Shown: positions 1-34,990 of the stretch, piece by piece
Layout: each line of letters begins with the position of its first letter
Numbering within the stretch: the stretch's first letter is position 1
Assembly: GCA_031291715.1 (NCBI GenBank)
Contig: JARLIN010000034.1
Coordinates: 1-34,990, forward strand
Reading direction: 5' to 3'
Length of the DNA: 34,990 bases
Source: Rhodopila sp.
GTDB taxonomy: Bacteria; Pseudomonadota; Alphaproteobacteria; Acetobacterales; Acetobacteraceae
The notes under the pieces: generated by a model
Database searches by the model: none
Told to the model about the DNA's origin: nothing
What the model saw: only the letters and a program-made list of their open reading frames with translations
Translations under genes and position numbers: made by a program

Positions 1-16
1 AATCATCAACGATAGA

Positions 17-355
17 ATGGATTCCTCATTTGAGGACGCCAAGCGCGTGTTAAACCTTGATCTTGACGTCCGGGTGAAGCTCTTTTGTGTAATCGAGAAG
101 TGGTTCCTTGATCCATTGGCCCAGCTCCTCGAGTCGCCCCGCGGTAGCGAATTGATCGACCAAGCGCTCGGCATCACCCCAACTTTGGCGTTGACTTACC
201 AGGAGCGAACCCGAGAGCTGTTGATGGCGATCATCGGCGACGCCATGGCTGCCGAGGTACTCCAACTCGCGCTCAAAGGGCTGACAAGCGACCGACCATC
301 CATCAAGACGCTGCGAGATCGTGTTGCATTGCTCGTCGAACATTTCGTTACGTGA
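17..355 (+). CDS. Hypothetical protein, possibly 5'-truncated
   Basis: A 112-residue reading frame, mostly helical by composition, with no motif I recognise. The frame is open back to the first base of the window, so the ATG at 17 may be internal and this may be the C-terminal part of a longer protein. It ends with TGA at 353-355. It faces the minus-strand Xre-RES remnant that follows, so it is not part of that operon. Coding is plausible because the composition is protein-like (leucine-rich amphipathic stretches, several charged pairs), but there is no independent support. Function unknown. Confidence 0.4.
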   Translation: MDSSFEDAKRVLNLDLDVRVKLFCVIEKWFLDPLAQLLESPRGSELIDQALGITPTLALTYQERTRELLMAIIGDAMAAEVLQLALKGLTSDRPSIKTLRDRVALLVEHFVT

Positions 356-507
356 AGCACACGGCGCTGCGACTCTCTTCGCCGGGAATGGCCGGGGACG
401 CGAGGTCGGAGACTTTCTTCCCGCGATGCATAATGTTCTCCGGTTACGGTCTGCCTGCCAATGGCTTTGGCCAACGCAATGAGGAAGGAGGTGTTCAAAT
501 GAAGGAC

Positions 508-985
508 TTACTTGAAGGCTGCGGCGATGAAGGCGCTTTGTCCGCTGATGACCTCCGGATATTCCGGGTTGAGCGGAAAGTTTTGCTCCATGTGGGCGAC
601 GACGCTGGGAACGATTAGCAGCGGTGACCACCTGCTCCGCTGCCACTCGGTGCCAACCAAACGCCTTCTACACGGCACACGCCGGGTCATCCCATGCAGG
701 CATATGTGCAGTTCGACCATCTCGTAGGCGATGCCGTCCGGGATGGTGATTTTGATGGATTACTGGGTTGTCGACAGACTGCCGCTGCCATGGATCAGCT
801 TTTCGAGCATGGCCGTCGAGTAATACTCAGAGGCGTAGATCATCGGGTTGCAGACCGTTTTCCAGCGGCCGGGTAAAGCTCTTGGAGCCTGTCGCATCGA
901 AGATCGCGTAGGCGCCGTCTGGGTCGCCGATGCGGTAGGCGGTGAGGACGCAGTCGAGGAGCCGGGTCGTCGCGCGGCGGAGCCG
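508..985 (-). pseudogene. RES-domain toxin, frameshifted remnant
   Basis: RES toxins degrade NAD+ and are held in check by an Xre/MbcA-type antitoxin. Pieces of a RES domain run in order on the minus strand but in different frames. The first is a start-proximal AYRIGDPDGAYAIFDATGSK piece (about 945-885). A second frame carries PGRW...MIYASEYYSTAMLEKLIHGSGSL (about 870-765) and ends in a stop. A third frame carries KITIPDGIAYEMVEL and later LIVPSVVAHMEQNFPLNPEYPE (about 620-545). At least two frame changes and an internal stop separate them, so no intact product can be made. The piece order matches a full-length RES domain. It sits directly downstream of a broken Xre antitoxin. Uncorrected sequencing indels are the alternative explanation. 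Confidence 0.75.
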
Positions 986-1350
986 TACTGGAGCCTGCCG
1001 AGGATTCCCTCAACGACCGGGCAGCCGAACTCATTGGCTAGCACTACGTCGATCGGGCGGCGCCCGTCGAGCATCGGGTGCGGACGGAACAGGAAAGCCC
1101 GCGCTTGCCTCGTCGGAGCCCCACACCTCGCAGGCCAGCGCCCAGACCACCGCGAGCCGGCCCTCGCGCACGCTTTCGTCGGCCGACAGCCAGACCGCGG
1201 CTGCGTTGCGGGCGGTCGCAAGTACCTTCCAACGCCGGGCCAGGGTCGCACGCGGGACCATGCGGAAGGTGGACCCGGCATCCCTGGCGCGACCACCCGA
1301 GCGGCGCGGCCCAACGCAGTGAGCGGAAGCCCCTTCTCAACCTCGCTCAT
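978..1350 (-). pseudogene. Xre/MbcA/ParS-type antitoxin, frameshifted remnant
   Basis: The antitoxin partner of the adjacent RES remnant. From ATG at 1350 the frame begins MSEVEKGLPLTALGRAARVV. The homologous middle part (VPRATLARRWKVL, then LSADESVREGRLAVVWALACEVWG, about 1262-1110) lies one frame over. The C-terminal toxin-binding part (FRPHPMLDGRRPIDVVL, then VVEGILGRLQYG, about 1085-985) returns to the first frame. Two frame changes therefore break the gene. The ES-x-R-x-x-RL...EVWG...L-x-GRRPIDVL layout is the recognised MbcA/ParS/Xre antitoxin pattern. Gene order (antitoxin then RES toxin) is the usual one. Both genes being broken suggests the pair is dead. Confidence 0.75.
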
Positions 1351-1400
1351 CGGGGACATCGGCGGCAGCGGACCCCTGCTACGGAGCCGGGCATTTCGGA

Positions 1401-1433
1401 AACCGTATTGTCCACGGTCGGCTACCACGGTTC
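1401..1433. promoter_or_regulatory. Repeat upstream of the Xre remnant, possible operator
   Basis: Two direct copies of CCACGGT (1412-1418 and 1425-1431) lie inside an AACCGT...ACGGTT inverted repeat, about 50-80 bp upstream of the Xre start. Xre antitoxins of this class usually repress their own promoter through such repeats. This is only a positional inference. Confidence 0.3.
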
Positions 1434-1524
1434 TTGACCCTTCTCGAACCTTCGGGTCCAACCCGCCCGACCAGCCCTTGACTGGTTGCGCCGTGACATT
1501 GTGCGGCAGATCGTTAAAGCCCGA

Positions 1525-2559
1525 CTAGGTTCCGACGTGAGGGAACGGCTCGTACGGCTGCGCTGGCTCCTGCAGGAACACCTGCTCGATGTGGTGCCCC
1601 GATGCCTCGGCCAGCGAACGCGCCATTGCGGGCAATTCCGTCTTCGCACGCTTGTAGTCGTCCATGCCGATAGGGTCAGGTGTTTCCGGTGCGTCGATAC
1701 GGGCCAAATTCTCCTTGCCAACAAGAAGGCCCGCTTGGCCGAGGGCATTGAGCGACTGAGCACGCATGGCGGCGCGAATGGCATGGCGCCAGCTCACGAT
1801 GCCTCCGGTCGCGCGGGACGCGTCGACTTTGAAGGACGTCTCTCCGCAGCCGAGGCTCAGGATCTGAATCTGGTGGCGTTCTATGTCGAAGCACGACAAA
1901 GCTTCAGTGACCGCGTTCATGACCGGGTTGTTGGCCCAAAGTCCTCCGTCGACCATCAGGTAGCCGTTGTTCGGGACCGCTCGTAGATAGGTGGGTGCCG
2001 CAGATGTGGCCAAGGCCACGTTTACCATCCGCTCGAACCTGTCCTTCTTATAGTCAGGGTGATGTGGCGTCTTGAACAGCCAGATGTCGCCATGAACGCC
2101 TTCGAAGCTTGGGATACACAGGCGTGTGCGAGCATCACCGAGCGTTGTCTCGCCGAAGACAGTCAAAAGCTCCTCATGCAGAGCCTCGCTGTCATACCCA
2201 TGCCTGTGGAAACGGCGAGCCTTACGCCACAAGCGCACCAGAGCATTCGGATTGGGGAATACCCTGTCGTCGCGGTCCACGAAGAAGTTCCGAATGGCGA
2301 CCGCTGTCAGGCCATGGGCAAGACCTAGGGCGATGATACCGCCAGTTGATGTTCCTGCGATGAGGTCGAAGTACCCAACGATCGAGTTGCCGCTGAGGAA
2401 GCGGGTCTCGAGCTCCGCCAGCAAAGATGATGGGAGAATGCCGCAGATGCCACCTCCGTCAATGGACAGGATCCGGAAGGGTCGATCGGCAGGCCAGGGC
2501 AAGACCTGACGCCGATGCTGGAGCGTACCGTCCGAGCGGCGCGGTGGAATGTATGTCAT
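1525..2559 (-). CDS. Patatin-like phospholipase, CBASS effector (CapV-like)
   Basis: A 344-residue patatin-family acylhydrolase. Landmarks are the oxyanion-hole glycine motif DGGGICG (about residues 34-40), the nucleophile elbow GTSTGG with Ser71, and the DGG motif with catalytic Asp204 (VDGGLWANNP). There is no signal peptide or membrane segment, so it is probably a soluble enzyme acting on the inner membrane. In CBASS, CapV-type phospholipases are switched on by a cyclic dinucleotide and degrade membrane phospholipids, killing the infected cell. Its ATG overlaps the stop of the E2-like gene by 4 bp (ATGA), so it is translationally coupled as the third gene of the operon. The genomic partnership with a CD-NTase makes the effector role likely; the activating nucleotide is not visible. 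Confidence 0.9.
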   Translation of the reverse strand: MTYIPPRRSDGTLQHRRQVLPWPADRPFRILSIDGGGICGILPSSLLAELETRFLSGNSIVGYFDLIAGTSTGGIIALGLAHGLTAVAIRNFFVDRDDRVFPNPNALVRLWRKARRFHRHGYDSEALHEELLTVFGETTLGDARTRLCIPSFEGVHGDIWLFKTPHHPDYKKDRFERMVNVALATSAAPTYLRAVPNNGYLMVDGGLWANNPVMNAVTEALSCFDIERHQIQILSLGCGETSFKVDASRATGGIVSWRHAIRAAMRAQSLNALGQAGLLVGKENLARIDAPETPDPIGMDDYKRAKTELPAMARSLAEASGHHIEQVFLQEPAQPYEPFPHVGT

Positions 2560-3077
2560 GCAGCTTTCCTTTCGCGTCGGCCACGACCGCCACCCGGGGT
2601 GGTTCCTCGGCAGTTGTCCTGGTCGCCCGAGTCATCGTCGATCGGATGCACCCCGCCGCCTTTCCAATCATCGGAGACGAGCCACTCTTCGAAGAAGTAG
2701 AGCCAGAGCGCGGCCCACGGGACGAGCGTGTTGGCGATAAGCAAGCCACCGTGCCATTCACCTGACGATGGGAGATAGAGGCAAAGGCGAATTGGCGACT
2801 CACTGTAGACGTGAGGAAGCTTTCGGCCTTCGGCCAGGGCGACCAGATCGGGCTGGTCGACGAACACCTTCGGCCTGCCACCCTCCTTGAACTCCACACG
2901 CGCGGTGTAGATTCGACTAAGGGCGGAAGGCGCGACCTGCCAAGTCCAGGTGAGCTGCCCTCGGCCCAGTACCCCGCGACCCTCACATACAGGGTTCAAA
3001 CGCAGAGCCAAGTATTGCTGTGCAGCCGATAGATTTCGACTTTGCCGCCAGCGCACCCTTACCTCACTTCCTGCCAT
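2556..3077 (-). CDS. Stand-alone E2-like protein of a short type II CBASS
   Basis: A 173-residue protein between the CD-NTase and the phospholipase. The central part has the look of a prokaryotic E2-fold protein: RIYTARVEF strand region (about 55-63), a candidate catalytic cysteine Cys99 in RLCLYLP, then a WHGG...WAALWLYFFEEWL helix and GGGVHP near residue 145. The rest of the C-terminus is rich in Gly, Arg and Asp and looks disordered. E2-only CBASS operons of this order are known, where the E2 protein controls CD-NTase activity through its cysteine. No E1, adenylation or JAB deubiquitinase-like gene lies in this operon. The ATG at 3077 overlaps the CD-NTase end by 14 bp. The family call rests on context as much as on motifs. 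Confidence 0.75.
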   Translation of the reverse strand: MAGSEVRVRWRQSRNLSAAQQYLALRLNPVCEGRGVLGRGQLTWTWQVAPSALSRIYTARVEFKEGGRPKVFVDQPDLVALAEGRKLPHVYSESPIRLCLYLPSSGEWHGGLLIANTLVPWAALWLYFFEEWLVSDDWKGGGVHPIDDDSGDQDNCRGTTPGGGRGRRERKAA

Positions 3078-4278
3078 AGAAGGTGTTCAAGCGAATCGGG
3101 GTTGCCCGCTGTGCAGCTGTAACCGCCGTCACGATGCCGATTTTGGGAGCGACAGCGAGCATCCGGTCTCGGCGGGCCGCGTTGACCTCCTCGGCCATAG
3201 CTGTGACCACTTGGTTCATAGGCTGGCTCCCAAATGCCTGCGCCAAGCTCTTGGTGACGCGATCGTTCCCCTCGAGCTCAGTGAGATGCTCAACATCGGC
3301 GAGAATACGGCCATGCCATTCGGAGAACGCCGCAGCGCGCTCCGGGTGGAGGTTCCACTTTTCTGCAAAATTCTCGCCTTCAGTCGTCTCGTTGGCGATG
3401 CGCCACTGGGGCTTGCCATACAGGGTGTAGGTTTCGATGAAATAGGGCATGGCCCGCGCCACTGCGAGCACCACGTCGAACTCGCTGTCGAACACGTATC
3501 TACCGACGCAGAATTCGTACGCCTGAGCGGCCAATGTCGTCAGGATCACCGAGATGGGACGGAGCGACTCATCGGCGTTCTCGAAGTAGATGTCCCGGTG
3601 GCGCTTCAGCAACTGCACGATACGGCGAAGGATGCCCTTGAAGCCCGTGTGCTCCGGGAATGGATCGACGGTGCCGCGACTGTCCATCGCGGCGAACGAC
3701 TTGAGGACCCGCATCGTTGGCACGAGCGCCGCCCGCTTCTCGAAGAGCTTGAGGTAGCCGCTTGGGTTGGTCGGCTTCCAAGCACGCAGTTTCTTGTCCG
3801 GTACAAGCTCACCGCCATTCAGGCATGCCGGGTTGGGGATGGACGGAGTGATGTCCATGTGGAACTCGCCCGCGTAATCAAGCCGCCAGCAGCGCGGCTT
3901 CTCGTGCAGGATAGAGCCGTACTTCCAGTTCTCACGGATGCGGGCACCCAGAACCCGCTTGAGGTCGGCTGGACCGGAACGTCCGGCGAAGGCGGTGAAG
4001 CGGCACAGAAGGTCGACATCGTATTCAAGGCCGCTCAACGGCTTGATGGCGGTCCCAAGGGCAAAGGACCCCTGGGGGGAGATCCTGGCTGCGCTGAACA
4101 GATACTGGGGCGCATCGGCCAACCAGCGGCCGACAGCCTCATACCTGTCCCTGGCGGTCACCTTCTGTGTGTCCGTCGGTTCGATCACGGTGCAAAGCCG
4201 CTCGAGGATGCCGACGGCTCCGTTCTTCCGCAACTGCATGCGGTCGGAGGGACGAGAGAAAGGCGTGAGCGCGTTCAT
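3064..4278 (-). CDS. CD-NTase, CBASS cyclic-nucleotide synthase
   Basis: A 404-residue cGAS/DncV-like nucleotidyltransferase that would sense phage infection and make a cyclic di- or trinucleotide second messenger. The active site is readable: GS at 70-71 (PQGSFALGTAIKPL), the paired acids Asp87 and Asp89 (YDVDLLCRF) and the third acid Asp142 (MDITPSIP). The remaining C-terminal part is helical. It is the first gene of a three-gene minus-strand operon and has a clear AAGGA Shine-Dalgarno just upstream of ATG 4278. The C-terminus ends ...FYGRK rather than in a bare glycine, which matters for how the E2 partner would attach. I cannot assign the CD-NTase clade or the product from sequence alone. 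Confidence 0.92.
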   Translation of the reverse strand: MNALTPFSRPSDRMQLRKNGAVGILERLCTVIEPTDTQKVTARDRYEAVGRWLADAPQYLFSAARISPQGSFALGTAIKPLSGLEYDVDLLCRFTAFAGRSGPADLKRVLGARIRENWKYGSILHEKPRCWRLDYAGEFHMDITPSIPNPACLNGGELVPDKKLRAWKPTNPSGYLKLFEKRAALVPTMRVLKSFAAMDSRGTVDPFPEHTGFKGILRRIVQLLKRHRDIYFENADESLRPISVILTTLAAQAYEFCVGRYVFDSEFDVVLAVARAMPYFIETYTLYGKPQWRIANETTEGENFAEKWNLHPERAAAFSEWHGRILADVEHLTELEGNDRVTKSLAQAFGSQPMNQVVTAMAEEVNAARRDRMLAVAPKIGIVTAVTAAQRATPIRLNTFYGRK

Positions 4279-4403
4279 GTTTTGTCCTTAGTGGCGCTGG
4301 TGCTGCCCAGCGGACGTGAAAACCCGTCAAACAACGATGGCCGTGACACCCGCCTTGCGACGACGAGCGGCAGCGCCCTATCATCCCATGCGGTCGGGGG
4401 AAC

Positions 4404-4472
4404 CCGATTTGGACATGCTGGAGGGATTTGCCAAAATATTTGCTGCCCTGATGACTGCGATGTCCAAATCGG
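4404..4472. promoter_or_regulatory. 13-bp inverted repeat between CBASS and the sigma-like/ImmA operon
   Basis: A perfect 13-bp inverted repeat, CCGATTTGGACAT at 4404-4416 and ATGTCCAAATCGG at 4460-4472, with a 43-bp spacer that contains an AT-rich core (CCAAAATATTTG, 4431-4442). It lies in the 219-bp gap between the divergent starts at 4278 and 4498. The two arms could be paired operators for a dimeric regulator controlling one or both operons. The arms are directly visible; the function is inferred. Confidence 0.55.
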
Positions 4473-4497
4473 ACACGCCGGGCCGCATAGGGTTTAC

Positions 4498-5145
4498 ATG
4501 GGCGATCGGATGGAACGATTAGAAGCGAGGACGTCTCATAGCAGGGCCGACTTCGAGTGCGCTATGTCGAAGCTCAGCGCCGCTGACCTCGTCAGGCTGA
4601 AGCGGGTGGGTCTGAAGTATTCAGGCGGCTCCGGGATGTCGCCTGATGAGCTACTGTCTGAGGCATATGTCAGGGCAGCAGCGAACAGTCGCAACTGGCC
4701 AGTGGGGGTCAGCGTTGTGCGGTTCATGGCCGAGGCCATGCGCAGTATCGCGGGCGGAGCACGAGCATCTGTTAAAGCGGAGGCGCGCAATACGCTTGTC
4801 GCTATGCGGAGCGCCCAGATCGCCGACTCCGACGCAGAGGCTGTGGCCGACCAAAGTGGAGTGGTCATTGATTTCATCCCTCCTTCGCCGTCGTCGGAGC
4901 AACGGTTGATTGACAGCGAAGATGCTACAGCCAATGCGTCTCAGCTTTCGAAATGGCGGCAAGAACTTCTCGATCTGTTTGCCGATGACTACCAAGCGCA
5001 ACTGATTGTGGAAGGCATGATGGACGGTATGCGCGGTAAGGAGCTCCAGGAACTGGCAGGTCTGAGCGGCGCGGAGTTCCCGACGAAATACAAGAAGGTC
5101 AGCAGGCGCATCGACGCGCTGACCGCCGAGAGGAGGCAGTCGTGA
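4498..5145 (+). CDS. Sigma-70-like / HTH regulatory protein
   Basis: A 215-residue protein from ATG 4498 (ATG 4510 is an alternative start; neither has a strong Shine-Dalgarno). Residues about 35-85 (SPDELLSEAYVRAA, then a WP...VVRFMAEAMRSIAGG segment) resemble sigma-70 region 2, and the C-terminal third (GMRGKELQELAGLSGAEFPTKY...) resembles the region 4 helix-turn-helix of small sigma-like proteins. It would bind DNA or RNA polymerase. It starts a three-gene plus-strand operon, overlapping the next gene by 4 bp, and is divergent from CBASS. The same frame is open far upstream to 2950, but that part is antisense to the CD-NTase and is not coding. Confidence 0.7.
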   Translation: MGDRMERLEARTSHSRADFECAMSKLSAADLVRLKRVGLKYSGGSGMSPDELLSEAYVRAAANSRNWPVGVSVVRFMAEAMRSIAGGARASVKAEARNTLVAMRSAQIADSDAEAVADQSGVVIDFIPPSPSSEQRLIDSEDATANASQLSKWRQELLDLFADDYQAQLIVEGMMDGMRGKELQELAGLSGAEFPTKYKKVSRRIDALTAERRQS

Positions 5146-5534
5146 ACAATCCGACCGAAAAGGATAGGCTCGCAATCCTGAAACTTGAGGACGCGCTGGT
5201 GGATGACTTATTGGCCATGTCGGACAACGAACTCACGGCTGATTCCCGCGAGATCGGCATGGATGTGGAGCAGGAAGCTATGCACGTGCGGCAGCTGCTC
5301 GAACGCACCGCCGGAAAGGCGAGAATGGCTGCCGCGAAAGCAGAGTTGGCGGAGTACCATGCACGTGGGGCGTTGCACGCCCGAGGGGCTGGTGCCCGGC
5401 CCTCCAATGATCTGCGAGAGGCACGGCTGACCTTGGCAGCCCGAAATGGGACCGACCAGACCGAGGCTGACATCAAGAGCGTTGCGGAGGACCTGGCAGA
5501 GCTTGCAGCCTTCGAGGACAAGTCTAAGAAGTGA
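5142..5534 (+). CDS. Small helical protein of the sigma-like/ImmA cassette
   Basis: A 130-residue acidic, helix-rich protein with a GTG start that overlaps the previous stop by 4 bp (GTGA) and a GAGGAGG Shine-Dalgarno 7 bp upstream. The N-terminal part (LEDALVDDLLAMSDNEL) and the long alanine- and glutamate-rich middle look like coiled-coil segments. No catalytic motif is seen. I recall similar small proteins next to ImmA/IrrE peptidases in alphaproteobacteria, without a known function. Its place between a sigma-like protein and a metallopeptidase suggests a structural or adaptor part of a regulatory trio, or the peptidase's substrate. Confidence 0.65.
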   Translation: MNNPTEKDRLAILKLEDALVDDLLAMSDNELTADSREIGMDVEQEAMHVRQLLERTAGKARMAAAKAELAEYHARGALHARGAGARPSNDLREARLTLAARNGTDQTEADIKSVAEDLAELAAFEDKSKK

Positions 5535-6325
5535 CGGAGTTATCAGCGGCCGAACGATTGTTGCAGTCACTTGGAGTCCACGGTCCCGAGGACATAGACC
5601 TTCACGCAATCGGCTGGCACCTCGGGGTCATCGATATCAGGGAGCGCGAAGTCGAGGGATGTGAGGCCCGAATCGTTGGCCGTGGCAGTAAGGCTATCAT
5701 TAGTGTCAAAATAGGCGGCAATTGTCATAGGCGGCGATTTTCAATTTGTCATGAACTTGGGCACTGGGTCTTCCATCGTGGCCAGACGCTTTACTGCAAG
5801 GCTATAGACATTCGCGACCACGAGGTCACCCAAGCGAAGGAGAAGGTGGCCAACGGCTTTGCATCGGACCTGCTCCTGCCACCCTACCTACTGTCCCCTG
5901 TTGTTCAGGATTTTAAGACCATCGACGTTGGGACAATTCGGGAGATTGCCCGACGCTTCGACGCCAGTATGTCTGCGACGGCAATCAAACTCGTGAGGTC
6001 AGGCTTAGTAACCGGAATGATCGTCTGTCACGGAACGGCGGGGAAACGATGGCATATGCCTTCGCCACAGGTTCCTCCTGCTTGGTATCCGAAGGCCGAA
6101 TTGGATCAGAGCAGCCCGGCCTTCGACATGCTGTTCTCCGTACGCCAAGATCAGCCAACGGCAAAACGCGTAGGTGCCCACCTCTGGTTCGAACGACGCG
6201 ATGCCGATCTGTTTCAGATAACAGAGCAATCGTTCAAGGTTGCCGAAGCAGAGGTTTTCACGCTCCTCACGTTCGGCGACCAGAGAATGCTCGACGTACC
6301 CGGCCTGGGTGGAAGGTGGTCGTAG
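5531..6325 (+). CDS. ImmA/IrrE-family metallo-endopeptidase
   Basis: A 264-residue putative zinc peptidase. The HExxH motif is HELGH at 74-78 (SICHELGHWVFH), and the third ligand is probably Glu104 in EKVANGFASDLLLPP, matching the E-x-x-AN-FA-x-LL-x-P pattern of the family. ImmA-type enzymes cleave a partner repressor to switch on a mobile element or defence operon. The GTG start overlaps the previous gene by 4 bp, so the three genes are coupled. Lying divergent from CBASS, it is reminiscent of the CapH/CapP regulators of some CBASS systems, except that the likely DNA-binding partner here is sigma-like. Residues after about 160 are unassigned. Confidence 0.88.
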   Translation: MTELSAAERLLQSLGVHGPEDIDLHAIGWHLGVIDIREREVEGCEARIVGRGSKAIISVKIGGNCHRRRFSICHELGHWVFHRGQTLYCKAIDIRDHEVTQAKEKVANGFASDLLLPPYLLSPVVQDFKTIDVGTIREIARRFDASMSATAIKLVRSGLVTGMIVCHGTAGKRWHMPSPQVPPAWYPKAELDQSSPAFDMLFSVRQDQPTAKRVGAHLWFERRDADLFQITEQSFKVAEAEVFTLLTFGDQRMLDVPGLGGRWS

Positions 6326-6796
6326 GGTCCCCTGGGACGCAGGAGGTGTGTCGCGTTTGAAGGGTAGACAAATTTTATCGGAGCAGTTGGTCGAGACGCT
6401 TCAGCACTCAGATAAATGAGTGCCTGAACATTTCGTGCTTGACGTTCGGCGCTCGCCATCTGCGCTGCTTATAAAACGAACTTGCTTTTTCGAGATCTTC
6501 TCAAATCCGCATATTATTGAACCCAGTGATATTGTCTGTTATCTTGGTGTCTACGTTTCAAAACTGCTGGCCCGCTAACGGCCAACGCTCGCCGGCAGGA
6601 GTTGGCTGAAACCGCCTCCCAATGTTTGCTCCTGGAGGAAGTGAGGCGCATCCTCTAATCAGCCCGGTTCGGCCATTGTTTGGTCGAACCGAGCCTCTGC
6701 ATCACTCCACGTCACGCGAAATCCTCTATTTTCGAACGGGGAACGGATCCTTACCGCGCGATCCGGCCACAGGGCCATGGCCGATTGAGTCTCGAT
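6326..6796. other. Intergenic stretch with one hairpin
   Basis: No convincing gene in 471 bp; local composition is more AT-rich than its surroundings. It contains a hairpin at about 6400-6428: TTCAGCACTCA, loop GATAAA, TGAGTG-C-CTGAA with one bulged base. It lies 75 bp after the peptidase stop and may be a terminator for that operon, although no T-run follows it. The stretch separates the defence block from the ICE block and could be a junction. Confidence 0.4.
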
Positions 6797-8551
6797 CTAT
6801 TCGATCTCCAATCCCCGGTCCCGTCCAAGCGTCCAATCGGCCGATCGACCGCGCTGGGTGACTGAGATTTCCTGACCCAGGGCTCGTTCGACGTCCGGAC
6901 GCCATGGCACCAGGCTGAATTCGTGGCTGACTTCGTCGGCGATCAGCACAAATCGACCGGACGCCAGATTGATCCGACGCTGGTAGATTCCAGCGACGCA
7001 CTCCCCGTCCTTGATCGGACGGAGCGCCAAGCCCGTCTTTTCGGTAATCGCTTGTGCGATGTCGGCGAGCTCACGACGCTCCAGGGTGCCGAGGAGATCG
7101 GAGGCGAAGACGACCTGACGCCCGCGCCGCACCACGAGGTCCTCCTCGATCAGGTGATCGACCCGGCGGTCGAGGGCCTCGCGGACCTCGGCACCAAAGC
7201 CGGTCGGCGCCAGCACGCTCTTCTCACGACCGACCAGTTCGCGGTCGAGCCAGGTCGCACCGCTGGCCGTTACCTGACCATTGAGCGACAGATCGGAAAG
7301 CACCCGCAGGCTCGGCCACTTCCCCGACCGACTTGCGGTGGCTCGCACCACGCCGCCTTCCGGAATATCGCTCAGGTCTACCGCGGGGCCCAGCCGCACG
7401 TAGTGTGACCGTCCGTCGATGCCCTCGACGATGAGGTAAGACTTGCCAGCGAGCTCGTCGTCCAGTCCCTTGGCGACCACGCGGCCGATCACAGGCTGCT
7501 CGGGGCCGGTGACCGCGTGGATCGCTGCATCGCCGGCATCCTGGCCAAGCGAGTGGTTCATGATGCGGATGATGTCGCCGCGCGTCCCGAGTTCCCGTAA
7601 GGCCGGTTCGGCGTCGTCCGCCAGCCTCCATTGCGCGGGCCCCATCGGCCGCGCCAGGCCCATGGTCTCAAGCCGCTGCAGGCGTCCGATCAGCAGGCTG
7701 CGGATCTGCCGGTCGTCGGCAATACCGTCACACTCCGGCCGCATGTCGATGACGCCGCCGTCCCGGGCGGCGGCGATCCGTCGCAGGGTGCGATCGAGCT
7801 GGGTCCAACGTTCCTCCACCACCTCGCCGGCGAGCTTGGCACGGATCTCGTGCTCGGCGCGCGGCCCGAGTTCGATGGTCGCCAGGTCCTGCGCCCGGGC
7901 GCGCATCCCCCGGCTGATGTACTCGCGGTGGATGACAAGATCGTGCCCGTCGTCGTTCTTCCCGCGGACGATCAGGTGGACGTGGGGATTGTCGGTGTTC
8001 CAGTGGTCCACGGCGATCCAGTCGAGCGTGGTGCCGAGGTCCCGTTCCATCTCATGCACGAGGTCCCGGGTGTAGGCGTGGAGGTCGGTCAGGTCCGCCG
8101 CGTCTTCCGGACTGACGATGAACCGGAAGTGGTGGCGGTCGCCAGCCGCTTGCCTGGCGAAGGCACTGGCATCGGCGTGCTCGCCGTCGGCGTTGAACAT
8201 GCGTGCCGGTTCGCCGTCGCGGGTAACGCCCTCACGGCGGAGATAGGCGAGGTGTGCGGTCAGGGGCGCCATGCGCGGGCCATGGCGGACGATCCGCGCC
8301 TTGACCACGACGCGCCGGTTGCGTTCGGCCAGCAGGCTTCGGCCGGCGCGCCACGCGGCGACGCCACCGCGGCCTGAAGACGGACGAGTGGGGTGGGCGG
8401 GATGATCGCCGTGGCCGCTTCCGAAGCCGGCGCGTTCTTTCGCGGCGAGCACGTTGGCGAGGGCCAGCTTCGGGTGACGGTCGGCACGCGCCTGGCCAAG
8501 CTTGGGCCGGAGCCGCCGCTCCTCGGCGCCGGTATCAGGGCCGCGGCGCAC
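6797..8551 (-). CDS. Relaxase/mobilisation nuclease with DUF3363 (RlxS/VirD2-like)
   Basis: The relaxase that would nick the ICE at oriT and lead the strand into the recipient. Before the catalytic region comes an Arg-rich leader (RRLRPKLGQ, then NRRVVVKARIVRHG). The HFRFIVSPEDA strand and the metal-binding HUH motif HWNTDNPHVHLIVRG follow, roughly at residues 140-197. A tyrosine in AYLRREG is a candidate nucleophile. The C-terminal two thirds (about 350 residues) correspond to DUF3363. I chose the GTG at 8551, which follows AGGGGG by 5 bases and fits the family's N-terminus; the frame is open to 8629. Family members are usually 600-670 residues; this is about 584. It is the last gene of the minus-strand transfer block here. 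Confidence 0.88.
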   Translation of the reverse strand: MRRGPDTGAEERRLRPKLGQARADRHPKLALANVLAAKERAGFGSGHGDHPAHPTRPSSGRGGVAAWRAGRSLLAERNRRVVVKARIVRHGPRMAPLTAHLAYLRREGVTRDGEPARMFNADGEHADASAFARQAAGDRHHFRFIVSPEDAADLTDLHAYTRDLVHEMERDLGTTLDWIAVDHWNTDNPHVHLIVRGKNDDGHDLVIHREYISRGMRARAQDLATIELGPRAEHEIRAKLAGEVVEERWTQLDRTLRRIAAARDGGVIDMRPECDGIADDRQIRSLLIGRLQRLETMGLARPMGPAQWRLADDAEPALRELGTRGDIIRIMNHSLGQDAGDAAIHAVTGPEQPVIGRVVAKGLDDELAGKSYLIVEGIDGRSHYVRLGPAVDLSDIPEGGVVRATASRSGKWPSLRVLSDLSLNGQVTASGATWLDRELVGREKSVLAPTGFGAEVREALDRRVDHLIEEDLVVRRGRQVVFASDLLGTLERRELADIAQAITEKTGLALRPIKDGECVAGIYQRRINLASGRFVLIADEVSHEFSLVPWRPDVERALGQEISVTQRGRSADWTLGRDRGLEIE

Positions 8552-8800
8552 GGGGTCCCCCTGGTGAAGCATGCCGTGCCGAAGACACTGAGGAAATCGG
8601 CCGAGTTCGCGGATCGGCCAGCACCCCACCGATTTCCCGGCACTGTTTGGAGTGAAGCAAAACGGCGGCTTCCACCCCCAACCAGGCGGCCGACGGCACC
8701 GCCTTTAATCTTGCTGTCGCTCCAATCAGGACTTCAGCACACGGCTCCCACCGCACACCGCCGCCGATCCTGCGCCAACGTTCTCCAGCCATGCCATCGC
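8552..8800. other. Gap upstream of the relaxase, candidate oriT region
   Basis: A non-coding 249-bp gap between the transglycosylase and the relaxase. It contains ATCCTGC at 8767-8773 on the plus strand, which matches the ATCCTG|Y nic core known from P-type (RK2/Ti) origins of transfer. A six-base match is easy to get by chance, and no strong flanking inverted repeat is visible, so this is a candidate only. Confidence 0.25.
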
Positions 8801-9598
8801 TCATGAACCGCTCCGCACCGGGTGCAACGTGACAGACAGGCCGGCTTCTGCACCACCGCCGAACAGTTCGGCCGCACCATGACGGGCACTCGGCCGGTCA
8901 CCGGAGGGAACGACGGGATGCACGTCGACGGCAGCGAGTGTGCTCGGAATTGGCGCGAACAGACCGCTGCTGGCCGGCATGTCCGCCTGCATCTGCGCTG
9001 CCGACTCTTGCGCCTTGATCTCGCCAAGACTGGGCAGTTCCGCGGCTGGAGCACTTCCATGCATCTGCTCAGCGACAAGCTGCGGGCGGAGCAGCGACAC
9101 GTAGCGCCGCGTCTCGTCCGGCAGCGGGCGTCCGGTCAGGAGATGGTCGTCGAGACGCGCGGGACCGGCATTGTAGGCAGCAAGAAAGTTGGGCGAGCCG
9201 TAGCGGTCCAGCAGCTCGCGCAGGTACGCAACGCCGCCCAGAATGTTGTCGTGCGGCTCGTACGGATCGGCGCCGAGGCTGTAGCGGCGGCGCAGATCGA
9301 CCCAGGTCGCCGGCATGATCTGCATCAGCCCCATGGCGCCGGCCGGCGAGGTGACGGAGGGAATACCGCCGCTCTCGGCGCGCATGACTGCGCAGACCCA
9401 TCGCTCCGGAATCCCGAACCGCTGCGCCGCAGCGGCGATCTCCGGCAGCCATCTGTCGACCAGTGCTTCGTGCCCGACTGGTGCGCTCGACGGTTCGGTC
9501 GCCGCAGAAAGCGTGCAATCGGGCTGCACCTGGAAGGTCACGAAGATTGGCGAACGCAGAGCAAGACCGCAGGCCACGGCGAGCGTCACGAGATCCAC
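8801..9598 (-). CDS. Lytic transglycosylase, SLT domain (conjugation type)
   Basis: A 265-residue peptidoglycan-cleaving enzyme that would open the wall for the transfer apparatus (VirB1/TrbN-like role). The N-terminus is hydrophobic (LVTLAVACGLAL), consistent with export. The SLT fold is complete: catalytic Glu75 in AESGG, GAMGLMQIMPATW (87-99), NILGGVAYLRELLDRYG (118-134) and AYNAGP (141-146). The C-terminal 100 residues are low complexity and rich in Ala, Pro and Ser. The GTG start at 9598 is preceded by GGGAGG. It lies between the TraF peptidase and the relaxase, a common order in alphaproteobacterial ICEs. Confidence 0.9.
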   Translation of the reverse strand: MDLVTLAVACGLALRSPIFVTFQVQPDCTLSAATEPSSAPVGHEALVDRWLPEIAAAAQRFGIPERWVCAVMRAESGGIPSVTSPAGAMGLMQIMPATWVDLRRRYSLGADPYEPHDNILGGVAYLRELLDRYGSPNFLAAYNAGPARLDDHLLTGRPLPDETRRYVSLLRPQLVAEQMHGSAPAAELPSLGEIKAQESAAQMQADMPASSGLFAPIPSTLAAVDVHPVVPSGDRPSARHGAAELFGGGAEAGLSVTLHPVRSGS

Positions 9599-9713
9599 GG
9601 AAGCCAGCCTCCCAATGCATGAAAATGGCGATCGACGAATCGTACGATCCAGGTGCCACCGTGCTCGCTGCGGTCAAGGCAACCGCGCGGGGGCGCCGGC
9701 GGCCGTTGGCATG

Positions 9714-10244
9714 TCAGCGCGCTCCCGGCGTCCAGAGCGGGATCGCCCGACCGATCACCGAAGCGGTCGGCGTTGGCCCGAAATACCGCCCATCGAGCGA
9801 GGCTGGCACGTCCGCCATCAGCAGGAAGATTTCCTGATCGCCGAGCCTGCAGCAGCCGTTCCAGGCCGCGAGTGGCCGCCCGCTTCCGTCCATGGTCAGC
9901 ACGTCCGCGACATGCCGGCCGTCGATCGACACTACCCCATTGTGCTCGCACACGAGCTGGCCAGCAGTCGCCGCGATGCGTTTGAGCAGCGGCACGCCGA
10001 GCGGAAGATAGCCTCGTTGCCCGTAGAGTTTCGCGCTGGCGGTATCTGGTCGCACGACCACCAGGTCGCCGACCCTGAGTGGCTCGTCGCCGGCCGGTAG
10101 CACACGGTAGAACCCGATCGGCGCGCTTGCCGTCGCGTTCCAGATGAGCAGCGGATGTGCGCCGATGGCCGCGGATGCGGCCAACAGGGTGACGCCCACC
10201 AGAATGCCACCGAGCGCCAGCCGGCGTGAAAGCCGCGTGCTCAT
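9714..10244 (-). CDS. traF: TraF-like S26 signal peptidase (conjugative transfer)
   Basis: A 176-residue membrane-anchored serine peptidase. One N-terminal transmembrane helix spans about residues 10-30. The catalytic dyad appears as Ser40 in ATASAPIGFYRVLP and Lys88 in VPLLKRIAA, followed by the strand region DGSGRPL and a C-terminal YFGP motif (about 154-157). TraF of this type matures pilin or other transfer proteins. Its ATG overlaps the stop of the DUF2840 gene upstream by 4 bp, so they are coupled. It has the usual length for the family. Confidence 0.9.
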   Translation of the reverse strand: MSTRLSRRLALGGILVGVTLLAASAAIGAHPLLIWNATASAPIGFYRVLPAGDEPLRVGDLVVVRPDTASAKLYGQRGYLPLGVPLLKRIAATAGQLVCEHNGVVSIDGRHVADVLTMDGSGRPLAAWNGCCRLGDQEIFLLMADVPASLDGRYFGPTPTASVIGRAIPLWTPGAR

Positions 10245-10714
10245 GCCTCACCACGGGCACGGCGGAGCCAGGCATTGTGCTGGTCGGCACGGTAGAGGCG
10301 TGGCTGCTGACCACCGGCGATCCGGTTGTGCACATGCCGCCAGTACTCAGGCGCCACGTTGGCTGGCTCGATGCCGGATTGCTCGATCGCGGTGATGAGA
10401 TCGAGCACCCGCTTGACCCGTGGCCAGCCGGAGAGCCGCAACAGGATGTCGCCGCCAGGCGTCACGCCGGGCACGGTCGAGATCGGCTCTCCGGTGTTGC
10501 AAGCGCGCACGATATCGATACGCGAGAGGAGGGTGCCGTGCTCGTTACCCTCCCACCGCACGAAGCCGAACACGGTGCCGGGGGCGAACAGGATCAGCCG
10601 GCGGCGGCGGTCGAGAATCCGCTCCCCAGCATCGCGGCCGAAGCGCAACCAGCGCTCGATCCGGTCGCGGTAGAACACCAGTTCGACCGTCGTGAGGGGC
10701 GTCGTCTCGGTCAT
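10241..10714 (-). CDS. DUF2840 domain protein
   Basis: A 157-residue protein I recognise as DUF2840, a family found almost only in alphaproteobacterial ICEs between the ParA/RHH genes and traF. Typical segments are VELVFYRDRIERWLRFGR at the start, FGFVRWEGNEHGT, and PGVTPGGDILLRLSGWPRV. The C-terminus contains APEYWRHVHNRI. The role is unknown. It overlaps both neighbours by 4 bp, so the RHH-DUF2840-traF genes form one translational chain. Confidence 0.85.
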   Translation of the reverse strand: MTETTPLTTVELVFYRDRIERWLRFGRDAGERILDRRRRLILFAPGTVFGFVRWEGNEHGTLLSRIDIVRACNTGEPISTVPGVTPGGDILLRLSGWPRVKRVLDLITAIEQSGIEPANVAPEYWRHVHNRIAGGQQPRLYRADQHNAWLRRARGEA

Positions 10715-10977
10715 GACGCTGTCTGCCCCGGATCGTCCGAAGGACCCCCGAACCGCTCGTCGAGCAGCGTGCGGAGCATGTCGGCGACGGTGATGCCGCG
10801 TTCGAAGGCGGCCACCTTGATGCGGCCACGCAGCGCCGGCGTGATGTCGATGGTGAGCCGCGCCGTGTAGGTCTCAGCCTTGGACGGTGCGATGGCGTCA
10901 TCCCGACCGGTGTCGACCCAGCGCTCGGCGGCGTCGCGCGGGCGGGCGCGGATCAGCTTTGTCGCACGTCCCGTCAT
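10711..10977 (-). CDS. Ribbon-helix-helix protein partnered with ParA
   Basis: An 88-residue basic protein. The C-terminal half ([36 protein letters not shown], about 37-72) has a strand then two helices, as in ribbon-helix-helix DNA-binding proteins; the N-terminus is Arg-rich. It overlaps parA by 4 bp and is a good candidate for the centromere-binding partner and autorepressor of the ParA system. A ParG/CopG-like role is inferred from position. Confidence 0.75.
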
Positions 10978-11612
10978 GGTACGAGCCGCCGCAACTCAGC
11001 GGTCAGGGCGGTGACCTCACGAGCAGCAGCGCAACGCGGGTCAATTTCGGCTGCCAGCATCCCCGAGCCCGCGGTCTCAGCGAATATGACCCGCTGCGCC
11101 AGGCTCGCCTCCAGCGCAGGAATTTTGAGCTCGGCGACGGCATGCCGCACGTCCCGCGCGATCCGGGTGCCGACTATGCGGCGGTTGACGACGAACCGCG
11201 CGCGCAGCGCGGGATTGTAGACTGCGGCTTCACGCACAAGGTCGAGCACGACCTGGCTTGCCCAGATGTCGAATGCCGAGGGTTGGACCGGCACCAGGAC
11301 CAGTTCGGCCGCGAGCATGGCCGAGCGCACCAGTGCAGTCGTGCGCGGCGGCCCGTCGATGACGACGTGATCGACCGGGCGTGCAAGGTCGGGCACTTCC
11401 CGATGCAACGTCTCACGCGCGAGGCCGACGATGCCGAACAGCCGTTGTCGTCCGTCCCGCACTCGCTGCTCGGCCCAATCGAGGGCCGAGCCCTGCGGAT
11501 CGGCATCGATCAGAAGCACGGACGCGCCTTGCCGTGCGAGCTCGCCGGCGAGGTGCAGCGCGATCGTTGTCTTGCCGGCGCCGCCTTTCTGCGTGAGTAC
11601 CGCGATGATCAT
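10974..11612 (-). CDS. parA: ParA-family partition ATPase
   Basis: A 212-residue Walker-type partition ATPase. It has the deviant Walker A KGGAGKTT (9-16), [11 protein letters not shown] (36-46) as the A' motif and DHVVIDGPP as Walker B. It is short, without the N-terminal HTH of ParA type Ia, so it probably relies on the RHH partner for DNA binding. I chose ATG 11612 ([11 protein letters not shown]); the frame opens 10 codons earlier, but this start puts Walker A at the usual place. It would keep the excised, possibly replicating form of the ICE in the cell line. Confidence 0.92.
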
Positions 11613-11652
11613 CGCGGCACCGCGCGCGGCAACAGAAGACACTCACCAACAA

Positions 11653-11687
11653 AGACTCTAGTCAGATTCTTAAGAGTCAGAGAGTCT
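11653..11687. repeat. Nested inverted repeats between parA and repA
   Basis: AGACTCT at 11653-11659 can pair with AGAGTCT at 11681-11687 and also with AGAGTC at 11673-11678. AGTCAGA also occurs twice (11660-11666, 11676-11682). The cluster sits 40-75 bp upstream of parA. It may be the binding site of the RHH protein (operator/parS-like) or part of a replication origin. Confidence 0.4.
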
Positions 11688-11799
11688 GGAGATTGCCGAA
11701 TCGTTGTGACGCAATGGTTTGCCAGCCAGTTGGCACCTCGATATGCCGTGGATTTACGTCCGTTACGCCGATAGGGCACGTCCGATCTGCCGAGCGGAT

Positions 11800-12651
11800 T
11801 CACAGACGCACTCCCCGGTTTTGTGGATAGAATGCCGGCCTATCCCCAGGCACTGCCGCGGCACTGTGAAAGGACTCGGCAGATCGAACGGCGTGAAGGC
11901 ACTCCTCGCCATCGCGCCAAACGATGCTGAGCGTGTACCCAGGGAGTACGTTTCTGCGCGCGATCTTGCGCAGCTCTACGACGAAGTCAGTGGCGCGAGC
12001 GAGGCTGCCGGAGCGGGCATGGAGAGTGGCGAGTGGAATTTTCCAACTTGTGGATATCCCATGAGCGTGGCGGCAAAGCAGCCGCCATAGCCAGCGCTCG
12101 ATGGCGCCCGTCAGGCGCAGATAGGCCGGCGGGACGCGAAGGACGCGGCGGCGTTCGGTGACAGTGGCCAGCAGCCAGTCCGGGACAACGATGATCAGCC
12201 CGGCGTTGCCGTGTTCCCAGCGCTCGATCCAGTGGAACCGGGCCGGTGCGCTAAGCGCCGCGCCGATGCTGGTCTCGACATGGGTGCCGGCCAGCCGTTC
12301 CAAGGCGGCCGTGAGCAGCGCGTACTGGCTGCGTCCCGTACCACGCCCGAGAAATCGGAGAACCTGAAAACCGGATGTCAGCAAAGCCGGGGAAACGTGA
12401 AGGCGGCGGTCACGTGCCTCTGCGAGCTGTGACACCGCCCAGGTGAGGATATCGGCATCCCAGATGGTGGCGAGGCCGCGTGCCCCCGGGAGAGACGAAA
12501 CGCGCATGAAGTCGCCACGGTGTTCGTGGATGATCGGCACGTGTCGCGGCCCCTTGGTCAGCGCGAAGCATGGCCAGGCCATGAGGTCGATGGCGTCGCG
12601 CAACCGCACACCATCGAGGGGAGCCGGGAGAGAACGCGGCGGTTCCATCAC
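11800..12651 (-). CDS. repA: Replication initiator protein A (RepA)
   Basis: A 283-residue protein of the replication-initiator RPA family used by alphaproteobacterial plasmids and ICEs. Recognisable parts are the N-terminal RDAIDLMAWPCFALTKGPR, the YxHRG-like region with GLATIWDADILTWAVSQL (about 58-75) and the RLAGTHVETSI segment, followed by winged-helix-like sequence (LTGAIERWLWRLLCRHA). It would start replication of the circular form. It overlaps the small HTH gene upstream by 4 bp and lies 187 bp upstream of parA, whose gap carries inverted repeats. Confidence 0.88.
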   Translation of the reverse strand: MMEPPRSLPAPLDGVRLRDAIDLMAWPCFALTKGPRHVPIIHEHRGDFMRVSSLPGARGLATIWDADILTWAVSQLAEARDRRLHVSPALLTSGFQVLRFLGRGTGRSQYALLTAALERLAGTHVETSIGAALSAPARFHWIERWEHGNAGLIIVVPDWLLATVTERRRVLRVPPAYLRLTGAIERWLWRLLCRHAHGISTSWKIPLATLHARSGSLARATDFVVELRKIARRNVLPGYTLSIVWRDGEECLHAVRSAESFHSAAAVPGDRPAFYPQNRGVRL

Positions 12652-12899
12652 AGGGCCGCCGGCTTTGGTGGGCGGACCTCGCCCTTGCCCGGATCGGAGG
12701 TCGAGATCCGCAAACCCTGGTCGGCCCAGCGCTGCAGGTCCTCGATGCGATAGACGACCCGGCCGCCGATCTTGCGATAGGCTGGGCCGGTGCCGAAGGT
12801 GCGGTGCTTCTCCAGGGTGCGACAGGAAAGACCGAGGAAGCGCGCGGCTTCGGGGGTGCGTAGGAAGCGGTGCGGAAGATTGGCGAGCGGTTCGGGCAT
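12648..12899 (-). CDS. AlpA/excisionase-like HTH protein (RdfS-like)
   Basis: An 83-residue MerR-type winged-helix protein (HTH_17): FLRTPEAARFLGLSCRTLEK is the recognition unit and GPAYRKIGGRVVYRIEDLQRWAD the wing and helix (about 12-60). Such proteins act as recombination directionality factors. In ICEMlSymR7A the excisionase RdfS has this form and is transcribed ahead of the transfer genes. The likely start is ATG 12899 (MPEPLANL); the frame is open to 13001. It is coupled to repA by a 4-bp overlap. An alternative is a simple transcription regulator of the repA operon. Confidence 0.75.
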   Translation of the reverse strand: MPEPLANLPHRFLRTPEAARFLGLSCRTLEKHRTFGTGPAYRKIGGRVVYRIEDLQRWADQGLRISTSDPGKGEVRPPKPAAL

Positions 12900-13049
12900 G
12901 ATCGCGCCTGCGGTGGAACTGCGGGCAGGATCGATGGCGCGTGGCGGCGTTTGCAGGGCCGGTTTTCGGGGGCAGCGGAATCCGACCAGGGGAAACGACA
13001 ACCTATGCGCACCGGACCGAGTTCCGGCGAGATCGCACTGTGGTAGCCA

Positions 13050-13724
13050 CTACCGCACCGAACTGAGCGGGCCTCGCCGGGGTTTCAGCAATGAGTGGTA
13101 CTTGTTGGCGGTAAATTCCTCGGCCTTTGCAATGAAGCGCCGAACCATGCTGCGGGAACCGCTATCCTCCCACTCCTTCGGTGCCTCTCCGAAGATCGCC
13201 CGTGCGATCTCGCGATCGCTGGTGCCCGCGCGGTTCAAGTCGAGTGTCCAGATGAGAAATGCCGTTTCAAGAGCCTTGGGGCCGGACGGTGGTGGCTTGA
13301 CCCGCGGCGCCGGTGACACCCGCGGGTGGTGGGCGAAGCGCCAGAAGGCAAGCGTTGCTTCCAGCCGTTCGGGATGCCAGGCGTCGAAGGCCGGCATTGG
13401 CATGAGCTTCGTGCCGGCCGGCGGCGGGTCAGGATCGGTGAAGAACAGGTGATGTTCGACGCCGTGGCTTGGCGACACGATCAGGTGATAGCCATCGGGC
13501 GTCGCGCGCCCGGCCTGGCGGCCCCCCCATCGTGCCGGCTCGAAGCGGACCAGGCCGTCGCCGCTGGTTCGCTCAGACGCAGGGACCACCCGAACGTGAC
13601 GTGCGAGCGCATCGGCACGCCAGAAGACAAGGGCTTCCAGCCCGCTGCGGCCGGGATGCTCCAGGAAATCGCGCCCCCCAGCGGCGGCCCCGGTCGGGGA
13701 GCGGCTTCGGGACTGCTGGATCAT
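13050..13724 (-). CDS. DUF2285 domain, second frame of a split activator (FseA-like)
   Basis: Second part of a two-frame gene. From about 13676 down it reads GRDFLEHPGRSGLEALVFWRADALARHVRVVP, then a long middle and the C-terminal DUF2285 helices (TAFLIWTLDLNRAGTSDREIARAIFG, then RSMVRRFIAKAEEFTANKYHSLL). The upstream codons of this frame (13724-13680) are not like the family; the proper N-terminus lies in the frame beginning at 13863. A single +1 step at the G6 run 13674-13679 joins the two into a protein of about 270 residues. In ICEMlSymR7A the excision activator FseA is made by just such a +1 ribosomal frameshift. A sequencing or mutational indel in the homopolymer is the alternative. Confidence 0.75.
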   Translation of the reverse strand: MIQQSRSRSPTGAAAGGRDFLEHPGRSGLEALVFWRADALARHVRVVPASERTSGDGLVRFEPARWGGRQAGRATPDGYHLIVSPSHGVEHHLFFTDPDPPPAGTKLMPMPAFDAWHPERLEATLAFWRFAHHPRVSPAPRVKPPPSGPKALETAFLIWTLDLNRAGTSDREIARAIFGEAPKEWEDSGSRSMVRRFIAKAEEFTANKYHSLLKPRRGPLSSVR

Positions 13725-13863
13725 GCCGTTCGCGCTCGGACGCCGCGTAATCCTCGCCGTACTCCGGGTTACGGCGCATCAGTTCGAACGCCATCATTTC
13801 AGGCGAGAGCGCCTCGATATACCGATAGGCGGCGTCCAGCCGCTCCCGCTTGAAAGGGCGCAT
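13573..13863 (-). CDS. DUF6499 domain, first frame of a split activator (FseA-like)
   Basis: First part of the two-frame gene, from ATG 13863 with GGAGAG seven bases upstream. It carries the DUF6499-type N-terminus: AAYRYIEALSPEMMAFELMRRNPEYGEDYAA. After RRWG (around 13677) the frame loses similarity and runs to a stop at 13573, while the neighbouring frame continues the homologous sequence. Without a frame change the product would be a 96-residue DUF6499 protein with an unrelated tail. It lies downstream of the QseM-like gene and upstream of the RdfS-like gene, as expected for an activator of excision. Confidence 0.7.
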   Translation of the reverse strand: MRPFKRERLDAAYRYIEALSPEMMAFELMRRNPEYGEDYAASERERHDPAVPKPLPDRGRRWGARFPGASRPQRAGSPCLLACRCARTSRSGGPCV

Positions 13864-14063
13864 GGTCACTCTCCGCGCACGGGCGGCGTGGGATGACGCG
13901 CCCCTTCAAGGCGAATGATGCTTCGAAGCGATGAATTCCAGAGTTGTCCGCTTTATCACGTGATGCGCAAAGTGATTGCGTGCTCAACCGAAAGCTCAAT
14001 CGATAATCACGAGTTCGCGCAGTGCGGCAGGATCAGGGAAGCCGGATCTGCGCCTTTCTGGCT

Positions 14064-14354
14064 TTACTCGGGCCGCGCGGGCGACGAATCGTTCAGCAGG
14101 TGGCGATACCCGTGCGTCGTCATCCAGCGGGCGCGCGCGAGGTGGGTTTCAAACGCACGAACTGCCCGGCCCGCTTCGGCGACCGGGTCGATCTGCAGTA
14201 CCTCCCGCGCGATCGAGTCGCGATCGATGCCATCACGAACCGCATCGAGCAGCATAATATAAACGATGAGGTATTGGCGGTCATAGTCGGTAATCGCTGG
14301 TGCGGTCGGCGCTTCATCGGCGACAGGTCCGGGATTGACTGAAGGTCGGATCAC
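14064..14354 (-). CDS. Small DUF2285 protein (QseM-like antiactivator candidate)
   Basis: A protein of about 96 residues carrying only the DUF2285 fold: ITDYDRQYLIVYIMLLDAV, DSIAREVLQIDP, ARAVRAFETHLARARWMTTHGYRHLL. I chose the GTG at 14354 because GGAGAA sits 6 bases upstream; an ATG at 14414 would add 20 residues that do not resemble the family. In ICEMlSymR7A the short DUF2285 protein QseM binds and blocks both the quorum regulator TraR and the activator FseA, and it is divergent from the repressor gene qseC. The same arrangement is seen here with the XRE gene. The functional call is by analogy. Confidence 0.7.
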   Translation of the reverse strand: MIRPSVNPGPVADEAPTAPAITDYDRQYLIVYIMLLDAVRDGIDRDSIAREVLQIDPVAEAGRAVRAFETHLARARWMTTHGYRHLLNDSSPARPE

Positions 14355-14454
14355 CGCGTGTTCTCCGTTCGCCTTAGCGGGTTGGAAATTGCCGCAAGCC
14401 GCCCTGCCTGTCATGCGCGAATCGCGGAAAGGGCAGTTCGACTGTTTCGGCGCT

Positions 14455-14490
14455 TTGTCGGGTATATCGGGTGGCGGATATATCCGACAA
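14455..14490. promoter_or_regulatory. Operator-like inverted repeat at the XRE/DUF2285 divergent promoter
   Basis: TTGTCGGGTATATC (14455-14468) and GATATATCCGACAA (14477-14490) form a 14-bp inverted repeat with one mismatch and an 8-bp spacer. It lies between the divergent DUF2285 and XRE genes and overlaps the first possible XRE start (GTG 14471). It is a strong candidate for the XRE protein's own operator, controlling both directions. Confidence 0.65.
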
Positions 14491-14728
14491 GCCTCCCCCT
14501 CGGGGCATGGAGGATATTCGTGCCCTGTTCGCCAGGAATTTGCGCCGGCTCCGGCATAAATCGGGCTTGAGCCAGGAGGAGCTGGCCGATCGTGCCAGCG
14601 TCAATCGCGGCTACATGAGCGACATCGAGAACGGCCGCTACAACGCGACCATCAACGTCCTGGCCAAGCTCGCCGACGCTCTTGGGATCGAGCCGGCTGA
14701 GCTTCTGCGCCGCGCCCCCCCGCCGTAA
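14471..14728 (+). CDS. XRE/Cro-CI-type repressor (QseC-like candidate)
   Basis: An 85-residue HTH_3 protein: LFARNLRRLRHKSGLSQEELADRASVNRGYMSDIENGRYNATINVLAKLADALGIEPAELL covers the whole domain, with no extra sensor domain. The GTG start at 14471 lies inside the inverted repeat 14455-14490, so ATG 14507 (73 residues) may be the real start; neither has a clear Shine-Dalgarno. It is divergent from the small DUF2285 gene, as qseC is from qseM in ICEMlSymR7A, and probably represses across the shared operator. It is followed by a hairpin at 14800-14827. Confidence 0.88.
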   Translation: MADISDKPPPRGMEDIRALFARNLRRLRHKSGLSQEELADRASVNRGYMSDIENGRYNATINVLAKLADALGIEPAELLRRAPPP

Positions 14729-14799
14729 TAGACGCCTGCTTTAGTCGCTATACCGGCGCCGCGCCTGAGGGGCGGCGCGCAAATTGGGTGTCCCGAAGG

Positions 14800-14827
14800 C
14801 CCTGCGCCGGCCGAAGCCGGCGCGGGG
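14800..14827. terminator. Hairpin between convergent XRE and DUF932 genes
   Basis: A stem CCCTGCGCCGGC, loop CGAA, GCCGGCGCGGGG at 14800-14827 with one G-T wobble. It lies 5 bp from the DUF932 stop and about 70 bp after the XRE stop, between two convergent genes. It fits a bidirectional terminator, although T-runs are weak on both sides. Confidence 0.55.
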
Positions 14828-14832
14828 TTGCG

Positions 14833-16035
14833 TCAGGCGGCGGCTTTGTCCAGCAGGCGTTTGGCGCGCTGCTCCAGGTCGAGCCGCACATCCTGGTGTT
14901 CCTTGGTGCGGGCGACGGCCGTGATGCCCTGCACGAAATCGAATACGCTCTGCGGCGGGCCGCCCTCCTCACGCAGCACGGTGTCGATGATCTTCGCCGC
15001 ATCCGCCCGGCCGAACCCGGCTCGTCTGGTCAGGAATTCGGTGCGTTCCTCGTCAGTGCGGGCGACGATCCGCTCGCGCGCGGCACGGATGCCGGCGACG
15101 AACGGGGCCGGCGAGGAGTTAGCGAAGTTCGCCAGCGCAGGGGCTGTCTCATGGGCAAACCGGCTGGCCGCGTACTTGCTGTGGCGGATGGTGATTTCTT
15201 CGAAGCCTTCGACTCCCCAGAGCTGCCGGTTCTGGCACACGGCCCGGAGATAGAACGAGGCAATGCCCAGTGTCTTCGAGCCAACTTCGCTGTTCCAGCA
15301 ATAGAAACCGCGGAAATACAGGTCCGGCGAGCCGTCCACCAGTCGGCCCGCTTCGATCGGATGCGTATCGTCGACCAGGAACAGGAAGACGTCGCGGTCG
15401 GACGCGTACAGCGTGGTCGTCTCCGCCGTCACGTCCACGCGTGGGGTGTAGGTCATGCTCGACCAGTCAAGCGTTCCCGGCACCTTCCAACTTGTGTCGC
15501 CGGTGCCGTTGCCGGCGATGCGCTGCACGGCCGACACGAGTTCGTGGTCGTAGATTCGGCCGTAATCCGGCCCGGTCACAGCGCGGAGCTCCGTCCGGCC
15601 GTCCTCGGTTGCCAGCGTCTTGACCTGTTCGGCCCGGTGGCTGGCAAGGCCGTATTGCAGGTTGATCCCGGCCAAGGCCGCGGGAAGCTGCCGCAGATAG
15701 CCGGCCGGCGCGCCGACGAGGCTTGCCAACTGCCCGAAGCTCCAGTGCGTCGCCGCGACCGGCTCGTCACCGCCCGGCAGCACCAACGCCAGCCGCTCGG
15801 CGTCCTCCCGGCTTGCCTCCACCCGGACGGCCCGGCTCTCCACCGTGCGCGTGCGGGAACGTTCTGCCCGTCCCTTCACCCGCGCGAACAAGTCGGACAG
15901 GCTGAGATAACGCTCATCCGCCGGCCGCGAGAACCATTCTGACGATACCCGGCCCACTCGTTGGCCACGCGACACGTCCACCTTGAACGAACTCGGGATG
16001 GTCTCTTCCGTCCGATCCACCGCTACCATGTCCAT
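14833..16035 (-). CDS. DUF932 domain protein
   Basis: A 400-residue protein of the DUF932 family, common on plasmids and ICEs (related to phage/plasmid LGT_TIGR03299-type proteins). Recognisable parts are RYLSLSDLFARVKG near the N-terminus, TELRAVTGPDYGRIYDHELVSAV, SDRDVFLFLVDD and YFRGFYCWNSEVGSKTLG in the middle. I chose ATG 16035 because GGGAGA stands 7 bp upstream; the longer frame to 16206 adds low-complexity sequence. The function is unknown; it is often found next to DUF736, as here. Confidence 0.88.
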   Translation of the reverse strand: MDMVAVDRTEETIPSSFKVDVSRGQRVGRVSSEWFSRPADERYLSLSDLFARVKGRAERSRTRTVESRAVRVEASREDAERLALVLPGGDEPVAATHWSFGQLASLVGAPAGYLRQLPAALAGINLQYGLASHRAEQVKTLATEDGRTELRAVTGPDYGRIYDHELVSAVQRIAGNGTGDTSWKVPGTLDWSSMTYTPRVDVTAETTTLYASDRDVFLFLVDDTHPIEAGRLVDGSPDLYFRGFYCWNSEVGSKTLGIASFYLRAVCQNRQLWGVEGFEEITIRHSKYAASRFAHETAPALANFANSSPAPFVAGIRAARERIVARTDEERTEFLTRRAGFGRADAAKIIDTVLREEGGPPQSVFDFVQGITAVARTKEHQDVRLDLEQRAKRLLDKAAA

Positions 16036-16412
16036 CGCTGATCTCCCTTCGGTAAACTCCGCACGGGAAGCACCGCGCGTGCTTCCCGGAGGCGGGTGAC
16101 CGCGCGGGAGAGAGGGGGGCGAATGCCGGCGCGCCCGGCCGGGCTGCACGCCAGCGGGGCTGATGGCCGAGGAATCGCGAGACGTCTTCGTCAGCCCTGC
16201 GCCCACGCGCGGCCCTGCCGGGCAACAGCCGGCGTTCGTGGGGGAGAGAGGGCAAGGCCCGCTCTCCCCATGCTGGTCCGCGGAACGCAGGTGAAGCGGA
16301 TCGACAAGACCGGAGCCGGATTTCCGGCTTGCCGTGGAATCTGAGAGGTGGATTTACTGAATGCAGCAAAGCGTCCCGTCGTGTGACGGGACGCCTGCCG
16401 GTGGTGATTAAA
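16036..16412. other. Gap between DUF736 and DUF932 genes
   Basis: No gene seen in 377 bp. It carries the DUF736 terminator hairpin (16371-16394) and the Shine-Dalgarno for DUF932. The rest, including a GC-rich segment with several short repeats of GGGCG type, presumably contains the DUF932 promoter, which I could not place. Confidence 0.4.
16371..16394 (-). terminator. Terminator hairpin after DUF736
   Basis: A perfect 10-bp stem, GCGTCCCGTC and GACGGGACGC with a 4-base loop, lies 19 bp after the DUF736 stop. On the minus strand it is followed by TTTGCTG, a weak T-tract. Confidence 0.6.
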
Positions 16413-16730
16413 TCAGCTGCCGTTACGCCGCGACCAGATGAGGTTGAAATTCTTGCCGTCTTCGACCTCGATCAGGCTTGCGTAGATCGGCTGAGCAAAG
16501 CTCGGATCGTCGAGTTTGACCGAGAGATATTCCCTGCCAGTTGCCTCGGCCGTCTTACGCCAGGCAGCGCCGATCTCCGCTGGGCCCGAATAGACCCGAA
16601 AGTCTGGGGCGTTTTCTTTTGCCTTCTCGTTGTCCGGTGCGATACGCGTCTTGGCATTGACGGTGAGGGTGCGGACCGTGCCGGTGTAGCTGCCGTTCTC
16701 GCCCTTGGTGAAAGAGCCGATGGTCGCCAT
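16413..16730 (-). CDS. DUF736 domain protein
   Basis: A 105-residue protein that matches DUF736 from end to end: MATIGSFTKGENGSYTGTVRTLT, NEKAKENAPDFRVYSG, AEIGAAWRKTAEATGREYLSVKLDDPSF and YASLIEVEDG. The ATG at 16730 has GAGAGAGG just upstream. The family is highly expressed in many alphaproteobacterial ICEs and plasmids; its role is not established. It is transcribed alone, with a hairpin terminator directly after it. Confidence 0.92.
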   Translation of the reverse strand: MATIGSFTKGENGSYTGTVRTLTVNAKTRIAPDNEKAKENAPDFRVYSGPAEIGAAWRKTAEATGREYLSVKLDDPSFAQPIYASLIEVEDGKNFNLIWSRRNGS

Positions 16731-17207
16731 AGCCTCTCTCCTTCGCTGGTTCGACGCCGCTCCATGCGGCCTCGATGGCGATCCGGGGCCGAGGTACGAT
16801 CGACTCGCACCCGCCAGGGCCGCAGCGCCAGCGGAGGATGGCGGCGCCATTGCGGGCAGGCGATCGAGGGCACAGCCCGCCCCTCGGCTATAGATCAGCC
16901 CATCGAGAGACCACAGAGAGGGCGACCGGAACAGCCGCGGTGAGACAATGACGCCTGTGATTGGGCTTCGCCAAGGTGCCAGGGTGGCACTGTTGTCTGC
17001 ATCTTCGGATAAGGCCGTGAACGCAGCCAGAGCCCCACGGTGCGACTGGCGGACCGCCGATGCCGAGCGAGTATTCGCCGAGCAGGTCGCCAGAATTGCG
17101 ATGTAGGAGGCCTCCAGCAAGCACTGGACTTCGTTCGCAAGGGAGGCGCGTTGGTGGCCAGGAAGTCGGATCGCTTCAGAGCGAAGGTGTTGACCTCAGC
17201 TGGTCTA
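16731..17207. other. Non-coding stretch upstream of DUF736
   Basis: No gene is supported in 477 bp. A short inverted repeat GTGCCA-GGG-TGGCAC lies at 16975-16989. The DUF736 promoter is expected near 16740-16800 but I could not pick out clear -35/-10 boxes. Confidence 0.35.
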
Positions 17208-18099
17208 TCACCCAGCCGAGTCTGGAGGAGAGATCCGAACCGACAGCGACATCGTCGCCGTCTCGCCTGCCGGGATATGCATCAGGCCCGGCTTGGTTGC
17301 GAACGTGCCACCGAACGCGACGGGATCGGCGATGCCGTGCCAGGGCTCAATACACAGGAAATCACCGCCCAGGCGCGACCAAATGCCGAGCTTGCCAAAC
17401 GCCTCCCAGCTGACCTCAATCCGGGGTGCGCCGGGCGCCGTGTAGCAGACGCTTCGACTGACCGGCTGGTCGAGGATCAGCGCGTCTTCGGCGAACAACG
17501 ACTCGTGGAGGTCGAGAACGCAGCCGTTCAACGGCGTTAGCACCGGCTCTGGCCGTAACAGCCCGGCCTTCAGCCGGCGGACCGGGGCGGGCTCAGGTTG
17601 CGCAAACTCCAGGCGGTGTCAGTCCCGCGCGATCCCCTCCACCGGTGGCCACTGGAACGCCGGATGCGCCCCGACGGATACAGGCAGCATACTTGCCGGG
17701 GTTGGTGATGGAATAGGTCACGGTCAGGGTGTTGTCCGCGACGGCGTAGGTCAGTTCGAGACGGAGCGCGAAGGGATAAAACGCCCGTGTTCCGGCATCG
17801 TCCTCCAACACTAGGTGGCAGGTGGCTGCCTCTCGCGCACTCCAGGCGAAGCGGCGGTCGCGGGTGAAGCCGTGCTGCGTCATGTGGCACGCCGTGCCGT
17901 TGTGCCGCGGTTGGTCGCCATTCAGGCGGCCGACAATCGGGAACAACACCGGCGCGTGGCGCGGCCAAAGCGGTCCGGCCTACCAGAGGAATTCGCGCCC
18001 TGCGGCGTCGCGCAGCGAGCACAGCTCGGCGCCATCGGCCTTCACCGTCGCCGCGATCCGGGCCGCGGAGATCGTATGGGACTGACCCGACGGACTCAT
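17208..18099 (-). pseudogene. Aldose 1-epimerase family gene, disrupted
   Basis: A galactose-mutarotase-type gene (interconverts sugar anomers) in pieces. From ATG 18099 it reads MSPSGQSHTISAARIAATVK and ...GREFLW, then hits an in-frame TAG, and continues AGPLWPRHAPVLFPIVGRL, QHGFTRDRRFAW and LTVTYSITNPG. After NPG (about 17695) the homologous sequence moves to another frame (MLPVSVGAHPAFQWPPVEG), meets a TGA, then goes on as HRLEFAQPEPAPVRR and LNGCVLDLHESLFAEDALIL to LGIWSRLGGDFLCIEPWHG. Two stops plus a frame change argue for real decay rather than one sequencing error. It is metabolic cargo unrelated to its neighbours. Confidence 0.85.
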
Positions 18100-18337
18100 C
18101 GTGCGTAACCGGCCACCGGGAGGAAGCGACGATGGAACGTGAGGGGTCAATCAAGTTGCCCCATGGGGCGATGCTCCCGGCCATCGGAAAGGAAGATGCC
18201 AGATGCCCGCCGGAACCAGTCCTGTCCAGCGTCCCGGACGACTTCGCGTTATGTGACAACGACGACGTCCGACACCGAGCCATTGTCATATTGGCGGATT
18301 CTGCGACGCGCCAGCGGTGCAGAATTCAGGAATTACG

Positions 18338-18378
18338 CACCAGAACCAGAGCGCTGAAATCATGGGGCTTTTCTGGTG
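18338..18378. promoter_or_regulatory. Inverted repeat upstream of the serine recombinase
   Basis: CACCAGAA (18338-18345) and TTCTGGTG (18371-18378) form an 8-bp perfect inverted repeat with a 25-bp spacer, 25 bp before the recombinase ATG. Small serine recombinases often act at a res site just upstream of their gene and repress from it. Whether this is such a site is not shown by the sequence. Confidence 0.4.
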
Positions 18379-18403
18379 TAAAAATTAGGTGCACAATGTG
18401 TCC

Positions 18404-18949
18404 ATGATTTACGGCTATGCGCGAGTCTCGACAGACAGCCAGAGCGTTGACGCCCAGGTGCGTCAGCTCCGGGCCGTCGGCGCACGCCAGGTGTTCCGGG
18501 AAGCCGCGGGCGGGGCCAAGACCGACCGCGCCCAGCTTCGGCGTGCCCTCGCTCAGCTCGACGCCGGCGACGTGCTTATGGTGACGCGGCTCGACCGCCT
18601 GGCCCGCTCGACCCGCGACCTTCTCAACACCCTTGCCGGTATCACCGCCAAGGAGGCGGGCTTCCGCTCCCTCGGCGACGTATGGGCCGACACCACGACC
18701 GCGCACGGGCGTCTGATGCTCACCGTGCTGGGCGGGCTGGCGGAGTTCGAGCGCGAGCTGATCCGCGTCCGCACCGGCGAGGGCCGCCGGCGCGCCGTGG
18801 CGAACGGCGTGAAGATGGGCCGCAAGCCGAAGCTCACCCCACACCAAGTCAAGGAAGCCCTACGCCGCCGCGAAGCGGGCGAGCCTATGCGCGAGATCGC
18901 GCGGAGCTATAACGTCAGCCACTCGACGATTTCGAGGCTCCCAGCATGA
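18404..18949 (+). CDS. Serine recombinase, resolvase/invertase family
   Basis: A 181-residue resolvase-type recombinase. The catalytic serine is Ser9 in YGYARVSTD, with the usual LDRLARSTRDLL (about 60-71) and the FERELIRVRTGEGRRRAVANGVKMGRKP arm leading to a C-terminal HTH (MREIARSYNVSHSTISR). I chose ATG 18404 because the Tyr-Ala-Arg-Val-Ser motif then starts at the normal position; an ATG at 18389 adds five residues. Its stop overlaps the start of the nuclease gene by 4 bp (ATGA), so both are made together. It could be a transposon resolvase, an invertase, or a site-specific recombinase moving its nuclease partner. Confidence 0.92.
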   Translation: MIYGYARVSTDSQSVDAQVRQLRAVGARQVFREAAGGAKTDRAQLRRALAQLDAGDVLMVTRLDRLARSTRDLLNTLAGITAKEAGFRSLGDVWADTTTAHGRLMLTVLGGLAEFERELIRVRTGEGRRRAVANGVKMGRKPKLTPHQVKEALRRREAGEPMREIARSYNVSHSTISRLPA

Positions 18950-19902
18950 GCGCCGCGACCTTTCAGTATCCACCAGACCTATTCGCCTTGCTCGTGGATG
19001 TGATCCCGGTTTTATGTAAATCGAAAAATGATGTTCTTCTGTTTTTCCGAGGGGCAGGAGTTCCGGTTGAGTTAATATCGGACATCGAGGCACAGCTTAA
19101 GAAAGACAGACAAAGTGTCGGGAAATATGATTCGGCGCGAACGATCTTAACACGGATGAACGAAGGGGGCGACGCGCTACTTACTGCTCGCCGCGAGCTA
19201 TTAAAGCGAGTCACTGAATTTGAGGATTTTACCCGCTGCTACGACAACGATGTAATGAAGGCAAAGGGCTTGGTTGCAGAAGTCCGCAGCATCGTCAACG
19301 TCAAGGACAGCTTCACGCGCATGAGCCAGGCACGCGACCGTGAGGTTGAGGCGCGGCGCGCCGAACAGCAGCAAAAAGCCAAGGCGGTCCGCGAGCGTAA
19401 GGAAAAGATCGAGAAGGCAAAAAACGGGTTGTTCGCCCTATTCAGGGAAACGGACCAGCATCACCGAGGGAAGGCGCTAGAGCCCGTCCTGAATGATCTT
19501 TTCCGTGCGTATGACGCGCTGATCGCCGAGGACTTCCGCCGCAAGGGCGGAGACGGCAGCGGCATCGAAGAACAAATAGATGGCGTGGTCGAGATCGAAA
19601 CGCAAATGTTTTTGGTCGAAATGAAATGGTGGGCTGACCCGCTTGGGCCGGCAGAAGTCTCCCCACATATCAGTAGACTGATGCTGCGCAGTGGTGTCGG
19701 TGGGATATTTATTTCAAGCTCGAACTACACTCCCGCCGCGATAACCATGTGTAGGGATTTTCTACAGCAGCGCGTTCTAGTGCTTTGCACATTGCGGGAG
19801 ATTGTGGACGTGCTGAATCGCGAAGGTGATCTGATGGGGATGCTGCGGGCAAAAATCCGGGCGGCAAAGCTAGACCGTAATCCGTTCAAAGAAGTCGCCT
19901 AA
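18946..19902 (+). CDS. Mrr-like PD-(D/E)XK nuclease with N-terminal helical domain
   Basis: A 318-residue protein of three parts. Residues about 10-125 (LFALLVDVIPVLCKSKNDVLLFF, ELLKRVTEFEDFTRCY, AKGLVAEVRSIVNVKDSF) form an all-helical domain reminiscent of effector-associated/death-like adaptor domains. Residues about 128-160 are a charged coiled coil. The C-terminal part is a restriction-endonuclease fold: Glu180 in GKALEPVLNDLF, Asp212 in EQIDGVVEI and Glu225-x-Lys227 in LVEMKWW form the catalytic core, followed by GVGGIFISSSNYTPAA. It probably cuts DNA, perhaps after recruitment or oligomerisation through the N-terminus. It is coupled to the serine recombinase. Its codons are less GC-rich at the start than its neighbours', which suggests transfer. 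Confidence 0.8.
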   Translation: MSAATFQYPPDLFALLVDVIPVLCKSKNDVLLFFRGAGVPVELISDIEAQLKKDRQSVGKYDSARTILTRMNEGGDALLTARRELLKRVTEFEDFTRCYDNDVMKAKGLVAEVRSIVNVKDSFTRMSQARDREVEARRAEQQQKAKAVRERKEKIEKAKNGLFALFRETDQHHRGKALEPVLNDLFRAYDALIAEDFRRKGGDGSGIEEQIDGVVEIETQMFLVEMKWWADPLGPAEVSPHISRLMLRSGVGGIFISSSNYTPAAITMCRDFLQQRVLVLCTLREIVDVLNREGDLMGMLRAKIRAAKLDRNPFKEVA

Positions 19903-20199
19903 TGGCGCGTTGGCCGCGTCTTTGGCCTCGGCCCTGATCTGGAATCTTAGGCGAGGGATTGGTATCTTGCCGCCGCTGTATCCCCTCAAGGCAGTAGGCG
20001 ACGAGAAGACAAAGCCCGTTGTTCTCGACGCCGATTTTCCATAAAGCGGCGTTCGGCGCCGGCCAGAACGCCGCCGGCGGAGGCCCCGACCCGAAGCCTC
20101 CGGAGCGCTTGCGGCCTTGTGGCCCTCCGGACTCACCCGTTACCTTTCTGAGCACCCACTCAACGACGCCCTGGCGCCCTCCCGAGTACGGGATAATCC
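19903..20199. other. Left flank of the IS66 insertion
   Basis: No convincing gene in 297 bp. Several GC-rich palindromic words occur (for example GGCGTTCGGCGCCGGCCAGAACGCC around 20050). A minus-strand frame reads across it into the insertion sequence, but part of that frame is created by the insertion. The last 8 bp (GATAATCC, 20192-20199) are one copy of the target duplication. Confidence 0.4.
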
Positions 20200-20269
20200 G
20201 TAAGCGTCGCGGTGGCGACACGGCAGAGTTGTCTTGACGGTGTTTTATCTGGTCAGCGGGCGTGGGCTG

Positions 20270-20599
20270 CTATGACGGCTGGTGCCGCAAGCGCTTGACG
20301 CGATGCTTCTGGTAGGCGGTGATATCACGTGCGAGCGGCAAGCGAGCGTCGAAGCGCAGATGGGTGATCGAGACGACGACTGCCGATCCACATTCTTGTC
20401 CGAAGTCGAGCCGGCACATGATCCCGCCCTCATCCCCAGCGTAGCTGAGCCAGGTGATGGAACAGGTCGACGGTATGTTGGTTGCGGTGTTGTTTGCTTG
20501 AAGCATCGCGGCGAGTTCGGGCGTCACGCGAGCGGGGAGCGGCAGCGCGGCTTGCAGCTTGGCGAGCAGGCGCTCGACGCGATCGGGGTTGTCGATCAT
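20270..20599 (-). CDS. IS66 passenger protein, unknown function
   Basis: A 109-residue protein from ATG 20599, overlapping the tnpC stop by 4 bp. It contains a basic N-terminal helix (DNPDRVERLLAKLQAALPLP), a central hydrophobic strand part (TCSITWLSYAGDEGGIMCRLDFG) and VVSITHLRFD. I do not recognise a domain. Similar small proteins are sometimes carried at the 3' end of IS66 elements. Translational coupling to tnpC and the location inside the inverted repeats make it part of the element. Confidence 0.75.
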   Translation of the reverse strand: MIDNPDRVERLLAKLQAALPLPARVTPELAAMLQANNTATNIPSTCSITWLSYAGDEGGIMCRLDFGQECGSAVVVSITHLRFDARLPLARDITAYQKHRVKRLRHQPS

Positions 20600-22206
20600 G
20601 CTGCCTCGGCCACTTCGGCTCTGCTGGACCGCTCCCAGTTCCACGGGAGCAGGGTGTGCAGTTCGTGGATCTTGGTGCGGCTGGAGACGACCCGTTCGAG
20701 CACATCGGTGAGCCATGCCATTGGATCGACGCCATTCAGCTTTGCGGTCTGGATTAGCGTCATTGCCATCGCCCAGTGACGGGCCCCGCCATCGGAACCC
20801 GCAAAGAGTGCATTTTTGCGGGTCAGGGTATGCGGACGGATGGCGCGCTCGACCACGTTGGTGTCGATCTCGATGCGGCCATCGTCGACGAACGCGATGA
20901 GGCCGGGCCAGTGCCGTATTGCGTAGCGCATTGCCTTGGCCAGATCGGAAGCGCCGGGAACGCGCTCGACCTGCTGATGCAGCCAGTCATGCAGGGCATC
21001 GACGATCGGTCGACTTCGTTGTTGTCGAACCTGCTTACGATGATCGGCGGAGTGGCCGCGTATCTCTGCCTCGATCGCGTAGAGAGCGGCCACGCGCGCC
21101 AACAGGTCTGCGGCCAGCGGCGACTTGGTCGAGGCATGGAACTGGAAGAAGTCCCGCCGCATGTGCACCCAGCAGAATGCCAACCGCACCGAATCGTCGA
21201 CACGATCCCCGGCCAGCCGCTTAAAGCCGCCATAGCCGTCGACCTGCAGCACGCCTTTGAAATGCGCCAGATGTTCGGCGGGACGGACGTTCTTGCGGTC
21301 CTCGGTGTAGATATAGGCGACCGCCGGGTGCGATGGGCCGCTCCAGGGCCGGTCATCAACCGCATAGCACCAGAGGCGGCCCGTCTTGGTGCGTCCACGG
21401 CCGGGGTCGAGCACCGGCAGCGTGGTGTCGTCGGCGAACAGCTTATCGGCCGACAGCACTGTGCTGACCACCAGATCGTAAAGCGGTGCCAGCCACCAGC
21501 AGGCGCTACCCACCCAATTGCTCAGCGTCGAACGGTCGAGCGATATACCCTGGCGCGCCAACATCTGCGATTGCCGGTACAGCGGCAGGGAATCGCAGAA
21601 CTTGCTCACCAGGACATGCACGATCAGCGCCTCGGTGGGCATGCCGCCGTCGATCGGCCGCGCCGGGGCCTCGGCTACCACCACGGCGCCCTCGCAGGCG
21701 CGGCAGGCATAGCGGGGTCGGCGCGTGACCCGCACCCGCAGTTGCATGGGCGCGATATCGAGCTGCTCGGTGCGCACCTCGTCGATGCTGTGCATGGCGC
21801 CGCCGCAGCAGGGGCACGCGTCGTGCCCGGTATCGATCACCACCTCATAGCGTGGCAGGTGGGCGGGCAGCGCGCCGAGGTCGCGGGCGGTTCGATCGCC
21901 GCGGGGCTTCGGCTTGCGATCTCCCGTGGGCTCAGCGGCATCCTGTGCAGTCTGGCTCTCGGCTTGCGTCTGCTCCAGATCCTCCAGGCCGAACTGCAAC
22001 CGTTCGGCGGTCAACAGCTCGGAGCGGCAGCCGAATTGGTGACGCGTCAGGCGCTGGATCAGCAGACGAAGCTTATCGTTCTCGGCATACAACTCGCGCA
22101 GCAGGCCCTGCAGCAAGGCAGGGTCGTCCGGCAGGGGAGCGGGGTCGGGCGGCACCGCGCAATGATGCACGGCGCGCCGCGTCGTGGCCAGAGTTTGCTG
22201 CACCAC
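20596..22206 (-). CDS. tnpC: IS66 transposase TnpC
   Basis: The 536-residue DDE transposase of IS66. The N-terminus has a leucine-rich region (LLQGLLRELYAENDKLRLLIQRL) and the RHQFGCRSELL motif. A zinc-binding CPCCGGAMHSI follows near residue 130. The DDE core shows LFADDTTLPVLDPGRGRTKTGRLW (first Asp), LQVDGYGGFKRL (second Asp) and DTNVVERAIRPHTLTRKNALFAGSDGGARHWA (Glu). The gene is intact and of normal length. It lies 9 bp after tnpB, as in other IS66 elements. Confidence 0.96.
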   Translation of the reverse strand: MVQQTLATTRRAVHHCAVPPDPAPLPDDPALLQGLLRELYAENDKLRLLIQRLTRHQFGCRSELLTAERLQFGLEDLEQTQAESQTAQDAAEPTGDRKPKPRGDRTARDLGALPAHLPRYEVVIDTGHDACPCCGGAMHSIDEVRTEQLDIAPMQLRVRVTRRPRYACRACEGAVVVAEAPARPIDGGMPTEALIVHVLVSKFCDSLPLYRQSQMLARQGISLDRSTLSNWVGSACWWLAPLYDLVVSTVLSADKLFADDTTLPVLDPGRGRTKTGRLWCYAVDDRPWSGPSHPAVAYIYTEDRKNVRPAEHLAHFKGVLQVDGYGGFKRLAGDRVDDSVRLAFCWVHMRRDFFQFHASTKSPLAADLLARVAALYAIEAEIRGHSADHRKQVRQQRSRPIVDALHDWLHQQVERVPGASDLAKAMRYAIRHWPGLIAFVDDGRIEIDTNVVERAIRPHTLTRKNALFAGSDGGARHWAMAMTLIQTAKLNGVDPMAWLTDVLERVVSSRTKIHELHTLLPWNWERSSRAEVAEAA

Positions 22207-22215
22207 ACTGCAAGT

Positions 22216-22566
22216 TCATCCGGCAAGCTCAGGCCTGCGACGAGCTACCGGCGCCCGCCATTCACAGCCGTCGAGCAAGGCGGCCAGCTGCGCCGAGGAC
22301 AACGTAATGCGGCCGGTCGTGGTGGCAGACGGCCAGGTGAATTGTCCCTGCTCCAGTCGTTTGGTCAGCATGCACAGCCCGATCCCGTCATGCCAGATCA
22401 GCTTAATCAGCCCGGCGCGACGGCCGCGGAAGGCGAAAACGGCACCGCCAAACGGATCCTTGGCCAGGGTCTGCTGCACCAACATCGCCAGCCCGGTCAT
22501 GCCCTTGCGCATGTCGGTGACACCGCAGGCGAGATAAACGCGTAGACCGGAGGCGAGCGCGATCAT
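22216..22566 (-). CDS. tnpB: IS66 accessory protein TnpB
   Basis: A 116-residue IS66 Orf2-family protein, required with TnpA for efficient transposition. Signature segments are RVYLACGVTDMRKGMTGLAMLVQQTL, PFGGAVFAFRGRRAGLIKLIWHDGIGLCMLTKRLE and QGQFTWP. It overlaps tnpA by 4 bp. The length matches the family (about 115). This TnpB is unrelated to the RNA-guided TnpB of IS605 elements. Confidence 0.96.
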   Translation of the reverse strand: MIALASGLRVYLACGVTDMRKGMTGLAMLVQQTLAKDPFGGAVFAFRGRRAGLIKLIWHDGIGLCMLTKRLEQGQFTWPSATTTGRITLSSAQLAALLDGCEWRAPVARRRPELAG

Positions 22567-23048
22567 CGCCTGTCCAGCACACCGAGAACGCGGCGCAGCG
22601 CGCCCGCGTCGACATGGGCGTCCATGCGCACCACCGTGCCGCCGGGAAGCACGATCTCGATCAAGCCTCCTGGTCGTGCCGGTGCCGAGGCAGCCGGCGG
22701 CGACACTTCCGGAGGCTGCAGTTTGGCTGGCGGTCCCGATGCGTCTGGTTCCTGGTCGACCTGCGCGAATTGCTGCGCCGGACGCCTGACCAGCGCAGTC
22801 CGCACGCCCAGCAGTTGCTGCCGCCAGGTGTAGAGTTGTCCCGAACTGATCGCGTGTTTGCGCGCGACCTCGGTGGGCGTCAGGTCTGGCCCGAAACTCT
22901 CGGCGACGATCTCCTGCTTCTGCGCCAGCGTCCAGGATTGCCGTGGTTCGCCGCGCGTGATGATCTCCACCCGCGGGCTACGTGTGCTCGTACGACTGGT
23001 CGTACGAGCGCTCGCTTCGGCCTCCACCGTCAGCTGGGGAACGTCCAT
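22563..23048 (-). CDS. tnpA: IS66 accessory protein TnpA (HTH)
   Basis: A 161-residue IS66 OrfA protein. The HTH_Tnp_1-type domain is WTLAQKQEIVAESFGPDLTPTEVARKHAISSGQLYTWRQQLL (about 39-80), followed by a proline-rich linker and the C-terminal IEIVLPGGTVVRMDAHVDAGALRRVLGVLD segment. It is the first gene of the element, 59 bp inside the right terminal inverted repeat. Confidence 0.94.
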   Translation of the reverse strand: MDVPQLTVEAEASARTTSRTSTRSPRVEIITRGEPRQSWTLAQKQEIVAESFGPDLTPTEVARKHAISSGQLYTWRQQLLGVRTALVRRPAQQFAQVDQEPDASGPPAKLQPPEVSPPAASAPARPGGLIEIVLPGGTVVRMDAHVDAGALRRVLGVLDRR

Positions 23049-23158
23049 GCCAGACTTCCATCACAGCCACGCACCGCGCCGCCATGTGGGTTCGCCACGC
23101 CGCTTACGATAATCCGGTTTATCGCTCCAGTCAGCACGGCGCACGGTGCCGGCTTTTT

Positions 23159-23929
23159 TTAGATGACCCGGGAGACCTGCACACCTTGCCCTTCCAAGAG
23201 CGTCGGAATTCCATCTTTGCCAACGCAGTGCAGTGCTCCGACGACGACAAGTGTGGGAATCCCGTCGGAGGCGAGCCGCACAAGATCTGGCATCCAGGCG
23301 CTATTACGGCCGGTGATGAGTTTTTCAAACCCAACTGGCCACATTCTTAGTCGGTGATCAAGGATGTGTTCGAACGTCCCGGCGTCGTGGTCGTGCCAAG
23401 CTTTGATCATGACATCCATATCGTTCTGGAAGGCGGACGGCGGGTTCGTGGCGTAATTCAGGAGGCTGACCTTTTCCCGGGTTGGCGACAGAGCGAAGAT
23501 GGTGAGTGCATCCGCCGGCTGTTCAAGCGTGGTGCGCTCCTTGCCATCCTGGTCGGTGCGGACCCACAGAACCTTATCGACCCCATAGGCCTGATCGATC
23601 CCGCGCTTAGCGGCACCGATGGCGACGATGGCGAAGGCGGCTGCCCAAGGCTGGAGTTGCTCCAATCGTGCCGGGTCGAGGCCGAGGTTTGCCCATTCCC
23701 TGGCAGCGCTGGCAAAAACCGCCGGCGGAACCTGAGTGCTAAGCGCCGCGCCAGCAACATTTTCGAGGAGTGTCAAAGCGGGCGGCTGGCCCATGTCGTG
23801 TTCGAAGGTCACCCGCTGGGCCGATTTATAAACCTGCTCCGCCTCGGGAAATAACCCGTGGCGAGTCTGCCCAAGGACATGAATGGACCCCATGAGATGC
23901 AGGTTTGTGTCTTCGACGTGCCACAGCAC
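23159..23929 (-). CDS. TraB/GumN-like protein
   Basis: A 256-residue protein resembling the TraB/GumN (TIKI-like) family: N-terminal LWHVEDTNLHLMGSIHVLG and C-terminal VVVGALHCVGKDGIPTLLEGQGVQV, the two conserved segments that bring together GS/T-x-H and G-A-x-H histidines of a putative metalloprotease site. The GTG start at 23929 has AAGGTGA seven bases upstream. There is no signal peptide at this start, unlike many GumN proteins, so the location is unclear. It stands alone next to an IS66 copy that ends 51 bp from its stop. The substrate is unknown. Confidence 0.78.
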   Translation of the reverse strand: MLWHVEDTNLHLMGSIHVLGQTRHGLFPEAEQVYKSAQRVTFEHDMGQPPALTLLENVAGAALSTQVPPAVFASAAREWANLGLDPARLEQLQPWAAAFAIVAIGAAKRGIDQAYGVDKVLWVRTDQDGKERTTLEQPADALTIFALSPTREKVSLLNYATNPPSAFQNDMDVMIKAWHDHDAGTFEHILDHRLRMWPVGFEKLITGRNSAWMPDLVRLASDGIPTLVVVGALHCVGKDGIPTLLEGQGVQVSRVI

Positions 23930-24040
23930 AGCGCTTCACCTTCCGAAATCGCGGCCTCGGTACTCTTCCGCTTTTACTTTTGATAACAGATTTTATCAAG
24001 AGTAAAGTTTGGTCATTTCAGGAGAGATGAGAACGATTCC

Positions 24041-24310
24041 TTGACGGTCGATACATGGCTGGGCGTCGCCGGATGTGCGCTTGGATTCCTCGGGCTAGCA
24101 GCGACGGCCTGGGCCGTGTGCGACGCGTGGCGTCAGCGATCCAAGCGTGAGAGAGCGGTAATCGCCGCCCATGGTGTGATCGAGCGGACCTACGGGTTGC
24201 TTGTGGGCATAAAGCCCTTTGTCGTTCCCCTCGGACCAGCTCACGAGGCTGCGGTTAACGATGGCCTTGCGGCCATCAACCAGCAGCGTGACGGGCTTAA
24301 GGATTTGTAA
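24041..24310 (+). CDS. Small membrane protein, unknown
   Basis: An 89-residue frame with a TTG start at 24041. Residues about 5-28 (WLGVAGCALGFLGLAATAWAV) form one clear transmembrane helix. A basic segment (RQRSKRER) follows, pointing to a cytoplasmic C-terminus. It ends 17 bp before the tyrosine recombinase start, so the two may share a transcript. No family is recognised. The TTG start and weak Shine-Dalgarno make the exact N-terminus uncertain. Confidence 0.55.
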   Translation: MTVDTWLGVAGCALGFLGLAATAWAVCDAWRQRSKRERAVIAAHGVIERTYGLLVGIKPFVVPLGPAHEAAVNDGLAAINQQRDGLKDL

Positions 24311-24327
24311 CGGGGGTCGGACGACAC

Positions 24328-25290
24328 ATGAGCAGCACGGTCGCACCTGTTTCGACCCAAAATGCACGGCTGCTGACCGCCGCCGAGTTTCATCGGCTGG
24401 CGGTTGTGCCGCCCGAGGTGGAGTGGTTCGCCAACCTCAGCAACCCGAGCACCCGGCGCGCATATGAAAACGCGGTGAAAGATTTCGTGCACTTCACTGG
24501 CATCGAGCGACCCGAGGAGTTTCGGACCGTAACGCGCGCCCACATCATCGCCTGGCGCGACGAGCTGGCGCGGCGCGGGCTTGGCGGCAGCACCATCCGG
24601 CACCGGCTGGCGTCGCTGGCGTCGTTGTTCGAGTATCTGTGCGACCGCAACGCTGTTACCCATAACCCGCTGAAGGGCGTCGAGCGGCCGAGGACGGAAC
24701 GCGGCGAAGGCAAGACGCCGGCCCTTGGCAACCATCAGGCCCGCGAACTGCTGGATGCGCCAGCGGCCGACACCCTCAAGAGCAAGCGCGACCGTGCCAT
24801 TCTGTCCACGCTGCTGTTCCACGCGCTTCGGCGCGAGGAATTGTGCAAGCTCAAGGTGAAGGACTTCCGGCACGCGTGCAAAGGCCTGCCGCACCTCAAG
24901 GTGTCCGGCAAGGGTGGCAAGACCCGGTATCTGCCGCTGCATTCCGGCACCAACGGCCGCATCAACGACTACCTCGACACCGCCGGTCACGGCACCGATG
25001 AGAACGGCGCGCTGTTCCGGCCGATCCGCAACAACCGTACCGGACACCTTGAACGGGCGATCACGGCCGACGGAGTTTACCGGCTGGTGCGGTGCTATTC
25101 GACGCAGCTCGGGTTCAAGATCGGCGCGCATGCGCTGCGCGTGACCGCCGCCACCAACGCGCTGGATCACCAAGCCGACATCGCCAAAGTGCGGGAATGG
25201 CTCGGCCACGCCAACATCGCCACCACTCGCATCTACGATCACCGCCGCACGCGGCCGGAGGACAGCCCGACCTTCAAGGTGGCCTATTGA
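24328..25290 (+). CDS. Tyrosine recombinase (XerC/D-like)
   Basis: A 320-residue phage-integrase-family recombinase. The N-terminal SAM-like core-binding domain covers about 28-125 (TRRAYENAVKDFVHFT...). All catalytic residues are present: Arg168 (HALRREEL), Lys198 (GKGGKTRYLPL), His268 and Arg271 (GAHALRVTAATNAL), His294 (WLGHANIATT) and the nucleophile Tyr303 (RIYDHR). The length and lack of an arm-binding domain resemble Xer and integron/tandem recombinases more than ICE integrases. No excisionase or tRNA lies beside it. It could resolve dimers, move a cassette, or be cargo of a smaller element. Confidence 0.9.
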   Translation: MSSTVAPVSTQNARLLTAAEFHRLAVVPPEVEWFANLSNPSTRRAYENAVKDFVHFTGIERPEEFRTVTRAHIIAWRDELARRGLGGSTIRHRLASLASLFEYLCDRNAVTHNPLKGVERPRTERGEGKTPALGNHQARELLDAPAADTLKSKRDRAILSTLLFHALRREELCKLKVKDFRHACKGLPHLKVSGKGGKTRYLPLHSGTNGRINDYLDTAGHGTDENGALFRPIRNNRTGHLERAITADGVYRLVRCYSTQLGFKIGAHALRVTAATNALDHQADIAKVREWLGHANIATTRIYDHRRTRPEDSPTFKVAY

Positions 25291-26349
25291 TGCTGTGAGC
25301 TGTCTTGATCGGAACTGACGCCCCGAGAGAGGCTTTGGCATATATTGAAAAGGAAAAAATAGAGTCCAACCAAACCTTGTTTAGATTCCGCCATCGTCAC
25401 CTTTGCGTGGGTTCCCTTCGACGCGATATCGTTCAATTTCCGAACATGGGCCGCCAACTGCCCTAACTCAAGGGATAGCAATTCAGTGGAAGTAGATTTC
25501 CTGAGTTTGATAGTCATAAATTCTTGAATTCGATTCAAATATTGGCTTTCCCCAAGTGCGCGCTCGATGCCGTCACTGCAAATGACCTTTCCGCTCACCG
25601 GTGGATAGAAAAAATCTGCGACAGCATTGAGCTGTGCGCCTAACTTCAGCCAACAGAAGAGAGGAATCCTCTGGATCGTCTGATAATGCGAGCTGAGTTG
25701 CCTTTTGCAATTTTACATAGACATCATTCGAACGAACCTTAAAATAATTGTTCGCCTCATTCTGAACGTGCTCTAAAAATCCCTGCGTTCTCCGCTGCAT
25801 ATCGAGCTGCCGTTCAATCTGAATCGCATAGTTCAGGCAGCGCGTTTTGACTCGTGACCGGATTGTGTGAAGGGCGCGAATGCGCAAACGGATCACGGCT
25901 TTGTCGGGCATAAGGCGGTCGGTGAACGCTGCCGCATCGAACTCGCCCATGCTCTGTGGAATAGCCATGTCGTTGATCGTTCGTTCACACTGCTCTAGTT
26001 CGGCATCAAGTTCGCCAATCGCAACCTTTAATACGCTTGGCCTGTCGCCTGGATCCGTGATGTTGTCGCTCAAATGTCTTGCCAACTCTTCGATATTATG
26101 GACCTCAAGCCAACGCTCAAGGGAGTTATCGAAGATAAATTTTTGAGTCTCCTCATTCAAATGCGACGTGTCATCCAATAGAATGCGCGCAACTTCTTTT
26201 CGGTCTGGGTATAGCTCACGTAAGAACGAGGACGCGTTAAGAAAATCCTTTCCACCCCTCGCGAGCCGCAGGCAGCCCATTACGGCCGCTTCAACGTCAT
26301 CTTCCTCCAAATGTTCGTATATTCGCGCCAGAATTTTTTCATAATCCAT
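25284..26349 (-). pseudogene. Unknown helical protein, broken by one frame change
   Basis: Two adjacent minus-strand frames belong to one gene. The first runs from ATG 26349 and reads as a 258-residue helical protein (EKILARIYEHLEEDDVEAAV..., ERTINDMAIPQSMGEFDAAAF...). Near 25645 it slips: the expected continuation NAVADFFYPPVSGKVICSDGI lies one base over and runs to a stop at 25284, through GESQYLNRIQEFM and GTHAKVTMAESKQGLVGLYFFLFNICQ. One +1 step at about 25635-25650 restores a protein of about 354 residues. The tail (FYPP...YLNRI...KGTHAKVT...EA) resembles C-terminal regions I have seen in uncharacterised defence-associated proteins, but I do not recognise the family. It follows the OLD nuclease by 178 bp on the same strand. 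Composition is more AT-rich than its neighbours. Confidence 0.65.
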
Positions 26350-26527
26350 CGCGGTTCCCGCAAGATATGAGCTGGCATTAACATAGCACGATGCTACCGG
26401 GGCCGGCGCATGCCACGCGTCCTCCCTGGCCGGCCCGGGTAGCCATAGTCATAGCCTCATCAAGGCGTCGCTGCCTCGCGCGCCCCCAGCCGAACCGGCC
26501 GTCAGCTCGGCCCTGTCGCGGTGTGCC

Positions 26528-28342
26528 CTATGCGACCGATACGGCAGCCTCAAACGTAGCCTTGAGACCTTCGACGCTCTTCCACGCATCCAGGCAAGCG
26601 GGAACCACATCGGATCTGAAAATCAGGTAGTCGAGCATTCCCTTGACCTCCGCGCGGTATGCGGCATTTCCCTTGATTTTCATCACGGCGTTGTAGGGCT
26701 TGTCTTTGCTGGCCTCCTCCCCGAAAACGGCACTTTCAAAATTCGGGACACACGTAGCTAAGCGAACGCAGTCCGCATCTGGCGCAGATTTCACGGCGCT
26801 CAATATCTGCGCATTGCCAGCCCAGGCGGGGTTGACCTTCCCATTCGGCAAAAACGGTGAGTCGGAATCATGCAACACAGAATATTTACTGCCGAAGTAA
26901 TTCATGATCTTGACCAGCGCCGGAATAACGAATTTTCCCCTCGCCCGCACGATATGAACGTCGCGGTACGGATTGCGATCGGACTCGATAATCTCCCGGA
27001 ATGCGGAATATTCTGTGTCGCCCTCGACAATGATGGTGGTGCTTCCAAAAAAGAACTCCGCCATATGCGGGTCCCAATGGTTTAGCAGTTTCAGCGCCTC
27101 CTTGTCGTCGTCAGTAAGCTTGACGCGCGCGGGGCGAAAAACGGTCGTCCCGTTTATGACACCGGAACCACCAACCCGCTCAACGCGCACTATGGTGGTG
27201 TTGTCGCGCGTAATATCGACAAAGGCTGGAGAATGCGTTGTCACCATCACCTGCCAACCCGAGCCCTTCAAGGCAAGGTCATAGAGAACGCGGCAGGCGT
27301 CTCGCACAGCATTCGGATGCAGGCAGATTTCCGGCTCGTCCAGCAACAAGACATGCGGCCGTGGTGCCGGGGCCTCGACAGCGGGGTCGGCCGCCGTGTC
27401 GGCCTTTTTGCTCGGCCTTTTGGGAGAGTCGGGCTGCTTATCGGAGGCAATCTTCAGGGCCGACCATAGCAAAGTTCGACGCGCGCCGCTGCCTTGTTTA
27501 TCGAGAGGTGCCATATGCCCGTCTTCGGGCCCCATTCTAAGCACCGGCTTCGTCGAGAAAAAGTTGAATGCCTTTTCGCTGATCTCGTCATCTCTAGTGT
27601 CAACCGATACCCTGAAGCCGACGAAAATTTCGCCCATATACGCCGACAGAGACTGCTCAATACCGCGGATGTCGTCTTGGGATTGGTCGACGATTTCCTT
27701 CTGCAAAGCTTTAATCTGCGTGGTCAAATTCTCGACGACAGAACCTTTGTCTTCCGACGACTGTCTGGCCTTTTGCAGCAGCACCTCTTTTAAAAGCTCA
27801 ATAATCTTTTCGCCTTGCTCTTCGGGGCTTGCAAAAGCGTCGACTCGATGAGGCATCGGACGGCGGGATTTGGCAACATTCGGCGCACCCCAGGGGACCC
27901 GATCATCCCAGTCGTTCTCGTTAGCACGGTGACCTTGGCGCTTAGGTTCTTTCCCCGGTTCTTCCCACCGCCACCGCTCCCGCACATACTGTTGCCCCGT
28001 CTCCTCATCGATATGGAGCCATTGGGCGGCCGGAAGATCGTCCAAGACATATGTCTGCAATTCGATTTCCGGGAGATTGTCGGGGTCGACAGTCTCGCCC
28101 GGGAAATCTTCGAGCTTAAGACGCCCATCGCTTGAGCCGTGAAGCATTATTACTTCATATGCCCTTAAGATCGTGCTCTTTCCCGCGTTATTCGGTCCGA
28201 CAAGAATTACTATATCGTCGAGATCGATTGATACAGGGGAATTTCCGATGCATCGGAAATTCCGGACGACAAGCCGTTTCACTTTGGCGGTTGCTAGAGA
28301 TATCTGGCTTTCGTCCGACGTTTTTGCAGCGGCCTTGGCCAT
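26528..28342 (-). CDS. OLD-family ATPase with TOPRIM nuclease domain
   Basis: A 604-residue protein from ATG 28342 (AAAGG upstream); the frame is open to 28558, but those residues do not belong to the family. ABC-type ATPase parts: Walker A GPNNAGKST (49-57), signature QGSGARR (283-289), Walker B HVLLLDEPEICLHP (about 330-343) and H-loop TTHSP (His370). The TOPRIM domain follows with IIVEGDTEYSAF (Glu440) and LHDSDSP (Asp492, Asp494). OLD proteins cut DNA in an ATP-controlled way, either alone (class 1) or with a UvrD-like helicase (GajAB/class 2). No helicase is nearby, so class 1 or a variant is likely. A phage-defence role is inferred. Confidence 0.9.
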   Translation of the reverse strand: MAKAAAKTSDESQISLATAKVKRLVVRNFRCIGNSPVSIDLDDIVILVGPNNAGKSTILRAYEVIMLHGSSDGRLKLEDFPGETVDPDNLPEIELQTYVLDDLPAAQWLHIDEETGQQYVRERWRWEEPGKEPKRQGHRANENDWDDRVPWGAPNVAKSRRPMPHRVDAFASPEEQGEKIIELLKEVLLQKARQSSEDKGSVVENLTTQIKALQKEIVDQSQDDIRGIEQSLSAYMGEIFVGFRVSVDTRDDEISEKAFNFFSTKPVLRMGPEDGHMAPLDKQGSGARRTLLWSALKIASDKQPDSPKRPSKKADTAADPAVEAPAPRPHVLLLDEPEICLHPNAVRDACRVLYDLALKGSGWQVMVTTHSPAFVDITRDNTTIVRVERVGGSGVINGTTVFRPARVKLTDDDKEALKLLNHWDPHMAEFFFGSTTIIVEGDTEYSAFREIIESDRNPYRDVHIVRARGKFVIPALVKIMNYFGSKYSVLHDSDSPFLPNGKVNPAWAGNAQILSAVKSAPDADCVRLATCVPNFESAVFGEEASKDKPYNAVMKIKGNAAYRAEVKGMLDYLIFRSDVVPACLDAWKSVEGLKATFEAAVSVA

Positions 28343-28637
28343 GAGCGGCACCTTTCCCGGTTCGCTGTCCGGAATGTATCGGAATCGAACGCAATTGTCT
28401 ATGCCGTGGGGAAATAGGTAGTCCAGCGGCCGCGCTAGACGCTCGTCGTCTCGTTCGCGCGTGACACGAATCACTTGATCCGGCAGGCAGGCTTGCCAGT
28501 CATCGGGTGCGAGTTGCGTCGGGCGCCCTTCAACTTTTCTGCGGAGATCAAGCCCCAAAAATGGCTAATCCTTCAGGACCGCGCTGCCAGCACCTCACCG
28601 GTCGCGGAGTCAGCCGGGCTGAGGGCCGACCTTTGAC

Positions 28638-28922
28638 CTAATGGGAAGGTCCCAGCGCTTGTGCCCGAAGACCATGGAACGCGGTCATGGCAGCGTCCCA
28701 CGTGACCTGCCCGGGGGCGATTTCGCGCACCATCAGCAGGTCGACCCGGCAGCGCGATCGGTAATAGTCGCCCTCCATCACGGCGAGCCAGCCTCCAAGC
28801 CCGGCAGCTTTGAGACCAACGGCCGCCCGCTCGATTTCCTCTTGAGTCGGATCGGTATGGCGCCCGAGTGTGGTGTGCCGCCCGTCTTCCGCAAGGACAA
28901 TCCAGCGTTTTTCTGATGACAT
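28638..28922 (-). CDS. Small conserved-looking hypothetical protein
   Basis: A 94-residue protein from ATG 28922 (MSSEKRWIVLAEDGRHTTLGR); an in-frame ATG at 28934 is possible. It is a compact alpha/beta sequence with HTDPTQEEIERAAVGLKAAGLGGWLAVMEGDYY in the middle and a VRE...TWDAAMTAFHGLRAQAL tail. I have an impression of similar proteins in alphaproteobacterial islands, without a function. It starts 30 bp after the Vsr stop on the same strand, so it may belong to the restriction operon's tail. Confidence 0.6.
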   Translation of the reverse strand: MSSEKRWIVLAEDGRHTTLGRHTDPTQEEIERAAVGLKAAGLGGWLAVMEGDYYRSRCRVDLLMVREIAPGQVTWDAAMTAFHGLRAQALGPSH

Positions 28923-28952
28923 CTTAAATCTCATAATACGATGGATTGCAGA

Positions 28953-29447
28953 TCACGACAATAACTCCGTTGAGCGCTGCTCTCCCGATCCGCGCCAGTT
29001 GCCTTCCACCGTGCGCAGCACAGTACCTTCCGTCAGGAACGCCGCTGCGGCATTCATGACGGCGCCCGGCGGCAGACGAGCGGGCCCGCGCAGGGCACAC
29101 TCCCAGACAACCATAACGCGCCAGCCGGCTTCCTGCAGCGCGGCGACTGCGGCTTGGTCGCGCGCGCGGTTACTTGCAATCTTTGTTGCCCAAAACGCCG
29201 TTCGGGTTGCCGGCATCCGGCACATTGGGCAGTCGTGGCCGTGCCAGAAGCAGCCATGCGCGAAGATCACCGCGCAACGCCCGGGGAAGACCAGATCGGG
29301 GCGGCCGGGCAGGTCGCGCCGGTACAGGCGGAACCGGAACCCGAGCGCGTGCAGCCCCCGGCGGAGCTGCAGCTCGGGTTTCGTGTCCTGACCACGGATA
29401 CGGCTCATATTGAGATGGCGCTGCGTCGGCGTGAGCACGTCCACCAT
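28953..29447 (-). CDS. vsr: Very short patch repair endonuclease Vsr
   Basis: A 164-residue Vsr nuclease, which nicks T:G mismatches left by deamination of 5-methylcytosine. The hallmark MSRIRGQDTKPELQLRR opens the fold, then Asp51 in PGRPDLVF, and FAHGCFWHGHDC with His64 and His69, followed by the family's WATKI...NRARD...L...GWRVMVVWEC segment. Positions of Asp51, His64 and His69 coincide with those I recall for E. coli Vsr. It is the last of five coupled genes after a C5 methyltransferase, its expected partner: the methylase creates the mutational hotspot that Vsr repairs. Confidence 0.95.
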   Translation of the reverse strand: MVDVLTPTQRHLNMSRIRGQDTKPELQLRRGLHALGFRFRLYRRDLPGRPDLVFPGRCAVIFAHGCFWHGHDCPMCRMPATRTAFWATKIASNRARDQAAVAALQEAGWRVMVVWECALRGPARLPPGAVMNAAAAFLTEGTVLRTVEGNWRGSGEQRSTELLS

Positions 29448-29455
29448 GACCGGCC

Positions 29456-31117
29456 TCAGACGGCCGTGGCATCGGCAACCACGGCGGTCAACGCCGTGGT
29501 GATGTCGCTCACGCTCATCCCGGGCCGCAGCGTCAGCGCCCCGAAACGGAAACTCCGGCGGTATTCGGGGTGAAACAGGCGCCCCGGCATTGGTGTATCC
29601 CGGTAACTTGGCTTTATCGACGGTAAGGCTGGAGCCAGGAGATAGGCCGCGCTGACGATGGCCTTGACCCCGCCGTCCTCAATCTCGCAGACCAGGGCAT
29701 CCCTGTAGGTGTGGATCGAGTTCAGCGCATCCGCCAGACCGTCATCGACCCGGTATTTAGCATCGAGCACGATCAGGCGGCCCGGCGCGCTTCCTTCTCC
29801 TCCTCCATACTCAGCGACGACGATATCCGGGACCATGGTGCGGCTGTAGGAGCCGCGGCCATCCGCCTCCTTCCAGAACTCCCGGTACTGCTTCTGAAAG
29901 CAGAGCTTCCAGCCGCCCCCGACCGGCACGGTCACGGCATCCCGCCGCACCGTCACGCCGCCGGCGGCATCCGTGATGAACAGATCGGTGACCGTGAGTC
30001 CGGCCGGCCCCCAGGTCTCGGCTCCTGCCCGTACGAGCCGCAAGAAGCACCACAGCTCATAGAGATGGAAAGTCCGGGCCAGCGGCATCTGGAGGAAATC
30101 GCCGAACACGGCGGCTATGCCCAGGTTCATGTCCTGCCACAGCCGAAAGAAGCGGCGGTAGGCGGGGTCCCGGCGGAACAGCGAGGACAGCATCAGCCGC
30201 GCAGGTGCCTCACCCGCCTCCGCGAAGGGCACTGCCGCGGCAAGCCGGCCCACCCGGCGCGCGAGCCGGCGGCAGCGGCCAGCCCACGCCGCCTGAAGCC
30301 CCCGCAGTTCGTTGTCCTCCGCGCCGCCCTGCGCCAGCAGACCCGCCGCATTCTCAAGCCACTCCGCCCAGGCCCGGAGGCAAGCCCCCATCTGCCGGTG
30401 CTCGGGAAGATCGAGCGAGCTCCGTCGTTCGCGGATACGGACCTGAGCGGGCAGAAAACCCCGGAGCGCGGGCGGCAGCCGCGACGGATGATCCTGGCGT
30501 TCCCGCAGGACCCGCCCGCTACGCAGCGAGCGAAGAATCTCGGGGCCGGTCGCGCGAAGAGCCCGGTGATACGGCAGCACCGCATCGCTCGCGGTGAGTG
30601 TCCGGCGCGGGGCGCTGGCGATCGCCGCAACCGTGGCTTCCAGTTCGGCTATCCGCGAACGCAGGAATTCCAGACGGGCCAGCGGCGGCGGCCGGTTGCC
30701 GGTGCCGCGGCCGACACCCTTACGGAATGCGCTGAGCGCGAAGAGGGCGAAGGTGTCATCAAGGATTTCGCGCACCATCGCGTCGAAATCGTCGCGCGTC
30801 AGCTTCCGCCGGTCGGGGTCGGTGACAACCTCAAAGCGTCTCGGCGGCGCCCCTGGCACTCTCAACTCGGCCTCGACCGCACCGGCGTGAAAGCCCGGCG
30901 CCCACCGCCAGCGCGCCACGGCAGCCCCCGACGGCCGCAGACCTTCGAGATCTATATCGTCGATCAGCAGCGCCGCGTCCGCCCCTTCGGGACAGTCATG
31001 AAGCTCGAACAGGTAGCTGCCAGTTTCATGGACCCGACCTGGAGGCACAGGCTCAGGATCGGGCCACACCCGCCAAGCCTTCCGTGTCGCTTCATCGCGC
31101 AGCAGCAGGCCGGCCAT
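29456..31117 (-). CDS. DUF2357 nuclease, McrC-like partner of the McrB-like ATPase
   Basis: A 553-residue protein of the DUF2357 family with a C-terminal PD-(D/E)XK nuclease: MVPDIVVAEY (Pro430-Asp431) and VLDAKYRVDD (Asp452-x-Lys454), then NSIHTYRDAL. The first 300 residues are an Arg- and Ala-rich helical region with an N-terminal beta-rich part, as expected for the McrB-contacting portion. It starts 6 bp after the McrB-like gene and ends 8 bp before vsr. It would be the cleavage subunit, like LlaJI.R2 or McrC. The length is normal for the family. A long plus-strand frame opposite it is a codon-bias shadow. Confidence 0.85.
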   Translation of the reverse strand: MAGLLLRDEATRKAWRVWPDPEPVPPGRVHETGSYLFELHDCPEGADAALLIDDIDLEGLRPSGAAVARWRWAPGFHAGAVEAELRVPGAPPRRFEVVTDPDRRKLTRDDFDAMVREILDDTFALFALSAFRKGVGRGTGNRPPPLARLEFLRSRIAELEATVAAIASAPRRTLTASDAVLPYHRALRATGPEILRSLRSGRVLRERQDHPSRLPPALRGFLPAQVRIRERRSSLDLPEHRQMGACLRAWAEWLENAAGLLAQGGAEDNELRGLQAAWAGRCRRLARRVGRLAAAVPFAEAGEAPARLMLSSLFRRDPAYRRFFRLWQDMNLGIAAVFGDFLQMPLARTFHLYELWCFLRLVRAGAETWGPAGLTVTDLFITDAAGGVTVRRDAVTVPVGGGWKLCFQKQYREFWKEADGRGSYSRTMVPDIVVAEYGGGEGSAPGRLIVLDAKYRVDDGLADALNSIHTYRDALVCEIEDGGVKAIVSAAYLLAPALPSIKPSYRDTPMPGRLFHPEYRRSFRFGALTLRPGMSVSDITTALTAVVADATAV

Positions 31118-31123
31118 GCTCCC

Positions 31124-32797
31124 TCACCGCGTTGCCTGGAAGGAGCCGAATTCGTCGAGGTCATCCAGCAGCCGCTTCAGCAGTGCCTGCGACCGCGGCA
31201 GGTCGACAAGCGCCTTCTGCAGGCCGGTCAGCAGGCCGCGCTGCCGGTCGGCACCGCGCAGCTTCACCAGCACTTTCTGTACCATCAGGTCGTCGAGCAC
31301 GTCGCCCGTGCCACCGGCGTGCGTCGCGGCAAAAGCGTGGTAGCGCACCACTTCCTGCGCCACCCGGTAGCCGAAGCCCAGGTTATGCGGTAACAGGGCG
31401 GTCTGCACGTCGAGCAGCACCGGCCCGGCCGCCTTGCGCGCGTCAACGAGCTCCGGATAGCGCTTCACCAAGCCATCCAGGAAGCCGGTCAGATCGACGC
31501 GGGACATATCAATGACCACAGCGCGGTCGAGCACCTTGTCGCTGACTGGGTTCGTCGTCTCATCGACGTTGATGGTGCCGGTGATAAAGAGGTTGGACGG
31601 AATCGGGATTGCCGCGATCACTGGCGTGCCATTGCTCCCTTCCATGGGCACGCTGTTCGAATGCAGCTGGAGCGGCTCCCCGGTTTCGATGCAGGAGAGC
31701 ACGTCGGAAAGGTAGTATTCGACCCGCGCAAGATTCAGCTCGTCGAGCACAACGAACACCGGGGAATCCCGGTGTGCGGTTGCCACTAGCACGGCTTCGA
31801 GAAAGGGCGGCACGACGTAGCGGCCGGAGAGCACATCAGGATAGCCGGTCAGCCCGGTCGGGTCTGTCCATTCCGGGCGTACCGGGCAAACGAAGAGCAG
31901 CGGGTCGGCGCCGTCCGGCTTCGCGACACCATGGACCGCCCGCGCGTAATTCAGTGCGAGGCGGGTTTTGCCGGTTCCCGAGAGACCAGCCAGGATCACG
32001 AAATGCTTGTCCGGCAGGAAGTTCAGGGCGGCGTGGTAACGCCGCACCTCGCCGCCCGGATAATGGCCGCCGAGCGCGGTGACGGCGGTCTCGATATCGC
32101 CAAGCGGGATGACGGGCGGCATCCGGCACATCGTCGGGCTGAGAGCCGATTCGTCCGGCCAGACGGTGAGCTCGTGTACCTTTTCGCGACCGACCAAGCT
32201 GCCGAGATAGCCGACGAACTCGCGCGCCAGCAGACTGCGGCGCGCGGAAACCGCCGGCGGATAGAGAGCCACAGCGATGCCGTCAATCTCTGCGGCGGGC
32301 GCGAAGGGGACCAGATCGATCTTGAGGCTCTCCCAGAACTTGGCGTTGCGAAGGTAAATCCGGCCATCCCCGGCGATGTAGACGACCGCCAGGTTGTTGC
32401 GGGCACTGTAGGGAATCGAGCCGGTGCCAGCGTCATCACCCAGCTCTTCATCGGTCCCCAAAAGAGCAGCTGCCGGCACCGCAGTGGTTGCCTTTGCGGC
32501 GGCGCCGAGCGCCTTCATCGCGTCAAGCCGCGCCACGAGCTGCTCCCTCGCACTTCGTACCAGTACCGCGAAGTAAACCTCATCCTCCGGCGGAAATTTC
32601 AGCACGCAGGCAAATATGTAGGCATCCTCTTTCGGGCTGGCTGTTTCGAGATTGGACACCCCGAGCTGAATGCCACCTTCGATGATCTTGGCGCTGTTGG
32701 AAACGCCGAACAGTTTGCTCAGGCGCGTCGCCTTTGTCGCGCCGAAGCGCTTCTGGGCGGCCTCAGCGAACTGCCGCTGCCGGTCGGCGAGATTCAT
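31124..32797 (-). CDS. McrB-like AAA+ ATPase/GTPase
   Basis: A 557-residue AAA+ motor. Residues 1-230 form the variable DNA-recognition part. The motor has Walker A GLSGTGKT (271-278), the insertion VCPVRPEWTDPTGLTGY typical of McrB, Walker B VFVVLDELNLARVEYYL (about 347-363), GTINVDETTNPVSDKVLDRA (407-426) in place of the GTPase MNxxDRS signature, and a C-terminal helical lid. The DETT/DKVLDRA form is that of the LlaJI/McrB-related group. It probably translocates on DNA to activate the DUF2357 nuclease. It overlaps the methyltransferase end by 35 bp. Confidence 0.88.
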   Translation of the reverse strand: MNLADRQRQFAEAAQKRFGATKATRLSKLFGVSNSAKIIEGGIQLGVSNLETASPKEDAYIFACVLKFPPEDEVYFAVLVRSAREQLVARLDAMKALGAAAKATTAVPAAALLGTDEELGDDAGTGSIPYSARNNLAVVYIAGDGRIYLRNAKFWESLKIDLVPFAPAAEIDGIAVALYPPAVSARRSLLAREFVGYLGSLVGREKVHELTVWPDESALSPTMCRMPPVIPLGDIETAVTALGGHYPGGEVRRYHAALNFLPDKHFVILAGLSGTGKTRLALNYARAVHGVAKPDGADPLLFVCPVRPEWTDPTGLTGYPDVLSGRYVVPPFLEAVLVATAHRDSPVFVVLDELNLARVEYYLSDVLSCIETGEPLQLHSNSVPMEGSNGTPVIAAIPIPSNLFITGTINVDETTNPVSDKVLDRAVVIDMSRVDLTGFLDGLVKRYPELVDARKAAGPVLLDVQTALLPHNLGFGYRVAQEVVRYHAFAATHAGGTGDVLDDLMVQKVLVKLRGADRQRGLLTGLQKALVDLPRSQALLKRLLDDLDEFGSFQATR

Positions 32798-34268
32798 CGG
32801 CCGTCTCTCTTTCTACCCCCTTGAGGGCTTTCATGATTTCGCCGGCCAGCACCTTCGCCAGCAGCGGTGGTACGGCATTGCCGATCTGGCGGAAGGCCGG
32901 ATTCATGGTGCCGCAGAACCTGAAGCCGTCCGGAAAGGACTGCAGACGGGCGGCTTCCCGTACTGAGATTGTCCTCGCCTGTTCGCTATCATAGTGAATA
33001 TGGCTGTAGCTGTCTTTGCCGAGATGCGCCATGAGCGTCCGCGCCGGCTGATCGCGCCACATCTTCCGCCACTTGTTCGGAAATTTCCCAGCGTCGTAAG
33101 GCGGCACGATTGCGTCCCGGAGCCTTACGTATTCCGGCGAGCCAGGTGAGATCGTCACGCCCTTTCGCCGGAGTTTCGCAATCCGTTCGGCCAGCATGTC
33201 CTGCGCATGCTGCCAAGCCTGCGGGTACTGATCGCCCGCATTCATCCGGGCGAAGAGCTCATAATCCCGCGGCAGATAGCGGATGACGTGATCGACCAAC
33301 GCTTCAGGAGCCTCGAACCCTGGCCAGGAACGCATCAGCTTGGCGTAGGCCGAGACACGCCGGCGGCCATCATACCGCAGAGGCGCATCGAACCGGCGCG
33401 CTCCGCGCCGGAGCGCGCCGGTTTCGAGCTCAGCGCGGGCGTAGATCGGCGGCAGATCACCGATTGCCTCTTCAGCCGTGATCGCGGGAGCCAGTGTCTC
33501 TGCTGCCTCCGGAGGTTCACGATAGCTGTGCGCTGTTCCCAGCAGGCTGCCCTGGTTCAGGAGCTTCAGAGCTACCGCGCGCGTGCCCTCATAGCCAGGC
33601 GGCAGGTTGACCCAATGCGTGGGTTTAGGAAAGCTCACCGCTTCCGCCACCTCATGACGATAGGCGATCAGGAGCATGCGCTCGCGCGTCTGCGGCACGC
33701 CATAGTAAGAGGCGTTAAGCAGCGTATAGCCGCAGACATAGCCTTTCGCTTCCAGGACCTCGCAGGTTTCCTCGGCGATATTCTGGCCGCCGTGATTCAA
33801 CACATCCGGCACGTTCTCCATGAGCACGGCGAGCGGCCGGAATGCGTCCACGTAGCGGAGGTACTCCTTGTAGAGCCGGGCCCGCGGATCGTGCATGAAG
33901 GCGTCCGGATGAGCATCGATTTCGCGGAGCTTGGGGCGACCGACGCGGGCGAAAGCCTGGCAGGGCGGTCCGCCAATGATGACGTCAAAGGCCATGCCAA
34001 CCGGGCCAAGGTCGAGTTCGGCCGTCAGGTCCTCCGGGCGCGTGGCCATGATGTCGCGTGCCCGTGAATGCTCTGGCGCGCCGCCGTGGAAATTCAGGCC
34101 ATGGGACCGCGCAGCGTCCGGCTCGAATTCGATCGCGGCCCGCAGATCGAACCCGGCCGCATGGAAACCGAGTGACAGTCCGCCGCAGCCGGCAAAGAGG
34201 TCCAGAACTCTCGGACGCCCGCCCGCCCGCAGTCGCGCGATTTTCTGACCGACGGCTATTCCGGTCAT
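32763..34268 (-). CDS. dcm: DNA (cytosine-5) methyltransferase
   Basis: A 501-residue C5 cytosine methyltransferase with all core motifs: I VLDLFAGCGGLSLGF (21-35), IV GGPPCQAFA with catalytic Cys103, VI MENVPDV (150-156), VIII QTRERMLLIAYR (193-204), IX RLQSFPDGFRFCG (441-453) and X QIGNAVPP (461-468). The target-recognition region between VIII and IX is about 230 residues. It marks host DNA so that the McrB/DUF2357 nuclease spares it. The start overlaps the RHH stop by 4 bp. The target sequence cannot be read from this; LlaJI-like relatives are reported to recognise GACGC. Confidence 0.94.
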   Translation of the reverse strand: MTGIAVGQKIARLRAGGRPRVLDLFAGCGGLSLGFHAAGFDLRAAIEFEPDAARSHGLNFHGGAPEHSRARDIMATRPEDLTAELDLGPVGMAFDVIIGGPPCQAFARVGRPKLREIDAHPDAFMHDPRARLYKEYLRYVDAFRPLAVLMENVPDVLNHGGQNIAEETCEVLEAKGYVCGYTLLNASYYGVPQTRERMLLIAYRHEVAEAVSFPKPTHWVNLPPGYEGTRAVALKLLNQGSLLGTAHSYREPPEAAETLAPAITAEEAIGDLPPIYARAELETGALRRGARRFDAPLRYDGRRRVSAYAKLMRSWPGFEAPEALVDHVIRYLPRDYELFARMNAGDQYPQAWQHAQDMLAERIAKLRRKGVTISPGSPEYVRLRDAIVPPYDAGKFPNKWRKMWRDQPARTLMAHLGKDSYSHIHYDSEQARTISVREAARLQSFPDGFRFCGTMNPAFRQIGNAVPPLLAKVLAGEIMKALKGVERETADESRRPAAAVR

Positions 34269-34474
34269 CGCGTCACTGTCTTTCTTTTCGAGGCGGCCAA
34301 GCGCAGCGGCAGCTCCGTCTGATCGCCATGATCATCGAGAAATCTCAGAACGGCCTGGCGGATCACCCAGGCGGCCGAGACATCGTTAGTTGCGGCCAGC
34401 GCGCTGATGCGAGCGTAAGCGTCTTCGGGCAGGAGCACGGAACTCCGGATGGATTTTCTCGGACGGGCAGCCAT
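34265..34474 (-). CDS. CopG-like ribbon-helix-helix regulator
   Basis: A 69-residue basic protein with a ribbon-helix-helix fold: SIRSSVLLPEDAYARISALAATNDVSAAWVIRQAVLRFLDD (about 8-48). It opens the restriction operon, overlapping the methyltransferase start by 4 bp. RM operons often carry such a small controller to delay nuclease expression after entry into a new host; here it may repress the operon through the palindrome at 34531-34543. The controller role is inferred. Confidence 0.8.
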   Translation of the reverse strand: MAARPRKSIRSSVLLPEDAYARISALAATNDVSAAWVIRQAVLRFLDDHGDQTELPLRLAASKRKTVTR

Positions 34475-34876
34475 GGATTCTCACGCGGGTGAATTTGCAC
34501 CAAAGCTACGCCGGACCGGTGCAACGCGCACCACATTTTGTGGCGCCAAGTCAAGTTATCCACAGCCAGTTGAATCCGCTTCGCCAGCGATCGAATCCCG
34601 CTCACGGACCATGCAACCCGGCGCGGTAGATCTGCGTACGGTGCCACATCCCGATCAGGGTCGGTACCAAATGCTCTGTACATGGGAACAAGGCCAGCAG
34701 CGAGAGGGGGGCGGGTACGGGCCGCATGCCGCTCCATCGCCCCCCGGGAGGGCGCCTTGCCACGGCGCAGGCCGGCTATCGGCGTCGCCGATTCCGCGAT
34801 CCGGCCGCCGCCGACTTTCCCTGCACTGCTTCCACTCTGCTTACTTTCGGTGGATCGGAGGGTTCTGGAAGCAGAA
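34475..34876. promoter_or_regulatory. Upstream region of the restriction operon
   Basis: No gene seen in 402 bp. Close to the operon start lies CCACA-TTT-TGTGG (34531-34543), a perfect 5-bp-arm palindrome and candidate RHH operator, and TTATCCACA at 34556-34564, which equals the DnaA-box consensus. A single DnaA box may be chance. The rest shows no signal I can support. Confidence 0.4.
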
Positions 34877-34896
34877 AGAGGTCCCGAAGGACCTCT
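34877..34896 (-). terminator. Hairpin terminator after tRNA-Gly
   Basis: AGAGGTCC, loop TTCG (minus strand), GGACCTCT, at 34877-34896: an 8-bp perfect stem with an extra-stable UUCG-type loop, followed on the minus strand by TTCTGCTTCC. It lies 28 bp downstream of the tRNA 3' end. Confidence 0.65.
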
Positions 34897-34924
34897 GCAA
34901 CGCTTTGATTTTCCTAAGGAAATT

Positions 34925-34990
34925 TGGAGCGGGCGAAGGGATTCGAACCCTCGACCCCAACCTTGGCAAGGTTGTGCTCTACCCCTGAGC
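34925..34990 (-). tRNA. tRNA-Gly (GCC), partial at the window edge
   Basis: The minus strand reads GCTCAGGGGTAGAGC (D arm), then CAACC-TTGCCAA-GGTTG (anticodon arm with GCC), a GAGGG-TTCGAAT-CCCTT T arm, and CGCCCGC-T-CCA at the 3' end including an encoded CCA. The first 9 or so bases of the tRNA, with the 5' acceptor strand, lie beyond the window. tRNA-Gly 3' ends are common integration sites; the restriction operon and island genes begin only about 450 bp from it. Confidence 0.93.

Follow-up and report, generated by a model that had tools for sequence, protein, structure and literature searches.

A candidate sigma/anti-sigma/protease switch with paired promoter-like elements opposite CBASS and other immune operons

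Three linked genes in Rhodopila sp., encoding an ECF-type sigma-like protein (gene 1), a small helical protein (gene 2) and a CapP-like metallopeptidase (gene 3), lie divergently from a CBASS operon, and they are best explained as a self-amplifying sigma/anti-sigma/protease switch for this immune island, a reading that we regard as fairly probable. It builds on the linkage of the trio, the sigma homology of gene 1, a pair of promoter-like elements in the divergent gap and the defence neighbours of related trios. In the proposed switch, gene 1 would have sigma activity and recognise the element TGTCCRA-N15/16-[CA]GC[AC]TA; because two divergent copies of this element are present, the free sigma factor would transcribe the CBASS operon along with its own. 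Gene 2 would bind and silence the sigma factor through its N-terminal helical half. Once triggered, gene 3 would cut gene 2, and the most likely place for the cut is the conserved C-terminal segment of gene 2 or its vicinity. The most likely trigger would be single-stranded DNA that arises when DNA is damaged or phages replicate, by analogy with the reported activation of CapP and PprI. The released sigma factor would then increase the production of all three trio proteins and of CBASS, and fresh anti-sigma would reset the switch as the trigger fades. With slightly more confidence than doubt, we extend this to a general cassette, in which CBASS (E2; E1-E2; HORMA/TRIP13), Pycsar with E2, ubiquitin-like and small-ORF operons would be served by a private sigma factor, an anti-sigma brake and a DNA-damage-triggered CapP-like peptidase, giving a positive-feedback, all-or-none response.

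The window is the whole stretch of DNA that was analysed, 34,990 nucleotides of contig JARLIN010000034.1. Its three plus-strand open reading frames are intact, overlap successively by 4 nt at 5142-5145 and 5531-5534, and are transcribed away from the minus-strand CBASS operon (4278-1525). The open reading frames, the profiles and the Peptidase_M78 match agree with the original prediction, which had described three coupled genes for a sigma-70-like protein, a small helical protein and a metallopeptidase divergent from CBASS; of the span that it gave, 4404-6325, the right-hand end coincides with the end of gene 3, whereas position 4404 falls in the intergenic gap. Judged by its profile matches (Table 1), the divergent operon is a type II-short CBASS, a class defined by a CD-NTase, an E2-like protein without an E1, and an effector.

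Table 1. Features of the trio, the divergent gap and the facing CBASS operon, in window coordinates.
Feature	Position	Strand	Remarks
Gene 1, ECF-type sigma-like protein, 211 aa	4510..5145	+	alternative start 4498; family profile + Sigma70_r2
Gene 2, small helical protein, candidate anti-sigma, 130 aa	5142..5534	+	conserved in 50 aligned relatives
Gene 3, CapP-like M78 metallopeptidase, HELGHW motif, 264 aa	5531..6325	+	Pfam, PADLOC, PDB profile match
Promoter-like element, trio-facing: TGTCCAAA - spacer - GCATAG	4461..4490	+	sequence pattern
Second copy, CBASS-facing: TGTCCAAA - spacer - GCATGG	4386..4415	-	sequence pattern
CBASS CD-NTase (SMODS/DncV-like)	3064..4278	-	Pfam SMODS 3.4e-14; PADLOC Cyclase 1.7e-111
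CBASS E2-like protein	2556..3077	-	PADLOC E2 3.2e-51
CBASS patatin-like phospholipase effector	1525..2559	-	NCBIfam CBASS_lipase 8.2e-71, above its cut-off

The ATG at 4510 is more likely to be the start of gene 1 than the alternative at 4498, because its Met is invariant across 17 aligned gene 1 relatives and because a start at 4498 would follow the -10-like box (4485-4490) with almost no leader in between. The CBASS leader extends about 100 nt past its own -10-like box, which counts against the proposed switch. Two weak sigma-70-like matches were found on the plus strand, at 4355-4384 and 4410-4437 (2 vs 0.7 expected in 4150-6450), and basal transcription is therefore possible. An Rfam search of 4200-6700 gave no match, and the presence of an RNA element was rejected.

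Gene 3 is a CapP-homologous M78 peptidase with an HExxH motif. It matches Pfam Peptidase_M78 (1.4e-13) and PADLOC capP (1.1e-51 across residues 6-248), the best PDB match of its family profile is CapP 7t5t (2.9e-17), and its residues H74, E75, H78 and E104 are invariant in 14 relatives. Since the PADLOC capP model spans gene 3 nearly end to end, earlier annotation has probably already labelled peptidases of this type as CapP, and the existing CapP literature may mention a sigma partner. In the available parts of the published work, CapP is described as activated by single-stranded DNA and as cleaving CapH (PMC13373217; PMC10904395), and PprI as binding single-stranded DNA (PMC10904395). By analogy with CapP, gene 3 would probably also be triggered by single-stranded DNA.

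Gene 1 is best read, from its family profile, as a working ECF-type sigma factor, i.e. an activator, and not as a CapH-like repressor. Taken alone, the gene 1 sequence of the window has no sigma family match in Pfam, PADLOC or NCBIfam, which counts against the proposed switch. The gene 1 family profile matches the Mycobacterium tuberculosis ECF sigma factor SigH (PDB 5zx2; 1.3e-6), with positions 39-167 of 193 aligned to SigH 49-177, and it shows homology to sigma regions 2 and 4; additionally, Sigma70_r2 was detected in 28 of the 53 family members (E<=0.1; best 6.7e-6). The consensus retains a region 2.2-like segment, DDLLQEAxxRAL, and region 2.2 of sigma factors contacts the core polymerase. 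The predicted structure (pLDDT 90.2, pTM 0.54) consists of two helical domains, and the top five Foldseek matches of the model are transcription-complex chains (three from entries named after a sigma factor), but no match is significant (E>=0.14). No sequence homology was found between genes 1 and 2. CapH homology of gene 1 or of a partner was ruled out, there being no HTH-repressor family match anywhere in the trio (Pfam, PADLOC, NCBIfam); the position of the regulator is held by the ECF-sigma-like gene.

The trio is conserved as a unit. Among the best 80 of 333 relatives, obtained in a genome scan with a peptidase alignment, genes 1 and 2 lie directly upstream of the peptidase in 77; recurrence at this frequency indicates that the order is not due to chance. 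Gene 1 is missing from three loci: L054 and L068, both at a contig edge, and L094, where it is either truly absent or lost to an error; it is partial in L090 and L099. By the titles of their records, trios come from Alpha-, Beta- and Gammaproteobacteria, from Desulfuromonadaceae/Geobacter and from Acidobacteria including Terriglobia. On plasmids, gene 3 accompanies gene 1 in 16 of 17 records. The trio is rare. Strong gene 1 matches, with the Rhodopila genome itself counted, occur in at least 3 of 299 genomes of the order (E<1e-30), at least 4 of 385 of the class and at least 5 of 398 of the phylum (E<=1e-12 for the latter two), these frequencies being lower bounds since few candidates were scored per genome. 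The order-wide profile search returned three strong matches plus many weak ones, which were taken for ordinary ECF sigma factors, and among the other strong-match genomes examined, the peptidase is also present in G240 and G618 only. A search built around a single 8-Mb genome detected gene 1 in 19 of 120 genomes, and 12 of the 17 loci fetched from it were full trios. Altogether, the trio is complete in 15 of the 25 gene 1 loci collected later and incomplete in the other 10.

The genes opposite the trio were classified in 96 loci, by phmmer against seeds taken from the divergent sides of the same loci, so that borderline cases such as L031 are possibly misfiled. Ubiquitin-like conjugation operons were found in 33 loci, small-ORF cassettes (DUF2188, DUF3892, 92-aa and 86-aa proteins) in 26, CBASS in 25 and Pycsar in 5, and none of these in 7. 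The original prediction would have been weakened by a trio occurring mostly without defence neighbours; known defence operons, i.e. CBASS, Pycsar or ubiquitin-like conjugation, stand opposite in 63 of the 96. Families on this list are present on the divergent side of 89/96 loci, on the plus strand upstream in 0/96 and downstream in 1/84 (loci with more than 3 kb there). The choice of seeds from divergent sides accounts for part of this one-sidedness, most of all in the small-ORF class. The product names of the records are free of this bias, and by these names CBASS genes (L002, L009, L011, L014, L017) or ThiF/E2/multiubiquitin genes (L004, L010, L016, L019) stand opposite in 9 of the 16 annotated plasmid loci. 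PADLOC confirmed a Pycsar operon with cyclase, E2 and TIR effector in L012, and identified CBASS with TRIP13 and two HORMA proteins in L020 and a 2TM-effector CBASS in L034. L079 is another Pycsar locus. In the gene-1-centred set, CBASS lies opposite 9 of the 12 full trios, ubiquitin-like operons opposite 2 and a small-ORF cassette opposite 1; of these 12 loci, four are copies of earlier ones or near to them. Of the 5 peptidase-less loci in the set, only L194 faces such genes (ubiquitin-like). The multiubiquitin-E2-ThiF-DUF6527 operons are, we assume, the Bub operons of PMC13373217. On the tree of the trio, the class of the facing operon switches at least 21 times, which suggests that the switch has been exchanged between systems.

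It had also been proposed that the trio could be an independent defence or stress unit. Such a unit, defence-related or toxin-antitoxin-like and merely located beside CBASS, would fit the 26 of 96 loci that face small ORFs only and the 7 that face no listed family. The marked preference of the listed families for the divergent side, seed bias included, speaks against it, as does a common promoter-like element that faces both operons, and together with the defence neighbours these points make it the least probable of the alternatives considered here. The other proposal, that the trio could control CBASS, gains from the same element, which appears to tie the two operons together.

The divergent gap of the window contains an inverted repeat with 32-nt arms. 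Comparison of the gaps resolved it into two copies of the asymmetric sequence TGTCCRA-N15/16-[CA]GC[AC]TA, pointing outward, one for each operon; the trio-facing copy places a -35/-10-type promoter pattern upstream of the operon of the sigma-like gene itself. A single long inverted repeat acting as one operator was ruled out, because the gap between the copies varies from 6 to 178 nt (59 loci) and the spacing within a copy is nearly fixed, varying by about 1 base. The element search was performed with 93 loci, L101, L039 and L040 (duplicates) and loci with <=330 nt upstream being left out. For scoring, the loci were dereplicated at 70% gene 1 identity and L090, L099 and short-upstream loci were left out, which gave 70 loci. 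Using leave-one-locus-out matrices, both copies score above 10 in 59 of these, the end of the element lying 13-72 nt upstream of the estimated gene 1 start. In a shuffle control a score of 10 was reached in 1.3% (plus) and 2.6% (minus) per copy, and a control scan inside gene 1 exceeded it in 0/70 and 3/70. The remaining 11 loci fall below the threshold on at least one side and count against the proposed switch.

As the sites in the matrix came from iterating on the very loci that were then scored, the loci fetched later provide a cleaner test. Nine new full trios outside the matrix (L145, L189-L193, L195, L202, L203), whose gene 1 shares no more than 80% identity with any earlier locus and which include the close pairs L192/L193 (97%) and L202/L203 (99%), were scored, and both copies exceed 10 in 7 of them. 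L187, L188, L196 and L139 (gene 1 100% identical to earlier), L198 (91%) and L144 (contig edge) were left out. The CBASS-facing full trios of L202 and L203 have no recognisable plus element, which counts against the proposed switch. Among the peptidase-less gene 1 loci, both copies exceed 10 in 4 of 10 (L138, L194, L197, L199); the loci lacking the pair (L140, L141, L142, L143, L200, L201) count against the switch as well, with L140 and L200 representing one shortened gene 1, 88% identical to that of L197. Carriage of the trio as phage cargo was rejected, since only 2 of 31 viral-contig peptidase relatives (L144, L145) carry it; genes 1 and 2 are both absent from the other 29, none of which scores above 10 on both strands within 1.3 kb upstream of the peptidase, with 6 doing so on one strand.

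The two copies within a locus resemble each other more than copies paired at random. In 5000 partner permutations, the maximum motif likeness was 12.07 of 16, compared with 13.69 observed, and the maximum share of loci with an equal spacer in both copies was 0.76, compared with 0.90. This likeness is owed in part to shared ancestry: over three traits, tree-based independent pairs summed to about 9.2 concordant, 5.8 neutral and 0 opposed, with no trait reaching significance in an underpowered comparison. The share owed to ancestry counts against the proposed switch.

In the 6.24-Mb genome to which the window belongs, the pattern TGTCCRAAT-N12-16-GCATRG has exactly two matches, 4386-4415 (-) and 4461-4490 (+), and its reversed control has zero; the regulon in this genome would probably be the island alone. 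These matches also bear on the possibility that the paired element serves a different host regulator or sigma factor, gene 1 being a target only. Gene 1 could indeed be just that, but the host genome has the element in this gap only, and the element accompanies gene 1 across phyla and plasmids and even into the peptidase-less loci L138, L194, L197 and L199, so we hold this possibility to be very slight.

The form of the element further bears on the view that gene 1 is dead as a sigma factor and acts as a CapH-like repressor at both elements, cleaved by the peptidase on DNA damage, with gene 2 as an accessory adaptor. CapH, the target of CapP, as well as CapW and CapS, are all repressors in the available parts of PMC13373217 and PMC9122588, and gene 1 is too divergent for a Pfam sigma match. 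However, the same sources describe CapW and CapS as binding palindromes, whereas the elements found here are asymmetric, with -35/-10-like blocks, a near-fixed spacer and a position shortly upstream of gene 1 in the 59 loci, and gene 1 has kept its region 2.2-like segment. We consider a repressor unlikely, and gene 1 is treated below as a putative sigma factor.

If gene 1 is a sigma factor, gene 2 is a candidate anti-sigma factor. The gene 1/gene 2 overlap is 4 nt in 77 of the 96 loci (starts picked by script), an operon-like layout. The model of gene 2 is helical (pLDDT 76.8), with a helical N-terminal half, and the alignment of 50 relatives shows a conserved segment near the C-terminus, LTxAARxG...SDxD...LxDLxELG. 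No convincing match was obtained in Pfam, in the PDB or by fold, and gene 2 matches no known anti-sigma family or fold, which counts against the proposed switch. In peptidase-less loci only the N-terminal ~60 positions of gene 2 persist. In L138, L197 and L199, which keep both elements and have a methyltransferase opposite, the sigma-like gene is followed by an 80-97-aa protein matching gene 2 profile positions 1-61 alone (20-22 bits), and in L140 and L200 the match is confined to positions 11-57; the C-terminal motif and the peptidase are thus jointly missing in all five. In L194, gene 2 has diverged (11 bits) and is followed by a 451-aa protein in the place of the peptidase, matching no identified family, and gene 2 was not detected in L141, L142, L143 and L201. 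This truncation pattern is what one would expect if the N-terminal half holds the sigma factor and the C-terminal half serves the peptidase.

That the C-terminal motif is missing without the peptidase while the sigma-like gene is present points to gene 2 as the partner of the peptidase. The same pattern disfavours a switch of opposite sign, in which the sigma factor activates, the peptidase degrades it as an off-switch and gene 2 protects or targets it. The lack of likeness between gene 2 and known anti-sigma factors would suit such an off-switch, but the related M78 peptidases CapP and PprI cut the inhibitor of a response in the parts of PMC13373217 and PMC10904395 available, and we consider it improbable. 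Release of an activator from gene 2 is the preferred reading.

ECF sigma factors and their anti-sigma factors, e.g. sigma-E/RseA, are known to be separated by regulated proteolysis, and CapH is an XRE-type HTH repressor. The trio resembles pairs of the sigma-E/RseA type in having a sigma factor and a candidate inhibitor in one operon and, as proposed, an autoregulated promoter and protease-triggered release; it differs from them in encoding a soluble CapP-like peptidase within the operon and in having the adjacent immune operon as its output, and from known anti-sigma factors in that gene 2 has no similarity to them. With CapH+CapP it shares a homologous peptidase beside a CBASS promoter, proteolysis as the presumed trigger and a module shared between defence systems. 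Unlike CapH+CapP, however, it has an ECF-type sigma-like protein and an extra small protein in place of the HTH repressor, and two asymmetric promoter-like elements, from which activation and not derepression would be expected. In the available parts of PMC13373217, CapW/BrxR, CapH+CapP and CapK+CapS are presented as DNA-damage controllers of immune operons; CapW/BrxR and CapK+CapS likewise act at the promoter of the immune operon, beside CBASS, Bub and others, but are palindrome-bound repressors whose proteins are unrelated to the trio. PprI/IrrE-DdrO offers, in the part of PMC10904395 available, an M78 peptidase activated by single-stranded DNA that destroys a transcriptional brake, as proposed for the trio; there the brake is the repressor DdrO and not an anti-sigma factor, and the genome of the trio has two sites only, side by side.

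What is new here is the presence of two back-to-back copies of one asymmetric element in the divergent gap, and the trio appears to be the activating counterpart to Cap controllers that work through repressors. Literature searches, covering parts of the texts, returned no paper linking a sigma factor to CapP or to the control of CBASS, Pycsar or Bub, and in the available part of PMC12839542 a sigma-like domain is mentioned only in BrxL. How lethal immune operons stay off and then switch on fast is an open question, and the dedicated controllers in the cited papers are, as far as their available parts go, repressors (PMC13373217, PMC9122588). If the proposed switch is true, a private sigma factor would make immune induction switch-like and self-reinforcing, and the paired element would be a DNA signature for finding unknown defence operons. 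Small-ORF and methyltransferase genes that recur across from the element would then be candidate defence operons; the opposite gene is isoaspartate-methyltransferase-like in L197 and L138, and that of L199 is similar by eye.

Small-ORF cassettes recur opposite the same paired element, that is, the two outward-facing promoter-like copies beside the trio, in 26 of the 96 loci in which the opposite genes were classed. Their members are a 92-aa protein, an 86-aa protein, DUF2188 and DUF3892, and we regard these proteins as candidate new defence components. The three cassettes listed in the table are examples, and similar ones occur at other loci. A 92-aa gene also joins the CBASS genes in L002 and L028. 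In the Pycsar operons of L012 (called by PADLOC) and of L077, L079, L089 and L092 (called by similarity), an E2-like protein sits between the cyclase and the TIR effector.

Positions of the features discussed, by locus
Feature	Locus	Position	Remark
Small-ORF cassette	L035	760-1310	
Small-ORF cassette	L006	4844-5359	
Small-ORF cassette	L061	5316-5850	
451-aa protein	L194	6007-7362	replaces peptidase
DUF3363 relaxase-like gene and further mobile-element-type genes	window	6797-12651	3' of trio

The paired element is likewise present in L138, L197 and L199, where the sigma gene is accompanied by a truncated gene 2 without the peptidase, and a methyltransferase gene occupies the opposite side. The short gene 2 proteins of these loci end in the residues RH, and the three loci may represent a branch of the switch that serves a purpose other than defence. 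In L202 and L203, which form a diverged branch of the trio with CBASS on the opposite side, no trio-facing element could be recognised; a different promoter sequence may be used there.

The L194 protein, found with ubiquitin-like genes opposite, had no match in Pfam or NCBIfam and no convincing one in the PDB, and was present in one of 60 related genomes, namely its own. Judged by eye, its N-terminal start may resemble that of proteasome-type Ntn hydrolases.

Downstream of the window's trio, the genes accompanying the relaxase-like gene are transglycosylase-, TraF-, ParA- and replication-initiator-like (ORFs judged by eye), and a mobile element seems to be the carrier of the CBASS and the switch.
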